Positions 1 to 62,889 of a stretch of DNA of 62,889 nucleotides are shown piece by piece. The translations under genes and the position numbers were made by a program. The DNA lies in NCBI GenBank assembly GCA_020721965.1, contig DYLS01000009.1:1-62889 (forward strand), read 5' to 3'. This stretch comes from Blastopirellula marina (lineage in GTDB: Bacteria; Planctomycetota; Planctomycetia; Pirellulales; Thermoguttaceae). A model generated the notes under the pieces. That model was given only the letters and a program-made list of their open reading frames with translations. It was not told the origin of the DNA and did not search any database. Position 1 is the first letter of the stretch, and every line of letters begins with the position of its first letter.

Positions 1-50
1 GTGGGGTCCCGGTGGCCACGACAATAGGTAAGGACCCCGTGAACGGTCAC
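1..50. repeat. possible partial family-2 repeat end
   Basis: Positions 36-50 read CCCGTGAACGGTCAC, close to the outward end of the second MITE-like family (CCCGTGAATGGTTAC at 36250-36264). The rest of the element would lie upstream of the window. The interior is too short and diverged to confirm, and no target duplication can be tested. Confidence 0.3.
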
Positions 51-239
51 AATCTCGCGACAACGGGGCGCACCGTATCGATGCCGGTACAGCAACGATT
101 CCGGCAACGCCCTTCTGCTTTCGATAGGCTTGAACTGCAATTTGGCAAACATGCATTGCCTTTGATGATATACACGCGTCCAACGCCACGTGCTTCAGAG
201 GCTGAGGGGGCAGGGTTCGGCCAAACGGGAGAACTTACC

Positions 240-1706
240 ATGAGGTGCCGCACTCGCATTCACCTTCACCTTGGTCTGGCAATGATGGTTGGGCTCGTCG
301 CGAACAGCCCGGCTCCAGCTCGTGGGGCTGAATCCCAATCCGTGCGCGTTGTACCGCAGGAAATCGATGACCTGCTTCCGAATCCAGGTATGGGTTGGGA
401 GACCTTCCATCGCACGGCGGACCGTGACACCCATCTCCCCTCTTGGATTCCGTCCACGATCCATTATGCCCGGTGGGGCTGGAAAGACTTGGAGTCCCGT
501 CCCGGCTTGCTGAACGAGAAATTTCTGAACGAAATATTGCGGCAAACGCGGGAGGCTGGGCAACGTTTGGCCTTTCGCGTGAAGTGCTGCTCAACAGACC
601 CTGCGTGTCCCTATCATCCTGCTTGGCTCCGTGAGGTTGGCGGCAAGGTAGTGCTGACTCGCTACCAAGGCCAGGGACCGCTTGAGGTACCCGACCTCGA
701 TGACCCCACTACCCTTCGCGCACATCTCGATTTCATTCAGAGGCTAGGGAAAAAGTACGACGGCCACCCGGACATCGATCACATCGACCTTGGCTCCGTC
801 GGCTGGTGGGGGGAATGGCACATGAGCGGTTCGGACGCGATTGGCATGCCCTCCCCGGAAACGCAACGCAAGATCATCGATACGTACCTCGAAGCCTTCC
901 AGAAGACGCCGCTCTTGATGCTCATCGACGGCCCCGAAATGCTCGGTTATGCCGTTCGCCAGGGAACGGGTTGGCGAGCGGACTGCCTGGGTGATATGGG
1001 CGGGTTTTCCCAAAAGCGGTACCACATGCGTGACAAATACCCCCCGACACTTACCAAGGCCAATGCCTTGGAAGCCTGGAAGACGGCACCCGTTGCCTGG
1101 GAAACCTGCTGGGACATCCGAAAATGGGTCGCGGAGGGCTGGTCGCTCCGATACATTTTCAACTACGCCCTGGCAGTTCACGCTTCCTACATTAACAACA
1201 AGTCGGCGCCATTGCCGGACGATCCCTCTGTTCACGAGGAAATCCGTCGCTTTTTGCGCCGCCTAGGGTACCGATTGGTCTTGCGGGAAGTAGAGTACCC
1301 CCGCTGTGCGGACCTCGGAAGTCCCCTCACGATTCGCATGGCGTGGCAAAATGTCGGGTCCGCGCCGTGTTACCGGCCTTACCCCGTCGCCTTCCGACTC
1401 CAGGGTCGGCGCGACCAATCGCATGTATTGGTGAGCGATTTCACGGTGAATCGGTTCATGCCCGGCAGCGTACCGCTGTTCACCGAAGAGTTCATGGCCG
1501 ATCCACCGGATCTACCGCCAGGGGACCCGATTACGGCAGAGCTGGCATTGACGTTGCCACGTGCGCTGCCAGCCGGGGAATACGAATTAGCCGTCGCTGT
1601 GCTGGACGAGCAGCGAAAGGCTCCAGTGGTACGGCTCGCCATCGCCGGCAGGGAAGACGACGGCTGGTATCCGCTCGGCCGCATCGTGTTGCGATCCGGC
1701 CGTTGA
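240..1706 (+). CDS. secreted DUF4832-type glycoside-hydrolase-like protein
   Basis: A 488-residue protein. The frame is open further upstream, but the ATG at 240 is followed by a convincing signal peptide (residues 1 to about 30, hydrophobic LGLAMMVGLVA, cleavage near ARGAE), so it was chosen as start. Residues 48-56 carry NPGMGWETF and residues about 185-193 carry GSVGWWGEW. Both are typical of the TIM-barrel-like, family-unassigned glycosidases that end in a DUF4832 beta-sandwich (here about 350-488). An exported or periplasmic role in polysaccharide breakdown is inferred from family and signal peptide; the substrate is unknown. The gene stands alone, and a family-1 MITE-like element follows 163 bp downstream. 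Confidence 0.75.
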   Translation: MRCRTRIHLHLGLAMMVGLVANSPAPARGAESQSVRVVPQEIDDLLPNPGMGWETFHRTADRDTHLPSWIPSTIHYARWGWKDLESRPGLLNEKFLNEILRQTREAGQRLAFRVKCCSTDPACPYHPAWLREVGGKVVLTRYQGQGPLEVPDLDDPTTLRAHLDFIQRLGKKYDGHPDIDHIDLGSVGWWGEWHMSGSDAIGMPSPETQRKIIDTYLEAFQKTPLLMLIDGPEMLGYAVRQGTGWRADCLGDMGGFSQKRYHMRDKYPPTLTKANALEAWKTAPVAWETCWDIRKWVAEGWSLRYIFNYALAVHASYINNKSAPLPDDPSVHEEIRRFLRRLGYRLVLREVEYPRCADLGSPLTIRMAWQNVGSAPCYRPYPVAFRLQGRRDQSHVLVSDFTVNRFMPGSVPLFTEEFMADPPDLPPGDPITAELALTLPRALPAGEYELAVAVLDEQRKAPVVRLAIAGREDDGWYPLGRIVLRSGR

Positions 1707-2654
1707 CGACGCATCCCACCTGCGTGCTCACCCTTTGGTCCTTGCTTTTCGACGAGCACGTCATTCGAAGACCGAAAAATCCAGCACCAATCGCAACTGC
1801 GGCTGGTGAGTTCCTAATGCCGACCCGGCCACCGGGGGGCATAGTGGGGCTGATCATCAGTAATCATAACTGGAGTTTTGCAACTTGAGGCCACGAGGTT
1901 CGCTCTCCCCTGGGAGATCGTCGGGCGAAGGCGATTTCCCAGGAATGCAGTTTTCCTTATTTCTCTGCATTTCTCAGCATCCCCATTTTTCGTCCTCTTT
2001 CAGAGGGGAGCGATCTGTTTGCAAAAGTCCACTCATAAGCACAATTTGCGAGAGTTTCTGCGCCAAACGATATCCCATGTTCCGAGATCGAGGGCATGTG
2101 GGTCCACGAGACCGGATAGTTTTTGCCACAACCTCTGTAATTTGACTCCGGTAGCCCCCTATCTTGTCGGTTATCGAAACCCGGCCATCCGGTGACGGCT
2201 CGAAATCCCGCTATTCAAGAGTGGCGACACAGTTGGCGGCAAATGCCGAACAAACCCACCCTGGAATCCCCCCGGGAGGAGGATCTTGATCATCTCCGTA
2301 ACATCTTGTCCTTAACGATGGCGCGGCTCGCTAATCGATTTGTTGGCATCTCGTGTCTACTCCAACGCTGCCTTCAACCGGCCGGCGTCAAACTGGGCAA
2401 CTTCAGATACTGAAAGCCAGCAAGGAAACTGGCGCCCTTAAATAATCTACGCAAGATATCCCCCCGTCCCCCTGACAAATACGTTGAAACTCGGCGAGAA
2501 GAACGGCATTTTCGCTACGGTTTGCCATTCTTTCTCAATTCTCACGAGCGGTTTGTCCGATATTAACGTCGCAACCCCTTATTGACGGTTCTAGGGAGAC
2601 GGCACGAAAAGGCGTCACACCGGACACTTGCGCACATTGAGGTGGACAAGAACC
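1707..2654. other. intergenic region with one MITE-like element
   Basis: About 950 bp without a supportable gene. The only structure seen is the family-1 element at 1870-2032. Short open frames at 2192-2413 and elsewhere have no recognisable product or ribosome-binding site. The promoter of the barrel-protein gene must lie in the right-hand part, but no clear -35/-10 pair was found. Confidence 0.5.
1870..2032 (+). mobile_element. family-1 MITE-like element, copy A
   Basis: A 163-bp element bounded by CTGGAGTTTTGCAA and TTGCAAAAGTCCAC, in forward orientation. It is flanked by a perfect 6-bp direct repeat TCATAA (1864-1869 and 2033-2038). The interior contains the hairpin TCTCCC-CT-GGGAGA and CCTCTTTCAGAGG, shared with the other copies. 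It has no coding capacity. Confidence 0.85.
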
Positions 2655-3851
2655 ATGCTATTACGACGCAGCAAACTGTGGCTGGCGATCGGGGCGATGG
2701 TAGCTTTGGGCGGTTTGTCGGCTCAAGCCCAGGTTCCCGACATGCAGTATTTCGCACCTGCCAACGAGGGGGGCTTCGGTGGCGGTGCCCGGGCCAATGA
2801 AGGCTTCTTCATCAGCGGCGAGTACGTTCGCTGGAGTATTTCCAAGCCAGATGCGGCCTCCGTCGGGGTGGCTCCACCCGCCTCTCGCACCGTCTATTAC
2901 GACACAGACGTATTTCGGGAACAGACCAGCACTGCCGACAATACCTGGATCGGCAGCCGCTTCACAGACGGCAGCCGGGTCGAAGCCGGCTTCATGGAAG
3001 ACCATCAGGGTCTGATGTTCAGCGGCTTTTTCCTTTCCACCTATGGCCGGGTGCATAAGCTCCCCAATGCCGATGTCGTGTTCGACGATCCGGAATTCGG
3101 GTTCCCTCCCCGGCGCCTGCTTCAAGGCTATGTGGATGACGCCCTCACGGACATCCAAAACCTGCCGGTCACCTTCACCGCACCTGTCATCCTGGATGCC
3201 AATGAGAACCCCCTGCCCAGTTGGGGACTCGTTATGGACAATGTCGTCAAGACGTGGAACACCGAACTGAACTACGTCTATCGATTCCACCCCACGCAGC
3301 GCGGGACGTTCTGGGAAATCTACCTCGGCGTTCGCTACTTCGAATTCAACGAGGAGTTCAATGTCGACGCCTTTGGTGGCATCCTTGCCGACAGCTTCTG
3401 GTACACGCGAGCCACGAACCATGTGGTCGGTCCTCAGGCGGGCATCCGATTCTTCCGCACGTTCGATCGCTGGACCTTTGAAAGCACTGCCAAGTTCTTC
3501 GCGGGCTTCAATTTCCAGAATTACAACCAGCACGGCGTCCTAGGAAGTCAACTCAATCCGCTGGCCGGTCCGCAAGAGGACGTGCCCTTGTACATGGGAC
3601 CGACCGCCTTTACGAACTCCGCTACCGAAGAGGAGTGGTCTCCGTCCGCCGAATTGCGAGTGGCCATCAAGTACAACGTCACCCGCAGCATGGCCCTCAG
3701 CGTGGGTTGGACTGGCATGTGGATGGATGGCGTCGGCCGGGCCTCCAACTCCGTGCTGTATCGTGTACCCAATATGGGGATCACGCTGGATCGCAACAAT
3801 CAGGACCTATTCATCAATGGTGTGACGGCAGGTGTGGAATTCAATCGCTGA
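2655..3851 (+). CDS. BBP7 family outer membrane beta-barrel protein
   Basis: A 398-residue protein. The chosen ATG at 2655 gives a clean signal peptide (MLLRRSKLWLAIGAMVALGG, cleavage after AQA near residue 26). The mature chain is rich in aromatic residues, with alternating amphipathic strands such as TELNYVYRFHP, GTFWEIYLGVRYFEFNEEF and a C-terminal barrel-like strand ending LFINGVTAGVEFNR. This is the pattern of the planctomycete-specific BBP7 family. A structural or pore role in the outer membrane is expected from family; the exact function is unknown. The gene is monocistronic: a strong hairpin terminator lies 167 bp after the stop. Confidence 0.8.
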   Translation: MLLRRSKLWLAIGAMVALGGLSAQAQVPDMQYFAPANEGGFGGGARANEGFFISGEYVRWSISKPDAASVGVAPPASRTVYYDTDVFREQTSTADNTWIGSRFTDGSRVEAGFMEDHQGLMFSGFFLSTYGRVHKLPNADVVFDDPEFGFPPRRLLQGYVDDALTDIQNLPVTFTAPVILDANENPLPSWGLVMDNVVKTWNTELNYVYRFHPTQRGTFWEIYLGVRYFEFNEEFNVDAFGGILADSFWYTRATNHVVGPQAGIRFFRTFDRWTFESTAKFFAGFNFQNYNQHGVLGSQLNPLAGPQEDVPLYMGPTAFTNSATEEEWSPSAELRVAIKYNVTRSMALSVGWTGMWMDGVGRASNSVLYRVPNMGITLDRNNQDLFINGVTAGVEFNR

Positions 3852-4017
3852 AGTGGTCTTCGCCCTGGGTAGCCAACTGGAACCCGCGGGCAATCGGTCA
3901 AGAAATCAGCAACAGGTTGCACTGCGAGAGAAGGATCGAAGCACGTTCCATGCGGCGTAAGCCGGTGTCACACGGATGTTGACGCCGTTTGCCTCGAGTT
4001 AGCGACAGAGGCTGCGA

Positions 4018-4053
4018 ATCGACCGGGAAGGATGCCCGGTCGATCGCGTTTCT
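4018..4053 (+). terminator. hairpin terminator after the BBP7 gene
   Basis: A perfect 10-bp inverted repeat, ATCGACCGGG (4018-4027) and CCCGGTCGAT (4035-4044), with a 7-nt loop. It is followed by CGCGTTTCTT. The short T-rich tail is imperfect, but the position downstream of a single gene supports a terminator. Confidence 0.65.
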
Positions 4054-4190
4054 TGATGCACTATCGCGTCCCTTGCGCATGTCGCGTCGTGGTTGTCAAG
4101 GCCGGTTACCCGTAGCCTATGCTCGCACGGACGACCGACGCAAAACTCCCTTTGTCGCGATCTGAAGGCACGTTTATAATGGCACGGAGA

Positions 4191-4300
4191 GAAGCGGAGG
4201 TCAGGGAGAAACGGAGGTCAGGGAAGAGTCAGGGAAGTAACGTGGAGATCAGGGAGAGGAGATCAGGGAGATCAGACTGCCGGGAAGCGGAGATCAGCCT
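4191..4300. repeat. degenerate tandem repeat, unit like GGAGATCAGGGA
   Basis: About 110 bp of purine-rich, imperfect repeats built from GGAGRTCAGGGA and shorter CAGGGA units (for example at 4196-4207, 4213-4223, 4244-4256 and 4258-4270). It lies between the BBP7 gene and the DUF2617 gene. The open frame running through it (4119-4340) has only repeat-driven Arg/Glu/Ser composition and is not a credible protein. Confidence 0.7.
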
Positions 4301-4453
4301 GCGGGAACGTAAACTCCCGTGGAAAAGCTTCACGGGGTAAGGCAGCCCGCTACACGAATCCGACAGACTGGCAGTATGTGCTTCTGGCCGGCATTGGCCG
4401 CTTCGAGCAACAGAATTGAATCTCGTTTTCCAATCCGGATAAGGAATATTCAT

Positions 4454-4993
4454 GTGCTGAGTGTACGCCCTAAAGTCGCCGAGTTGGCCTATGTTCTTTA
4501 CGGGCGACCGTTGCACCCCGAGTTGTTCGAGGTGCATGCCTCGCGGACCGTCACTCGCGGCGATTACGAGGTGAAGATCGACGTCACGAACACAGGCCAC
4601 GTACTGACGTGGCGTTGTGGCGGTTTGACGTGGACCGAGGTTGCTACCGCGATCCATCACCCCCTGCCCGTGCGTCGACGGCTGATGTTTCATCAACTCA
4701 AGGCCCAGCATCACGATGAATTCGTCGGCCGCGGTGGAGTTTCTTACTCTATCGATATCCACCTGGAAAGTGTGCAACCCGAGATTTTTTGGTTGTTCCA
4801 ACACGAACTGAGCCGGGAAGGTCCAGGCCAAGGCTTGTTCTTTCAGTTCCATCCTAGCGGCCGAATGCCGCTTGGCGCAATGAGCTTCATCGCGCATCAG
4901 GCGCGCAACAAAAGCCTCTGCATTCAAGCCTTTCACACTTTTCCCGACGATTGTGCGCTGGTCCGCAGTACGACCGTTTTCCGGCTACCGTGA
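4454..4993 (+). CDS. DUF2617 family protein
   Basis: A 179-residue protein starting VLSVRPKVAELAYVLYGR. The GTG at 4454 is preceded by AAGGA (4441-4445) at 8-nt spacing and begins where homology is expected, so the longer frame from 4319 was not used. The chain has the compact beta-rich look of DUF2617: LHPELFEVHASRTVTRGDY, CGGLTWTEV, and a conserved DIHLESVQPEIFWLFQHEL segment. This domain of unknown function is common in Planctomycetes and actinobacteria. No catalytic residues can be assigned. The gene is followed by a tandem repeat and argG, without obvious operon linkage. Confidence 0.65.
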   Translation: MLSVRPKVAELAYVLYGRPLHPELFEVHASRTVTRGDYEVKIDVTNTGHVLTWRCGGLTWTEVATAIHHPLPVRRRLMFHQLKAQHHDEFVGRGGVSYSIDIHLESVQPEIFWLFQHELSREGPGQGLFFQFHPSGRMPLGAMSFIAHQARNKSLCIQAFHTFPDDCALVRSTTVFRLP

Positions 4994-5053
4994 ACGGGCT
5001 TTCGCACCACGGCGATTCCCGCCGACCGCGTTACCTCTTCCATTTTCGCGCGT

Positions 5054-5121
5054 TTCCGCCACGCGTCTGCTTCTGCCACGCGTCTGCTTCCGCCACGTGC
5101 GTGTTTCTGCCACGTGTCTTG
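5054..5121. repeat. four-copy 17-bp tandem repeat upstream of argG
   Basis: Four consecutive 17-bp units begin at 5054, 5071, 5088 and 5105. The consensus is TTCYGCCACGCGTCTGC, with the last two copies diverging (CACGTG replacing CACGCG). The period is not a multiple of three, so the repeat is non-coding. It ends 109 bp before the argG start. Confidence 0.85.
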
Positions 5122-5230
5122 TCACGCCGCAAGCGGGGATACAGAATGAAGGATTCATCGGCGAAAGCAAGGCACGAGCCGTCTCGGTCGCCTAGGTTAC
5201 AAGACTATTTGGATCAGTAGGGAGCATACC

Positions 5231-6445
5231 ATGGCAAGTTGCGTGCTGGCATATTCGGGCGGGTTGGATACCTCGGTGATCCTAAGCTGGTTGATCGAAC
5301 AGGGTTATGAGGTGGATGCCGTATATGTGGATCTGGGCCAGCCTTGTGAAGATCGCGCGGCAATCCTCGCCAAGGCCCGCTTGATCGGCGCCCGTTCCGC
5401 GGAGATCGTGGACGCCAAAGAGGAGCTGTGCCGCGACTTTGCCTTCCCCGTCCTCCAGTGGCAGGCGATGTACGAGGGGATGTATCTTCTGGGAACGTCC
5501 ATCGCCCGGCCGCTGATCTCCAAGATCTGCTTGCAGGTCGCGAAAAGACACGGTTGCGACGTATTCGCACACGGGGCCACGGGCAAGGGGAACGATCAGT
5601 GCCGCTTTCAATTGGCCGCCGAAGCTTTGCGTCCGGGAATCCAGGTTTTGGCCCCCTGGCGGCGTGAAGATTTCCGCCGCCGCTTTCCTGGCCGCAAAGA
5701 AATGATCGCCTATTGCCAAGAGCGAAACATCCCGGTCAAGGCCACGGTGTCCAAGCCGTACAGCTCGGACGAGAATTGCCTGCACATCAGTTACGAAGCC
5801 GGAAAACTCGAAGACCTATCCGTGAACGGCGTGGAGTTGGTGGAATTCGGTATGACAGCGTCGCCGCGTCAAGCCCCCGAACAAGGGGAGAAGGTCACCA
5901 TCGCGTTTCAGTCCGGCGTGCCGGTACGAATCAATGGCGAGCAGTGTTCGGCCTACGAAGTCGTGCGCAGGCTTAATGCCATCGGCGGACGCAACGGCAT
6001 CGGTCGCATCGACATGGTAGAAAACCGGTTCGTCGGGATGAAGAGTCGCGGCGTGTATGAATCGCCCGGCATGACTCTGCTCTACTATGCACACCGCCAG
6101 ATCGAGCAACTGACGCTGGATCGCGACGTCATGCACCTTCGCGACCGCCTCTCGCCCGAGGTGGCGGAGATGGTTTACTACGGTTTCTGGTACTGCGCAA
6201 AGATGGATGCCCTCTTGGCCATGATCCGCGAGATTCAACGGCCGGTGACGGGCGAAGTGCGATTGTCGCTCTACAAGGGCAATATCGCCGTCGATAGCCG
6301 GTCCAGCCCCAACAGTTTGTATGACGAGGGGATCGCGACCATGGAAGGCGGCGGTGAATACGATCAGACCGACGCTGAAGGCTTCTTGCGGATTCAAGGA
6401 CTGCCGCTGCGAGTGCAAGCCCGTGTCCGCCCCAGAGACTATTGA
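5231..6445 (+). CDS. argG: argininosuccinate synthase
   Basis: A 404-residue enzyme joining citrulline and aspartate with ATP to give argininosuccinate, the penultimate step of arginine synthesis in the cytoplasm. The ATP pyrophosphatase loop AYSGGLDTS is at residues 7-15. The family signatures FAHGATGKGNDQCRF and the YSSDENCLHISYEAGKLED region follow. Length and order of motifs are those of a complete ArgG. The start is supported by GGGAG (5220-5224) 6 nt upstream of the ATG. No argH or other arg gene is adjacent. A short tandem repeat begins at the stop codon. Confidence 0.95.
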   Translation: MASCVLAYSGGLDTSVILSWLIEQGYEVDAVYVDLGQPCEDRAAILAKARLIGARSAEIVDAKEELCRDFAFPVLQWQAMYEGMYLLGTSIARPLISKICLQVAKRHGCDVFAHGATGKGNDQCRFQLAAEALRPGIQVLAPWRREDFRRRFPGRKEMIAYCQERNIPVKATVSKPYSSDENCLHISYEAGKLEDLSVNGVELVEFGMTASPRQAPEQGEKVTIAFQSGVPVRINGEQCSAYEVVRRLNAIGGRNGIGRIDMVENRFVGMKSRGVYESPGMTLLYYAHRQIEQLTLDRDVMHLRDRLSPEVAEMVYYGFWYCAKMDALLAMIREIQRPVTGEVRLSLYKGNIAVDSRSSPNSLYDEGIATMEGGGEYDQTDAEGFLRIQGLPLRVQARVRPRDY

Positions 6446-6474
6446 CTCCCCTGAGGAACCTGACTCCCCTGAGG
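6443..6474. repeat. 14-bp duplication starting at the argG stop codon
   Basis: The sequence TGACTCCCCTGAGG occurs at 6443-6456, where its TGA is the argG stop, and again at 6461-6474 (period 18). This is one of several short tandem duplications in the window that start at or near a gene end. Confidence 0.75.
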
Positions 6475-6573
6475 CATTAATCTCCGCCGGGTAACCGAAG
6501 CTTCCTATTCCTAACGCCACCCTTGGTGCCGGAGGGGGAACTTCGATGATGGACTTGCTCCAGCCGCATCACC

Positions 6574-6592
6574 GCCTGATGGGGCATCAGGC
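6574..6592 (-). terminator. hairpin immediately after trpA
   Basis: Perfect 8-bp stem GCCTGATG (6574-6581) and CATCAGGC (6585-6592) with a 3-nt loop. It starts 1 nt beyond the trpA stop on the minus strand. No T-tract follows, so it may be a 3'-end stabilising hairpin rather than an intrinsic terminator. Confidence 0.4.
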
Positions 6593-6593
6593 A

Positions 6594-7403
6594 TCACTTT
6601 GCCGAAGCGATTGCAGCCATCAATCCCGAGACGTACTCGCGGATTTCCCTCAGCACCTGTGGGCGAGGCTTCTCCCCCACCGTGGCCACCTGGCGCACGA
6701 TCGCGGAGCCTACGATCAGCCCGTCCACTACGGGAGCAAGCAAGCGCACATGCTCCGGACGGCTGATGCCGAACCCCACGCAGACGGGAAGTGCGGTCTG
6801 GGTCCGCAGCCAGGCTAAATTATCCACCAGTTCCTTGGGCAATTCGCGACGTTCGCCTGTAATCCCCGCCACGGAGACGTAATACAAAAATCCCTGTGCC
6901 ACCTCCGCGATCTCGATCGTCCTCTGCCGCGGTGTGGTTGGCGTAATCAACGGAATCCAATCGATGCCGTGACTCGCACACTCGCCCCGTAGCGCACCCG
7001 CCTCTTCGAAGGGCAGGTCGGGGACAATCAATCCGGCAACCCCCGCCTGTTTGGCCTGCCTTACGAAGTCTTGCAGCCCGCGACGATAAACGATGGCATA
7101 ACTAACCATCAATACGAGTGGCGTGCGCAGGCGTGGCGCGATCGCCCCCAGGCATTGCAGCACATCCGCGGACCGTGTGCCTCGCTGTAGCGTCCTGGTG
7201 TAGGATGCTTGAATCACCGGGCCGTCGGCGATGGGATCGCTGTAAGGTACGCCGACCTCGATCAAGCTGCTGCCGGCATCCGCCAACGTTTGCAGCAAGT
7301 CTTGCGTAAAGGCCAAATCCGGATCGCCGGCCGTGATGAAGGGCATGAAGGCCTTACGACCATTGGCTCGCAGCTCGTTGAACAGCTCTTGTATCCTCGT
7401 CAT
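6594..7403 (-). CDS. trpA: tryptophan synthase alpha subunit
   Basis: A 269-residue TIM-barrel subunit that cleaves indole-3-glycerol phosphate to indole and glyceraldehyde 3-phosphate, then passes indole to TrpB. The start MTRIQELFNELRANGRKAF fits the family better than the 13-residue longer frame. The catalytic Glu is in SSLIEVGVPYSDP and the catalytic Asp in YSDPIADGP. The phosphate-binding loops GFGIS and VDGLIVGSAIV are present near the C-terminus. trpB ends 69 bp upstream on the same strand, so the two form a trpBA pair. No other trp gene is in the window. Confidence 0.95.
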   Translation of the reverse strand: MTRIQELFNELRANGRKAFMPFITAGDPDLAFTQDLLQTLADAGSSLIEVGVPYSDPIADGPVIQASYTRTLQRGTRSADVLQCLGAIAPRLRTPLVLMVSYAIVYRRGLQDFVRQAKQAGVAGLIVPDLPFEEAGALRGECASHGIDWIPLITPTTPRQRTIEIAEVAQGFLYYVSVAGITGERRELPKELVDNLAWLRTQTALPVCVGFGISRPEHVRLLAPVVDGLIVGSAIVRQVATVGEKPRPQVLREIREYVSGLMAAIASAK

Positions 7404-7472
7404 GAAAGCCAGTCTTCCTGTCTTCCTGCAAATCGCCGACACCGAAATGCGGAATGAATTCGGCGTCGTGTC

Positions 7473-8675
7473 TTAGTCGTTCAATTCCAGAATCCGGGCG
7501 ACTTCCTGGGCGTCTTTGTCACCCCGGCCTGATAAACAGACCACGATGATTTCTTCCGCGGATCGCTGAGAAGCCAGCTCCATCGCCTTGGACACGGCGT
7601 GCGAGCTTTCCAAGGCTGGCAGGATACCCTCCAATCGAGCCACCGATTGAAAGGCATCCAAGGCCTGGCGGTCGCTGACATTGGTATAGCTGACACGGCC
7701 GGTTTCCTTCCACAAGCTGTGTTCCGGCCCCACGCCGGGGTAATCCAAGCCCGCGGAAACGGAGTGGACATCGGCGGTCTGCCCATCCTCGTCTTGAAGC
7801 ACATACGAGTAAGTACCATGCAAGATGCCTGGCTGGCCAAAGGATAGAGTCGATGCGTGATCCCCGATGCGGGGTGAGCGTCCCCCGGCTTCGACTCCTA
7901 CCAGTTTGACCGACTCGTCCTCGATGAAGGGATAAAACATCCCCGCCGCATTGCTCCCCCCACCCACACACGCCACGATCAGATCGGGTAAACGTTGAAA
8001 CAGTTCCAAGCACTGCTGTCGCGTTTCCTTGCCTATGACCGATTGAAAGTCGCGAACGATCCGTGGGAAGGGATGCGGCCCTGTGACGGAACCCAGGCAG
8101 TAATGGCTGAATTCCACCGAACTCATCCAGTCCCGCATCGCTTCATTGATGGCATCGCGCAGCGTTTTGGACCCGCTCGCCACCGGCACCACCTGGGCCC
8201 CCAAAAGCCGCATGTTCAAGACATTGGGTCGCTGCCGCCGCATGTCCTCCTCGCCCATGTACACGACGCATTCCAAGCCGAATCGCGCGCAGGCGGTGGC
8301 CGTCGCCACTCCGTGCTGGCCGGCACCCGTTTCGGCGATCACGCGCCGCTTGCCCATGCGGACGGTCAGCAGGGCTTGTCCCAACGAGTTGTTGATCTTG
8401 TGAGCGCCGGTGTGGTTCAAGTCTTCGCGTTTGAAGAAGAGTTTGGCTCCCCCGCAAAATGCGGTCAAACGCTCGGCGAAATACAAGGGAGAAGGCCTGC
8501 CGACGTAATCTCGATACAAGGCACTCAGAGTCACGGCAAACTCTGGATCGGCCAGCGCACTAGCGTACTGGCAATCCAGCTCGTCCAAAGCTCGGACGAG
8601 TGTCTCCGGGACATATCTCCCACCAAACCTCCCAAACCTCCCAGACGCATCAGGGTAACTTGCAAGCGTGGCCAT
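7473..8675 (-). CDS. trpB: tryptophan synthase beta subunit
   Basis: A 400-residue PLP enzyme condensing indole with serine to form tryptophan, in an alpha2-beta2 complex with TrpA. The PLP-binding Lys93 sits in [11 protein letters not shown]. The phosphate loop [10 protein letters not shown] and the [12 protein letters not shown] indole-channel segment are present. Length is normal for TrpB1. It is the first gene of trpBA; its upstream region holds a degenerate pyrimidine-rich repeat and a dispersed repeat rather than an obvious leader peptide or attenuator. The direct repeat GRFGRFGG near the N-terminus is coding. Confidence 0.95.
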
Positions 8676-8770
8676 CCGAATAAACCTGCAATAAGTAAGA
8701 GGTCTCGATAAATTTTAATGTCATCCGATCGTTCGTGCGGACTGTCAGTCGGCCTAACACCAAAGCGCGG

Positions 8771-8873
8771 GATTGTTTGCTTGGCTCGACATCTGGTGGC
8801 GTTTGAGCATATCGCCTCGCAAGATACGCTGAGCACATCATGCCATCAGGCGGACTTTGCGCGGTAGAACCAG
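8771..8873. repeat. third dispersed repeat, copy 1
   Basis: About 100 bp that align with 10318-10417 in the same orientation. The best conserved part is GCCATCAGGCGGACTTTGCG here against TCCATCAGGCGAACTTTGCG there. The left half is diverged and has small gaps. Neither terminal inverted repeats nor a target duplication could be defined. Confidence 0.55.
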
Positions 8874-8961
8874 ATCATTTCGCCGTTCCAACGACCGAAC
8901 CAACCGGCGCCACACGCCTGAAGTGCCCATTCGCACCAGTTTCCAGATTTCAGTGCTTCCT

Positions 8962-9064
8962 CCGATTCCTACGACGTCTACGATTTCCGCAATGTCTGCG
9001 ATTCCTGTGATTCCTACGGCGCGATTCCTACACCACGATTGCTGCATCACGATTTCTGCGTCAC
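8962..9064. repeat. degenerate repeat of CGATTYCTRC-like units
   Basis: Roughly nine irregularly spaced copies of CGATTCCTAC, CGATTTCCGC, TGATTCCTAC, CGATTGCTGC and CGATTTCTGC (spacing about 9-18 nt). It lies between the divergent trpB and SHOCT-like genes. Confidence 0.6.
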
Positions 9065-9328
9065 GGCGCGGCCTTATCGCTTATCGTAAAGCGAACTCGC
9101 GATTTAGGCAAATCCAGGTAGACCGAGCCTTCGCAAAGGGTGATAATATGGATTGATGGTAGCGGTTTTACGAACCGCATGCAGTTGATGGGCCGTAGGC
9201 TCGTGGTTCAGGCGGTCCGATACCGTCTGATGAACAAATCCGCGCCGGCCGTGGCGAGGACGTCGCCGCAGGAGCACCGGTGGGATGATCCCGGTGTCGG
9301 CGTTCGGGTTACGCGCAACCTGAAGTTT

Positions 9329-9480
9329 GTAACCGGTCACGGAACATTCGGGGTGTCACAGGCGTCAACTACGGCATCTTGTGGTTCCTTTGAGCCATCG
9401 GCGGCTACGAGCTGAGCGTTTTTGCCAAACGGCCCGAAAAACTCGGCCTTTTCAGCATGATCCCCCCGGTGAGCGGTAAC
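9329..9480 (+). mobile_element. family-2 MITE-like element, copy 1
   Basis: A 152-bp element with ends GTAACCGGTCACGG and CCGGTGAGCGGTAAC, which pair as imperfect inverted repeats. The interior shares GCATCTTGTGG and CCATCGGCGGCTACGA with the other copies. The left flank TGAAGTTT (9321-9328) matches TAAAGTTT at the right, once the family-1 insertion at 9487 is removed (7 of 8 bases), which indicates an 8-bp target duplication. Confidence 0.75.
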
Positions 9481-9486
9481 TAAAGT

Positions 9487-9651
9487 CTGGACTTTTGCAA
9501 ACTGTTTGCTTTCCATCTGAGAGAGGGCGACAAACTGAAGCTGTGGGTAATTCAGATAAACGAGGAAGGCCGTTTTTGCAGCAAACAGTCCTCCCTCTTC
9601 AACCTCCGGAGTGTAGAGCGGAGCTTGTGAACCCAATTTGCAAAAGTCCAG
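9487..9651 (-). mobile_element. family-1 MITE-like element, copy B
   Basis: 165 bp with perfect 14-bp ends CTGGACTTTTGCAA and TTGCAAAAGTCCAG, in reverse orientation. Flanked by a perfect 6-bp duplication TAAAGT (9481-9486 and 9652-9657). It inserted directly at the right border of the family-2 element ending at 9480. Confidence 0.9.
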
Positions 9652-9720
9652 TAAAGTTTGAAAAGCGATTCAAGGCGGTCTTCGCCGGACATTCCTAAGC
9701 GTCAAGCCAAGTTGCCACAA

Positions 9721-10005
9721 ATGCAAATTTTTCCCCACATCGGATGGTTGCTGTTGTGGTCGATCGTAGGGTTTGTCATGGCCGCTATCGCGGTTTGGCT
9801 GATTCGGCGTGTTCGCCACGACGTCCTGTCGCGGAGCGATTCCGCAATCGAAACCGAACAGATGTTGCGTCAATTCGAAGCGTTGAAGGCCGAAGGGAAA
9901 CTCGAGGACAGGGAGTACCGAGCCATCCGCGAACGACTACGGAATGCGAAAACGTCGGAAGCGGTCCAATCGGGCAAGACGAGTGGCCGGCGTCCTCGCT
10001 CCTGA
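9721..10005 (+). CDS. small membrane protein with SHOCT-like C-terminus
   Basis: A 94-residue protein. The ATG at 9721 was chosen because the longer frame (from 9658) starts just after a transposable element and lacks similarity. Residues about 7-28 form one membrane helix (WLLLWSIVGFVMAAIAVWLI). The C-terminal part EQMLRQFEALKAEGKLEDREYRAIRERL is a SHOCT-like short helical module, thought to mediate oligomerisation. The upstream Shine-Dalgarno is weak. Function is unknown. It is a common small-protein type in Planctomycetes. Confidence 0.6.
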   Translation: MQIFPHIGWLLLWSIVGFVMAAIAVWLIRRVRHDVLSRSDSAIETEQMLRQFEALKAEGKLEDREYRAIRERLRNAKTSEAVQSGKTSGRRPRS

Positions 10006-10539
10006 GACCCCCCTAGAGGACCGTCTCAACCCATCCGCAAGGCATAACGGAATAAACTGCCTGAAACTCTTGAACGACCAAGACATAGGATCGCGAGGTT
10101 AGGTACGAGGTAGACTTTAACGTACGGACGTGTCTTGCTGGTTATGCGGTTGGTTTGCCGAAATGGGCATTGTCCGCAGCCAACCAAATCAGCCGTCCGA
10201 TGACGTCTTTTAGCCCTGGAATTGAACGCTGCTGGGCGTTGGGGCGGAGGAGGCCGCGACGGCGACCATTGGAGCTGTACACTGGAGATCGCCCTAATAT
10301 CAAAATACCATGGCGCTGAGTCGTTTGCGTGGCTCAACACCTTGTTGTGGGGCATAGCCCTCGCAACTTAAGCCGGGTGCATCATTCCATCAGGCGAACT
10401 TTGCGCCGTAGTGCTAGCAGCCCTGGCGAGCACTGCCGATTTCCGGAGTGTTCGTAGTTAGCCAGCCAGCCGCGGAATCCCAAGGTCCCAGATTTAACAC
10501 TGAACACGACCTCCCGAAAGACTTCTAGGACGCTCGATC
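10006..10539. other. intergenic region upstream of clpX
   Basis: About 530 bp. The only structure is the second copy of the diverged ~100-bp repeat at 10318-10417. No gene, clear promoter or RNA gene was recognised. Confidence 0.5.
10318..10417. repeat. third dispersed repeat, copy 2
   Basis: Counterpart of 8771-8873, about 1.5 kb away and in the same orientation. Shared blocks include TGGCTC, CCTCGCAA and ATCAGGCG-ACTTTGCGC. It ends about 120 bp before the clpX start codon. Confidence 0.55.
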
Positions 10540-11844
10540 ATGCCGACAGGACGGGATTTTACTTCCGGACGCCGTGGGACCGGTAGCACGAAGAAGAACG
10601 CTTTTTGTTCGTTTTGTCGAAAAAGCTACCGCGACGTCGGACCGCTCGTCGAGGGTCCCGGCGACGTCTACATTTGCGGCGAATGCATCGATCTTTGCCA
10701 GTCCATTTTGGATCAAGAGCGCAAGCGTCGCGGGACGACCAGGCCGCTTTTTGGCCGAGTGCCCTCCCCCCGAGAAATTGTCGAGAAGTTCAACGAATTC
10801 GTCGTCGGTCAAGAGGAAGCCAAGAAAACGCTTGCCGTAGCGGTGTACACTCATTACCGCCGCCTCATGCACCACGGTACCTCGGATGTGATGATCGAGA
10901 AATCGAACATCCTCTTGATCGGGCCGACGGGGTCGGGTAAGACGCTTTTGGCCCAGACCCTCGCCCGACTGCTCGACGTCCCCTTCGCTATCGGCGACGC
11001 CACGACCCTCACCGAAGCCGGTTATGTGGGCGAAGACGTGGAAAACCTGCTGCTCAAGCTCTTGCACGCCGCCGATTTCGACCTCGAGTCCGCCCAGCGC
11101 GGCATCATCTACATCGATGAAATCGACAAAATCCGAAAGACGGGCCATAACGTTTCCATCACCCGCGATGTCTCGGGGGAAGGCGTTCAGCAGGCGCTGC
11201 TGAAGATGCTGGAGGGCACCGTATCCAATGTCCCGCCCCAAGGCGGCCGGAAGCATCCGGAACAGCAGTACATTCAGGTCGATACGTCCAATATTCTCTT
11301 CATCTGTGGCGGAACCTTCGTCGGATTGGAGGACATTATCGCACGGCGATTGGGGAAGCGGGCGATCGGCTTCAGTTCGACGATGTCTGCGTCCCAGAAC
11401 AGCGATTCTCCCAGCGAAGAGGAACGAAGCCGCTTCCTGATGGCGCACGTAACCAGCGAGGATCTCGTCGAATTCGGACTGATTCCCGAGCTGATCGGGC
11501 GACTTCCCGTCGTCAGCACATTGCAACCGCTCAACATAGATGCCCTCGTTCGCGTCCTTTCGGAACCGAAGAATGCTCTGGTCAAGCAATACCAGGAGCT
11601 GTTCGCTATGGAGAACGCCGAGTTGGAATTCACCGATGCCGCGCTCAAGCTGATTGCCCGAAAAGCGTACGATCGCGGCACGGGGGCGAGGGGCCTGCGA
11701 GCCATCGTCGAAGGGATCATGCTCGACGCGATTTACAATCTTCCGGATCAGCCCCCGGGGCTACGCTACGTGGTGGATACGGATGTCGTCGAGGGGCGAG
11801 TGCCGCTCGTTGGCCAGCCGCCTGCTCAACAGAAGCGAGCGTAG
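10540..11844 (+). CDS. clpX: ATP-dependent Clp protease ATP-binding subunit ClpX
   Basis: A 434-residue AAA+ unfoldase that feeds substrates to ClpP. The N-terminal zinc-binding domain has C23, C26, C46 and C49 (CSFC and CGEC). Walker A GPTGSGKT is at 128-135, the GYVG pore loop at 161-164, Walker B YIDEID at 191-196 and the RKH loop near 237. The ClpP-docking tripeptide IGF is present at 276-278, so this is a ClpP-interacting ClpX rather than an HslU-like relative. The length is normal. There is no clpP or tig next to it, unlike the common tig-clpP-clpX order. Confidence 0.93.
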
Positions 11845-11920
11845 GCTGATCGCGTACCTGTCCACTAGCAGCGATGCGATCCAGGGACGAAGCGATCTCC
11901 CCCGCAGCGCCCAAGCTGGC

Positions 11921-13039
11921 TTATCTCCGCGCCATTTCCCGCAGGATACCCATCCCCCGCTGAATCGTCTCGTCTGGCGCGGCGTAGGAAATGCGAAAGT
12001 GGGTATCCTGCCGGCTAAAGACGCCGCCAGGGATGATAAGCAGTCCAAACCGTTCGATCGCCTGAGTCACGAATTCGGTGGCCGTGCCCCACGGCACCCG
12101 CGGAAAGGCATAGAAGGCCCCGCTCGGCATCACCATCTCGTAATACCCTCGTAAACATTCCACCACGAGGTCCCGTTTCCGCTTGTATGCCTGATAAACG
12201 GGTTGCATGTCGTAGTCCACGGCTCTGAGCCCCGCCCATTGCAAGGGATGCGGCGCACAAACAAAGCTATACTGTTGGAGTTTCAACATCTGCTGAATGA
12301 TCTCGCGTGGGCCGTGGGCAAATCCCAGTCGCCAGCCAGGCATCCCGTGGCTCTTGCTGAACCCCGCCACGACAATGGTCTGGGGATTGTACTTGGCCGG
12401 CGAGACGAACGGTTCATCGTAGCAAAAATCGCAATAGATTTCGTCGCTCAGAAGAGCCACGTTCCGCCTCTCGGCCAGCTCAGCCAATTCGCAAAGCGAC
12501 TGTGCGCTCAATACCGCCCCGGTTGGATTCGCGGGACTATTGACAATGATCATCTTCGTCCTTGCAGTCAGTGCGGCCTCGACTCGATTGACATCAATTT
12601 GGAAATCCGGGTAGGTGTCCACATAAACGGGAACACCACCGGCCACGTGAACCAGGGCGTCGTACATCACGAAATACGGATCGAAAACAATCACTTCGTC
12701 CCCCGGGTTCACCAGCGTCAATACAGCCAGCATCAACCCGCCGCTGGTCCCACTGGTGACGAATACCTCCCGATCCGGGTGGTTGTACTTCTTCGCGATC
12801 TCGGCTTGCAAGCGTTCCTGAAAAGCCGTTACTCCCTGAGTCAGGGAATAGCCGTTCTTGCCTTGCCGGATGGCTTCTACCGCGGATTGCTTCAATTCTT
12901 CAGGGACATCGAAATCGGGCTGGCCAATGGACAAATTGACGGGATCTTTGAGCTTGGCCCCCAACTCGAAGACCTTGCGAATACCGGAGGCATCAAAGCG
13001 TGTCATACGCTGCGCCAGCCACGGATGCGTCATTCCCAT
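11921..13039 (-). CDS. class I/II PLP-dependent aminotransferase
   Basis: A 372-residue fold-type I aminotransferase, close to the aspartate aminotransferase AspC/AatA group. Motifs: SIGQPDFDVP (37-46), NSPANPTG (167-174), DEIY (199-202), and the PLP-binding Lys229 in GFSKSHGMPGWRLGF. The C-terminal arginine for the alpha-carboxylate is likely in HFRISYA. The likely reaction is transfer between an amino acid and 2-oxoglutarate; the substrate cannot be fixed from sequence. It is convergent with clpX (76 bp apart). The start could be the Met at residue 3. Confidence 0.85.
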   Translation of the reverse strand: MGMTHPWLAQRMTRFDASGIRKVFELGAKLKDPVNLSIGQPDFDVPEELKQSAVEAIRQGKNGYSLTQGVTAFQERLQAEIAKKYNHPDREVFVTSGTSGGLMLAVLTLVNPGDEVIVFDPYFVMYDALVHVAGGVPVYVDTYPDFQIDVNRVEAALTARTKMIIVNSPANPTGAVLSAQSLCELAELAERRNVALLSDEIYCDFCYDEPFVSPAKYNPQTIVVAGFSKSHGMPGWRLGFAHGPREIIQQMLKLQQYSFVCAPHPLQWAGLRAVDYDMQPVYQAYKRKRDLVVECLRGYYEMVMPSGAFYAFPRVPWGTATEFVTQAIERFGLLIIPGGVFSRQDTHFRISYAAPDETIQRGMGILREMARR

Positions 13040-13192
13040 GCGAAATGTCCCTCTATCGTCAAGTAGATCATACGTCGCGGCTGCCCATATCGCGCAACTC
13101 TAGGTCCCGGGCACCTCATCCGTGACTCGCCATTGGCCGAGTTCCTGAAACTGCACTTCCTTTCGACCATTGATGTGTTTCAAGACTCCTGA

Positions 13193-13358
13193 CTGGACTA
13201 TTGCAACTTGGGTTCACTAGATCCCGTCTTCCCCTCAGGAGATGGTGGGGCGAAGGCAGTTTCCCACGCAAACAGATTTCCTTATTTTCCTAAATTGTCC
13301 AACGCTCGAGCTTGTCGTGTTCTCTTAGAGGGGGAGCGAGCCATTTGCAAAAGTCCAG
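13193..13358 (+). mobile_element. family-1 MITE-like element, copy C
   Basis: 166 bp, ends CTGGACTATTGCAA and TTGCAAAAGTCCAG, in forward orientation. Flanked by a perfect 6-bp duplication TCCTGA (13187-13192 and 13359-13364). Confidence 0.9.
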
Positions 13359-13630
13359 TCCTGACGGTTTGGCGATCAAAAAAGCCAGTTTCATTCAACA
13401 ACGCTTTTTTTGCAACCGGTGCCCGGGTCAGGCTTACTGTCTTGTCGCTCGACACGCAGAGGCGTCAAGTGTATCAAGTGAATTTGTGAAAAAAGCCGCT
13501 GGTTGGCGTCATGCAATGGCCGAAAGCTCCTCGACACCGCTTTTTGCGGCCATCGGTGCGTTGTCCGCCGCCAGACGCGATTTTATACTACCCTCTGATC
13601 GGTGACCGTGAGCAACGTCAAGATCGCTGG

Positions 13631-13714
13631 CCGGGAAAAATCATTGGCGGCAAAGATCCTTCACCGGGAAAGATCATTTACCGCGAAAGATCGTTTACCG
13701 CGAAAGGCGTACGC
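13631..13714. repeat. five-copy 17-bp tandem repeat upstream of sulfatase
   Basis: Units begin at 13631, 13648 (16 bp), 13664, 13681 and 13698, with consensus CCGSGAAAGATCRTTTA. Period 17 cannot be coding, which supports the downstream start of the sulfatase. The sequence is unrelated to the 17-bp array at 5054. Confidence 0.8.
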
Positions 13715-13801
13715 AAATCCATCGAATCCGTTCAGCATAGAAGCGTGTACGTGAAGGCGTGTGGCACTTCTTATGGCTCTAGTAAGACTTGGGAGGCAGT
13801 C

Positions 13802-15688
13802 ATGAAACTCTGGTTCGGCGTCTTTCTCAGTGTTTGGATCGGCTTGGCCGCAGTGTCTTGGGCCGCGGAAACCGAAGCCGGCGGCGACTCCCGCCCCAAC
13901 ATTCTATGGCTCACATGCGAAGACACAGGGCCACAGCTAGGATGTTACGGCGATGACTATGCGGAGACGCCACATTTGGACGCTCTCGCTCGGCGTGGCA
14001 CGATCTATCTGCGCTGCTGGTCGACCGCCCCAGTTTGCGCCCCCGCCCGCACCACCATCATCTCGGGCATGTATCCCAGCTCCACGGGTTCCGAGCACAT
14101 GCGAAGCTGGGTCCCGTTTCCACAAAGGCTTGCTTATTATCCGCAAATCCTGAGGGGAGCGGGCTACTACTGCACCAACAACTCCAAGGAAGATTACAAC
14201 CTAATCAACCAGGCAAAGGTCTGGGACGAATCTTCTACCAAGGCCCATTGGAAAAACCGACCGGCAGGGAAACCTTTCTTCGCAATCTTCAACTTTACTA
14301 TCACACACGAAAGTCAAATCCGGAATCGGCCCCATGAGCTGGTTCACGATCCCGCCAAAGTGCGTATCCCCGCTTATCACCCCAACACCCCCGAAGTGCG
14401 TCACGATTGGGCGCAGTATTACGACCGCATTACGGAGATGGACGCCATGGCCGGCGAGCGTCTGAAGGAGTTGGAAGAGGCTGGTCTGGCGGATGATACG
14501 ATTGTCTTTTTCTACGGCGATCACGGCTCGGGAATGCCACGGAGCAAGCGATGTCTCTACAACTCGGGCCTGCGGGTACCAATGATCGTTTATATTCCAC
14601 CGAAGTTCCAACACTTGGCCCCGGCAGACTACCGCCCCGGCGGCAAAACGGAACGACTCGTGGACTTCGTGGATTTGGCACCGACCGTCTTAAGCTTGGT
14701 TGGGGTACATCCGCCGGATTGGATGGAAGGGCATGCCTTTCTCGGCCCCTATGCCGTGGAACCACAACCTTATCTCTTCGCCCTCCGCGGGAGAATGGAT
14801 GAGCGTTACGATTTGATCCGTGCCGCAACCGATGGCCGGTACGTTTATATTCGCAACTACATGCCCTATTTGCCCTTGGGCCAGCACGTCACTTACATGT
14901 TTCAAACCCCAACCACGCAGGTATGGTGGAGATTGTTCCAAGAGGAGAAACTCAACGAACAGCAAGCCTACTTCTGGCATCGCCCTCGCTCACCGGAGGA
15001 ACTCTATAACACGCAAGCTGACCCCGATGAAGTCGATAATCTCGCGGGGCGTCCCGAGTTTCGCGAGGTGCAGGAGAAACTATCCAAGGCATTAAGAGAG
15101 CATATTGTGGCCACGCGCGATTTGGGATTTCTGCCCGAACCCGAAATCCACACCAGGGCCGAATCTCGCACCCCATACGACTACGGCCGCGGCCGCTCAT
15201 ATCCCTTGGCTCGCATCCTCCTGGCGGCGGAAAAGGCATCCTCGCTGGATCCAGGCGACACCCCAGATTTGATTGCGTTTCTGGAGGATGGCGACAGTGC
15301 TGTGCGGTATTGGGCAGCCCTGGGGCTGTTATCCCGCGGGACGGCGGCCGTGCAGCTCGCGCGTGAGAAGCTCCTCGCCGCGTTGGCGGACGACGAACCC
15401 AGCCCACGTATTGCGGCCGCCTGGGCTTTGGCGAAGTATGGCGCGGCCTCAGATCGAGAGAAGGCACTGGAGACTCTAGCGTCTCTCATCTCGTACGAGG
15501 ACAACGGCCTATATGTAGCCCTGATGGCTTTAACGGCGGTGGATGACCTCGGCCCCCCCGCGGCTACGTTGAAAGACCTGGTTCAACAGCATTCTCGGCC
15601 GACCATCCAACGCATTCACGACCGAATGAAAGACGTTATCCCACGTTTGGTCGAGCACTTCCTGACAACTTTGGGCCAAGCACCTTAA
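13802..15688 (+). CDS. secreted sulfatase with C-terminal HEAT-like repeats
   Basis: A 628-residue type I sulfatase. The ATG at 13802 follows GGGAGG and begins a signal peptide (MKLWFGVFLSVWIGLAAVSW, cleavage before AAETE). The formylglycine motif CAPAR has Cys79 as the residue to be modified by a formylglycine-generating enzyme. Metal ligands are expected in WLTCEDTGPQLGCYG and FFYGDHGSGMPR. Residues about 30-450 match heparan N-sulfatase-like enzymes. The last about 150 residues (from YPLARILLAAEKA) are alpha-helical and HEAT-like, with AVRYWAALGLLSRG and PRIAAAWALAKYG. This tail is common in planctomycete sulfatases and probably mediates binding. The substrate is unknown. Confidence 0.88.
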   Translation: MKLWFGVFLSVWIGLAAVSWAAETEAGGDSRPNILWLTCEDTGPQLGCYGDDYAETPHLDALARRGTIYLRCWSTAPVCAPARTTIISGMYPSSTGSEHMRSWVPFPQRLAYYPQILRGAGYYCTNNSKEDYNLINQAKVWDESSTKAHWKNRPAGKPFFAIFNFTITHESQIRNRPHELVHDPAKVRIPAYHPNTPEVRHDWAQYYDRITEMDAMAGERLKELEEAGLADDTIVFFYGDHGSGMPRSKRCLYNSGLRVPMIVYIPPKFQHLAPADYRPGGKTERLVDFVDLAPTVLSLVGVHPPDWMEGHAFLGPYAVEPQPYLFALRGRMDERYDLIRAATDGRYVYIRNYMPYLPLGQHVTYMFQTPTTQVWWRLFQEEKLNEQQAYFWHRPRSPEELYNTQADPDEVDNLAGRPEFREVQEKLSKALREHIVATRDLGFLPEPEIHTRAESRTPYDYGRGRSYPLARILLAAEKASSLDPGDTPDLIAFLEDGDSAVRYWAALGLLSRGTAAVQLAREKLLAALADDEPSPRIAAAWALAKYGAASDREKALETLASLISYEDNGLYVALMALTAVDDLGPPAATLKDLVQQHSRPTIQRIHDRMKDVIPRLVEHFLTTLGQAP

Positions 15689-15816
15689 TTGTACCAACTG
15701 TCCCTCCATCAAGCCTGTGGGCAAGCAATCTTGTCAACATGCAATGCAGACTGCCCCTAGATTCATCTGCGTCTAACGGTTTTGACGGATGCGCTTCAAA
15801 AACTCAGACGGCAGAA

Positions 15817-15851
15817 ACAAAAAAGGGGGCACACATTGATGTGGCCCCTTT
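15817..15851 (-). terminator. intrinsic terminator of the zinc-ribbon gene
   Basis: Stem AAAGGGG (15822-15828) with CCCCTTT (15845-15851), extended after one mismatch by CACA/TGTG. On the minus strand the hairpin is followed by TTTTGTTT, a good U-tract. It lies 48 bp downstream of the minus-strand gene ending at 15899 and may also serve the sulfatase in the other direction. Confidence 0.75.
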
Positions 15852-15898
15852 GCATTCCAAATGGTTGCTACCGGCTCGTGCTACCGCCCGAGCTCGCG

Positions 15899-16273
15899 TT
15901 ACTGCTGAACGGCGTTCAGAATCTTATTCAGCCGCTGCAATTCCGTTTGAATAGCTTCCAACTGGAGGCGGCTATCGGCCTGGAGCTTTACTACATCCTC
16001 AATCCATTGCGTGGCGGCACTCAATCCTCCATGCTGGTTGGCGAATTCAATGACCTTGTCCTCGGCGTCGGGACTGGCCGCAGCAGGCGCCCCACCTCTC
16101 GCCCGTCGCAACGGCGCAACCCTAATGCGTGGCACCCGGCGACGGCCACTAGCAACGAACTGGTGGCCGCACTGTTTACACACGGACGCTCGCGCAGCCA
16201 CAATGGCACCACAGGCGGGGCATTGTTTCCGACCGCGACCCAGCACCACGTCTCCAAACGACTTTTTCGCCAT
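15899..16273 (-). CDS. zinc-ribbon protein with C-terminal coiled coil
   Basis: A 124-residue protein. Four cysteines at 18, 21, 32 and 35 (CPAC and CKQC) form a double-CXXC zinc ribbon. A basic linker (residues about 43-60, RRRVPRIRVAPLRRARGG) follows, then an Ala-rich spacer. The predicted coiled coil at about 85-124 (WIEDVVKLQADSRLQLEAI and on) could drive dimerisation. Nucleic-acid or protein binding is plausible from the ribbon and basic patch, but no family function is known. The start ATG is well placed, and a good terminator follows. Confidence 0.65.
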   Translation of the reverse strand: MAKKSFGDVVLGRGRKQCPACGAIVAARASVCKQCGHQFVASGRRRVPRIRVAPLRRARGGAPAAASPDAEDKVIEFANQHGGLSAATQWIEDVVKLQADSRLQLEAIQTELQRLNKILNAVQQ

Positions 16274-17096
16274 GATTCAACTCCTCCAACAACTGACGGA
16301 AAAGGAAAAACCGCAACAACCCCTCCCAATATGCGATGCTCCTTAGAGCATTCCATGTGACGTCAATCCGTTCCTGCCAGACGCCTGTTCGTGGTTGCAG
16401 CGCGCGACTATCTTAAAATGCTATCTTCAAGCTGCTACAGCCGTCTCACACCGCTTGCTCGATAGACATCCACATTTTGCATCTACCCGGCATTTTAGTT
16501 TCACGGTCATGAGCTTGCTATATTTTTAGCAAGCTCCGAACGAAACGACAAGTGGCTCAATGATAAAAACGATGAGTTTTCCGATTAAGCAACCATATCT
16601 TAAAAACGGCGTCCTGCTGCTGCCGAGGAGAATGCGATGGAAATGCACCAGCAACTAACCACGCCCGTGCAATTCGTAGGGGTCCGGTAAAATATGCCGC
16701 GGACTACCAGGATGGCCGCCTCGGGACTACCCCGCCGATTCCGCCGATAACCTCGGTGGCCCAAAGTCTTCGGAATACTCAAGTCGGTCGGCAGCCAACA
16801 AAAGGATTCCTTTAACCCCCGTCCGGCGTCCGATTGGAAAGAATAACCCTGCCCTTTCCTGGGTGATACAACCCATTGCACACGTTTGGCAACTCTTTCA
16901 CCTCAGGCCACGTTCATCCGCAAAAAGTGTGTTCCGAGGGTGTCCGAGAAATGCGACGCGGCAAGCGGCAAGAAATTCCAAGCCGGAAAGCTGAGAGTTC
17001 AATCTCAATTCTTTCCTGCTGAGTTCTGTTTGCTTGCTCGACCGGAAGTTTCCTAGCCCCGAATTCTTGGAAAATCGTGATCGAAGAGCTGACAGC
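16274..17096. other. intergenic region, no recognised gene
   Basis: About 820 bp between divergent genes. It contains the inverted repeat at 16511-16536 and otherwise nothing recognisable. Minus-strand frames at 16600-16881 and 16898-17110 have no similarity to known proteins, and base composition is lower in GC than in neighbouring genes. An RNA gene cannot be excluded but no known fold was seen. Confidence 0.4.
16511..16536. repeat. perfect 10-bp inverted repeat
   Basis: GAGCTTGCTA (16511-16520), loop TATTTT, TAGCAAGCTC (16527-16536). There is no T-tract and no gene nearby to terminate. It could be an operator or an RNA hairpin; the role is unknown. Confidence 0.5.
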
Positions 17097-19289
17097 ATGG
17101 CGACAGACACGCATCAATGGTACTCTGGAGGAATCGATTACTTTCTCGGGCAGAGGGATCAGTGGTTCAATTTATCCATGTTGGCACGCCCGACATCGCT
17201 GCGATTTGCACACTCCCTGCCGTATGGGGCGATCCTGCACGAAGACGGCGTTCAATTCGTCGTCTTCAGTCGCTCGGCGTCTGCGCTCCGCGTGCTACTG
17301 TACCGAAACGTGGAAGATCGCGAGCCGTTCGACGTCGTCCATCTCAACAGCGATGAGCACCGCTGGGGGGACGTTTGGAGCGTCTTCGTTCCCGGCTTGA
17401 AGGCGGGGCAGCTTTATCACCTTCAGGCAGACGGACCTTGGATTCCCGAGGCCGGCCAACGTTTCGATTCCAAGGCACGTCTCATCGACCCTTACACCAA
17501 GGCATTGGCCGGCGACTTTTTGCCGGCCGCCGATGGCATCATCCGACCGCCGAAGTGCGTTGTGGTGGACGACGATTTCGACTGGCAGGGCACGAAGCAC
17601 ATCCGGCGGGACATCTCCAAGACGGTCATTTACGAGATGCACGTGCGAGGCTTCACACAATCTCTTACTAGCGGTGTGAAGTTCCCGGGTACTTATCTAG
17701 GTATTATCGAGAAAATTCCCTACCTCCAGTCCCTCGGCGTCACGGCCGTGGAGCTGATGCCGGTGCACGAGTTCCCCATTTTGGATTGTTCCGGCCAGGT
17801 GCCGCCCCGCCCCAATTACTGGGGATACGATCCTCTGGCGTTTTTTTCGCCGCATCGGGGGTATGCTGTCAGCAAGGAGCCGGGCGCCCAAGTTCGCGAA
17901 TTCAAGGAAATGGTTCGCGAACTCCACAAAGCCGGGATCGAAGTGATCCTGGATGTCGTATTCAATCACACGGCGGAGGGAAACGAGCATGGCCCAATTC
18001 TCAGCTTCAAAGGGCTGGAAAATCGGGTCTATTACATGCTGGAAAATGGTGGTGGAAAGTACCGCAATTACACGGGGTGCGGGAATACAGTCAACGGCAA
18101 TCATCCCATCGTTCGGGAGATGATATTTCATTGCCTTCGTTACTGGGTCCACAACTATCATGTCGATGGATTCCGCTTCGATCTGGCGTCGATTCTGAGC
18201 CGAGATCGTGCCGGGAACCTGGTGCCCAACCCGCCGGTCGTGGAGACGATCGCCGAGGATCCCCTGTTGGCGGATACGAAGATCATCGCCGAGGCGTGGG
18301 ACGCGGCCGGTGCGTATCAGGTGGGGACGTTTGCCAGCTTGTGCTGGCCGGACGGCTTCGCGCACTGCCGCTGGGCGGAGTGGAACGGGCATTACCGCGA
18401 CGATGTTCGCCGGTTTTGGCGAGGCGATCCAGGCATGATGCCCGGCTTCGCCACCCGCTTGGCCGGGTCCAGCGACCTTTATCAACCGGGTGGTCGCTAT
18501 CCCTACCACAGTATCGATTTCATCACGTCGCACGACGGTTTCACGCTGAACGACTTGGTCAGTTACAATGCCAAGCACAACGCGGCCAACGGGGAGCAGA
18601 ATCGCGACGGCGACAACAATAACAACAGCTATAATTATGGCGTTGAAGGCCCCACGCGCCACCGCGGGATCGAACTCATCCGTATCCGTCAAATCAAGAA
18701 CTTTCTGGCCACCTTGCTGTTGAGTCAAGGCGTGCCGATGCTGCTTTTTGGCGATGAATGTCGGCGCACGCAGCGCGGCAACAACAATGCCTATTGCCAG
18801 GACAACTCGCTGTCGTGGTTCAATTGGAAGCGGGTCACGCGCCATCGCGAAATCTGGCGATTCTGCCAAGCCCTGATCCAGTTCCGCCGCCGCGAACCGA
18901 CGGTACGCAGGAAGGACTTTTTGACGGGCCTACCAATTCGGCCGGGGGGATTACCCGACGTGAGCTGGTTCAATACCGAAGGGGACGCAGTGGACTGGTC
19001 CAACGGGGGGCGAAGTCTCGGCTGCCTCTTGGCGGCTTTTCCCCATCGCGAAGATCCCCATCGCCCCAACCATCACATCCTGATGTTCTTTCACCCGGCG
19101 CCGGAACCCACACGATTTGCGTTTCCGGATTACGCCCGTAGCCTGTCCTGGCGACTGTTTCTCGATACCAGCCATTTCCCACCGGAGGACATCTACCCCG
19201 ATTTGGATGGCCCCCCTCCCCCACCGGACTGGACTTTGAACCTGCCCGGACGCACGCTGGTCGTCTACGTGTTGCCCGACCTCTTGTAA
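17097..19289 (+). CDS. glgX: glycogen debranching enzyme, GlgX type (GH13)
   Basis: A 730-residue protein with an N-terminal CBM48-like sandwich (about 45-150) followed by a GH13 barrel. Catalytic residues are visible: nucleophile Asp in DGFRFDLAS, acid Glu in IIAEAWDAAG, and His-Asp in FITSHDGFTL. The NYWGYDPLAFFSPHRGYA segment is typical of isoamylase/GlgX. It hydrolyses alpha-1,6 branch points of glycogen or limit dextrin. The start at 17097 (MATDTHQWYSGG) is a choice; the frame is open upstream and another Met is at 17178. The start of family similarity (SLPYGAILHEDGVQFVVFS) lies downstream of all candidates. No other glg gene is adjacent. Confidence 0.88.
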   Translation: MATDTHQWYSGGIDYFLGQRDQWFNLSMLARPTSLRFAHSLPYGAILHEDGVQFVVFSRSASALRVLLYRNVEDREPFDVVHLNSDEHRWGDVWSVFVPGLKAGQLYHLQADGPWIPEAGQRFDSKARLIDPYTKALAGDFLPAADGIIRPPKCVVVDDDFDWQGTKHIRRDISKTVIYEMHVRGFTQSLTSGVKFPGTYLGIIEKIPYLQSLGVTAVELMPVHEFPILDCSGQVPPRPNYWGYDPLAFFSPHRGYAVSKEPGAQVREFKEMVRELHKAGIEVILDVVFNHTAEGNEHGPILSFKGLENRVYYMLENGGGKYRNYTGCGNTVNGNHPIVREMIFHCLRYWVHNYHVDGFRFDLASILSRDRAGNLVPNPPVVETIAEDPLLADTKIIAEAWDAAGAYQVGTFASLCWPDGFAHCRWAEWNGHYRDDVRRFWRGDPGMMPGFATRLAGSSDLYQPGGRYPYHSIDFITSHDGFTLNDLVSYNAKHNAANGEQNRDGDNNNNSYNYGVEGPTRHRGIELIRIRQIKNFLATLLLSQGVPMLLFGDECRRTQRGNNNAYCQDNSLSWFNWKRVTRHREIWRFCQALIQFRRREPTVRRKDFLTGLPIRPGGLPDVSWFNTEGDAVDWSNGGRSLGCLLAAFPHREDPHRPNHHILMFFHPAPEPTRFAFPDYARSLSWRLFLDTSHFPPEDIYPDLDGPPPPPDWTLNLPGRTLVVYVLPDLL

Positions 19290-19442
19290 AATATCGTAGG
19301 TGGTGTCCGCTCCCCTCTGGTGACAACAGAAGGGTATTGCCGCGGTCTAAAGCCAGGGCGCGTTCATCGTTGGGCTGCGCACACTCGGTCCAGTCGAAGG
19401 CCATTCCGGTCCCACCCCCGGTATCAATGTGGCAGGTGACGC

Positions 19443-20243
19443 ATGCAGCGAATCCAAGTGGCGGGTACAACATTGGCCGTTGAAAAACGAGGCCAGGGTT
19501 TGCCGATCGTTTTCGTCCATGGTTTTCCCCTCGATCACAGCATGTGGGTGGCCCAAATTGGGGCCTTTTCTACGAAATACTTGGTTTTGGTTCCCGACCT
19601 GAGAGGGTTCGGCGAAAGCGACGTCACATCGGGCACGGTGACCATGGAAAGGTATGCCGACGATATCGCCGAATTGGCCGAGACACTGGGCTTGACCTCC
19701 GATGGTCTCGTCGTATGCGGTCTTTCGATGGGCGGCTATATCGCATTCCAATTCCTGAGGAAATATGCGGGGCTGTTGCGAGGGCTGGTGCTATGCAACA
19801 CACGAGCCACCGCTGACCCGGACGAGGTTCGAGAAAATCGCTACCGGGTGGCCACCACCGTCCGTCAAGACGGGCCGAACGGCTTGATCCAGCAGATGCT
19901 GCCGAAGCTACTGGCCGAGCAGACGCGTCGGAACCAGCCGGATTGTGTCGATCGCCTGCTCACCATGGTGCGCCGTGCAGCTCCCGAAGGAATTGCCGCA
20001 GCCTCGCTGGGCATGGCGGAGCGTCCCGATTCCTCCGCACTATTGGCAACGGTCCCCTGCCCGCCCCTCGTGATTGCTGGAGAGCACGACCAACTTTCCC
20101 CGCCCGCTGAGATGCAGGCCATGGCCAGCGCGATTCGCGGCGTCCGTTTCGAGATCATCCCTGGAGCCGGCCACATGACGCCGATGGAGAACCCCGATCA
20201 GTTTAACGCCGTTTTGGGGGCTTTTTTGCAAAGCCTGCCGTGA
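19443..20243 (+). CDS. alpha/beta hydrolase
   Basis: A 266-residue soluble alpha/beta-hydrolase. The oxyanion region HGFPLDHSMW follows strand 3, the nucleophile Ser95 is in GLSMGG, and the catalytic His is in GAGHMTPMENP. The acid is probably the Asp in VIAGEHDQLSPP. This is the form seen in the 3-oxoadipate enol-lactonase/arylesterase-like group, but the substrate cannot be assigned. It lies 153 bp after glgX without a terminator between them, so cotranscription is possible. Confidence 0.8.
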   Translation: MQRIQVAGTTLAVEKRGQGLPIVFVHGFPLDHSMWVAQIGAFSTKYLVLVPDLRGFGESDVTSGTVTMERYADDIAELAETLGLTSDGLVVCGLSMGGYIAFQFLRKYAGLLRGLVLCNTRATADPDEVRENRYRVATTVRQDGPNGLIQQMLPKLLAEQTRRNQPDCVDRLLTMVRRAAPEGIAAASLGMAERPDSSALLATVPCPPLVIAGEHDQLSPPAEMQAMASAIRGVRFEIIPGAGHMTPMENPDQFNAVLGAFLQSLP

Positions 20244-20458
20244 TCGGCCGATTCCACCAGAGCGGAGTTTCGCAAAGCGTTGGCCGATGAGTGACTTGAC
20301 CAGCGAACGCCTTTTACAGCAACCTGTACAGAACCGCATTCCCGGCATTCCCGCCCGTCGGCCCTGGCCTGCCGCTTGCCAGGCTCCAACGAATTTGCTA
20401 AGATGCCTCGGTTGTGGGGAGCGGAGGACCGATCCTTCGGCGACCGCCTCCCCGGTCC

Positions 20459-20541
20459 GGAGGGTATGCGAATTGGTGAGCAGCCTGACTCGAAATCAGG
20501 TGCCCCTCACGGGGTTGCGGGTTCGAGTCCCGTGCCCTCCG
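20459..20541 (+). tRNA. tRNA-Ser (CGA)
   Basis: An 83-nt cloverleaf. The acceptor stem GGAGGGT pairs with GCCCTCC and the discriminator is G. The anticodon arm is CCTGA-CTCGAAA-TCAGG with anticodon CGA. A long class II variable arm (CCCCTCACGGGG) and the T arm GCGGGTTCGAGTCCCGT follow. No CCA is encoded. A family-1 element with its target duplication starts 2 nt after the discriminator base. Confidence 0.93.
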
Positions 20542-20548
20542 CTTAAAA

Positions 20549-20713
20549 TTGGACTTTTGCAAATTGGGTTCACAAACTCCGCTCTCAGCTCGCGGGATTG
20601 AAGAAGGACGGTAATTTACTGCAAAAACGCCCTTCCTTGTTGTTCTGAACTACCCAGAGTTCCTGTTTGTCACGCTCTCTCAGAGGGAGAGCGCACAGGT
20701 TTCAAAAGTCCAG
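20549..20713 (+). mobile_element. family-1 MITE-like element, copy D
   Basis: 165 bp, ends TTGGACTTTTGCAA and TTTCAAAAGTCCAG, in forward orientation. Flanked by a perfect 6-bp duplication TTAAAA (20543-20548 and 20714-20719). It sits directly behind tRNA-Ser, so it may be co-transcribed and removed by 3' processing. Confidence 0.9.
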
Positions 20714-21011
20714 TTAAAACTTTCCCATCTCGTTTGTTTCTCTGGCCTGGAATCGCCTACTAGGCGAAGGGGTGAAAGTTCTGTCCGTGCCAATTGCGTG
20801 GCGCGCGGGCGAAGATTTCCTGGCCGTCGCGGCGCATGAGCGCAGTGCCAGGGCCAGCCAATCTAGCGTCAGATTCGGCCGGGTGATCGCCTCGGGGTGT
20901 TCGACCCACGGCATCTGGAACGGTATGCAGACGCGACACCGCCCTGGCCGCAGGCTCTCATCGTTCTGCCGCGGGAACGCATTCGGCTGTGGACCTTCCA
21001 GACCCGGAGCG
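20714..21011. other. intergenic region, nothing recognised
   Basis: About 300 bp between the MITE-like element and the 3' end of lpxA (minus strand). No gene, hairpin terminator or repeat was seen. Confidence 0.4.
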
Positions 21012-21890
21012 CTAGCCCGTCACCCGTACGCGCCACTGCCCTTCCCCGTCGTCCGCGTTGCTCTCGCTCTCATCGGCGCGACGGAGCTTGAGAGTAGCAC
21101 CGGGCGGGAGGCGACGCTCAGGGATGATCCCCCGTGTCGTCGTGGCCAGGAACTGATAGAAAAGCGAGGCAGGCGGTTCCGCGAAATCGGTCTGCAAATG
21201 CTCCAGGATGTCATTCCACATCAAACCGCTGCGGTAAATCAGGCGATAGGCCACCTTCAGAACGTCAATCGTTTCCGTGGAGTATCCTGCCCGTCGCATA
21301 CCGATTTGATTCAACCCCACGACGTGACTGCTGAGGCCGTCGATCGTGACAAACGGCGGCACGTCGCGCGTGATGTGGGCCTGGCCACCCACCATGGCGA
21401 GAGAACCGATCCGGCAAAACTGGTGGACCGCCACCGCTCCCGAGACGTAGGCACGATCCGAAACCGTGACGTGGCCTGCCAGTAAGACATTGTTGGCGAA
21501 AATCGTGTTATTCCCAACCCGGCAGTCGTGGGCAATATGGGCATTCGCCATCAAAAGATTGTTGTCCCCGATGAGCGTGGCATCCTCTTCGTCCAGCGCG
21601 CGATGAATCGTGCAGTTTTCGCGAATCACATTGCCGGACCCGATGATGACCTTGCCCGGCCGTTCAGGCATGTGCACATGCTGGGGCATGCCCCCCAGCA
21701 CTGCACCCTCGAAAACCCAATTGTTCTCCCCCAGTACGGTGCCCGACTTGATTACGACACGGCTCTCCAGGCGGCATCGGTCGCCGATAACGGTTTCTGG
21801 TTCGATGACACAAAACGGCCCAATCTCCACGTCATCGCCGATCGCTGCCAAGGAACTTACGATCGCCGAAGGATGTATCTTCACCGCCAT
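21012..21890 (-). CDS. lpxA: acyl-ACP--UDP-N-acetylglucosamine O-acyltransferase
   Basis: A 292-residue left-handed beta-helix acyltransferase that begins lipid A synthesis by acylating UDP-GlcNAc at O-3. The start MAVKIHPSAIVSSLAAIGDDVEIGPF matches the LpxA N-terminus; the longer frame was rejected. Hexapeptide repeats (VVIKSGTVLG, IIGSGNVIREN, LIGDNNLLMA) run through it. The catalytic His is likely in NANAHIAHDCRVGN-type sequence (ANAHIAHDCRVGNN here). The C-terminal tail after about residue 265 is charged and longer than usual. An lpxA gene implies some outer-membrane lipid A, as in other Planctomycetes. No lpxD, fabZ or lpxB flanks it. Confidence 0.88.
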   Translation of the reverse strand: MAVKIHPSAIVSSLAAIGDDVEIGPFCVIEPETVIGDRCRLESRVVIKSGTVLGENNWVFEGAVLGGMPQHVHMPERPGKVIIGSGNVIRENCTIHRALDEEDATLIGDNNLLMANAHIAHDCRVGNNTIFANNVLLAGHVTVSDRAYVSGAVAVHQFCRIGSLAMVGGQAHITRDVPPFVTIDGLSSHVVGLNQIGMRRAGYSTETIDVLKVAYRLIYRSGLMWNDILEHLQTDFAEPPASLFYQFLATTTRGIIPERRLPPGATLKLRRADESESNADDGEGQWRVRVTG

Positions 21891-22442
21891 GGCGCAACCT
21901 CCGTGTCTTTTGCCACCGAAAGAACCCTTTCCGAGAACGCCTGCTGCCTGGCAGCCGAGGGAAGGCATGCCTGCAACGTCCCTCGCCCGCGTCATTCAGA
22001 CTCGCAGGCGACTAACCAACGTGGAATCTAACAACTTGTACCGTCAACCTGCCCGCATGGCAAGGTCAAATCGGCTCGCCGTCGCGGATCGCTGCGGTGA
22101 AACCGTCCCGAAGATTCTTCCAGCCATATCTTTTCGAACACCTCCCATTTCACCCCAAATTCACGTTCCCGCATAGGCGTCTTTATCTGCTGGACGCTCG
22201 CTCGGGCAAGCAAGTCGCTAGGCAGGCATGGTCAGTGTCTTGCCAAAAGATGCCAGGTGGCAAGATTCCTCCCCAACATTGCGAATCGCTGGCGGCACGG
22301 GCGGCGGCCGCATCGCAACAGCGAGGTCTGATGCGATTTGACAGCGGCCCATCCGATTGCAAAAATGTCCTTTTCCACCTCGCGGATGGAATGCCGCGAA
22401 GGGTACACCAGCACATCGGCTCAACGAAAGGGATCACGGATC
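21891..22442. other. divergent intergenic region, nothing recognised
   Basis: About 550 bp between the divergently transcribed lpxA and glycosidase genes. It should hold both promoters, but no convincing -35/-10 pair, repeat or RNA gene was identified. Confidence 0.4.
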
Positions 22443-23753
22443 ATGCTTGCCGCTGACTATTCTGCCCTGCGATCCATTCTGGTTCTCGGTGCAGCCGTCG
22501 GTCTCCTGCAAATTCGAATAGCGATAGCTGAAAGGTCTGAAACCGCGACCCTCGTGCTCCGCGATGACGGGACATATCAGAACGGTGGGTATTGGGCCAC
22601 ACCCTTGCCTTGGCTGATGGTTGCCGTGATGCGTGAGGATCCGGCCAGGGCCGCCCTGCTATTTTGCGAGGCCGTAGAGGATTTCCAAGCTCGCCAGGAT
22701 ATCAATGAATGGGTCAACGATAATGCGGTGAAGCGCTGCGGCGTTCACGACTACTGTGCCAGCGCGGCTATGCCACTGGCCGGAGTACGGCAACTGCGTG
22801 AACATCTAACTAAGACCGGCACGCGACTACCAGCAGACCTGGCACATCGCCTGGATGCCGCCGAAACCTGGCTTAAGGCTCAGGCCAAGCGCGTGATTCG
22901 CGGCAGCTCGCGAGTGGGCAAAAACAATGTGCGCATCTTCACGCCAGACGCGACGGGGGGCTATGGCGCTTTCTGGGTCCGCGACTGGTCATACAGCATC
23001 GAGGGATGCCCGAAAGCGTTCTCGCCAGTCGAATTGCGGGAAGGATACCTGTTTCTAGCCGCCGCCCAGCGGTCTGACGGGTGCATGCCTGACCGCGTGG
23101 CGGCCGATGGTCACGGCATTTACTCGCCAGGCGGTGAGGAGAACCCGCTTTCGGCCAACGGCTCGGTCGATCAGTCGCCGTTCATGGTCATCTTGTGCCA
23201 TCAGTGCTGGAAACTGCTGGACGACCTGAGTCTGTTTCAGCAGACCGCGTCGGGGTTGGAAAAGGCCATGCACTTCACCCCGCGCAACCCCGCCAATGGT
23301 CTGGTGCACATCTCCGATGCGAAACTCTTCCGGCCTTACAGCTTCCTGGACACCGTGCCGTTGGTCGGGGACCAACAGTTCGATTCCGTCCTATTCTGGG
23401 ACGCCTGCCAAAAGCTGGGCGAGATGTTTGAGGCGGCTGGCAAACCGGATCGAGCCGCGTATTGGCGCCGTGAGGCCGCGCGCGTGAAGGCAGGCCTAAC
23501 CAGCCTCTGGGACGAAAAACAGGGCTTATTCGTGGCCGCTAGCGTCGATTGGCCTCAGCCAAGCATTTGGGGGTCCATATTCGCGGTATACGCAGGTATT
23601 ACCACCCCGGAACAAACCAATCGCATCGTGCGATACTGCCTGGATCATCAGGACCAATTCGTCTTCCGCGGCCAGGCGCGCCATCTTCCAAAAGGCACAT
23701 TCTGGGGGCAGCCCGAACCGCAATGGATCTCCCCTACTGCAACGTCCAGGTAG
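22443..23753 (+). CDS. six-hairpin glycosidase-like protein, apparently permuted or rearranged
   Basis: A 436-residue protein starting MLAADYSALRSILVLGAAV, with a signal-like hydrophobic N-terminus; AAGGGA lies upstream of the ATG at 22443. The core (about 155-420) has GYGAFWVRDWSYSI and ends QARHLPKGTFWGQPEP, as in (alpha/alpha)6 glycosidase-like proteins. The segment YQNGGYWATPLPWLM, expected near the C-terminus of such proteins after the RHLPKG motif, occurs here at residues about 43-57, before the core. The order therefore looks circularly permuted, or assembled from remnants of two tandem copies. The stop comes soon after the RHLPKG motif, 27 bp before a MITE-like element. The substrate is unknown. 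Confidence 0.6.
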   Translation: MLAADYSALRSILVLGAAVGLLQIRIAIAERSETATLVLRDDGTYQNGGYWATPLPWLMVAVMREDPARAALLFCEAVEDFQARQDINEWVNDNAVKRCGVHDYCASAAMPLAGVRQLREHLTKTGTRLPADLAHRLDAAETWLKAQAKRVIRGSSRVGKNNVRIFTPDATGGYGAFWVRDWSYSIEGCPKAFSPVELREGYLFLAAAQRSDGCMPDRVAADGHGIYSPGGEENPLSANGSVDQSPFMVILCHQCWKLLDDLSLFQQTASGLEKAMHFTPRNPANGLVHISDAKLFRPYSFLDTVPLVGDQQFDSVLFWDACQKLGEMFEAAGKPDRAAYWRREAARVKAGLTSLWDEKQGLFVAASVDWPQPSIWGSIFAVYAGITTPEQTNRIVRYCLDHQDQFVFRGQARHLPKGTFWGQPEPQWISPTATSR

Positions 23754-23779
23754 ATGCCGCGTAACGCCCGCGGTACTGA

Positions 23780-23944
23780 CTAGACTATTGCAAACTGCTT
23801 CATCCCCCTCTGAGAGATGGCTAGAAACTGGAGTTCTGGGCAATTCAAAGGAACAAGGAAAGTTATTTTATTGGGAAATAGCCTTCGCTGTGCCATCTCC
23901 CCTGGGAAGGGGCGAGCTTGTAACCCCAAATTGCAAAAGTCCAG
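23780..23944 (-). mobile_element. family-1 MITE-like element, copy E
   Basis: 165 bp, ends CTAGACTATTGCAA and TTGCAAAAGTCCAG, in reverse orientation. Flanks TACTGA (23774-23779) and TACTAA (23945-23950) match at 5 of 6 bases. It lies between the convergent glycosidase and WbsX-like genes. Confidence 0.85.
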
Positions 23945-24009
23945 TACTAAAAACACTCGTCTAAAAGACAAGCCCCGGAAGCCGCCAAGCAAATCCAAGC
24001 GGAGCGAGG

Positions 24010-25227
24010 TTAAGGCACATCGGCCGGCGGGAACACCTGCTTCACGGCCTCGAGATACTGCATTCCCGTCTCGGTGTCCGGTTCCAGGTAGCTCCCCTCG
24101 GTCCACTCATTCCAACTGTTGAGCGTTATGACGCGAGGGCCATGTGCTTGCTGTTCTAGACGTCGGCGGACGGCACGCAGGGCCTCGGCAAAGCGCTGCG
24201 GTGTGTTGCCTGCAATGGTGTTAGTAAAGGGATAACCGAAATTACCATACTCGTCCGACTGGTCGGCGCGAGGGCTGGAGTCCCATCCAACACTGACGTT
24301 GGGGAAATAGGGGACGCTGAACATCCCTTTGGCCCGATCCCAATAGTCAAAATACGCTTCCTGCACCCGTTGGTAATCCGTTCGTAACTCTGGCAGCGGG
24401 ACATGGTGAATCCAGACGTAAGACGTCACGCTGTCAAAACCGAGCTGTTGGATCAGGCGATCCATGGGAACGGGATTGCCGGTCTCCGGGTCAAGCGGTC
24501 GGCCCCAGGCCACGGCGTTTAGGTGCAGACCAGGAAAGCCAGCCTCGATTGTCCGGCGGCGAAAGGCATCCAATGCGGCTCGCGTCGCCGGGATACTGCC
24601 GAAACTTTCCAGCAGCGTTCCCAAATCGTAGATCGAAAAGTACGGCTTGCCCTCGATTGTCCAGTAGTCCGGTTTCCGGAAATAGCCTTGGATCACGTGA
24701 TCCATAACGTGGTCAAAGACTTGCTGGTCCACCTTGCCCGGATATACGACGGTCCGCGGCGTACCTCGTTTGTAAGGAAAAATGTGGACCCAATCGTGAT
24801 TGGCCCACATCAGCGCGAACTTCATTCGGTCGGCATTTTTCGCCTTCAGAAAGCCGCGGTCCAGTGCTCCGTTCAGGAAGGGCCCATCCTCGTACCAATA
24901 CCAATCGAAAATCATCACCGTAATGCCGTGATCGGCTGCGGCATCGATCTTGCGTTGAAAGACCTGCGGATCCGCCTCATCCTCGTAACCCCAGAGCGGC
25001 ACGCGAGGCTGACGGTGTTCGGGAAAGCGCGGCCGGGCCGCCTTGACCAATTCCCATTCGGTCCAGCCTTTGCCCAGCCGGGCCTCATTGCGGGGATCCA
25101 CATGGTAGCCGGGAAAGTAGTAAACAGCGACCTCAAAACGGTCACTTTCCGGGGGTGCCGCTGTTATCGGACTCACCAAGAGGACCGTTACAAGGACCAG
25201 AAAAGACGGCAATGAGAAAACGAACAC
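24010..25227 (-). CDS. secreted WbsX/GH99-like protein
   Basis: A 405-residue protein. The GTG at 25227 is preceded by GGAGGAGG and opens a signal peptide (VFVFSLPSFLVLVTVLLVSP, cleavage near ITAAPP), so the longer frame was not used. The core shows the family pattern: AVYYFPGYHVDP, GWTEWELVKAARP, FDWYWYEDGPFLNGALD, WANHDW, KPYFSIYDLGTL, and the C-terminal TLNSWNEWTEGSYLEPD. This is the glycosyltransferase WbsX family, structurally related to GH99 endo-mannanases and endo-mannosidases. Export argues for a glycan-degrading role rather than O-antigen synthesis. The substrate is unknown. Confidence 0.8.
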   Translation of the reverse strand: MFVFSLPSFLVLVTVLLVSPITAAPPESDRFEVAVYYFPGYHVDPRNEARLGKGWTEWELVKAARPRFPEHRQPRVPLWGYEDEADPQVFQRKIDAAADHGITVMIFDWYWYEDGPFLNGALDRGFLKAKNADRMKFALMWANHDWVHIFPYKRGTPRTVVYPGKVDQQVFDHVMDHVIQGYFRKPDYWTIEGKPYFSIYDLGTLLESFGSIPATRAALDAFRRRTIEAGFPGLHLNAVAWGRPLDPETGNPVPMDRLIQQLGFDSVTSYVWIHHVPLPELRTDYQRVQEAYFDYWDRAKGMFSVPYFPNVSVGWDSSPRADQSDEYGNFGYPFTNTIAGNTPQRFAEALRAVRRRLEQQAHGPRVITLNSWNEWTEGSYLEPDTETGMQYLEAVKQVFPPADVP

Positions 25228-25301
25228 GGTAGCCTCCTCCTCTGATGGTCGTCTATGCCCTTGCCACAACGTTTGCCCGTACCTCAAACTACTTTCACAT
25301 C

Positions 25302-25339
25302 AGCATCGCCACCAGATGGGAGCATCGCCGATAGATGGG
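25302..25339. repeat. two-copy 19-bp tandem duplication
   Basis: Two units at 25302-25320 and 25321-25339 (AGCATCGCCACCAGATGGG and AGCATCGCCGATAGATGGG) differ at three positions. They lie 75 bp upstream of the WbsX-like gene start. Confidence 0.75.
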
Positions 25340-25645
25340 AGGCTCGTCGGGGATGCAAGCCCCCTCTGCCTTTTCGACCAACACATCGGCGGTCTCCAGC
25401 GTTCGACGGGACTTCTGCGTGTCCGGGCGGATCTCAAATTCTCGGCGCGACTACGTGTTAATGAAGTCGCTTCAACGGACGCTCCTGGCCCATCCCTGCC
25501 CGTCCATCGACCCAAGATGACCGCCCGCGTGCTTGCGGCGATCGGCGGCGGCTCGCAGCTTCTGCCGAATTAAGATCGATGGCTACCAGATGAGATGCCG
25601 CCCGCAGTGCGAGAAGCCCGGGGACTGGCGGGTTATCCTACCAAA

Positions 25646-25716
25646 CTGGGGTACTAGGATTCGAACCTAGACTAGCTGATCCAGAGTCAGCCGTGCTGCC
25701 GTTACACCATACCCCA
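25646..25716 (-). tRNA. tRNA-Gln (CTG)
   Basis: A minus-strand cloverleaf. The acceptor stem TGGGGTA pairs with TACCCCA and the discriminator is G. The U1-A72 pair, D arm with GTGTAACGGCAGCAC and anticodon loop CTCTGGA (anticodon CTG) fit bacterial tRNA-Gln. The T arm is CTAGGTTCGAATCCTAG. No CCA is encoded. Confidence 0.93.
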
Positions 25717-26303
25717 ACATCGCCCGCGCCGATTACCGATTCACGACAGACCATGACGCGGGATTAACCGACAAAACAAATCGGACGATCCGTTTACGAT
25801 CGTACCGCCGTCGGGATCAACATATTCTTAACCCGCACTATCGTAAGATATTGCCTGCTCGAAGAGCCGTCAAGAGCAGGCCACGCCGGCAGGAGGTCGC
25901 GTGAAGTCGTAAGGGGCGCCGGCTCCGCTGACGCAAATTCGCCGCATGGCCGTATTTTTTTCTGAAAGTAGCGGCCCATTTTTGTCCGCCGTCCACCTAT
26001 GGACTGGAAGGCGCTGACCTACGACCATGCCTTCACGCTGGATTGGAATGCCTTGACCTGCAAACAAGCCCGTGCGTCCCGCCGCGATGCGAGGATTGGC
26101 CCCGACCCCGGTCAGACCGTTCTTGCAACAGAGAGTGGAAGGTATAATGGCGGCAGAAAGAGCATGGCGGGCGGGGCGGGCGGACGGTCCAAGTCTCCCG
26201 GCTTTTTGGTGGAGAAAACCCGCAAGCACGGTCGCCGCCTACCCCCTGTGCTTTTTCCGGTGCTTGCTTCACAAACGGACACCTTATTTCGGGCATTCCA
26301 AAG
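25717..26303. other. intergenic region upstream of the FHA phosphatase gene
   Basis: About 590 bp. It contains an imperfect 39-bp tandem duplication (26000-26038 and 26039-26077, aligning TGGACTGGAAGGCGCTGACC with TGGATTGGAATGCCTTGACC). No gene was recognised; the many overlapping frames lack similarity. Confidence 0.45.
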
Positions 26304-28031
26304 ATGGCGCAGCTCAAACTGGTACACGGCACTGGACAAGAGTCGGCGTACCCCCTTGTCAAGGATTGCACGATCCTAGGGCGTCATCCAAACTGCGACA
26401 TCGTTCTGGAGGTCGGGGCCGTCAGCCGTCAACACGCCCGGATCATACGAAGCGAAAACGGCTATTACCTGGAAGACTTGAACAGCCGGAACGGCACATT
26501 CTTGAATAATCAGCGTGTCATAGGTCGCCAACCCCTGCGAGACGGCGATCAAATCCGCATGTGTGACTTATTGTTCGCGTTCAGCGATCCCGCCACCGGC
26601 GAACCGCTCGACCAAGACCAACACACTCGGGCGGCCTGGGTCGAGGACGAGCCTATCCTCCATTCGGCCTCCACGGTCATGTCGAAGCTCGACGTCTCCT
26701 CTGGTGCGGCGGGGATCCGGCTGCGAGTAAATCCGGAGGCCAAGCTTCGCGCGCTTCTCGAGATTAGCCAGAATTTGGGGCAAGCGATCTCTCCCGACGA
26801 AGTCTTGACGAAAATCTTGAGGAGCTTGTTCAACGTTTTCCTTCAAGCGGATCGCGGTTTTGTGGTCTTGAAAGATGCTCGGACGGGGAAATTGGTGCCT
26901 CGCGTGGTGCATTCGCGGCAAGAGCGCGGCGGCGAAATCCGCATGAGCAAAACGATCGTCCAAGCCGTCATGGAGAGCAAGCAAGCGGTCCTCTCGGCGG
27001 ACGCATCCACGGACTCCCGGTTCGACCTCAGCCAAAGCATCGCCGACTTTCCCATCCATTCGATGATGTGCGCTCCCTTGGTGACCAGCGATGGGACGGT
27101 CCTTGGCGCGATTCAAATCGATACCAGCGACCGCAAACTGCGATTCACGCCCGAGGACCTGGAGGTCCTCGCCGCGGCGGCCGGCCAGGCGGCCGTGGCC
27201 TTGGAAAACTCCCTGCTCCATGAGGCCTCTTTGCGAGAAGAGGTCCTGCGGCGAGAACTTTCGCTGGCGCACAAGGTGCAACAGGGATTCCTCCCCTCCT
27301 CGCCGCCCCACGTATCCGGATACCACTTTTTCGATCTGTACGATCCCGCCCACGAGGTGGGGGGCGACTACTTTGACTACATCGTGCTACCGGCGAATCG
27401 TCTGGCGATCGTGCTGGGTGACGTCTCTGGCAAGGGAATTGCCGCGGCCTTGCTGATGGCCAAGCTTTCGGCAGAAACCCGCTATTGCCTGGCCAGCGAG
27501 ACATCCCCCGCAGAGGCCTTGGCGAAGTTGAATCGTGCCTTTTGCGTTTCTCGCTGGGAAGATCGCTTCATCACCCTTCTGTTGGCGGTGCTGGACCCCA
27601 TTGCGCACCGGGTGACGCTCGTCAACGCCGGCCATTGCCCCGGCGTGCTGCGTCGCACCGACGCTTCCGTGATCACGGTGGCCGAGGACATTGCCGGTCC
27701 GCCATTGGGGATCGATCCAGCGGCGAGTTACACCGCGGAAACCATTCTACTGAATCCCGGCGATCTGCTCCTTCTGCACACGGACGGCCTTTCCGACGCG
27801 ATGGACAGTCGTGAGGAGTTCTTCGGACAAGAACGGATCCTGGAAACGCTCGCCAAGGCACCCCATCACGCCCAGACGGCAGGAGAAGCGCTGATCGGGG
27901 AAGTTCAGAAATTCACGGGCCAGCACGAGCAGATGGACGATATCTGCCTGGTTCTATTGAGTCGGAAGACGGGGGACGAATCTTCCCTAGAAACCGACCC
28001 GACTTGCCAAACGCCGCTTACGTCCGAGTAA
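26304..28031 (+). CDS. FHA-GAF-PP2C (SpoIIE-type) serine phosphatase
   Basis: A 575-residue cytoplasmic signalling protein. An FHA domain (about 5-95) has the phosphothreonine-binding signature LGRHPNCDIVL, VSRQHARI and LEDLNSRNGTFLN. A GAF domain follows (about 150-310, with MMCAPLVTSDGTVLGAIQID). The C-terminal PP2C/SpoIIE domain (about 335-560) has the metal ligands in VGGDYFDYIVLP and LGDVSGKGIAAALLMAKL, then HTDGLSDA. A likely role is dephosphorylating an anti-sigma antagonist or another Ser/Thr kinase target in response to a phosphorylated partner and a GAF ligand; the partner is not in the window. Its 3' end overlaps comB, convergent, by 14 bp. Confidence 0.88.
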   Translation: MAQLKLVHGTGQESAYPLVKDCTILGRHPNCDIVLEVGAVSRQHARIIRSENGYYLEDLNSRNGTFLNNQRVIGRQPLRDGDQIRMCDLLFAFSDPATGEPLDQDQHTRAAWVEDEPILHSASTVMSKLDVSSGAAGIRLRVNPEAKLRALLEISQNLGQAISPDEVLTKILRSLFNVFLQADRGFVVLKDARTGKLVPRVVHSRQERGGEIRMSKTIVQAVMESKQAVLSADASTDSRFDLSQSIADFPIHSMMCAPLVTSDGTVLGAIQIDTSDRKLRFTPEDLEVLAAAAGQAAVALENSLLHEASLREEVLRRELSLAHKVQQGFLPSSPPHVSGYHFFDLYDPAHEVGGDYFDYIVLPANRLAIVLGDVSGKGIAAALLMAKLSAETRYCLASETSPAEALAKLNRAFCVSRWEDRFITLLLAVLDPIAHRVTLVNAGHCPGVLRRTDASVITVAEDIAGPPLGIDPAASYTAETILLNPGDLLLLHTDGLSDAMDSREEFFGQERILETLAKAPHHAQTAGEALIGEVQKFTGQHEQMDDICLVLLSRKTGDESSLETDPTCQTPLTSE

Positions 28032-28800
28032 TCCAGCCGGTTTCACGCCGGTAGCGAGGCACGATGTTGAAGCGATCCATCGCTGCGGCATCCAGGATAT
28101 CTCGTTCCAAACGCGCCGCTACCAACTTTTCAGCAGCAGCGCTCTTGGCCAATTGTGCAGCCAACAGCTCCTGGGGGATGGGTTCCGCGCCGATGGCATA
28201 AGGCTCTGCGAAGGCGGCTCGCCAATTCTCGCGAGCCGTCAAGGCTTGGACGTTCAGTTCGTATGGCAACCCACCGGCTCGTTGCAAACGATCCACCAAG
28301 AAACCTGCGAACAGCGTATCATCCCGTCCAAACTCACCGTCTGTTCCCGCGCAAAGCAGGTGGATGACCGCCGTCTCGGCCGCCAGCTCGCGAAACACGG
28401 CTGAGGCATTGACGAACGCTCCAACGAGCACTCGCGATGCCTCCTGGCAACGCCTGAACGCCACAGTCCCGTTCGTCGTAGTAAAAAGAAGCCAAGCATC
28501 GGCGACCCGATCGTCAAACTCGGCGGGCGAGTTGCCCAAATCAAATCCTGCAATCGGCAAGCAGTTGCGCTCTCCGGCCAGGAGTACTACCTCGCCGGGC
28601 CTGGACCGCCGCAGTTCCGACGCGATCTGCTCGGCTTCCTCTATCTCCTGGCAGGGATAGACGGCCTTTGCCCCCGCGGCGAATGCGTGCACAATGGAAG
28701 TCGTAGCACGCAAGACGTCGATCACGACCACCGTGCCGGCTGCCAACTCCTCTGGCTCGACCAGATGTGGCAAGGCATGAACGAAGATTTTTGGCTGCAT
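28018..28800 (-). CDS. comB: 2-phosphosulfolactate phosphatase (ComB family)
   Basis: A 260-residue protein matching the ComB family: VVVIDVLRATTSIVHAFAAGAKAVYPC, LLAGERNCLPIAGFDLGNSP (Mg-binding and substrate region), FTTTNGTVAFRRC, and LLCAGTDGEFGRDDTLFAGFLVDRL. ComB hydrolyses 2-phosphosulfolactate to sulfolactate, first described for coenzyme M synthesis in methanogens. In bacteria the product is sulfolactate, or the role is unclear. No comA or comC was found nearby. The gene is convergent with the phosphatase gene and overlaps it by 14 bp, and is divergent from menG. Confidence 0.85.
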   Translation of the reverse strand: MQPKIFVHALPHLVEPEELAAGTVVVIDVLRATTSIVHAFAAGAKAVYPCQEIEEAEQIASELRRSRPGEVVLLAGERNCLPIAGFDLGNSPAEFDDRVADAWLLFTTTNGTVAFRRCQEASRVLVGAFVNASAVFRELAAETAVIHLLCAGTDGEFGRDDTLFAGFLVDRLQRAGGLPYELNVQALTARENWRAAFAEPYAIGAEPIPQELLAAQLAKSAAAEKLVAARLERDILDAAAMDRFNIVPRYRRETGWITRT

Positions 28801-29034
28801 ATCGTCGAGGTGCTTTATCCGTATTCGGGAGGATCAAGAACTCAGTCGGGAAAACACGAGCCGCGGCGGCGGGACACAACCAGACGGATGCAACTCCACG
28901 GATGCCCCGGCGGCACCGGCCTCGCGACGCGATCACCACCGTGGGAGGGGGGCCGATCCGCGTTCCACGGTTTGCCAGCCGTACCCTGATATCCTAGGAA
29001 AAGTAAGCGTGGATTACCACCCCAAAGAGAAATT

Positions 29035-29835
29035 GTGCCTATCGTGAACAAGCGGCCTCATTCGGAACCTGAATTGACAGAAAGCTCCCAGATTCCCTTG
29101 GCGACTCCCACTCCGCAATCGCCATCGCCATCGGTTGACAAGAGCGAGCGGCGGATTCGGACGATGTTCGCCGAAATCGCCCCCCGCTACGATTTGCTAA
29201 ACCATCTGCTCTCGATGGGAATCGATATTCGTTGGCGAAATAGGACGGTTCGCCTGGCGGGCGACCCCGCCGGTCAGCCCATCCTGGACGTTTGCTGTGG
29301 GACGGGGGACCTGGCTTTGGCCTTTCGTCGCGAACATCCGGCCGCCGTGGGCGTCATCGGCGCGGACTTCTGCCGTCCCATGCTGGCCATCGCCAAACGC
29401 AAGGCTGCCCGACTGAAACAAGCGAGCGTCTATTTCATCGAGGCCGACGCCCTGCACCTGCCCTTTCCCGACAATACTTTCGGGCTGGTCTCGGTAGCAT
29501 TCGGGCTGCGAAATGTGTCCGATACCGATGCTGGTTTGCGTGAGTTGACTCGCGTCTGCATTCCCGGCGGACGTGTGCTCGTGCTGGAGTTCACGCTCCC
29601 GCGTATTCCTCTACTCGCCCAACTCTACCGATGGTATTTCCATCGTATTTTGCCCAGAATCGGGCAGGCCTTGGCCCGCAATCGGCAATCGGCCTACAAT
29701 TACTTGCCCGCCAGTGTGGAAGAGTTCCCCCAGGGCGAGGCCTTTTTGCAGCGGATGGCCGCAGCCGGACTTCGGCAGCCTAAAGCCTTCTCCATGACCT
29801 TCGGAATAGCAACGCTGTATTGTGGGATCAAATGA
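29035..29835 (+). CDS. menG: demethylmenaquinone methyltransferase (MenG/UbiE)
   Basis: A 266-residue class I SAM methyltransferase. After a Ser/Pro-rich N-terminal extension (about 40 residues), the UbiE signature begins: RTMFAEIAPRYDLLNHLLSMGIDIRWR. The SAM-binding motif is ILDVCCGTGDLAL, and DNTFGLVSVAFGLRNVSD and the C-terminal YLPASVEEFPQGEAF are diagnostic. It adds the ring methyl group in the last step of menaquinone synthesis. The GTG start at 29035 is preceded by AAAGAGA but other starts are possible. Its TGA overlaps the ATG of ubiX (ATGA), so the two are translationally coupled. Confidence 0.9.
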   Translation: MPIVNKRPHSEPELTESSQIPLATPTPQSPSPSVDKSERRIRTMFAEIAPRYDLLNHLLSMGIDIRWRNRTVRLAGDPAGQPILDVCCGTGDLALAFRREHPAAVGVIGADFCRPMLAIAKRKAARLKQASVYFIEADALHLPFPDNTFGLVSVAFGLRNVSDTDAGLRELTRVCIPGGRVLVLEFTLPRIPLLAQLYRWYFHRILPRIGQALARNRQSAYNYLPASVEEFPQGEAFLQRMAAAGLRQPKAFSMTFGIATLYCGIK

Positions 29836-30527
29836 AGCGACAGATCGTGTTGGCCATCACTGGGGGTAGCGGCGTCGTTTACGCGGTGCGACTGATTGAA
29901 GTCTTGCTCTCCGCCGCTTGCGACGTCCACCTGACGATCAGCCGAGCGGGCGCCACGGTCCTCAAGGAAGAGCTGGACCTCTCCGTGAACCTCGAGGACT
30001 TCCAGCCCAACATGCTGCTGTTGGGCGACACGCGTGCCCTGGACGACTCCAAATTGCAGTTGGTACGATCCTTGGCGGGACTATCCAGCGAGTCGAGCAA
30101 CGTGCTGTCGGTAGCGACGGGGGAACCGGGAAACCTGAATTATTATCACTTCAATCGCCTTACGGCTCCCATCGCCAGCGGTTCGTTTCTTACGGACGGC
30201 ATGGTCATTTGCCCCTGCTCCATGAGCACACTGGCAACCATCGTCCACGGCGGGGGCACGAATTTGATCCATCGCGCGGCCGAAGTGCATCTCAAAGAAC
30301 GCCGCAAACTGATCCTTGTCCCGAGGGAAACGCCGCTATCCACGGTGCACTTGCGAAACATGCTCATGGCGTCGGAATATGGGGCGGTGGTGTTACCAGC
30401 CATGCCGGGCTTTTATCATGGCGTAATGGGCATCCGCGACCTGATCGACTTCATCGTCGCTAGGATCGCCGATCAGTTGGGAATCGAGAACGCCCTGATC
30501 TCTCGCTGGGGGGAGAACTCTACCTAG
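29832..30527 (+). CDS. ubiX: UbiX family flavin prenyltransferase
   Basis: A 231-residue flavoprotein starting MKRQIVLAITGGSGVVYAVR, with the start fixed by the ATGA overlap with menG. It carries the UbiX hallmarks: glycine-rich N-terminal loop, SGSFLTDGMVICPCSMSTLATI (FMN and prenyl site), and LILVPRETPLSTVHLRNML. UbiX makes prenylated FMN from FMN and dimethylallyl phosphate, the cofactor of UbiD-type decarboxylases. In the futalosine pathway a UbiX/UbiD-like pair decarboxylates the naphthoate ring (MqnM/MqnL). The UbiD partner is not in the window. Confidence 0.9.
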   Translation: MKRQIVLAITGGSGVVYAVRLIEVLLSAACDVHLTISRAGATVLKEELDLSVNLEDFQPNMLLLGDTRALDDSKLQLVRSLAGLSSESSNVLSVATGEPGNLNYYHFNRLTAPIASGSFLTDGMVICPCSMSTLATIVHGGGTNLIHRAAEVHLKERRKLILVPRETPLSTVHLRNMLMASEYGAVVLPAMPGFYHGVMGIRDLIDFIVARIADQLGIENALISRWGENST

Positions 30528-30628
30528 CCATGCCGTCACGTCGTGGGATCACTCCCAGACGTCGGCCCACCCGTTGGAGTCGGTAAGCCGCTCCCAAATG
30601 CAAGCGATCGATCATAAGGGTTTTCACG

Positions 30629-31540
30629 GTGAGTTGCCGAAGCGACGTGAGCGAACTTTCGTTCCGAAGCCACTTCTTGGGAAGAATCCGCCTTTACTTG
30701 GAGCTGATTCGCTTCAGCCACACGCTTTTCGCGTTGCCCTTCGCATTATTGGGCGCGGCGATGGCCTGGCATGAAGTTCCGTTCCAGCCTCGGCACCTTT
30801 TCGGCATCCTGTTGTGCATGGTTTTCGCGCGGAGCGCCGCGATGGCCTTCAATCGCTGGGCGGATGCCCGCTACGACGCCATGAATCCTCGCACGGCCCA
30901 ACGGCACTTGCCGCGCGGTCTGGTGAGTCGCGCGTCGGTAGCGGCATTCACGGTCATATCCTGCGTGGGGTTCATCGCCTCCACGCTTTTGTTTTTGCCG
31001 AACCCGTGGCCAATCGCGGCCGCCCTGCCCGTTCTGTTGTTTCTGCTGGGATATAGCTTCAGCAAGCGATTCACTTCATTCTCTCATATCTGGTTGGGCG
31101 CTGCTCTGGCCCTCTCGCCCCTAGCCGCCTATGTGGCTTTGACGGGCAGCTTCGCCATCCCACCCATCTTGCTCAGCCTGGCAGTGATATGGTGGGTCAC
31201 GGGTTTCGATATCATTTACGCCTGCCAAGATACCGACTTCGACCGGCAGATTGGTCTCCGTAGCATTCCCGCGTGGCTGGGAATTCCGGGCGCCCTCCGC
31301 ATTTCCGCGCTCAGCCACGTCTTGTTTCTTGGCGTGTTGGTTCTGCTGGCTTTCGCATATCCTTCGTTTGGGACACTCTATCGAGCAGGATTGGTCGGTG
31401 TGGGAGTGATCCTTGTTTATGAACACATCCTCGTTCGCCCGAACGATCTCACCCGGCTCAATGCCGCGTTCTTTACGGCAAATGCAATCATCAGCATGGG
31501 CCTCTTCGTGATTGGCACCGTCGATATCTTTCTGTTGTAA
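30629..31540 (+). CDS. UbiA family polyprenyltransferase (MqnP-like)
   Basis: A 303-residue integral membrane protein with 7-9 predicted helices. The first Asp-rich motif is NRWADARYDAMNPRT, which binds the Mg-polyprenyl diphosphate. The second is DIIYACQDTDFDRQIGLRSIP. These are the hallmarks of 4-hydroxybenzoate/1,4-dihydroxy-6-naphthoate prenyltransferases. Its place between ubiX and mqnE argues for MqnP, attaching the isoprenoid tail to the futalosine-derived naphthoate, rather than UbiA of ubiquinone synthesis. The GTG at 30629 is used; later starts are possible. A 25-bp tandem duplication grows out of its 3' end. Confidence 0.85.
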   Translation: MSCRSDVSELSFRSHFLGRIRLYLELIRFSHTLFALPFALLGAAMAWHEVPFQPRHLFGILLCMVFARSAAMAFNRWADARYDAMNPRTAQRHLPRGLVSRASVAAFTVISCVGFIASTLLFLPNPWPIAAALPVLLFLLGYSFSKRFTSFSHIWLGAALALSPLAAYVALTGSFAIPPILLSLAVIWWVTGFDIIYACQDTDFDRQIGLRSIPAWLGIPGALRISALSHVLFLGVLVLLAFAYPSFGTLYRAGLVGVGVILVYEHILVRPNDLTRLNAAFFTANAIISMGLFVIGTVDIFLL

Positions 31541-31592
31541 AACCGTCGCTATCTTGCCGCTGTAGAACCGTTGCTATCTTTCTGTGTAAAGC
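31520..31592. repeat. three-copy 25-bp tandem repeat at the polyprenyltransferase 3' end
   Basis: Units at 31520-31544, 31545-31569 and 31570-31592 share GTCGCTATCTT and CTGTNGTARAACC. The first unit is the last 21 coding bases including the stop codon; the two others lie downstream. The array appears to have expanded from coding sequence into the gap before mqnE. Confidence 0.85.
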
Positions 31593-31661
31593 AGCTCTGT
31601 TTTCAAGCCTGGTCTTTGCGATAATGGATGTACTCCTATTGCGATCTAAGCGAGGTAATCC

Positions 31662-32819
31662 ATGTACTACAGCGTAGTAGACGATGATCGAGGCACGGAC
31701 TTTCAACGTCGTCTGGACGGCGTCTTGGATAAGGTCGCGGTCGGAAGACGGCTAACGGTGGAAGACGGCCTGCTCCTCTTTCGACCGGAAGTTTCGCTCC
31801 ACGTTGTGGGACAAATCGCGGCCGAGGCCTGCCGCCAGAAGCACGGTCGCACGGTGTTTTATAACCTCAATAGCCATCTGAACCCGACCAATGTTTGCGT
31901 CTATCGCTGCAAACTATGCGCGTTCTATCGTCCCGCTGGCCACGCTGAGGGCTACTATCTCACGGTGGATGAGATTTTGCGGCGAGGCCAAGAGGCCTGG
32001 GACGCGGGCTGCACGGAAATGCACATCGTGGGCGGATTGCCCCCAGACAAGCCCTTCGAATGGTACGTGGAAATTCTCCGCGTACTGCACGATGCGTACC
32101 CCAAACTCCACCTGAAGGCCTGGACGGCTGTCGAGATCGCTTGGTTTTGCCGAATCAGCGGAAAATCTCCGACGCAGGTCTTGGAGACGCTGAGGGCGGC
32201 AGGGCTGGGAAGCCTCCCCGGCGGCGGTGCCGAGATCTTTCACCCCGAAGTGCGATCCAAGATTTCGGCGGGCAAGGCCGACGCGGAGGAATGGTTGGCT
32301 GTTCACCGGGCCGCCCACCAACTGGGTCTGCGCAGCAATGCCACGATGCTTTTCGGACATGTCGAGGAACCGTGGCATCGCGTCGATCACATGCTGCGAT
32401 TGCGGGAATTGCAGGACGAGACGGGCGGGTTCCAAGCCTTCGTGCCATTGCCATTCCACCCCCACGCCACCGCGCTGGCGCACCTGCCCAAGCCTGCCGC
32501 CATGGACAATCTTCGCACGCTCGCCGTCTCACGACTCTTTCTCGACAACTTCGACCACATCAAGGCGTATTGGATTTCCCTGGGAGTAGGCGTGGCACAG
32601 GCAGCCTTGGCCTATGGCGCCAACGATTTGGACGGCACCGTTCGGCAGGAAAGCATTTACCACGAGGCTGGATCGGACGCGCCGGAGGTATTGACGGTCG
32701 ATCAACTTTGCGGTCTCATCCGTGAGGTGGGCAGGGAACCCGTCGAGCGGGACAGCCTGTATCGGCGGGTGCGACGCAAGGGTCGAGACTGGGAAGTGGA
32801 AACCATTCCGCAGGAGTAG
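31662..32819 (+). CDS. mqnE: aminofutalosine synthase MqnE
   Basis: A 385-residue radical SAM enzyme. The [4Fe-4S] ligands lie in CVYRCKLCAFYR (CX3CX2C) around residue 78. The following HAEGYYLTVDEILRRG, TEMHIVGGLPPDKPFEWY and LPGGGAEIFHPEVRSKI segments are specific for MqnE, which joins 3-[(1-carboxyvinyl)oxy]benzoate with SAM to form aminofutalosine. MqnC, the closest relative, has a different C-terminal half. With menG, ubiX and the UbiA-family gene upstream it shows that the organism makes menaquinone by the futalosine route. A MITE-like element begins 3 nt after its stop codon. Confidence 0.9.
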   Translation: MYYSVVDDDRGTDFQRRLDGVLDKVAVGRRLTVEDGLLLFRPEVSLHVVGQIAAEACRQKHGRTVFYNLNSHLNPTNVCVYRCKLCAFYRPAGHAEGYYLTVDEILRRGQEAWDAGCTEMHIVGGLPPDKPFEWYVEILRVLHDAYPKLHLKAWTAVEIAWFCRISGKSPTQVLETLRAAGLGSLPGGGAEIFHPEVRSKISAGKADAEEWLAVHRAAHQLGLRSNATMLFGHVEEPWHRVDHMLRLRELQDETGGFQAFVPLPFHPHATALAHLPKPAAMDNLRTLAVSRLFLDNFDHIKAYWISLGVGVAQAALAYGANDLDGTVRQESIYHEAGSDAPEVLTVDQLCGLIREVGREPVERDSLYRRVRRKGRDWEVETIPQE

Positions 32820-32822
32820 AAT

Positions 32823-32988
32823 CTGTCCTTTTACAAACTGCCCGCTCCTCCCTCTGAGAGAGGGCGACAAACTCGACAGTTGGGCCATTCAGGCAAACAA
32901 CAAAAGCCCTTTTTCCAATAAAACGACTTGATCCTCCCATTGCCCGAAAGGAGATGGGAGCTTGCGATCCTAATTCGCAAAAGTCCAG
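32823..32988 (-). mobile_element. family-1 MITE-like element, copy F
   Basis: 166 bp, ends CTGTCCTTTTACAA and TCGCAAAAGTCCAG, in reverse orientation. Flanks TAGAAT (32817-32822) and TAAAAT (32989-32994) match at 5 of 6 bases. The left flank contains the TAG stop codon of mqnE. Confidence 0.85.
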
Positions 32989-32999
32989 TAAAATCTCGG

Positions 33000-33153
33000 A
33001 AAACCGTTCACGCTTGGAAGAATATGGAAAATGCGGTGTCCTTACGAGCCGCGTCGAAAAGACACCCCGCTCGCAGCCGCCGATTGCTCACGGGTACCCC
33101 AAGATATTGTGAGCAACAGGGCGCGACACCGCAAATGTTCCGTGATCGGTTAC
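33000..33153 (-). mobile_element. family-2 MITE-like element, copy 2
   Basis: 154 bp, in reverse orientation relative to the copy at 9329. Ends are AAAACCGTTCACG and CGTGATCGGTTAC. On the minus strand it shares ACGGAACATT, GCAATCGGCGGCT and ATATCTTGGGG with the other copies. The flanks AATCTCGG and CATCTCCA share the core ATCTC, consistent with a decayed 8-bp duplication. Confidence 0.7.
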
Positions 33154-33202
33154 CATCTCCAGACCTCGCGGATTCCGCCATATTGACCACGGCCGGACTC
33201 GC

Positions 33203-35284
33203 ATGAGCGACAATAGTGCCTCGGAGCTACTGAAGCGACCACTCCAGTACGTGCCCGGCGTCGGGCCACGCCGGGCCGAAGTACTAGCCCGGCTGGGATT
33301 GCGTACCGTATCCGATGCACTCTTTTTCTTCCCTCGCGATTATGAAGACGCCCGCGAGGTACGATCCCTTGCCCAATTGGAAGCCGATGCCCTGCAATCG
33401 GTAATCGGAACGGTCCACGAGGTGGAAGCACGTGCGTCCTCTTCGGGACGTTTTGTCCTCGGGGTTTTAATTACCGACGGCGAGTCCTTCCTGCGGGCCC
33501 TGTGGTTCGATCAGCCCTATCGCCAAGAGATGTTCCGACGAGGCCAGCGCGTGTTGTTGACCGGGCGCCCCCGGTACAAGGGGATGGTTTGGACGATGGC
33601 CCACCCCAAGGCTCACATCCTGGCCGAGGACGAAACGCCGCGGATGTCGCCGCTTCCCATTTATTCCCTGACTGAGGGGATCCGGCAGTGGGAGCTGCGC
33701 CGTATCATACGGAGGGTCGTGGAAAACTATGCCGACCGTTTGGAAGACGTGTTCCCAGACGATTATCGAGCACAGCACCATCTGATGCCCCTTGTGGAGG
33801 CGGTGCGAACCATCCATTTTCCACCGGACTTGGCGGCGGTGGAGCTGGCTCGGCGGCGTTTTGTACATCAAGAGCTTTGCATCTTGCAACTGGCCTTGGC
33901 AGTGCAACGGGCAAGGCAAATCGAAGCCGCCACGGCCTCAGCCTTGCCACGCACGGCGAAGATCGATGCCCGCATCCGCCGACTCCTGCCCTTTCCCTTG
34001 ACCCAGGCCCAAGATCAGGCCATTCAGGAAATCACGGCGGACATGGCGCGAACCGTCCCCATGAACCGGTTGCTGCAAGGGGACGTGGGCAGCGGCAAGA
34101 CCGTGGTGGCCGTCTATGCCATGCTCACGGCAGTAGCCCATCAGCACCAAGCTGTGCTCATGGCCCCTACCGAGGTCCTGGCGCGGCAACACTTTCAAAC
34201 CGTGGACCGGCTCTTATCGCAGAGCCGCGTGCGGCGCGGCTTATTGGTGGGTGGGTTGCCGTCTGGAGAGCGCAAGGCGATCCTCGACCGCCTCGCAAAC
34301 GGGGAGCTGGACCTCGTCGTGGGGACGCAGGCCATCGCCCAAGAGAGCGTGCGATTTCATCGGCTTGGCCTCGTTGTGATCGACGAACAACACAAGTTTG
34401 GTGTCCGTCAACGGGCGGCGCTGAAAGAGGCAGGAACCGAGCCTCACTACCTCATCATGACAGCCACTCCCATTCCTCGCACGATCGCCATGACTCTCTT
34501 CGGCGACCTGGACGTGTCCGTGATCAAGGAATTGCCGCCAGGCCGAAAACCGGTAAAAACCTATTTGGCAACGCCCGATCAACGGAGCCAATGGTGGGAG
34601 TTCTTTCGCCGCAAGCTCTGCGAGGGAAGACAAGGCTACGTGGTCGTGCCGCTGGTCGAGGAAAGCGAGGCGGCGGGGCCACGAAGCGTGGAAGCCACCT
34701 ACGAAGACCTCCAAGCCGGCGAGCTGCGGGAGTTCCGCCTGGCAGCCGTGCATGGGCGCATGCCGACCCTCGAAAAAGAGGCTGTGATGGGTCGCTTTTA
34801 CCGCCATGAAATCGACGTGCTGATTTGCACGTCCGTTGTCGAAGTGGGGATCGACGTCCCCAATGCCACCGTAATGACCATCGAAAACGCGGAATGCTTC
34901 GGCTTGGCACAACTGCACCAACTTCGCGGCCGAGTTTCCCGCGGAGAATCCGCCGGGCATTGCTGTTTGTTCACGGAAGCCGCTTCGCAGGAGTCACGAA
35001 AACGTCTCGAGGCCTTCTGCAACACCACGGATGGTTTTGAATTGGCCGAGATTGATTTCCTGTCACGCGGGCCGGGTGAAATCTTGGGTACCCGACAGCA
35101 CGGCCTACCACCCTTTCGTATCGCCGATCTGATTCGCGATCGGCAGATCGCCGAAGAGGCCCGACACGACGCCTGGGAATTGGTCAAAAAAGACCCCGGC
35201 CTGCGGCTTGCCGAGCACTCGCGGTTGCGGGCAATGATGCTGAAGCGCTACGGGAGAACCCTGGACCTGGGGGACGTCGGATGA
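33203..35284 (+). CDS. recG: ATP-dependent DNA helicase RecG
   Basis: A 693-residue superfamily 2 helicase that remodels stalled forks and Holliday junctions. The wedge/OB domain (about 60-190) begins with SVIGTVHEVEARASSSGRF. Helicase motif I is GDVGSGKT, motif II is DEQH (VVIDEQHKFGVRQR), motif III is TATPIPRT, and motif VI is QLRGRVSRGE. The C-terminal end, with AMMLKRYGRTLDLGDVG, is intact. Normal length. Transcription may depend on upstream sequence altered by the two inserted elements. Confidence 0.94.
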   Translation: MSDNSASELLKRPLQYVPGVGPRRAEVLARLGLRTVSDALFFFPRDYEDAREVRSLAQLEADALQSVIGTVHEVEARASSSGRFVLGVLITDGESFLRALWFDQPYRQEMFRRGQRVLLTGRPRYKGMVWTMAHPKAHILAEDETPRMSPLPIYSLTEGIRQWELRRIIRRVVENYADRLEDVFPDDYRAQHHLMPLVEAVRTIHFPPDLAAVELARRRFVHQELCILQLALAVQRARQIEAATASALPRTAKIDARIRRLLPFPLTQAQDQAIQEITADMARTVPMNRLLQGDVGSGKTVVAVYAMLTAVAHQHQAVLMAPTEVLARQHFQTVDRLLSQSRVRRGLLVGGLPSGERKAILDRLANGELDLVVGTQAIAQESVRFHRLGLVVIDEQHKFGVRQRAALKEAGTEPHYLIMTATPIPRTIAMTLFGDLDVSVIKELPPGRKPVKTYLATPDQRSQWWEFFRRKLCEGRQGYVVVPLVEESEAAGPRSVEATYEDLQAGELREFRLAAVHGRMPTLEKEAVMGRFYRHEIDVLICTSVVEVGIDVPNATVMTIENAECFGLAQLHQLRGRVSRGESAGHCCLFTEAASQESRKRLEAFCNTTDGFELAEIDFLSRGPGEILGTRQHGLPPFRIADLIRDRQIAEEARHDAWELVKKDPGLRLAEHSRLRAMMLKRYGRTLDLGDVG

Positions 35285-35401
35285 TCGCGAGGCAGCCCAC
35301 GGATGGGCCAATCTGGGGCGACTCTCGCTGCGGAATCTACCCAGCGTCTTGGCCTCCCCACCGGAGCAGCAGGCACCGGGTCTCCCCTGCCCTGCGATTC
35401 A

Positions 35402-35935
35402 TCATCTCTGCCCCATCAGCTCCTTATAGGCTTGCACCGCCAATTGATCGCAGCGTTCGTTTTCCGCATGTCCGGCATGCCCACGGACGTGCTGGAATCG
35501 CACCTCATGCTTATCCAACAGTTCAGCCAATCGCCGCCAAAGATCGTCGTTCTTGATCGGCACGAGCCTTCCTTGGACCTTCCGCTTCCAGCCGTTAGCG
35601 CGCCAATTCGGCAACCATTCCGAAAAGCCCTTTCCCACGTATTGGCTATCGGTGATAATCGTAACGCGACTGCGCCGGCGGAGGGCCTCCAATCCTCGGA
35701 TGACGGCGGTCAGTTCCATGCGGTTGTTGGTCGTATCCGCCTCGGCGCCCGACTGGACCAATTCTTTCCCACTGGCGGGATGCCGTAGGATGAAGGCCCA
35801 GCCGCCCGGCCCCGGGTTCCCCGAACAAGCCCCATCCGAAAACAGGAGCACATCCGGCAGTTCAGCCGCGGGCGTCCGCTCCGGCCGGGTTTGCCGTGTT
35901 TCCTCCTCACCGACGGTCTCACTGAATCCATTCAT
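35402..35935 (-). CDS. rnhA: ribonuclease HI
   Basis: A 177-residue type 1 RNase H that cleaves the RNA strand of RNA-DNA hybrids. The four catalytic acids are visible in [34 protein letters not shown] and [11 protein letters not shown], and the loop histidine in [11 protein letters not shown]. The start [15 protein letters not shown] (35935) is preferred over the longer frame. The first about 27 residues before the fold are a charged extension. It is convergent with recG. Confidence 0.92.
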
Positions 35936-36404
35936 TCGCGTGCTCGCACAGTCCCTTCGGCAACTCCAACTTTGCAACCCGCCGCACTCGAAATCTCGAA
36001 TCCTGGCCTCCAGCCATAACTTACATCATCAACGGCAGCTCGATCGACGAGTCACGCACGACTCTCCGAATCATGGTTACCGTGCGTGACGGCCATGGGA
36101 CCACCGCTTAGTAACCGTTCACGGGGCATTGAGGGCGTCGCGCCGGGGCGACCCCAACATCTTGTGGCTTGCTTCAGCAATCGGCGGCTACGATCAGTGC
36201 GTTTTTCCCTCGATGCCCGTGAAACCACCGAGTTTGCCACATTGTTTGACCCGTGAATGGTTACACCGCTCATCACCCCAGGCTGTTCACAAATTCCGCA
36301 ATTCCGCGGCCCCGGTTTTCCAATGCCAACTCAAGCCGCTCCGACAGGAGTCCGCGGGCAATCCTGCTCGGCACACGGCACGAAATCAGCGGGTGAGGTT
36401 GGAG
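35936..36404. other. intergenic region with a family-2 element
   Basis: About 470 bp between rnhA (start) and the 3' end of the histidine kinase gene. The family-2 element at 36111-36264 is the only structure recognised. Confidence 0.6.
36111..36264 (+). mobile_element. family-2 MITE-like element, copy 3
   Basis: 154 bp, the best-preserved copy. Its ends GTAACCGTTCACGG and CCGTGAATGGTTAC form a 14-bp inverted repeat with one mismatch. Flanks ACCGCTTA (36103-36110) and ACCGCTCA (36265-36272) match at 7 of 8 bases, defining an 8-bp target duplication. It has no coding capacity. Confidence 0.85.
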
Positions 36405-38165
36405 CTACGTCCCAGCGACAGCAGAGCCGGACGATGCGGAGCGATCCCGATCGAATCGCATTCGCCAGAAATCGGATAAACCTTCCCCCAGAGGACGGTC
36501 CTCGAGTTGTTGGATATCCAATCGCCACGGCAATCGCACGGTAAACACGCTCCCCCGCCCCAGCTCGCTTTGCACGTTGATCTCTCCGCCCAGCAGCCGG
36601 CACAGTTCCTTGACAATCGACAACCCCAAGCCGGAGCCGGGATACTCACGCTTCAAGGGATCGCCGTCGGGCATCGCAGTCCGTCCCTGTCGAAACTTTT
36701 CGAAGATGATCTGGCGGTCCTCCTCGGCAATTCCCACCCCTGTGTCGGCCACCCACATCAACATGCAGGCTTGCTGATCGCAATGGACGGAAACGCGAAT
36801 GGAGCCGCCCTCTGGTGTGAACTTGATCGCATTGGAAAGAAGGTTGTTCAAAATCTGGGCAACGCGATTTTGATCTTGAAACATCGGTGGGGCGTTCGGT
36901 TCGATATCCACGCTGAGGTCGATATTTTTCTTTTCCGTAAGCGGCCTCGCCATGTCGCACTGGGCATTCACCACCTGCTCGATAGAGAACTCGGTAGGAC
37001 GGACTTCCATCCGCCCCGCCTCCATTTTCGCCAGGTCCAGGATGTTGTTAATCATATCCAGCAACATTCGCCCGGACTTTTGAATATTTTGGACGTAGCG
37101 CCGCTGCTTGTCATCCAGCGACTGGATCGAACTGAGTACCTCACTAAATCCCAGAATGCTGTTCAATGGCGTTCGCAATTCATGGCTCATGGTGGCCATG
37201 AAATCACTCTTCACCCGGTTCATCTCGTAAAGCTGCATGTTGAGTTGGGCCACTTCGTCCAGTTTGGCGTCCAGTTCCGCGTTCAGGTCGCGGAGCTGAT
37301 CCTGCACAGCCACCAGGTGGCTCAACATCCGGTTGAAGGCATTGGCTAAAAGTTCGAATTCGTCTCGCGTATGGATTCTCGCCCGCAACGCTGTGTTCCC
37401 TTCCGTGATGGCCTCGCTGACCGCCCGCAAGTGCCGCAACGGCCGGACGATGACGTAACGGATGGTCACGTAAAAGGCGATCATGGCCAGAAAAGTGGTG
37501 ATGATGGCCACCGCCAAAAGCATGCTCCAGTACTTCATGACCGCGGCTTGGGTAGGCCCGTTGGGAATCGTTACCTGAAGCACGGCCATCAAGTCGCCTT
37601 CGCGTATGGGTGCAACCGCTGGCCCCGACGAGCCAGGGACATATCCTTCACCCTCCAAAAGACGGTGGCAATCCACGCACGAGCGATCGGCCCAGATCGG
37701 CTGGTAATACTGATACTCGCGGCCGCCGTCGACTAATCGATCCGCGAACAGTACCGCGTCCTCCTGACTCCGTTCGTCTTCGGTCATCCGCACAAATCGT
37801 TGCAGCAGTTCGGACTCTAGGGCATCCTGAGGCGGCCCTCCTTCGTCGGTTTCCTGGAACCGACGCTCGGGTGGGCGGACAAAACGCCAACGGTAGCCTT
37901 GCAATTCCCGGTTGCGAATCACCCCGGTCAGATACTCCACGAAATCCTTGCGGGGTTCCATGGCCCGGTAATGCGTTGTCAGCATCACCTGATCCACCAG
38001 CAGCCGGGCGGTGTCCGGGTTCTGCCGGATGACCACCTCTCCGGTCACTCGCCAATACAGCAGCACGCTGACCGCGATTACCAACACCAAGAACAGGCCA
38101 AAGAGCGCAAGGCACTTGACCTCCAGACTGGTTTCAATGAGAGCACGATCCAAACGGCGACTCAT
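36405..38165 (-). CDS. membrane histidine kinase with haem-c-like sensor domain
   Basis: A 586-residue kinase (start MSRRLDRALIETSLEVKC). Membrane helices flank a periplasmic domain: about 17-38 and 207-232. The periplasmic domain contains CVDCH at 163-167, a c-type haem attachment motif, in a setting (YYQPIWADRSCVDCHRLLEG) typical of DUF3365/Tll0287-like sensors. A HAMP domain follows (VRPLRHLRAVSEAITEGN), then a coiled coil, a HisKA domain with ATMSHELRTPLNSILGFSEV, and a HATPase with NAIKFTPEGG, DTGVGIAEED and GSGLGLSIVKELC. Haem-based redox or gas sensing is inferred. No response regulator is adjacent. Confidence 0.88.
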   Translation of the reverse strand: MSRRLDRALIETSLEVKCLALFGLFLVLVIAVSVLLYWRVTGEVVIRQNPDTARLLVDQVMLTTHYRAMEPRKDFVEYLTGVIRNRELQGYRWRFVRPPERRFQETDEGGPPQDALESELLQRFVRMTEDERSQEDAVLFADRLVDGGREYQYYQPIWADRSCVDCHRLLEGEGYVPGSSGPAVAPIREGDLMAVLQVTIPNGPTQAAVMKYWSMLLAVAIITTFLAMIAFYVTIRYVIVRPLRHLRAVSEAITEGNTALRARIHTRDEFELLANAFNRMLSHLVAVQDQLRDLNAELDAKLDEVAQLNMQLYEMNRVKSDFMATMSHELRTPLNSILGFSEVLSSIQSLDDKQRRYVQNIQKSGRMLLDMINNILDLAKMEAGRMEVRPTEFSIEQVVNAQCDMARPLTEKKNIDLSVDIEPNAPPMFQDQNRVAQILNNLLSNAIKFTPEGGSIRVSVHCDQQACMLMWVADTGVGIAEEDRQIIFEKFRQGRTAMPDGDPLKREYPGSGLGLSIVKELCRLLGGEINVQSELGRGSVFTVRLPWRLDIQQLEDRPLGEGLSDFWRMRFDRDRSASSGSAVAGT

Positions 38166-38565
38166 GACCCCGCCGATTCCGAGTTTGGTTTTCGATGCAT
38201 CACGCACGCCGACTCGGCTCGCGTGGTTTGCCCAGCCACAGCCGGTTCTTCAAGCACCCAGGCCCAGCAACTAGGTATACGAGGCGTACCATCACCCCCC
38301 CTGGATGAAATTCCGCCTCTTTATTACCGTTCACGGGTTTTCTGAGCTTCTCGGGGCCTTTCCGGGCCGGCTTGCCCTGAACCGGGCTTTTTTTGTAATC
38401 CTGCCCCAAGGCTTTTCATCATACGAAGTTTCCACCCTCCAGGAAAAGGCGTTGCGGCAAATTCAGAGCCAACCCGTCGCCGCCGGGTGCCGCGGGGACA
38501 CGATACGCCCCTGGCCTCCCGCATCAGTCCCCTCTCGCGCACAGGCACGGCGTGCCGCCACGCCG
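38166..38565. other. intergenic region between histidine kinase and priA
   Basis: About 400 bp. A GCCC-TGAACC-GGGC mini-hairpin followed by seven T (near 38375-38395, plus strand) resembles a terminator but no plus-strand gene precedes it. TTACCGTTCACGG at 38325 resembles a family-2 end, but the rest of the element is absent. Nothing else was seen. Confidence 0.4.
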
Positions 38566-40857
38566 TCACAGCATATCAATCGGATCCACGTCCACCGTGC
38601 ACGCAACGCCCTCGGGAAATCTCGCCTCGTCCAGAACGGTGCGGATCATACCCCGAAGCTGCTCGCCCACCGAGGTTTGAATCTGAAAGTGATAGCGATA
38701 TCTCCCCCGCAACTTATGCAGCGGTGCCGGGGCAGGCCCCAACAAGCGGAACGCCGCGGATTCCGTCGGTCCCGACGCCCACGCCTGCTGAATCCGCTCG
38801 GCAAGGGCCTGGGCAACCAGACGGGCGGTCTCCTGTCGCACCCCTTGGACGACGAACCGAATCAGTTGCGTAAATGGCGGATAATGCATCGAGCGGCGAT
38901 TGGGGATTTCCCAGGCGGAGAACGCGTCATAATCGTGCCTCACGGCCGCCAAAATGGCCGGGTTCTCCGGGTCGAACGTTTGAACCCACACCTCTCCCCC
39001 CCGCTCTCCTCTCCCCGTTCGCCCGGCCACTTGCGTCACCAATTGGAAGGTACGCTCTGCAGCGCGGAAATCGGGAAAGTGCAGTGCCGTATCGGCGTTG
39101 ATCACCCCCACCAGCGTGACGTTGGGAAAATCCAATCCCTTGGCTATCATTTGCGTACCCAGCAGAATCTGGAATTCGCCGCGACGGAAGGCATCCAAAG
39201 CCTTTTCGTGCGAGCCACGACTCCGCATCGTATCGGCATCCATGCGCAGGCAAGCCACTCCCGGATACCGTGCCCGAATCTCCGCTTCCAACCGTTCCGT
39301 ACCCAGACCGCCAAAATGGATGCCATCGAAATGACATTCTGGACAACGAGCTGGCGTGGGTGTCCGATAATCGCAGTAGTGACACACCGCGGTTGCTTCG
39401 GAACGGTGATGAATGAGGGCGATATCGCAATCCGGGCAACGAGCGACATACCCGCAACGCGGGCACTGAATGTGCGTTGCAAAACCCCGCCGATTCAAAA
39501 GCAGGATGACCTGCCCGCCGTCGTCCAAGGCTTGACGGACGGCAGCATCCAACCGCCGCGTAATCGCCCCTTTCTCTCCCCGTTTGCCAGGCGGTCGGCG
39601 CAGGTCAATCGTACGCACCGCCGGCAAGGGGCGATCTTCGATCCGCCGGGAAAGTTTTACCAACGTGTATTCACCACGCTGCGCGGCATGCCAACTCTCC
39701 AGAGAGGGCGTTGCCGATCCCAGGACTAGCGGAACGTTCTCCAGCCGGGCGCGTTGCAAGGCGACATCCCGGGCATGGTAACGCGGCGTTTCCTCCTGTT
39801 TGAACGACGTCTCATGTTCCTCATCGAGAACGATCAGTCCCAGATGAGGCGTCGGGGCAAAAATGGCACTTCTGGCTCCAACGACCACCTGCACCTGCCC
39901 GGATGCGATCCACTCCCACTGTCTGGCCCGTTCCGTGTCGGTAAGGTGGCTGTGCAAAACAGCCACATGGGCGAAGCGCGATCGAAACCTATCCAGCGTC
40001 TGCGGCGTCAGACTGATCTCCGGCACCAAGACCACAGCCTGCCTACCGTAAGACACCACTTCCTCGATGACTTGGATGTAAACCTCCGTCTTCCCGCTCC
40101 CTGTCACCCCTTGGAGCAGAACGGTGCCGTGCTTACCGGAACGCAGCACTTGCAGGATGGCGTCCCTCGCTGCCCGCTGTTCTTCGGTCAGAACAAAAGC
40201 CGGTTTTGGAGCGAATCCGCTCTCCTCCCTATTCCGCGTCCGGATGCGAACGGATTCCTTCTGAATCCACCCCTTCCGGATGAGGTGCTGCACAACGCCC
40301 AACTTGCAACCCGAGACTGCCGCCAGCTCGTTGGGGTCCCAGAGCCGATCGCTTTCCAGTAGGACTTCTAATACTCTGCACTGCTTGGTGGTGAGTTCGA
40401 GGCTCTCGAACTGGCCGCGGGAAACTGCCGCCCGAATGAAGACCCGCCAGCGCGACCCAGCCTGCCTTCGAACGCTGGCCGGGACCACGGCATCCAGGAC
40501 CTGCCCCCAGTCACAGAGGTAACGATCCGCAATCCAAGCGGTTAATTGCAGCATGGCGGGCGAGAGTAGCGAGCGTTCATCCAAGACGCGGCAAACGCTC
40601 TTGTAACGCCCTTTATCCCCCGCCCTCCAAAGCACGTCCACGCAATACCCGATCCGCTCCCGATTCCCCCGCCCGAACGGGACCACCAGCCGTTTGCCGG
40701 GCGAGGCGGCGCCCGTCAGGTCTTGCGGCACCAAGTAATGGAAGGCACCCTTGGCCCCTTGCCCAAAAACGACTACCGCCAAGGGAAATTCTTCCGGCGC
40801 ATCCCAAGGCACCATAGCCGGGGAGTCGTCAAACAGCGTTCTTTGTCGTTCTTGCAT
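38566..40857 (-). CDS. priA: primosomal protein N' (replication restart helicase PriA)
   Basis: A 763-residue protein. The N-terminal 3'-DNA-binding domain (about 25-115) begins PLAVVVFGQGAKGAFHYLVP. Helicase motif I is GVTGSGKTEVYIQ and motif II is DEEHETSFKQ. Between the helicase lobes lies the zinc module CPRCGYVARCPDCD and CHYCDYRTPTPARCPEC (eight cysteines). Motifs GTQMIAKGLDFPNVTLV and QVAGRTGRGERGG follow. It reloads the replisome at stalled forks; recG, with a related task, lies 3.3 kb away. Complete length. Confidence 0.94.
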   Translation of the reverse strand: MQERQRTLFDDSPAMVPWDAPEEFPLAVVVFGQGAKGAFHYLVPQDLTGAASPGKRLVVPFGRGNRERIGYCVDVLWRAGDKGRYKSVCRVLDERSLLSPAMLQLTAWIADRYLCDWGQVLDAVVPASVRRQAGSRWRVFIRAAVSRGQFESLELTTKQCRVLEVLLESDRLWDPNELAAVSGCKLGVVQHLIRKGWIQKESVRIRTRNREESGFAPKPAFVLTEEQRAARDAILQVLRSGKHGTVLLQGVTGSGKTEVYIQVIEEVVSYGRQAVVLVPEISLTPQTLDRFRSRFAHVAVLHSHLTDTERARQWEWIASGQVQVVVGARSAIFAPTPHLGLIVLDEEHETSFKQEETPRYHARDVALQRARLENVPLVLGSATPSLESWHAAQRGEYTLVKLSRRIEDRPLPAVRTIDLRRPPGKRGEKGAITRRLDAAVRQALDDGGQVILLLNRRGFATHIQCPRCGYVARCPDCDIALIHHRSEATAVCHYCDYRTPTPARCPECHFDGIHFGGLGTERLEAEIRARYPGVACLRMDADTMRSRGSHEKALDAFRRGEFQILLGTQMIAKGLDFPNVTLVGVINADTALHFPDFRAAERTFQLVTQVAGRTGRGERGGEVWVQTFDPENPAILAAVRHDYDAFSAWEIPNRRSMHYPPFTQLIRFVVQGVRQETARLVAQALAERIQQAWASGPTESAAFRLLGPAPAPLHKLRGRYRYHFQIQTSVGEQLRGMIRTVLDEARFPEGVACTVDVDPIDML

Positions 40858-41256
40858 TCTGCGGATCGTTCAACCGGCGAGCTGGTAAAATGCGTGGATC
40901 GAATCCACTTTGGGTTTGACTTCTGCCGCAAAAGGCAGCGATCATCGCAAAGACTGGGCGTTCCATCTGCCGCACCAGTCGATAAAATAGCCGTACTTCT
41001 CCGATGCGTCGCGTACGTTAGCCTTCCATCATGAGCCCCGTCACGGGTCATTGGCAGGCACGCTACCGATCGGAGCTTTCCAGACACCGCCCCAGTGGCT
41101 TGGCTCCCAAGGTAGCATCCTTTTTAGGGCACTGCGAAACCGGTTTCCGCCACGCCATACGCGGGGCGGAATGGAAATGCCTCGGCCATCAGCGCGTACC
41201 CGATATTATTCGTAGTTCACGTAATTCATTATCCGCAATTCGGCAGTCGAAATAAG
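40858..41256. other. divergent intergenic region priA-nadD
   Basis: About 400 bp that must contain both promoters. No repeat, terminator or RNA gene was recognised; no clear promoter motif could be chosen. Confidence 0.4.
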
Positions 41257-41889
41257 ATGCGTATCGGCATTTACGGCGGGACCTTTGATCCGATCCATAT
41301 CGGCCACCTCTTATTGGCGGAAAGCTGCCGAGAACAAATCCCTTTAGATAAGGTGTTTTTCGTTCCCGCCGGCATTCCGCCACACAAACGCGGAACGCCA
41401 GTCACCGCGGCACCCGATCGCTTGGCCATGCTGCAATTGGCCATTTTCGGCGAGGAGACCTTCGAGGTCTGTCGCTACGAAATCGATCGCGAAGCCGTCA
41501 GTTACACGGTGGATACGGTGAGATGGTTCCGTGCCTCATGGCCAGACGCAGAGCTTTTCTTATTGATCGGGGCCGACATGTGGCACGATCTGCCACATTG
41601 GCGTGAGACTCGTGAGATTTGCCGGTTGGCGACACCCGTAGCTGTTTGCCGCCCTGGCAGTCGTGAGCCGGGCCCCGAGACCCTCTCGTTTCTCCCGCCC
41701 GAAGATCGCCCACAACGCGGCTCCTTTCGTGTCGAGATGCCCGCCATTGGCATCTCCGCTTCAGAGATCCGCACGAGGGTCGCGGCGGGAAAGAGTATTC
41801 GGTTTCGCGTGCCCCGCGCGGTTGAGGCCTACATCTCCATGCATCGCTTGTACCAGCCTACTACTAGTGAGTTCCCCCAATCGAGCTAA
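41257..41889 (+). CDS. nadD: nicotinate-nucleotide adenylyltransferase
   Basis: A 210-residue nucleotidyltransferase that adenylates nicotinate mononucleotide in NAD synthesis. The (H/T)IGH superfamily motif is in GGTFDPIHIGHL (8-19). FVPAGIPPHK, the substrate-binding LIGADMWHDLPHW, and the second motif ISASEIRTRVAAGKSIRFRVP are all present. Complete. It is a single gene; rsfS, proA and other usual neighbours are absent. A family-1 element starts 69 bp after the stop. Confidence 0.93.
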   Translation: MRIGIYGGTFDPIHIGHLLLAESCREQIPLDKVFFVPAGIPPHKRGTPVTAAPDRLAMLQLAIFGEETFEVCRYEIDREAVSYTVDTVRWFRASWPDAELFLLIGADMWHDLPHWRETREICRLATPVAVCRPGSREPGPETLSFLPPEDRPQRGSFRVEMPAIGISASEIRTRVAAGKSIRFRVPRAVEAYISMHRLYQPTTSEFPQSS

Positions 41890-41957
41890 AAAAGGGGCAT
41901 TCTCTTCCACTTCGGACGACAGGCCCTGACTTCCCACGGACCGATCACCGTTAGCTA

Positions 41958-42122
41958 CTGGACTTTTGCAAACTGCTCGATTTCCTTCCGAGAGAAGGCG
42001 ACCGACTGGTGTGTTGGGCAATTCAGGGAAACAAGGAAAACCGTATCGCTAGAAAACTGCCTTCGCCCCACCATGTCATAAGGAAAGACGGGAGCCAGTG
42101 AACCCAAGTTGCAAAAGTCCAG
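41958..42122 (-). mobile_element. family-1 MITE-like element, copy G
   Basis: 165 bp with perfect ends CTGGACTTTTGCAA and TTGCAAAAGTCCAG, in reverse orientation. Flanks TTAGCT (41951-41956, with one extra A before the element) and TTCGCT (42123-42128) match at 5 of 6 bases. Confidence 0.85.
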
Positions 42123-42171
42123 TTCGCTATATTGGAAGCTGACAGGCCCCCGATCTGAACCAGATCCAACT

Positions 42172-42387
42172 CTACTTCGAGTTTGCGATCCCCTCCGGGT
42201 GACACAGGATTTGATGCAGTTGCTCGTACAGCTCCTGGGCTGAGCAGGCGGCATCCACGAAAAGGACCGGCTTGCCCCGCAACTCGCAAACAGAACAGCC
42301 GGTCCCCGCAAGCCACTCTTCGCGGATTTCGTATCCCATTTCCCTTGCCAATTCCAACAATCCCCTGACAGCTTCCACTTTGCCCAT
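42172..42387 (-). CDS. small conserved protein of unknown function
   Basis: A 71-residue product starting MGKVEAVRGLLELAREMGYE. The ATG at 42387 is preceded by AGGAG at 7-nt spacing, better than upstream Met codons. An amphipathic N-terminal helix is followed by two beta-like strands with a CSVC pair (GTGCSVCELRGKPVLFVD) and a C-terminal helix. The fold may be a small alpha/beta domain; no function is known. It is flanked on both sides by family-1 elements (41958-42122 and 42549-42713). Confidence 0.5.
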   Translation of the reverse strand: MGKVEAVRGLLELAREMGYEIREEWLAGTGCSVCELRGKPVLFVDAACSAQELYEQLHQILCHPEGIANSK

Positions 42388-42548
42388 TTCGGAACTCCTA
42401 TCCCATATCTCCCAATCCATTGAAACCTGGGCTTTGCGGCGTCGGGACAAATCTTGCTGATTGTAGCACCCCTGTGTCGATTCCGGAACGCGAAATTGTC
42501 GATACGATTGTCAGCGTCCACCATCCTAGCGTCGTTTCAATCGTGGTG

Positions 42549-42713
42549 CTGGACCTCTGCAAACTGTTCGCTCTCCGTCTGGGAGATAGCGTAGAATAGG
42601 GCAAATAAGAGATTTAGAAAAACTACACAATCTGTTTGCGAAGTACCGTGCCTTCACCTGCCACTTCCTTAAGGAGAGAGGTAAGCTTGTGATCGCAATT
42701 TGTAAAAATCCAT
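42549..42713 (-). mobile_element. family-1 MITE-like element, copy H (diverged)
   Basis: 165 bp, ends CTGGACCTCTGCAA and TTGTAAAAATCCAT, in reverse orientation. It is the most diverged copy, with a poor flank match (GTGGTG against CTGGTA, 4 of 6). It lies 168 bp upstream of the histidine kinase start. Confidence 0.75.
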
Positions 42714-42881
42714 CTGGTACGAGCACAGATATTTCACCTGGAATTGGGAAAAAGGACGCACAGCATCAGGTCGAGTTATACCACAAGGGAACACTATATA
42801 TCCCATTCTTTGTATACGACCCAAACTATTCACACAATACACTCACCACAGACACCCAGAATCAACAGTGAGGCATCGCCC

Positions 42882-43802
42882 GTGACACAAACCAAGCCTG
42901 AAGTCAGTCTCGAAGAACAAGTCCGAATTCTCGAGGAGAGGCTTCACCACGCCGAACGAATGACGGCGCTGGGAGAGCTGGTAGGCACCACCACGCACGA
43001 ATTCAACAATGTGCTCACAACGATCATGAATTGGGCGCGTCACGGACTGCGGCATAAAGATGATGCAACTCGGGAAAAGGCCCTCGAGACCATCCTCAAT
43101 GCCGCAAACCGCGGCAGCAAGATTACGCAAACCATACTCGGCCTGGCGCGAAACCGTTCAGGCGAGATGGAACCTACCGATCTTCGTAGGCTACTTATGG
43201 ACACACTCCTCCTCCTTGAACGCGAGATGAATAAATATCACGTGCGGGTCGAGGTCCAGGCCGAAGACGTCCCGTCCGTCTTGGCAAACGGGAATCAAAT
43301 TCAACAAGTCCTGCTCAATCTCTTGGTGAACGCACGACAGGCCATGCCGCGGGGTGGCCGTTTGAGTATTCGCTTGAGCCACAATCGCGAGTGCGAAACC
43401 GTCGATTTGCAGGTCCGTGATTACGGCACTGGCATCGCCCCTGATGTCCTGCCTCATATCTTCGACCCATATTTTACGACCAAAAAGGGGCCGGATACCA
43501 GCGGCAAGGGGGGGAGTGGCACGGGGCTATCCACATGCCGAGACATTATTGAAGCCCACCGTGGCCGCATTCGAGTCGAAAGCGCTCTGGGTAAAGGGAC
43601 CTGCTTTACCATTCGGCTTCCCACCGTCAAGGCCGGGGCGGTAAAGACCTTGGAGACAGAAAACCCCGGCGGTGAGCTATCTGGGATCACTTGCGATGAT
43701 CGGCCAGCCTCGGCCCCCGGACGGGCCAGGCCTGCACCGCCGCTTACACATTCCGTAGCTTCAGGCGGTGCCGCTCCATCTTTTGCCGATCACGGAAGTT
43801 GA
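42882..43802 (+). CDS. soluble NtrB-like sensor histidine kinase
   Basis: A 306-residue kinase. The GTG at 42882 is preceded by GTGAGG at 8-nt spacing; the longer frame (42744) has a low-complexity Thr/His/Ser N-terminus and is less likely. A short coiled coil (EEQVRILEERLHHAERM) leads to a HisKA domain with the phospho-acceptor in GTTTHEFNNVLTTIMNWARHG. The HATPase carries NLLVNARQAMPRGG, VRDYGTGIAPDV, FDPYFTTKK and GGSGTGLSTCRDII. There is no membrane segment or clear input domain. The last about 50 residues are Pro/Ala-rich. No response regulator is adjacent. Confidence 0.85.
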   Translation: MTQTKPEVSLEEQVRILEERLHHAERMTALGELVGTTTHEFNNVLTTIMNWARHGLRHKDDATREKALETILNAANRGSKITQTILGLARNRSGEMEPTDLRRLLMDTLLLLEREMNKYHVRVEVQAEDVPSVLANGNQIQQVLLNLLVNARQAMPRGGRLSIRLSHNRECETVDLQVRDYGTGIAPDVLPHIFDPYFTTKKGPDTSGKGGSGTGLSTCRDIIEAHRGRIRVESALGKGTCFTIRLPTVKAGAVKTLETENPGGELSGITCDDRPASAPGRARPAPPLTHSVASGGAAPSFADHGS

Positions 43803-43926
43803 ATACCGCTCGCCCAATGCCGACGGGGAGCAATGTTCCCTCACGTGCAACGCAACACGCCGCCGCTTTGTTGTTGAATCGGAGATTCCTTGCCGAGCTA
43901 AAGCCCCAGGGGGACACCGCCAGCAC

Positions 43927-44577
43927 TCATTTCTCGGATGGTGCCGATATCCCTTCGGGTACCGTGGCTGCTGGGACGACGCCGAACCTGGCACCGATTT
44001 CCTCCACAATTCGCTGCTCCAAGGCCGTATCCCGACCCAGGGAAATCCAACCGGCATGGACCTCCGCCTCCCCGATCGGGCTTTCCACGCGATTCAGGGT
44101 GCTGTCATTCCGAAAGGTAGCCGAGGATGTCGTGGCCCCTGTGGGGGCCGCCAGGTCCTCTAGCTCCTTGAAGACGAGGACCGATACCCAGTATCCACCC
44201 TCCCGCGGAGAGACTTGCACCTCAGCCCGGCGCCGAATCGTCTGTAACGTCGCTTCCAGGCGGGAATACTGATCGGCGGAGTCCCGGTGCCACGGTTCCA
44301 GCAACGTAGCCCCTATTTTGGGTCGGGTGTCGAGCTTGCCTTCCGTTACCACACCGCCGAGATCACGGACGGGCGACTCCGAGGCAATCTTAAAATAGTT
44401 GTCCACTACGTCGACCAGGTTTTCCCATAGGATGATAGGATCTCGGGCTTGCACGAAAACTGGGTTGGGGTAGTACGGGGCCAAAATCTGTGGCGGCGCA
44501 TCCATCAACCACGTGCGGGTACAGCCCACACATATCAGAACCGTCAACAACAATCCACAAATCCCGCGCACCAACAC
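43927..44577 (-). CDS. probable lipoprotein of unknown function
   Basis: A 216-residue protein. The N-terminus MLVRGICGLLLTVLICVGC is a signal peptide with a weak lipobox, Cys19 being the likely lipidated residue. The rest is soluble: TWLMDAPPQILAPYYPNPVFV, then WENLVDVVDNYFKIASE, an Arg-rich helix (RLEATLQTIRRRAEVQV) and GGYWVSVLVFKELEDL. This looks like a planctomycete-conserved envelope protein, but no named family was recognised. It ends 124 bp from the convergent histidine kinase gene. Confidence 0.55.
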   Translation of the reverse strand: MLVRGICGLLLTVLICVGCTRTWLMDAPPQILAPYYPNPVFVQARDPIILWENLVDVVDNYFKIASESPVRDLGGVVTEGKLDTRPKIGATLLEPWHRDSADQYSRLEATLQTIRRRAEVQVSPREGGYWVSVLVFKELEDLAAPTGATTSSATFRNDSTLNRVESPIGEAEVHAGWISLGRDTALEQRIVEEIGARFGVVPAATVPEGISAPSEK

Positions 44578-44827
44578 CTGATTTGCCCAATGCTGCCGTC
44601 GGTTCGGTCGCTCTCAGAATCCCTCTCCATAGGGGGAAACCCCGTTCCCCCTTGGGGCAAAGTTTCCCTAAACCGCCCACCCAACGCAAGGGCAATTCCA
44701 GACGACACGCGATGGCGTGCGACACCACCGCATCCCGTGACGCTTTAGCGCGCCCCAGTGGCATTGTCCTCTCTGGGTTGCTTCTTAGACGATCTCAGAT
44801 CGCCTTTCCCCGGCGGTCGATCACCGA

Positions 44828-45283
44828 TCACCGGGCATAAACCGGCCGGCGTACGGAGGTCTTTTGTTTGCCCACCGTGTCATTTGCGGAAAGTGTCCGC
44901 TGGGCCTTGCTGAGATCATTTACTTTGATGACCGCCACCCCGCCCCCTTTGGCGCCAGTCTCACTGCCGAAAGAATGATAAGCGTAATCGATATTGAGAC
45001 GCTGTTCTGCCAATCGTTCACATATCTTCCGAAACCCGCCGGGTTGCTTCGGCACATCCACCAACAGCACGTCGGTTACTTCATAGGGCAAATTGAGATG
45101 CGTCAACACGACCACAGCCTTGTCCGCATCCTTAGGCACAAAACGCACCGTGCCGCGATCACCCGAGTCCATGACCACCAAGGCCCGATAGCCAACCTTG
45201 GACTTCGCCATAGCCCCCAGGAGTTGGGCTAGCCGCCCGGGCTTGTTGATTAACCGCACGGAAATCTGCTTCGCCGTCTCCAT
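44828..45283 (-). CDS. double ACT-domain protein
   Basis: A 151-residue protein starting METAKQISVRLINKPGRLAQ. The ATG at 45283 is preceded by AAGGAG at 6-nt spacing, which decides the start. Two ACT domains are visible: residues about 6-70 (SVRLINKPGRLAQLLGAMAKSK) and about 75-135 (TDVLLVDVPKQPGGFRKICE). ACT pairs usually bind amino acids and regulate metabolism; similar stand-alone proteins are annotated as amino-acid-binding. It is not next to an amino-acid biosynthetic gene here. Confidence 0.75.
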   Translation of the reverse strand: METAKQISVRLINKPGRLAQLLGAMAKSKVGYRALVVMDSGDRGTVRFVPKDADKAVVVLTHLNLPYEVTDVLLVDVPKQPGGFRKICERLAEQRLNIDYAYHSFGSETGAKGGGVAVIKVNDLSKAQRTLSANDTVGKQKTSVRRPVYAR

Positions 45284-45524
45284 CAGATTCTCCTTGTGTT
45301 TACGAGAAGTATGGGACTCTATAACACCCGGTAATTCGTGCTCAATATCCGCCATCAAGATTCGATGTTGCTACCACCTCCTTTCTTAAAGCTTGCGGCT
45401 TACGCCGCCAACATTCCGCCGACGAGCGAATACCACGTCAAACCGTTCCCTGGCAAAGCCCTGAGCCCCCCCTTCGCCCGTCCCTAACACCAGGCCCTCG
45501 AGACGGACTCGCTTCGTCGGCCTT

Positions 45525-45570
45525 CCGACATCCCACACAAAAAGAATCCGACATCCCACACAATAAGAAT
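45525..45570. repeat. two-copy 23-bp tandem duplication
   Basis: Units 45525-45547 and 45548-45570 differ at one position and share CCGACATCCCACACAA and AAGAAT. Confidence 0.85.
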
Positions 45571-45737
45571 ACGTGTATCGCGGCCCAGGTCAACAATCGA
45601 GCTCCCCCTTTTGGTAAACCGGTGCCGTCTCACCGACCGTCAGGGCGAGCCGGAGCCAAATCTCGCCTGCCCGAGTCAAGTTTCACATCCTGTTTCGCTC
45701 GCTCACGGCGGAGACCCGGAACTCCATGCCCAACCCC

Positions 45738-45791
45738 ATCGTCTAAGTATCGAACAGGATGCCAATCGTCTAAATATCGAACGAGATGTTG
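45738..45791. repeat. two-copy 27-bp tandem duplication
   Basis: Units 45738-45764 and 45765-45791 share ATCGTCTAARTATCGAAC; the remaining bases differ at several positions. Confidence 0.75.
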
Positions 45792-46117
45792 GGATGCGGA
45801 GGTGGAACCGTCGCGCGCCCTTCGTACGCCCCTCGCGTGCCGCTGCATCGCCCTCGTCGTCGCTTGCAGGGAGCCTGGCCACTTTGTCACAACAAAGGAA
45901 AACACAACGGCACTAGTGGCGACCAGCAAACCGAGCGTCCCATCGTCATGAAACCAATCGGCACCGGAACCGCAAGACAGCTTGCGAACGGTCGGACCGC
46001 GAGGATAACGAAGTCGCAACTCGATGCAGGCTGGATGGTATCGAAATCGGCATCGCGTAACGCCGTGATGTGATCGCGCGGATCGATTCGAGCGGATTTT
46101 TTCAAGGAGGTAGGACG

Positions 46118-48511
46118 ATGAGCTGTCAACGTACATGGGGACCGTGTGGGTGGATTCTTCCACTCTTCTTAGTCGCTGACATGGTGCTGGCATCGACGGT
46201 CATGGGGCAAGGATTCCTGATCGTACCGGATGATGGGGTTCGCTTGCCGCGACCGATCATCATTTGGCCGCCCTACCCTCCTCCACCACCGCGTCCCCCA
46301 ATTCTGCCCGTGCCCCCGCCACCCGCCGTGAGCTACAGTGTGGACTCGCTCTCCGTGCAAGGCCGGATCGACCGGCAGGTAGCCCAAGTCGAAGTCGCAC
46401 AGACCTTTCTGAACACGGGGAGCCGCACCCTGGAAGCCTCTTTCGTGTTTCCGCTGCCGTACGACGGGGCCGTGGATCGCATGACCTTTATGGTGGACGG
46501 GAAGGAAATTCCAGCCAGGATGCTAGAAGCCGATCAGGCGCGGCAGGAATACGAACGGATCGTGAGACGCAACAAGGACCCTGCCCTTTTGGAATGGATC
46601 GGGACAGGCATGTTCAAAACCAGCGTCTTTCCGATCCCGCCAGGCCAAAAGCGGACAGTATCCTTGCACTATACGCAGCTCTGCCGAAAACACGATTCGT
46701 TGGTTGATTTCCTCTTCCCGTTAAGCGCGGCCAAGTACACATCCAAACCGCTCCGGGAGCTGTCGATACGCCTCCATCTGCAAGCCGAACGCGAGATCAA
46801 GAACGTCTATTCCCCGAATCACGACGTGGAGGTGAAACGTGGGGACGCCAATTCCGTCACAGTCCAGTACTCCGCCCGAGACGTCGTTCCCCTGGCGGAC
46901 TTCCGGTTGATGTTCAACGTTTCCAGCGACCCCTTGTCCGCCACGCTTTTGAGCTACAAATCTCCAGAGGAGGAAGACGGGGTTTTCCTGTTGCTGGTAT
47001 CCCCCGCCATTCCCGAGCGGACCAAACCGCTGCCGAAAACGGTCGTGTTCGCGGCCGATCGCTCGGGAAGCATGAGCGGGAAAAAAATCGAGCAACTTCG
47101 CGAGGCGATGAAATTCATTATTCAGAACCTCCGCGAAGGTGACCTGTTCAACATCGTGGCCTATGACAACGAGGTCGAACTGTTCCGCCCGGAATTGCAA
47201 CGATACAACGACCAGACCCGTAGGGAAGCCCTGGCCTTCGCCGAGGGATTGGTGGCGGGGGGAAGCACGAACATCGATGGGGCGTTACGCACAGCTCTTT
47301 CCCAACTTCAGGACGCCAATCGGCCCAACTATATCTTGTTCCTGACCGACGGCCTTCCCACCGCCGGCGTCACGAATGAGATGCAAATCGTCGAAAACTT
47401 GAAAAAGGCGAGCCAGGTTCGAGCCCGCGTTTTCACCTTCGGCGTCGGATACGACGTGAACAGCCGACTTCTCGACCGATTGGCCCGCGTCGGCCGCGGT
47501 TATACCGCGTATGTCCAGCCTGACGAATCCATCGAGGACCACGTGGCCCGATTGTATCGACGGATTGAGGCTCCGGTATTGACCGATGTCCAATTGGAAT
47601 GGGAATATGACGGCGTTGAAGGCCCCCCGCCCGTCTATCGCCTCAATCCCGTGCCGCCGTTCGATATCTCCGCGGGCGATCAATTGGCGTTGACGGGCCG
47701 CTATCGTCGCGCCGGCCCAGCCAAAGTCATTCTCCGCGGCCGGATGGGCGGCGAAGAGCAGCAATTCTCTTTTCCCGTTGAATTCGCTTCCCGCTCGGGC
47801 GACGAGTCCACCGCCTTCGTGGAACGCGTCTGGGCGATTCGAAGGGTGGGCGACCTATTGGACGAGATCGATTTGCACGGGCGGAATCAGGAGCTGATCG
47901 AGGAACTGACGAAGCTGGCCCTCAAGCACGGGATCGTCACGCCGTACACCTCGTACCTCGCGGACGAAAATGTGTCGCTCCACGATACGGCTGCCAACAC
48001 CCGCCGCACAGCCGAGAGGCTCCGCGGTTTGGAAGCCGCCGAAGGACGCCTGGGGTTCGCGCAGCGGAGGGCCAAAAGTGCCCTCCAACAGGTCGACCGC
48101 CCAGCCATCGCCATGGATTCGTTGGGCTGGTCTCTGGCCAATGGCAGGGAGCCTGCCACCGCTCCCTCTGCCGAACACGGCGGACTCGCTGGATCGCCCA
48201 GCGGAAGCCCGTCCGGAGCAGCGGCCTCCGAGACGCCCGCTCTCTCCGAGACCGCCCCAGAGATGGACCAAGCGGCAACGGGGCAAACGATGCGGCAAGT
48301 CGCAAATCGGGTCTTCTATCGCCGTCAAGGCCAATGGATCGATTCGACCCTCACGGACAAGCAGCAACAAAACCCGCGGCGAATCAAGCAGTTTAGTGAC
48401 GAGTACTTCGAGCTGGCCCAGCGGTACGGGCGTCAGGTAACTCCATACATGATCTTTGATGAACCGGTCCTCTTGAAGGTCGACCAGGAGGCCGTCTTGA
48501 TCGAGCCATAG
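46118..48511 (+). CDS. exported VIT and von Willebrand factor A domain protein
   Basis: A 797-residue protein. The ATG at 46118 has a strong GGAGG 10 nt upstream. A signal peptide (WILPLFLVADMVLASTVMG) precedes a proline-rich linker (PPYPPPPPRPPILPVPPPP). The VIT domain (about 85-215) has SLSVQGRIDRQVAQVEVAQT and the typical PLPYDGAVDRMTF. The vWA domain (about 305-490) has a complete MIDAS motif DRSGS, with Asp314. A C-terminal region resembling inter-alpha-trypsin inhibitor heavy chains follows, with KHGIVTPYTSYLADE. A metal-dependent adhesive or scaffolding role at the cell surface is inferred. It is a single gene. Confidence 0.87.
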   Translation: MSCQRTWGPCGWILPLFLVADMVLASTVMGQGFLIVPDDGVRLPRPIIIWPPYPPPPPRPPILPVPPPPAVSYSVDSLSVQGRIDRQVAQVEVAQTFLNTGSRTLEASFVFPLPYDGAVDRMTFMVDGKEIPARMLEADQARQEYERIVRRNKDPALLEWIGTGMFKTSVFPIPPGQKRTVSLHYTQLCRKHDSLVDFLFPLSAAKYTSKPLRELSIRLHLQAEREIKNVYSPNHDVEVKRGDANSVTVQYSARDVVPLADFRLMFNVSSDPLSATLLSYKSPEEEDGVFLLLVSPAIPERTKPLPKTVVFAADRSGSMSGKKIEQLREAMKFIIQNLREGDLFNIVAYDNEVELFRPELQRYNDQTRREALAFAEGLVAGGSTNIDGALRTALSQLQDANRPNYILFLTDGLPTAGVTNEMQIVENLKKASQVRARVFTFGVGYDVNSRLLDRLARVGRGYTAYVQPDESIEDHVARLYRRIEAPVLTDVQLEWEYDGVEGPPPVYRLNPVPPFDISAGDQLALTGRYRRAGPAKVILRGRMGGEEQQFSFPVEFASRSGDESTAFVERVWAIRRVGDLLDEIDLHGRNQELIEELTKLALKHGIVTPYTSYLADENVSLHDTAANTRRTAERLRGLEAAEGRLGFAQRRAKSALQQVDRPAIAMDSLGWSLANGREPATAPSAEHGGLAGSPSGSPSGAAASETPALSETAPEMDQAATGQTMRQVANRVFYRRQGQWIDSTLTDKQQQNPRRIKQFSDEYFELAQRYGRQVTPYMIFDEPVLLKVDQEAVLIEP

Positions 48512-48754
48512 AATCCGCCGGGAAACGAAATCAAAGGACGGGCGCCTCGCGAAAGAGCCAACCCCGCCTTGGCTAGGTTCCAGCGTGCCGGAAACGAATG
48601 CGGCGAGGTCCGACCGATCTCTGTGCGGCTGTCACCGGGGTGCGGATTTTGCGTATGCGCAGGACTGCGACGGCGACTAGGGCTACTCCCCGTGCCCTGG
48701 TGCTACGCTGTGATTTCTCGAATCGGACTTTGGGACCATGGCGAGGCCCCTGAG

Positions 48755-49450
48755 TCAATCGCAATATCCGCCGTCCATGCCTAAGCACGTTTTCAATTCT
48801 TCGAACCGTCGAGCATATTGATCGGTTGAGGAATGAACGTGTTCCGCCTCTGTGATGAAGCGGATTTGCTCATCACACGCAACACCGTGGGCCTTGAGTA
48901 TCCGCTCGAACGGCCGAAGATCCGACCCGTACGCGATCAGGAGTTTGTGCTCGTCGAATTGTACTTCGACGGGCACGTCCGGATTGAGGACCGCAATCCC
49001 CGCGCAACCGTCATTCAGCAGGAGGTCCTCGAACTCCCAGAGCGTACTCTTCAGGACAGGCAAATCGATGTGTTCCCGGTAGAGATCCTGGTGGCCCGGC
49101 TGGGTGCGACAGTGGCTGGTTTCCAGCACGACGTCTACCTCCGTGCCCATCGGATCAAGCATCTCCAGGAAAACGTCGAACAACCGCTCCTTGGAGACCG
49201 CGGCCATCAGGACCGGAATGGTCATGCGGCTCTCTTCGTCGCGATACACGTCATGCCGGTACCCTTCGCACGGCACCACTTGGAGGTCATAGGAAGGGCG
49301 AACAGCATCAGTAAGCGTGAAACGGCCGTATCGCGCGATCCGCAAGTGAGCTTCGAGTTCCTCTTCGCTGAGGTTCTCGAAGCTGCCAACGATCGTTGCC
49401 GCATCGCCTTCCCGCGTGACATTTCGAATGAATTTTTTCAGGAAGCCCAT
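48755..49450 (-). CDS. conserved hypothetical protein
   Basis: A 231-residue soluble, acidic protein (MGFLKKFIRNVTREGDAATIVG). No signal peptide or membrane segment is seen. It contains two regular alpha/beta-like halves: IPVLMAAVSKERLFDVFLEM with VDVVLETSH, and STLWEFEDLLLNDGCAGIAV with VQFDEHKLLIAYGSD. It resembles a planctomycete-conserved family without assigned function. Composition is like its neighbours, so transfer is not suggested. It is convergent with the VIT-vWA gene. Confidence 0.6.
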   Translation of the reverse strand: MGFLKKFIRNVTREGDAATIVGSFENLSEEELEAHLRIARYGRFTLTDAVRPSYDLQVVPCEGYRHDVYRDEESRMTIPVLMAAVSKERLFDVFLEMLDPMGTEVDVVLETSHCRTQPGHQDLYREHIDLPVLKSTLWEFEDLLLNDGCAGIAVLNPDVPVEVQFDEHKLLIAYGSDLRPFERILKAHGVACDEQIRFITEAEHVHSSTDQYARRFEELKTCLGMDGGYCD

Positions 49451-50326
49451 CGGTGCTCTCGAGTTCCGCTGCCTATTTTAATGGAGATAACTGTGCTCCC
49501 CCCGATGTCATCCGTACCATCGCTTTCAATCCCAGGATTTCCATCTCGCTGGCCGGCCAACTCTCGAAGTCTGCTGGACCGAAAAAACCTCAACGCCATA
49601 CTTCTCGATCACAATGAGTTTGCTGTTTCCAGCCCCCGCGTAGCCGTCCGATTCTCCTTCCACACAAAGGTACGTCATAATTCCGAGGCGTAACCTCGAT
49701 TTTTCCTTCTTCGCTTTGCCTATGCCCCTTGTGTTCGGCAAATCCATCACGATCCGTGTCACTGGCCGCCACGGCTTTGCAATACGCGCGGGGCACCCGT
49801 CGGCCACGCTTCCAATCAATACCGCGACCGCCGTGCTTTTCACACGTCGCTTTAGTTGAACTCTAGCACCGGAATTGCGACAGTGAGCATGGGAACGTGA
49901 AAAAACTTGGGCGGGAAGCGGTACCTGCGAAAGCGATTTTCTTTTTTCGAAGAGTCTGCAACCCCGGCAAAGTATTCACCGTGAAACGAAGAGTGAACCA
50001 GCATCGATAAACCGGCTCCCGCGGCAACGGTTCCCGCGGCAATATCGGGAGGCGCGTTGAAAGACGCATGGCTAAGTGTTACAACAGACTCGGTCCTCAA
50101 AGTCGCATCCAAGCAAGCAACTCGGCCCTCGGGGACAAGCAACACAGCCCTAGTGGAAATCAAGAAGGTTGGAATGATGAAGCCGCAAGCCAGTGTCTTC
50201 GCACGTCGGTCCTTGCTGAGTCGGCCTTGCGACTTGATCGGAGGCCGCGGCGAGTTTCGGGTAGGCCCGCAGCGGACCAAGCGTGCGGCGATCCCAGCCG
50301 CACACAACGCTGGGAGACGATGGACC
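49451..50326. other. long intergenic region, nothing recognised
   Basis: About 875 bp before the sulfatase start. Minus-strand frames at 49526-49843 and 49852-50394 lack a recognised family and have no clear ribosome-binding site, and the latter overlaps the sulfatase gene. They could be remnants of a decayed gene. A small imperfect 15-bp duplication (CTCCCGCGGCAAC, TTCCCGCGGCAAT) lies near 50010-50040. Confidence 0.4.
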
Positions 50327-51925
50327 GTGCTTTCCCGGCGGTTTTTCATGGCCGTGCTCACGATCGTGGCCGCATACCAACTGACAGCAGCCAATCCGGC
50401 CCAGGCTGGTCTCCTTGATTCTCACGCCCAAGCCACGGGGCAACGCGGGGAAGCGACCACCGGCACGGAGGAGCCACAGCTAGCCTCGTCCGACGCCGCG
50501 AAAAAGCCCCCCAACATCATCCTCATCCTGGCTGATGACCTCGGCTACGGAGACCTGGGCTGCTACGGACAAGAGAAAATCCAAACGCCGAATATCGATC
50601 GTCTGACGGCGGAGGGGATGAGGTTTACCCAATTTTATTGCGGCGCGCCCGTATGCGCCCCGTCCCGATGCGTGCTGATGACCGGTAAACATCTGGGCCA
50701 CGCCGCGATCCGTGACAACTCGGAAGTTCGGCCCGAGGGCCAATTGCCGCTCCCCGATGAGGAAATCACCTTGGGCGAGCTGTTACACAGGGCGGGCTAC
50801 CGAACGGCTGCCATCGGCAAGTGGGGACTGGGACCTCCCGGCAGCAGTGGCGATCCCAACCGTCAAGGATTCGACCTCTTCTTCGGCTATAACTGCCAGC
50901 GCCACGCCCACAACTACTTTCCCACCTATCTGTACCGCAACGGGGAGAGGATTGCCCTGAACAACCCCGACTTCGCAGCCCATCAAAAGTTTCCGACGGG
51001 AGCGAACCCCGAAGATCCAAACTCTTTCGCCCGCTATCAAGGAAACGACTACGCCCCCGACGTCATGCTGAGGGAGGCCGTCCGTTTCATCCAAGAGAAC
51101 AAGGATCGTCCCTTTTTCCTTTACTTCCCCTCAACCATCCCGCACCTGGCCTTGCAGGTACCGGACTCGTCATTGGCGGAATACGTTGGAAAGTTTCCCG
51201 AGACCCCCTATTTGGGGCAAAAGGGCTATCTGCCCCACAGGACGCCGCGGGCGTGCCTCGCCGCAATGATCAGCTATCTGGATCGCCAGGTGGGAACCAT
51301 CATGAAAACCGTGAATGAACTGGGACTGGCCGAAGAGACGCTGGTCCTGTTTACCTCCGACAATGGCCCTCCTGAGGATGTGGGCGGCGCCGATACCCAA
51401 TTCTTCGGCAGCAACCGGCCGTGGCGCGGCTTCAAAGGGAGCGTCTTCGAAGGCGGCGTACGCGATCCCTTCATCGCCCGATGGCCGGGTCGCATCGCCG
51501 CTGGAAGCGTCAGCAAGCACATTGGCATCTTCTACGACCTGCTACCCACGCTTGCCGAACTTGTAGGCTGTCCCGCCCCGCCCGATTGCGATGGCATCAG
51601 CTTTCTTCCCACATTGCTGGGAGGCGAGCAGAAAAAACAACACGAATTCGTATTTTATGAATTCTACGGCTACGGAGGCCAACAAGCCGTGCGCATGGGG
51701 CGTTGGAAGGGCATTCGGGAGCAGTGCTACCGCATTCCGGAAGGGCCGATGATGCTGTACGATCTGGAAAACGATCCCCAGGAAACGACGGACGTTGCCG
51801 CCCAGCACCCCGACATCGTCGCCCGGATCGAGGAAATCTTGCGGACCGAACATCGCAACCATCCCTACTGGGACTTCAAGGAGAAGCGGCGTCCGCCGCG
51901 TCCCGCCCCCACGGCCTCGCGGTAG
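50327..51925 (+). CDS. secreted arylsulfatase-type sulfatase
   Basis: A 532-residue type I sulfatase. The GTG at 50327 (VLSRRFFMAVLTIVAAYQLTA) gives a signal peptide cleaved near AQAG; the ATG at 50348 is a possible start. The formylglycine motif is CAPSR with Cys110. Metal-binding LADDLGYGDLGCYG and LFTSDNGPPEDVGG, and the active-site GKWGLG, are all present. Overall it is closest to arylsulfatase A/GalNAc-6-sulfatase-like enzymes of the ATSA group. Hydrolysis of a sulfated polysaccharide is expected. No sulfatase-modifying enzyme gene is in the window. Confidence 0.9.
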   Translation: MLSRRFFMAVLTIVAAYQLTAANPAQAGLLDSHAQATGQRGEATTGTEEPQLASSDAAKKPPNIILILADDLGYGDLGCYGQEKIQTPNIDRLTAEGMRFTQFYCGAPVCAPSRCVLMTGKHLGHAAIRDNSEVRPEGQLPLPDEEITLGELLHRAGYRTAAIGKWGLGPPGSSGDPNRQGFDLFFGYNCQRHAHNYFPTYLYRNGERIALNNPDFAAHQKFPTGANPEDPNSFARYQGNDYAPDVMLREAVRFIQENKDRPFFLYFPSTIPHLALQVPDSSLAEYVGKFPETPYLGQKGYLPHRTPRACLAAMISYLDRQVGTIMKTVNELGLAEETLVLFTSDNGPPEDVGGADTQFFGSNRPWRGFKGSVFEGGVRDPFIARWPGRIAAGSVSKHIGIFYDLLPTLAELVGCPAPPDCDGISFLPTLLGGEQKKQHEFVFYEFYGYGGQQAVRMGRWKGIREQCYRIPEGPMMLYDLENDPQETTDVAAQHPDIVARIEEILRTEHRNHPYWDFKEKRRPPRPAPTASR

Positions 51926-52030
51926 AAAACCGTATCTCGCTGGAATGCGTGGCACTACGTGGCATACTCTTTCTCATCGATGCTTTTCACATCACCGTCG
52001 CTGTGCATGAGCCGTGTAGGCTCGTCGCCG

Positions 52031-53575
52031 ATGATAGCGTGGGCGGTTGTCCCGAGGGTATGGGCCTTGCTCTTGCTTGCCGGGGTGGTGTTCGGTTGTC
52101 GTCCGGCGACTCAGCCCCAGCCCACGACAGAGAGGGCAACGCCTGCCCCCACAGGCCGCGACGCCCCACCCCGAGCAGAATTGTGGTACTTGCAATCGGT
52201 CTTCGGTCGGCATGTGGGTTACGAACATCAATCCATTCGCCCCGTTCCGACGTCGCAGGGCACTATGTGGGAAGTCACCGGCGAGAATCGATTGGCCGTC
52301 AACCGTTCCGGCACGACAATCGAGATCGCGATGCGGTACCGGAGCACCGAGACGCCCACGGGGGAATTGCGGGACTTTGAGCTGGAAATGATTCAAGGCC
52401 CTTTAATCACTCGGCAGCGCGGTCGAAGAGACGGCGATCGCTTGCAACTGGAAGTCGAGGCAGCCGGGCGGCGGAGCACCGTCGCCATTCATCTCCCGCC
52501 CCATTGCGGCGGCCTTCTTGGCATTCAAGCCAGTTTGTGGCGTCAGCCGATGAACCCGGGAGAGCGACGAACCCTACACCTTTTCCTGCCGGGACTGAAC
52601 GCCGTCGGAGAGGCGATCCTAAGCTCGGAGGCTTGGGAATCGGTAACCTTACTCGATACAACGGCGCGACTGCTGCGAATTCGAGTCGCCACGAAGATCG
52701 GCAACTCCTCAACGCTTCATGCGATCCTCTGGTGCGACGCCTCCGGCCTGATCTTGCGACAGCGTCTGGAGTCGCTGAACGTGATTTCGGAGTTGACCGA
52801 CAAAGATCGGGCCGTGGCCGATCCGACGGCCATGCTGGACCTCGTGAATGACATCCGCATTCCAGTGGATGTCGCGCCCGACAAAATCGCCTCCGCTCGC
52901 ACGGCGGTCTACCGGCTACGTTTCCCATCCGAGGGGTGGGAGATGCATGTGCTCGCCGACTCGCGGCAAAAGGTTCGCGTGATCGATGCCCACACCTTGG
53001 AGATTGAAGTTCAGTCCCGGCGTCTTTCCGACATCCAAGGCAAGCTACCCGACTGCGTTGATCCTGCCAGCGACGAAGATCGTAAGCCCAACACATACAT
53101 TCAATCGGACGCTGTCGAGATTCGCCGGATGGCGGAGGAGGCGGTTGCCGACATCCCCTCCGGCAATGCCCTGGCAGAGATCGCGGCGATAGAGGCCTAC
53201 GTTCACCGCGTGATGGTCGATCGCAACTATCGCAACGCCTTCGCCACGGCCTTGGATGCCGCGAAAAACCTGGAGGGTGACTGCACCGAACACGCCGTAC
53301 TATTGGCCGCCTTGGCTCGCGCACGCGGCTTTCCAGCCCGACTGGCGATGGGCCTGTTATACCACGAACGCGCACTCTACTATCACATGTGGACCGAGAT
53401 CTGGATCGAAGGCTGCTGGCTTCCTCTGGACGCCACGCTTGGTCTGGGTGGGGTTGGCGTGGGGCACATCACTCTGGCGCGAAGCAATCTTGCCGCTCCC
53501 GAAGCCCTGGTCGATTTCCTACCCCTCATGCAGGCAATCGGTCAACTCCAGATCGAGGTCCTAGACTTGAGGTAA
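52031..53575 (+). CDS. transglutaminase-like lipoprotein
   Basis: A 514-residue protein. The chosen ATG at 52031 starts a lipoprotein signal (VWALLLLAGVVFGC, lipobox VFGC). Upstream Met codons lack this register. The central part (about 50-370) is a beta-rich domain without known name. The C-terminal transglutaminase/protease-like domain has the Cys-His-Asp triad: Cys418 in EGDCTEHAVLLAALARARG, His in YYHMWTEIWI, and Asp in WLPLDATLG. Such proteins may crosslink, cleave or act as non-catalytic scaffolds. The gene ends 183 bp before a family-1 element. Confidence 0.8.
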   Translation: MIAWAVVPRVWALLLLAGVVFGCRPATQPQPTTERATPAPTGRDAPPRAELWYLQSVFGRHVGYEHQSIRPVPTSQGTMWEVTGENRLAVNRSGTTIEIAMRYRSTETPTGELRDFELEMIQGPLITRQRGRRDGDRLQLEVEAAGRRSTVAIHLPPHCGGLLGIQASLWRQPMNPGERRTLHLFLPGLNAVGEAILSSEAWESVTLLDTTARLLRIRVATKIGNSSTLHAILWCDASGLILRQRLESLNVISELTDKDRAVADPTAMLDLVNDIRIPVDVAPDKIASARTAVYRLRFPSEGWEMHVLADSRQKVRVIDAHTLEIEVQSRRLSDIQGKLPDCVDPASDEDRKPNTYIQSDAVEIRRMAEEAVADIPSGNALAEIAAIEAYVHRVMVDRNYRNAFATALDAAKNLEGDCTEHAVLLAALARARGFPARLAMGLLYHERALYYHMWTEIWIEGCWLPLDATLGLGGVGVGHITLARSNLAAPEALVDFLPLMQAIGQLQIEVLDLR

Positions 53576-53758
53576 CGCCACCCGGAAACATCTGCCCGAA
53601 TCATCATGCATGCGCTGATCGCGACGGCCGGTCGCATCCGAAGAGCCCACCGCAGGGGCGATTGCTGGGTTCAACGTCTTGCGGTGATGGAACAAAACGC
53701 CTCACAATATATGGCAAGCGCATCGTGCAATCCGTCGGACCTTGCGCTGCAGTACTAG

Positions 53759-53923
53759 CTGGACTTTTGCAAGTTGGGTTCACAAACTCCGCTCTCCCCT
53801 CGTGGGATTGAAGGAAGACGGTAGTTTAGTGCGAAAACGACCTTCCTGGTTTTTCTGAATTACCCAGAGCTTCAGTTTGCCGCCCTCTCTCAGAGGGGAG
53901 GCGAACAGTTTGCAAACGGCCAG
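53759..53923 (+). mobile_element. family-1 MITE-like element, copy I
   Basis: 165 bp, ends CTGGACTTTTGCAA and TTGCAAACGGCCAG, in forward orientation. Flanks TACTAG (53753-53758) and TGCTAG (53924-53929) match at 5 of 6 bases. Confidence 0.85.
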
Positions 53924-54021
53924 TGCTAGGCGAGCGCGATTCTAGCGTACCAAAACGAGTTTTTTACTCATTTCACCAGGCCCGCATTTCGCCTGCTCCT
54001 TTGCTGAATGCTGACTTTTCA

Positions 54022-54050
54022 TTGACGGCATCGCGCCGTCAAGTTACGAT
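54022..54050 (+). promoter_or_regulatory. promoter-like sequence overlapped by a perfect inverted repeat
   Basis: TTGACG (54022-54027) and TACGAT (54045-54050), separated by 17 nt, resemble a sigma-70 promoter. An 8-bp perfect inverted repeat, TTGACGGC (54022-54029) and GCCGTCAA (54035-54042), covers the -35 and most of the spacer, as a repressor operator would. It is 128 bp before the hydrolase start at 54178. Confidence 0.4.
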
Positions 54051-54177
54051 TCGATATTGAGGTCGATTGGCGATCGTGGCAAGACCCGATTGCGAATGAA
54101 CAGTCGCTGAGAATTCGAGACCGAGGAGCCTTGCGGGGCAAGTGAACCAGATCGGGCCTATTTCAGGGAGATCGTTT

Positions 54178-55245
54178 ATGCGGCGAGCAATTGCGAGGTC
54201 GACTCCTGGTATCGAGGTAATGCGCAAGCCGTTTTGGGTCGTCATCGTGCTCGTGACATTGGGCATCTTGATGGGGCTGGCAGCGTGGAGCGGAAAAGTC
54301 TTTGGTCAACAGCCGCCGCAACCGCCCGTTCCAGCCCCAGCGGCGCGGCCGCCTGTTCCTGCTCCTGCCCAGCACGCACCGCCCGCCGCCCCAGCACGCC
54401 AGCGTTTGCCTGCCCCTATCGAAATCGGAGGCAGCGACTTGTTAACCAAGGATGGCGTCCAGCTCCGCGCCACCTTCTACCCTTCCCTTGAGGGCAAAGA
54501 GAGCGTGCCTGTGATCCTGCTTCACGGCTGGAAGGGGAGTCGCCGCGACTTTGTCCGGCTGGCACCGGTTCTGCAAGGGGCCGGATACGCGGTTTTGGTA
54601 CCCGATCTCCGCGGCCACGGTGACAGCACGCAACGCATGGTCGGCGGGACCATGACTACAATCAAAGTCGATCTCATGCCCCCCGCCGAAACCGCTCGGA
54701 TGGTGCAATTCGATCTGGAAGCATGCAAGGCATTTCTCAAGCAAAAACACAATGCCGGAGAACTCAATATCGAGAAGCTGAGCCTGATTGGCATGGATGT
54801 AGGTGCCACCGTGGCTCTGGATTGGGCACGTCTGGATTGGAGCTGGCCGATCTATCCGGGGCTCAAGCAGGGCCAAGATGTGAAAGCGCTCGTCCTTATT
54901 TCCCCGCGTTGGTCGGTCCCTGGATTATCCGTCCAAGCGGCCCTGAATCATCCCGGCGTGCGGCAACAGATTTCAGTGTATCTTATCGTAGGGAGGGAGT
55001 CCGCTCGCGACGTGGGCGAAGCACGGCGAATCTACAACCTGCTCGCGCGATACCACCGCGTTCCCGACCCTAAACAGACCGTTGAGGGGCAAGACCTCTT
55101 TTTCGTAGGACTTCCCACCTCCTTGCAGGGCCGCGAATTGATGGCCCGCTTCGAGCAGGAGATTTTCGACTCGATCCTGAGCTTCCTCAATGACCGCGCA
55201 GCCCAGCTCCCGATTCCTTGGCAGGAGCGAACGGGCAGGAAGTAG
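54178..55245 (+). CDS. alpha/beta hydrolase-like protein with Asp at the nucleophile site
   Basis: A 355-residue protein. The ATG at 54178 has AGGGAG at 7-nt spacing. A membrane anchor or signal (FWVVIVLVTLGILMGLAAW) is followed by a Pro/Ala-rich linker and then the hydrolase fold (from about residue 80): VILLHGWKGSRRDF, VLVPDLRGHGDST. The nucleophile elbow reads GMDVG, with Asp207 where serine is expected (GXSXG). This could be an aspartate nucleophile, as in haloalkane dehalogenases and epoxide hydrolases, or a dead enzyme. No clear catalytic His is seen in the C-terminal part. Exported location is inferred. Confidence 0.75.
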   Translation: MRRAIARSTPGIEVMRKPFWVVIVLVTLGILMGLAAWSGKVFGQQPPQPPVPAPAARPPVPAPAQHAPPAAPARQRLPAPIEIGGSDLLTKDGVQLRATFYPSLEGKESVPVILLHGWKGSRRDFVRLAPVLQGAGYAVLVPDLRGHGDSTQRMVGGTMTTIKVDLMPPAETARMVQFDLEACKAFLKQKHNAGELNIEKLSLIGMDVGATVALDWARLDWSWPIYPGLKQGQDVKALVLISPRWSVPGLSVQAALNHPGVRQQISVYLIVGRESARDVGEARRIYNLLARYHRVPDPKQTVEGQDLFFVGLPTSLQGRELMARFEQEIFDSILSFLNDRAAQLPIPWQERTGRK

Positions 55246-55286
55246 AGCCTGGCCCTATCTCTCACCGGATTCTTTGCCCGACACAT

Positions 55287-56192
55287 TCACAACGGGGCCT
55301 TGTTGAGGGGTTCCAACGGTGGGAGATCGCTCGCATCCTCGGGCTTGATTCTCAGAAGCGGGATCTCGCCGCTCTGCCCTGTCGCGGCTTGCAAAGGCTG
55401 AATCAGGAGCGGCGTCCCAAGAGGAAGTAAATCCGGAGAGGGAATACGATCCCGATTGAGTTGATACAGGATGGACCATAGTGAGGCATCGCCCAGGTAC
55501 CGTTGCGCCAGTCCTGGCAGCGTATCGCCATCCTGCACCCGATGGATGGTCGAGGAAGAATTCGAAGTATGTGGGGCTGATTGGGCGAGGACGGACAGTC
55601 GCCCTCCCTTGTTGGTAGATAGCTCCCTCTTGTTTGCGGGGAGCTCCCCACCACGGCCTTCTTCTGTCGCAACGCTCCCTTGAGTTGTGCCGGTCCGCGA
55701 CGTTGTCCTGATCGGCGTTGAATGTGCCTGCGCGACTACCGCCCCAACATCCGTTTCGCGAGAACTCCTGCCAGGACCGGGGAACCCGGAGCCGATTCTG
55801 GGCAGGGACTGGTGATCGTTCAGGCGTGCTTCAATGGACCGAATTTGTCGTAACAAGCTGTCCGCGGCAGGAATCATGCCGCGTGTTGTTAGTATCTCGT
55901 CATCCGTTTTGGATGCTGTTTGGATGGACAAGAGAGAATCCGTTGACGATGAATCACCAGCAGTCTCGGTCGTAAAATCCGGGTTCGACCGAAGTCGGCC
56001 GCGCGGGTGCATCAGCACGGCCCACACTGTCGCCCAAGACATGACGGCGACTATCAAGAATACCCATAGGCCGCGATCCACGGGAAGGCCCTCGAACGGT
56101 TGTCTTGACGACAAGCGTCTTGTGTGCGACCATCCGTGAAGTCCCCGGATGCCGAGACACTCCTTTCGGCATACGACGCCCGGATCAAACAC
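55287..56192 (-). CDS. LysM-domain membrane protein
   Basis: A 301-residue protein. A single membrane helix (about 43-60, LWVFLIVAVMSWATVWAVL) precedes a long Ser/Thr-rich region with a short coiled part (ADSLLRQIRSIEARLNDH). A LysM domain (about 217-263: HRVQDGDTLPGLAQRYLGD and SLWSILYQLNRDRI) should bind peptidoglycan or related glycans in the periplasm. The GTG at 56192 touches the upstream terminator, so the true start is probably a little downstream; an AAGGAG lies at about 56162-56167. The 3' end is 42 bp from the hydrolase gene, convergent. Confidence 0.7.
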   Translation of the reverse strand: MFDPGVVCRKECLGIRGLHGWSHTRRLSSRQPFEGLPVDRGLWVFLIVAVMSWATVWAVLMHPRGRLRSNPDFTTETAGDSSSTDSLLSIQTASKTDDEILTTRGMIPAADSLLRQIRSIEARLNDHQSLPRIGSGFPGPGRSSRETDVGAVVAQAHSTPIRTTSRTGTTQGSVATEEGRGGELPANKRELSTNKGGRLSVLAQSAPHTSNSSSTIHRVQDGDTLPGLAQRYLGDASLWSILYQLNRDRIPSPDLLPLGTPLLIQPLQAATGQSGEIPLLRIKPEDASDLPPLEPLNKAPL

Positions 56193-56217
56193 AAGGCCGG
56201 CTAGGATCGCCGGCCTT
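56193..56217. terminator. bidirectional hairpin terminator after secDF
   Basis: Perfect 9-bp stem AAGGCCGGC (56193-56201) and GCCGGCCTT (56209-56217) with a 7-nt loop. The plus strand continues CCTTTTC and the minus strand TTGTGTTTG. It lies between secDF and the LysM gene on the minus strand and probably ends the secDF transcript. Confidence 0.7.
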
Positions 56218-56442
56218 CCTTTTCAGTATCGGGCATCCTGACCGATGAGATGTAGTTCGCCAAGGCAGGCCCGTCCCATTTCCCGGATCGTTACCGTTCG
56301 AAGAATCCAAATACGCTTCTCCGTCGGCAAACATTCCCGACGCGCAGGTCAACTGTGCGAGATGTCTGCCCCCGATGACCCAACATGCAAAGCGGCAGAC
56401 AATCCCTTACCGTCCCCCGGTGCTCTCCATCGTCCCCTGCTC

Positions 56443-59400
56443 TCAAGAGACATACTGGGGAACCTTTGCCTCCTTGCCCTGAGACTCCGGGACAGCGGTC
56501 ATCCATATCAGAATCGGCGAGGCAATGAAAATAGAACTGTACGTACCAACCGTAATGCCTACCAAAAGCGTAAACGCGAACGCGTGAATTCCCGCCCCGC
56601 CACCAATATAGAGCACGATGATCACGAAAAGCGTCGTGAGACCGGTGATTAATGTACGGCTCAACGTCTGGTTGATACTATCGTTGATCACGCGGATTGT
56701 GAGATTAGGATTCTTTCCCTTAACCTCGCGAATACGGTCGAATACCACAATCGTATCGTTAACGGAATAACCTACGATCGTCAGAAGGGCCGCCAGCACG
56801 GACAGGCCGATTTTGAATTCCACGATGAGCAGGAACTGCAAGACTCCGGTCAAGTAGGCACTCAAAGCGATCATACCGACCGTAATAAGTACGTCGTGCA
56901 AGAGTGCCACCGCCGCCGCGAAGCCGTAGCTAAACCGTGTGAAACGTACCCATAGATACGCGACAATCCCAATCACACCCAGGGCTAGGGCATACAGCGC
57001 TCGGATGCGAGTACTGCCGGCCACTTTTCCACCTATGGTGTTCGAGGACGGGAAATAAGGGATGGCATCGAACTCCGTGCGGACCTGCTCCGCTACCTGC
57101 ATGCCCTTCTCCGGTGGCAGGTCCAGGCTGACCTCCCATTCGTTGTAACCAGCGGTATCACCCCGCCGATACTCCCGATTGTAAATCTCGAAATCGGCAT
57201 TCTTATCCGGTCCGGGCAGTTTGCCTAATTGTTGCGCAAACAAGCCATTGACTGTGTCGTAGTCGATTTTGTGGTCAAAAAGCAACTTGACTCGTGTGGG
57301 CCAAGCTCGCACAGCCTGTGCTCCAGACCTCGAAGAATTTTTTTCTGTCTGGGCCGTTGACGGTGCCGGTGTCGCACTCGCCCCGCCCTCGCTGGGCGAC
57401 TGGGCAGCGCGCATGGGCGTGGGGCCCCCCGATTCGTTCACCGGTCCCGCCGATCCGGTCGCCGGCGCGGTTGAAGTCGCACCATGTGCATTCGCCGGGG
57501 CAGGTTCGATCCCAGGCGTGGCCGCAGAAGGGCTACCCTGCTCAGGCGATTCCCCGAATATCCAAGGCGAGAGAGCCAATCCGCCCATTCCGGCAAGACT
57601 TCCACCACCCCCCGGAGCGAGATACGCACCGGCCTCGGTCACCGGCTGCACTTCCAGCGAATAATGGACCAATTCGTCGCCGAATATCTCGCTGATCCGC
57701 TTCTTGACCTGATCCAAATAGTCCTGGGCCTCTACGCCTGGCTCGGAGGCCGTATTGATCACAAAGCGGCGATGCGGCTCTTCACCCTCCAAACGGACAT
57801 CGCTGACGGCCAGGTCGCGCAGCTCTTGCAAACGATGCCGCACCTCGCCGATATCCTTCGGCTCCTTGAAAAGCAATTCCACCGCCACGCCGCCGGTAAA
57901 GTCGATGTCCAGTACCCCCTGTCCCCGTAGGAAAAGGGCACCCATTCCCAAGACAATCACTATTACGGAGGCCGTTACGGCATACTTGGCCATGCCCATG
58001 AAATCGTAGTTCGTGGCCGAGATGACCTGCATCATCGTCAGTTTCTTGATCCATCGCTTCCGTTCCAAGATTTCAAACGCCACGCGAGCGAGGAATACAG
58101 CGGTGTACAAGTTCAACACCAAACCGAGAAACAGCGTTACGGCGAAACCTCGCACCTGATCGGTACCCACGGCATACAGCACCGCAGCCGTCAACATCGT
58201 GGTAATATTCGAGTCGATGATGGCACTCATGGCCCGCTCGAAGCCATTGCGAATGGCCATCCGCACCGTGGCCTGGCGGCTCAGTTCCTCGCGGATCCGT
58301 TCATAAATCAGGACGTTTGCATCGACCGCCATACCCACCGTCAATGTCAAGCCCGCCAACCCGGGCAAGGTAAAGGCGGCCTTCACGAGTATCATCAATG
58401 CCACCAACATCAAAAGGTTGAGCACCACCGCTACGCACGCGATCACGCCCGCGAAGCGGTAGTAGGCGATCATAAATGCAAAGACCAATATTGACGCAAT
58501 GATCATCGAAGTCACACTTTGCCGGATCGTGTCGCGACCCAGTTGCGGACCCGTAATCAGGCGGCTGATCGGCTGGGGGCTGAGCATGGCGGGAAGACTC
58601 CCAGCCTCCAGAACTTGCAACAGAGACCGCACCTCTTCCTGCGTAAAGTTGCCCGTAATCTGCCCCTGGGCGGAAATCGTCGAGCGAATCGTAGGAGCAG
58701 AATACAGGTAACCGTCCAAGACGATACCCAACCGCCGCTCGAATCCCGTATTCGGGTCGGGGCGATTTTCGCTGGTCAGCGTAGCGAACCGCTGCTGGGC
58801 ACTGCCGACTCGGAGCACAAACGATACGCAAGGCCGCCCGCTCTCGTCAACGCTTTCCCTGACCCGTAACAGGTCCGCACCCGTCACGTCGTAGGGGTCT
58901 TTCACGACTAGCACCTGGAGCCAAGGCTCGCCCCGGTATTCTCCTTGCCGGATCGCCACCTCCCCGAAACTACCAACACCTTGCTCCTGTCCGTTAGCGA
59001 CCGGAACCCACCATGCCAATAGATTCCCCTGATCGTCGTACAATTCCAGTTCGTCAGGCTTGAGGGCTTGCGCGCGCTCCATGAGGCGGCGGTGGTCCCG
59101 GGCATTCGCCAAGATGCGGAACTCCAGCGTCCCCACGCTGCTGATGACCCGTTCCAGACGATTCACCTCGTCTTCATCGACCTCGGGCACAATGATCTCG
59201 ATCTGTCGCGGGCCAAAGCGGCGTATCGTAACTTCCTTGACGCCGGACGGGTTCACGCGTTTGTTCAACGCCGCAATGAGCTGGTCCATGTTGACTTCGG
59301 CGGCCTCTCCAGCCGCCCCCGGCCCGGTACCACGACCCGGTTGCCGAACGGTTCCCTCCACTTCGTACACCAGCGTCACGCCACCACTGAGATCGATGCC

Positions 59401-60060
59401 GAGCTTGGGCGGCCAACGGGTTAACACGATGAACAGGCTCACGGCCACCGTGAAAAAGAAAATGGCCAGTTTTCCGCCGTAATCGGGCAAGCGCATCTGC
59501 TTGGCCAACAAATAGCCTAGCGTGATCGGAACCACCAGAACCAAAGCCAACGTACCAAAAAAGATGACCGCGTTCATAAGACGCGTGAGAAATCCCGGCT
59601 GCGTCGCCTGCCCGCCGCCCGCCCTTTCGGCCACGGTTTGGCCCGACGTAGCTGCATTCGGTCCGGGAGTCGTATCTTGGCCACCCTTTGTCCCTGCAAG
59701 CTGGGCCCCCCCCTGCTCGGGCGACTGCCCACCCCCAGGTGCGGCTTGCGAATCGGTCACCGGCGCAGTTCCGGAAGGTTGTGCCGCGGAAGCGTCTCGT
59801 GAGGCATTCACAGCCCCCCCATTCGTAGCCCCCCCATTCGTCTGGGCATCCGCCTCGGGCGCAGTGGGTCCAGGGGAAGGCGTACCCAGCTCCGGCCCGG
59901 CCGCGTCCGATGCCCCGGCCGACGCCGCGTCTTGAGACGCTGCTCCCGCGGCCTCTTCTGCAAAGGCACTGGGACAACCTGCCCCGCGGTCCAACATAGG
60001 CACCAGGAACGCCGCTACGACCCAAAGCCCGATTCCCAAACTTAAGCGCTTTTGCCGCAT
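56443..60060 (-). CDS. secDF: fused protein translocase subunit SecDF
   Basis: A 1205-residue fusion of SecD and SecF, which use the proton gradient to help pull proteins out of the Sec channel. A signal-like N-terminus is followed by a long Ala/Gly/Thr-rich segment (about 30-155), then helices near 165-215 and the SecD signature LGIDLSGGVTLVYEV. The six-helix SecD membrane domain ends with LVLNLYTAVFLARVAFEIL. The SecF half starts with LDIDFTGGVAVELLF (about 735), has a second low-complexity insert (about 850-920), and ends with its own helices (VGYSVNDTIVVFDRIREVK). Planctomycete SecDF proteins commonly carry such inserts. yajC is the next gene upstream. Confidence 0.93.
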   Translation of the reverse strand: MRQKRLSLGIGLWVVAAFLVPMLDRGAGCPSAFAEEAAGAASQDAASAGASDAAGPELGTPSPGPTAPEADAQTNGGATNGGAVNASRDASAAQPSGTAPVTDSQAAPGGGQSPEQGGAQLAGTKGGQDTTPGPNAATSGQTVAERAGGGQATQPGFLTRLMNAVIFFGTLALVLVVPITLGYLLAKQMRLPDYGGKLAIFFFTVAVSLFIVLTRWPPKLGIDLSGGVTLVYEVEGTVRQPGRGTGPGAAGEAAEVNMDQLIAALNKRVNPSGVKEVTIRRFGPRQIEIIVPEVDEDEVNRLERVISSVGTLEFRILANARDHRRLMERAQALKPDELELYDDQGNLLAWWVPVANGQEQGVGSFGEVAIRQGEYRGEPWLQVLVVKDPYDVTGADLLRVRESVDESGRPCVSFVLRVGSAQQRFATLTSENRPDPNTGFERRLGIVLDGYLYSAPTIRSTISAQGQITGNFTQEEVRSLLQVLEAGSLPAMLSPQPISRLITGPQLGRDTIRQSVTSMIIASILVFAFMIAYYRFAGVIACVAVVLNLLMLVALMILVKAAFTLPGLAGLTLTVGMAVDANVLIYERIREELSRQATVRMAIRNGFERAMSAIIDSNITTMLTAAVLYAVGTDQVRGFAVTLFLGLVLNLYTAVFLARVAFEILERKRWIKKLTMMQVISATNYDFMGMAKYAVTASVIVIVLGMGALFLRGQGVLDIDFTGGVAVELLFKEPKDIGEVRHRLQELRDLAVSDVRLEGEEPHRRFVINTASEPGVEAQDYLDQVKKRISEIFGDELVHYSLEVQPVTEAGAYLAPGGGGSLAGMGGLALSPWIFGESPEQGSPSAATPGIEPAPANAHGATSTAPATGSAGPVNESGGPTPMRAAQSPSEGGASATPAPSTAQTEKNSSRSGAQAVRAWPTRVKLLFDHKIDYDTVNGLFAQQLGKLPGPDKNADFEIYNREYRRGDTAGYNEWEVSLDLPPEKGMQVAEQVRTEFDAIPYFPSSNTIGGKVAGSTRIRALYALALGVIGIVAYLWVRFTRFSYGFAAAVALLHDVLITVGMIALSAYLTGVLQFLLIVEFKIGLSVLAALLTIVGYSVNDTIVVFDRIREVKGKNPNLTIRVINDSINQTLSRTLITGLTTLFVIIVLYIGGGAGIHAFAFTLLVGITVGTYSSIFIASPILIWMTAVPESQGKEAKVPQYVS

Positions 60061-60306
60061 GTGTAAAATCTCGTGCAGATTCGATCAACCTGTATCGGTT
60101 CGATTATTGCAACGGTCGCCAGAGCGAATCGCGATATACTCGCGATGTGCAACGAACACGACTCGCCGTTGGCGGCGACCACCACATTCGTCACTCTATT
60201 TCGTCGCTCTCGCTTTCTTCGCTCTCGACCATAACCGGCAGCAGCTCCCCATCATCGCGTCTGCGGTGATCGCGTTCATTTGACAATCCCGCGTCATCAC
60301 CGTCGA

Positions 60307-60684
60307 TCAACTTTTCGAAGAAGGGGTCCCCGCCGGTTCGGCGTTGAAGACACGAGCAATCGCCGAGAGCGCCACACGAATTTTAACGTTATTTCCTTCA
60401 TCCACTCGAAGGGTCACCGACGGTTCCGGACCATCGCGATTGACGTTGGCCACAACGCCGTAAATACCGCCGATGGTGAGTACCCGATCGTCCTTCTTGA
60501 TACCGGCTAGCATGGCTTCGCGGCGTTGCCTTTCCCGTCGCTGTGGCCGAATGAGAATGAAGTAGAAGATGACGATCAGCGGAAGCCAAAGACTCAACAG
60601 CGTCAACCAAGCGCCAGCCCCGTCCCCGCCGGGCGCGGCGCCCGCCTCCGCAAACATGACCCATGCACCAAAATCAACCATCAT
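60307..60684 (-). CDS. yajC: preprotein translocase subunit YajC
   Basis: A 125-residue protein with one membrane helix (LTLLSLWLPLIVIFYFILI) followed by the diagnostic RPQRRERQRREAMLAGIKKDDRVLT-type signature (IRPQRRERQRREAML and KKDDRVLTIGGIYG) and a basic cytoplasmic domain. It associates with SecDF; secDF lies 246 bp downstream on the same strand, as in most bacteria. GAGGA immediately precedes the tandem ATG-ATG start, so the second Met may be used. No tgt or queA neighbour is present. Confidence 0.93.
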   Translation of the reverse strand: MMVDFGAWVMFAEAGAAPGGDGAGAWLTLLSLWLPLIVIFYFILIRPQRRERQRREAMLAGIKKDDRVLTIGGIYGVVANVNRDGPEPSVTLRVDEGNNVKIRVALSAIARVFNAEPAGTPSSKS

Positions 60685-61234
60685 TCCTCTTCTTGTTGTA
60701 TTGTAGGCAGTTGCTACAAAGCGGCGAGACCCCGGAATGGGAACAACAGATTACATCCACGTACAGCAATGCACACCAGGCGATCGCCGCCATCAACCTA
60801 AAAACACACTAACCACAGCGGCCAAAGCCCCCCCATCCGTGGCAATTGATGAAACCGCGAGAGGGTGCCCCTAAGGAATAAAGCCGCCTTCTCCAGTAAC
60901 TACAGCCCAGTATCATAAAGTTTCCGAAAGAGGGCAACAAGGGGAGAAACCGGCTCGGGGATTGCAGCAATGCGTGGTATCCCCACCTCACGCGTCCCAT
61001 GGGCGTCAGCCGATTCGCCGGTTCACCGGTTCGAAATTGGCCTTGGAACTGGACTTTTGCAACTTAAGGTCACAAGCTCCCACCTTCCCCGGGGAGATGG
61101 TGGGGTGAATGCAGTTTCCCATGAAAACAAATTTCCTTGCTTTCTTGAATTGTCCAAGACTCCAGTCCGTAGCCCTCTTTCAGAGGGGGGATCGGGTACT
61201 TTGCAAAAGTCCAGTTAGAACGGGCTTGAACGCC
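60685..61234. other. intergenic region with one MITE-like element
   Basis: About 550 bp. The right part is the family-1 copy at 61049-61214. The part next to yajC should hold its promoter (a TACAAT lies 18 nt upstream of the start, minus strand, but without a good -35). Nothing else was recognised. Confidence 0.5.
61049..61214 (+). mobile_element. family-1 MITE-like element, copy J
   Basis: 166 bp with perfect ends CTGGACTTTTGCAA and TTGCAAAAGTCCAG, in forward orientation. Flanks TTGGAA (61043-61048) and TTAGAA (61215-61220) match at 5 of 6 bases. It starts 21 bp beyond the 3' end of the oxidoreductase gene. Confidence 0.9.
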
Positions 61235-62743
61235 TTAAACCTTGTCGGCGGTGGGGCAAATGAACCCCTCGCGGTACTCGCGGTGCAGTAGGGCGTTCGC
61301 CTCGGCGGAATCCACGAACACCTCTTTTTCCGGGTCGAATCGAAGCTGCGGCCCCAGGGAAATGGGGTACTTCTGCAAATCGACGCCGTTATCCGTCAGG
61401 TGCCGCAAGGTGCGATCCAGAGTGGCCGCGTTATCATCCAAACTCTTGACGCTGTCTAGGATGCGTTTGGCCTCATCGGGCGAGACCTTGTTCTGCTCGC
61501 CAAGATAGTAAGAAATGTTTCCCAAATGGCTAATGGCCGCCGACAAGTGCCCCTCTCTAGCAGGGGCGTTCAGTTTGCCGGGGTCTTCCGCCAGTACCGC
61601 GTCGATAAAATTCTTGAAGTGATTGCCGCTGCCGCCGAATTGCTTGATGGGTTTCATGTTCTTATCGAAGGCCACGCAACGCGAATAGGTCTGTTGCGAC
61701 AGGTAACCCTCGGTCCCGTAGAAAATGACACCGATCCGGCCCTCGCCCGTCGTCTGAAATAGCGCATTGATTTCCTCATCCGCGGAGTTGGCGACGGATA
61801 GTCCTCGCGTTTCAAAGACGATGCACTTGTCGCCGTAATCGTAGATCGAGACCTCCGTGTTGGCAGTGTCGCCGGCATCCACGTAGGAATCGTCCTTGCG
61901 ATCGGCTTGATATCCCAGGCGACCGCCATAGCTGATCACCGACAGCGGATGCGTTGTAATGCCCAGGCCCCAGCGTGCGATATCGGTCTGGTGCGGTCCT
62001 TGATTCCCCAAATCGCCGTTACCATACAAACGCTGCCAATGCCAATCGTAGTGGAATTGAGGCCGCGTGCAACGAGGTTGCGTGTACGGTGCCGGACCGC
62101 TCCACAGATTAAAATCGACCTCTTGTGGGACTGGATAATCCCCCTTCGGTCCAATGGATTTGCGGCGTTTGTAACACAATCCGCGGGCGAGCTTGACTTC
62201 GCCGATTCCTCCCTTCCGGAGGAACTCCACCGCCTCGATGATCGCCGGATTGGATCGGCACTGAGTTCCCACCTGGCACACGCGATGATACTTTTCTGCC
62301 GCCGCCAGCAGCGCCTCGCCCTCTGGAATGTCGTGACAAAGCGGCTTTTCGATATAGGCGTGTTTCCCTGCTTGCATCGCCCAAACGCCGCACAGGGCGT
62401 GCCAATGGTTCGGTGTCGCGGTGCTGATCGCATCGACGGCCGGATCGCCAAACGCCTCCCGCATGTCCAATACCAGCTTGGGGCGATAACCTTTCGTCTT
62501 GTACAAACCTTCCAAGCGGGCCTCGCCGACCTTGCGGTCCGCATCGACCAAGTAAAGGATTTGGACTCGCGGGTCGTCGGAAAAGGCACTGATGTGCTCA
62601 CCACCTCGACCGCGAATCCCGATGATGGCCATACCCACCTTTTCGTTGGGACTCTGACTTCTCCCAATGCGCGGCACGGCCAAGGTGGCAGCTAACGACC
62701 CCACCGATATGCCCACGAAACGACGCCTGCTGACACGGGCCAT
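61235..62743 (-). CDS. Tat-exported Gfo/Idh/MocA family oxidoreductase
   Basis: A 502-residue NAD(P)-dependent oxidoreductase with a twin-arginine signal (SRRRFVGISVGSLAATLAVP). The Rossmann fold begins GMAIIGIRGRGGEH. The substrate-side signature EKPLCHDIPEG (Lys in the EKP motif) and GNYQ-less DWHWQRLYGNGDLGNQGPHQTDIARW, with the conserved catalytic His, are present. Family members act on sugars or glycosides, often by oxidation at C3. Twin-arginine export of such enzymes is frequent in Planctomycetes. The substrate is unknown. It is the last gene; the remaining 146 bp upstream hold nothing recognised. Confidence 0.88.
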   Translation of the reverse strand: MARVSRRRFVGISVGSLAATLAVPRIGRSQSPNEKVGMAIIGIRGRGGEHISAFSDDPRVQILYLVDADRKVGEARLEGLYKTKGYRPKLVLDMREAFGDPAVDAISTATPNHWHALCGVWAMQAGKHAYIEKPLCHDIPEGEALLAAAEKYHRVCQVGTQCRSNPAIIEAVEFLRKGGIGEVKLARGLCYKRRKSIGPKGDYPVPQEVDFNLWSGPAPYTQPRCTRPQFHYDWHWQRLYGNGDLGNQGPHQTDIARWGLGITTHPLSVISYGGRLGYQADRKDDSYVDAGDTANTEVSIYDYGDKCIVFETRGLSVANSADEEINALFQTTGEGRIGVIFYGTEGYLSQQTYSRCVAFDKNMKPIKQFGGSGNHFKNFIDAVLAEDPGKLNAPAREGHLSAAISHLGNISYYLGEQNKVSPDEAKRILDSVKSLDDNAATLDRTLRHLTDNGVDLQKYPISLGPQLRFDPEKEVFVDSAEANALLHREYREGFICPTADKV

Positions 62744-62889
62744 TGTGATACCTCCAGAAGACAGTCTTACCCGAACGAGTCCACAGCGCCAATTGCGAGG
62801 AATTCAGCCGCTCGGCACTCGCCAAAGCGAAATTGCTTCGATTATAGTTGCGGGCCAACCTTTGCGAAACCATGCCAGTACCCCGCTAC

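Follow-up and report, generated by a model that had tools for sequence, protein, structure and literature searches.

Two insertion sequence families and one miniature element are the closest described counterparts of the elements considered here. Members of the IS66 family generate 8-bp repeats, according to passages of two sources (PMC3281130; PMC11946415), and their ends usually start GTAAGCG in the account excerpted from the second of these (PMC11946415). For the IS701 family, an extract of a further source gives 4–9 bp duplications at A+T-rich hot spots for ISGka1 and ISGka2 of Geobacillus kaustophilus, and duplications of 4 or 5 bp for other members (PMC8024623). Among bacterial MITEs, MITECca01 of Cardinium cOegib is described, in the excerpted text of its report, as an IS982-derived element of about 240 bp present in 169 copies, mostly between genes and also within other mobile elements, and accompanied in its genome by parental copies that are intact (PMC9769881).

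Here we describe a site in Blastopirellula marina at which two MITEs of different families, F1 and F2, adjoin. The window, that is, the whole stretch of DNA that was analysed, is 62,889 nucleotides long and constitutes contig C160 of a 4.95-Mb assembly (genome G000; 380 contigs, 97% complete); wider counts come from a 785.7-kb sample of 13 contigs of this genome (785,733 bp, 59.6% G+C) that holds 45 F1 and 30 F2 hits. The site is very probably a nested insertion of F2 and then F1, an arrangement of an already known kind.

Structure of the junction

The features of the junction and the other element copies in the window are collected in Table 1. The first-pass annotation had proposed that an F2 copy is followed directly by TAAAGT, an F1 copy and TAAAGT again, that taking out F1 with one TAAAGT restores an 8-mer matching the left flank of F2 at 7 of 8 bases, and that the two elements had duplicated 6 bp (F1) and 8 bp (F2) of target. 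Direct reading and recomputation reproduced this layout exactly. The restored 8-mer, TAAAGTTT, differs from TGAAGTTT by a single base; among 200,000 random 8-mers drawn from the 785.7-kb sample, 0.0145% come as close. Both duplication lengths were confirmed on other copies in the genome, as detailed below. At the gathering threshold, Rfam matched two tRNAs in the whole window and nothing else.

Table 1 Features of the nested site, its flanking genes and further F1 and F2 copies in the window
Feature	Position	Strand	Remarks
F1	1870..2032	+	perfect TCATAA duplication
Left flanking gene, PLP-dependent enzyme (PF00291)	7473..8675	-	G003 orthologue 86% identical, same gap side
F2 left 8-bp target duplication copy, TGAAGTTT	9321..9328	no strand	direct reading, recomputation
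F2, 152 bp, IS66-type MITE	9329..9480	+	begins GTAACCGG, ends GCGGTAAC; decayed ends, 1 and 3 mismatches to family terminus
TAAAGT, between F2 and F1	9481..9486	no strand	first six bases of F2 right duplication, equal to F1 left 6-bp duplication
F1, 165 bp, MITE with IS701-type termini	9487..9651	+	begins CTGGACTTTTGCAAA, ends TTTGCAAAAGTCCAG; both 15-bp ends exact
TAAAGT	9652..9657	no strand	F1 right duplication copy
TT	9658..9659	no strand	final two bases of F2 right 8-bp duplication
Right flanking small gene, 94 aa	9721..10005	+	PF14316 DUF4381 below cut-off; G003 orthologue 51% identical
clpX-like gene (PF06689, PF07724)	10540..11844	+	91% identical in G003
F1	13193..13358	-	perfect TCCTGA duplication
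F1	20549..20713	-	perfect TTAAAA duplication
F1	23780..23944	+	
F1	32823..32988	+	near an F2; duplication TAGAAT/TAAAAT, 1 mismatch
F2	33000..33153	-	11 bp from F1 32823..32988; flanks AATCTCGG/CATCTCCA, 3 mismatches at 8 bp
F2, third of window	36111..36264	+	flanks ACCGCTTA/ACCGCTCA, 1 mismatch
F1	41958..42122	+	
F1	42549..42713	+	
F1	53759..53923	-	
F1	61049..61214	-	

The F1 and F2 families and their transposase relatives

F1 has the properties of a MITE in its size, its missing transposase gene, its terminal inverted repeats and its 6-bp duplication of constant length. The element measures 163–168 bp over 50 copies, below 300 bp throughout, and makes up about 0.9% of the 785.7 kb sampled; its terminus, sought with at most one mismatch, occurs 248 times in the genome, and a reversed-pattern control gave 0 hits. 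The copies examined were the best 40 BLAST matches per family together with others met in the sequence stretches, and 16 F1 and 18 F2 hits that lacked an end-to-end alignment were excluded from the duplication test. Perfect 6-bp duplications flank 14 of the 50 F1 copies (13 of 49 without the copy at 9487-9651); at other lengths there were none of 4, 5, 8, 9 or 10 bp, one of 7 bp, and three at 2 and 3 bp. When end-to-end copies from the 13 contigs were considered, the 9487-9651 copy included, 19 of 29 matched at 6 bp with at most one mismatch, against a mean of 1.6 and a maximum of 8 in 2000 permutations. The 14 perfect duplications, again counting the one at 9487-9651, are 82% A+T and, with both strands pooled, TTRYAA-like. 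As this target is A+T-rich in DNA of 59.6% G+C, the A+T-rich duplication of an F2 is a natural landing site for F1.

A sibling of the junction copy lies at 16939-17103 of contig C332, equal to it at 164 of 165 bases and flanked by copies of TTATTA, with no F2 at its edge. The sibling shows recent movement of that F1 subfamily; it gives no date for the copy at 9487-9651, from which it may itself descend. A conserved RNA fold was not found among 43 F1 copies (consensus −1.6 kcal/mol, 5 pairs, 2 of them changed on both sides), and F1 is accordingly not supported as a structured RNA element. At two further loci (L228:834-855 and L086:1946-1967), F1 termini overlap head to head in 22 bp in all, and look like an element shrunk to its ends or like two fused ends.

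F2 is likewise a MITE by its shortness, missing gene, inverted ends and constant 8-bp duplication. The consensus is 154 bp long with the terminus GTAACCGTTCACGG, which was found 319 times in the genome with at most one mismatch, compared with 23 control hits, and the family accounts for about 0.55% of the 785.7 kb. In 12 end-to-end copies the mean flank identity is 0.73 at 8 bp and 0.18–0.31 at the remaining lengths of 4–10 bp; just 3 of the 12 have at most one mismatch at 8 bp, a count that the largest of 2000 permutations equalled. In a wider set of 53 terminus pairs (49 distinct right ends, with alternative and chance pairings included), seven are perfect at 8 bp and none at 9 or 10 bp. The F2 fold over 22 copies has 21 predicted pairs, 8 of which are the inverted ends themselves; nine are changed on both sides in some copy, and 90.7% of cells pair. 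The covariation score was reached by 0 of 500 shuffles, a test that relatedness can inflate, and by none of 6 slid versions. The compensatory changes in these copies suggest that F2 may keep an internal stem at alignment columns 21-66.

A link between F1 and the IS701 family comes from other genomes, in which the F1 terminus (exact or with one mismatch) stands just upstream of IS701-family transposase frames, mostly truncated, at nine distinct loci (L386, L387, L388, L389, L390, L395, L403, L236 and L239; L387 and L242 are one contig, which reduces ten locus ids to nine loci). The terminus starts 78–97 bp upstream of the position that aligns with the first residue of the L390 protein. This protein was the sole transposase among 10 frames scanned of 49 candidate frames, and it exceeds the NCBIfam cut-off for IS701 (NF033540, 172.5 versus 150 bits, E 1.5e-50). 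Seven of the nine loci come from 20 chosen stretches of relatives, mostly solitary termini (7/20 with an IS701 frame), and L236 and L239 from matches listed in the scan of named genomes, where 3 of 149 termini among the listed matches had such a frame. None was found at 103 F1 termini of viral contigs, in which a protein scan with the IS701 transposase likewise gave no relative, at 57 termini in the G000 stretches examined, or at 38 in chosen stretches of genomes G003 and G008; 46 plasmid records contain relatives, all below 60% identity. None of the nine loci showed a complete IS701 element bounded on both sides by F1-type ends: the contig ends within about 220 bp at L403, L239 and L236 and within 1286 bp at L390, and at the remaining five no right end has fewer than 6 mismatches. 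At these five (L386, L387, L388, L389 and L395) the transposase match ends early, after residues 51–225 of 370, as if mostly 5′ remnants survive.

The 6-bp duplication of F1 fits the range given for ISGka1 and ISGka2, but not the 4 or 5 bp given for other members, in the extract cited above (PMC8024623). F1 differs from IS701 elements in being gene-less and 165 bp long, with a duplication that is for the most part 6 bp long (a single one of the 50 copies is perfect at 7 bp). Another family was also considered. IS1634 was favoured at first as the parent for its 6-bp duplication (ISPfe2) and was dropped once the IS701 link was found; this length is not diagnostic, since the same table has 6 bp for an IS5 element. 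The corresponding search for a DDE_Tnp_1 (PF01609) element gave 8 matches in G000, G003 and G008, none of them bracketed by an F1-type pair. Seven frames near solitary F1 termini of G008 were also scanned; none belonged to a transposase family, and 4 of the 7 had no Pfam match.

For F2, the counterpart is a 1509-bp element on contig C13 of G003 whose ends, GTGGCCGTTCACGGC and GTAGCCGTTCACGGC, are like those of F2 at 12 and 13 of 14 positions and enclose a 498-aa IS66 transposase frame (NF033517, E 1.6e-78); this copy has no 8-bp duplication (5 of 8 bases mismatched). F2 shares with the IS66 family its 8-bp duplication, a start in GTAA and the nearly identical terminus of an IS66 element. It departs from the family in being gene-less and in starting GTAACCG rather than the GTAAGCG that the excerpt of PMC11946415 gives as usual. 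No PF03050 match to an IS66 transposase was found in G000, an assembly 97% complete, although a non-autonomous copy does not need one there. We infer that these F1 and F2 copies were mobilised by IS701-type and IS66-type transposases and not by other transposases that share these ends.

Order of insertion and alternative explanations

In the history that we propose, two unrelated MITEs would have entered, in succession, the gap that separates the PLP-enzyme gene from the small gene preceding clpX. An IS66-type transposase acting in trans would have inserted F2 at an 8-bp target (about TRAAGTTT), duplicating it; later, an IS701-type transposase would have inserted F1 at the A+T-rich TAAAGT formed by the first six bases of the F2 right duplication, duplicating these six bases in turn.

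Contacts of this kind recur. Over 44 F1 elements, with the split pair on contig C114 counted as one, F1 lies in an F2 or within 24 bp of one at four places in the 785.7 kb: on C111, at 9321-9659, at 32823-33153 and on C121. One may postulate that F1 actively targets F2 elements or their A+T-rich duplications, building nested intergenic islands; if so, such targeting would have produced the contacts at 9321-9659 and 32823-33153 as well as the nested C111 copy and the pair on C121. Four contacts do exceed the 0.32 expected under uniform placement (Poisson p 0.0004), but both families are largely intergenic, and a rough intergenic proxy based on longest open frames raises the expectation to 1.5 (p 0.06). 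Moreover, two of the four lie in the very window that prompted the question, and the A+T-rich target preference of F1 alone would favour the same places. We therefore consider active targeting unlikely and treat the contact as one between ordinary nested MITEs.

The first-pass annotation had also placed F2 before F1, and this order has held up as the better reading. The reverse order would have F1 inserted first at TAAAGT and F2 later at the left edge of F1, with the 8-bp target TAAAGTCT (TAAAGT plus the first two F1 bases). It, too, leaves both F1 duplications intact, and the F2 right duplication that it predicts differs from TGAAGTTT by two transitions only; this is nonetheless one mismatch more than with F2 first, and the likelihood ratio in favour of F2 first is about 28 to 6 at a per-site decay of 0.05–0.2. 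Decay was estimated at 0.185 from a selected set, 23 of 34 F2 copies (those having no more than 3 mismatches), with the 9329-9480 copy and rows exceeding 4 end mismatches left out. The junction itself thus separates the two orders by one base, and extra support comes from the decay of the ends and from C111. At the site, F1 has no mismatch in its ends or duplication, whereas F2 has one in its duplication in addition to those in its ends. Averaged over copies, duplications are equally decayed in both families (0.73 identity each), which accords with the reverse order and indicates that F2 is not generally older than F1. The other resolvable contact, C111:21179-21341, is an F1 nested in an F2 and flanked on either side by TTTTTA; once this F1 is removed, the remaining sequence matches the F2 consensus without a break. 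The converse arrangement, F2 within F1, does not occur among the 45 F1 and 30 F2 hits of the 785.7 kb. Insertion of F1 before F2 is accordingly quite improbable, and the combined evidence points to F2 as the earlier arrival at 9321-9659.

Two further explanations concern the pair as a whole. A short-read misjoin at near-identical F1 copies might be suspected in an assembly of 380 contigs, with so close a sibling on C332, but TAAAGT matches on both sides of F1, the 8-mers match around the pair, and the presence of the same genes on both sides in G003 speaks against a misjoined contig; such an artefact is very improbable. Joint arrival of F2 and F1 as one composite unit would account for the agreement of the outer 8-mers, but it turns the identity of the inner TAAAGT with the F1 right flank into a coincidence, the C332 sibling sits between its TTATTA copies with no F2 beside it, and exact F1 ends within 24 bp of CGGTWAC in G000 and G003 amount to the 9321-9659 site and two non-F2 sites, so that we give it almost no credence.

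The locus in relatives and the spread of F1

The order of the PLP-enzyme gene, the small gene and clpX around the gap is kept in G003, the only one of three congeners in which both flanking genes face each other across it. The G003 gap contains no F2 and one F1 (C180:2571-2736, TAGTAA on both sides), and it does not align with the window at the insertion point. A relative carrying F1 and lacking F2 at this site had been put forward in the first-pass annotation as evidence against the order; G003 is such a relative in form, but its F1 insertion is independent and leaves the order standing. This follows from the different duplication, TAGTAA, from the spacing between F1 and the next ATG (95 bases in G003, 69 in the window), and from the F1 subfamily, which is specific to G003: the C180 copy shares 90–96% identity with 17 other G003 copies and no more than 81% with any of 50 G000 copies, and identity between the 9487-9651 copy and the same 17 does not exceed 70%. 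The gap at 8676-9720 has thus taken independent F1 insertions in G000 and in G003.

In the other two congeners, G001 and G002, the small gene (36% identical in each, found with clpX) and clpX are kept, and the fetched stretches contain neither F1 nor F2. The PLP-enzyme gene of G002 is located elsewhere, which makes the gap a point of gene-order change as well. When 9652-10020 was searched as nucleotides against 60 genomes, G000 included, a single short match turned up in addition to the window. At the protein level, a 90-aa fragment of the small gene was compared with 61 family genomes, G001 not among them; only G000 was recovered, and the G002 and G003 orthologues were missed.

The distribution of F1 termini is patchy: G000 has 248, G003 178 and G008 276, whereas the congeners G001 and G002 have 1 and 2, respectively. 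The 17 G003 copies compared are 89–97% identical to one another and, judged by this sequence similarity, F1 in G003 is a recent burst. One copy in the window's genome, G000:C121:66757-66923 (L044:479-645), is 81% identical to the G003 C180 copy, the next of the 50 G000 copies being 71% identical, and by this resemblance it may belong to the G003 subfamily. Elsewhere in the Planctomycetota there are MITE-like pairs with the same 15-bp ends and other lengths (122, 125 and 261–262 bp), carried by L191 and L261 (Phycisphaerae Tobar13.5m-G39), L231 (Pirellulales SJ86) and L171, L201, L223 and L237 (Planctomycetaceae Ct408_bin98); the duplications of L191, L261 and L231 are perfect at 6 bp.

The titles and opening lines of abstracts that were searched contained no description of the F1 and F2 families or of their IS701 and IS66 links, and GGACTTTTGCAAA was absent there as letters. 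Like F1 and F2, MITECca01 is a high-copy bacterial MITE located mainly in intergenic DNA and also within other mobile elements, but its parental copies are reported from the same genome in the excerpt available (PMC9769881), whereas the partners of F1 and F2 were found in other genomes only. At 9321-9659, two transposition events can be read in sequence, a small but legible record, and two abundant MITE families of Planctomycetota become tied to ends of the IS701 and IS66 types. Because its F1 burst is patchy, this group of genomes could serve as a system for studying how MITEs multiply once their partner transposase has become scarce or been lost.
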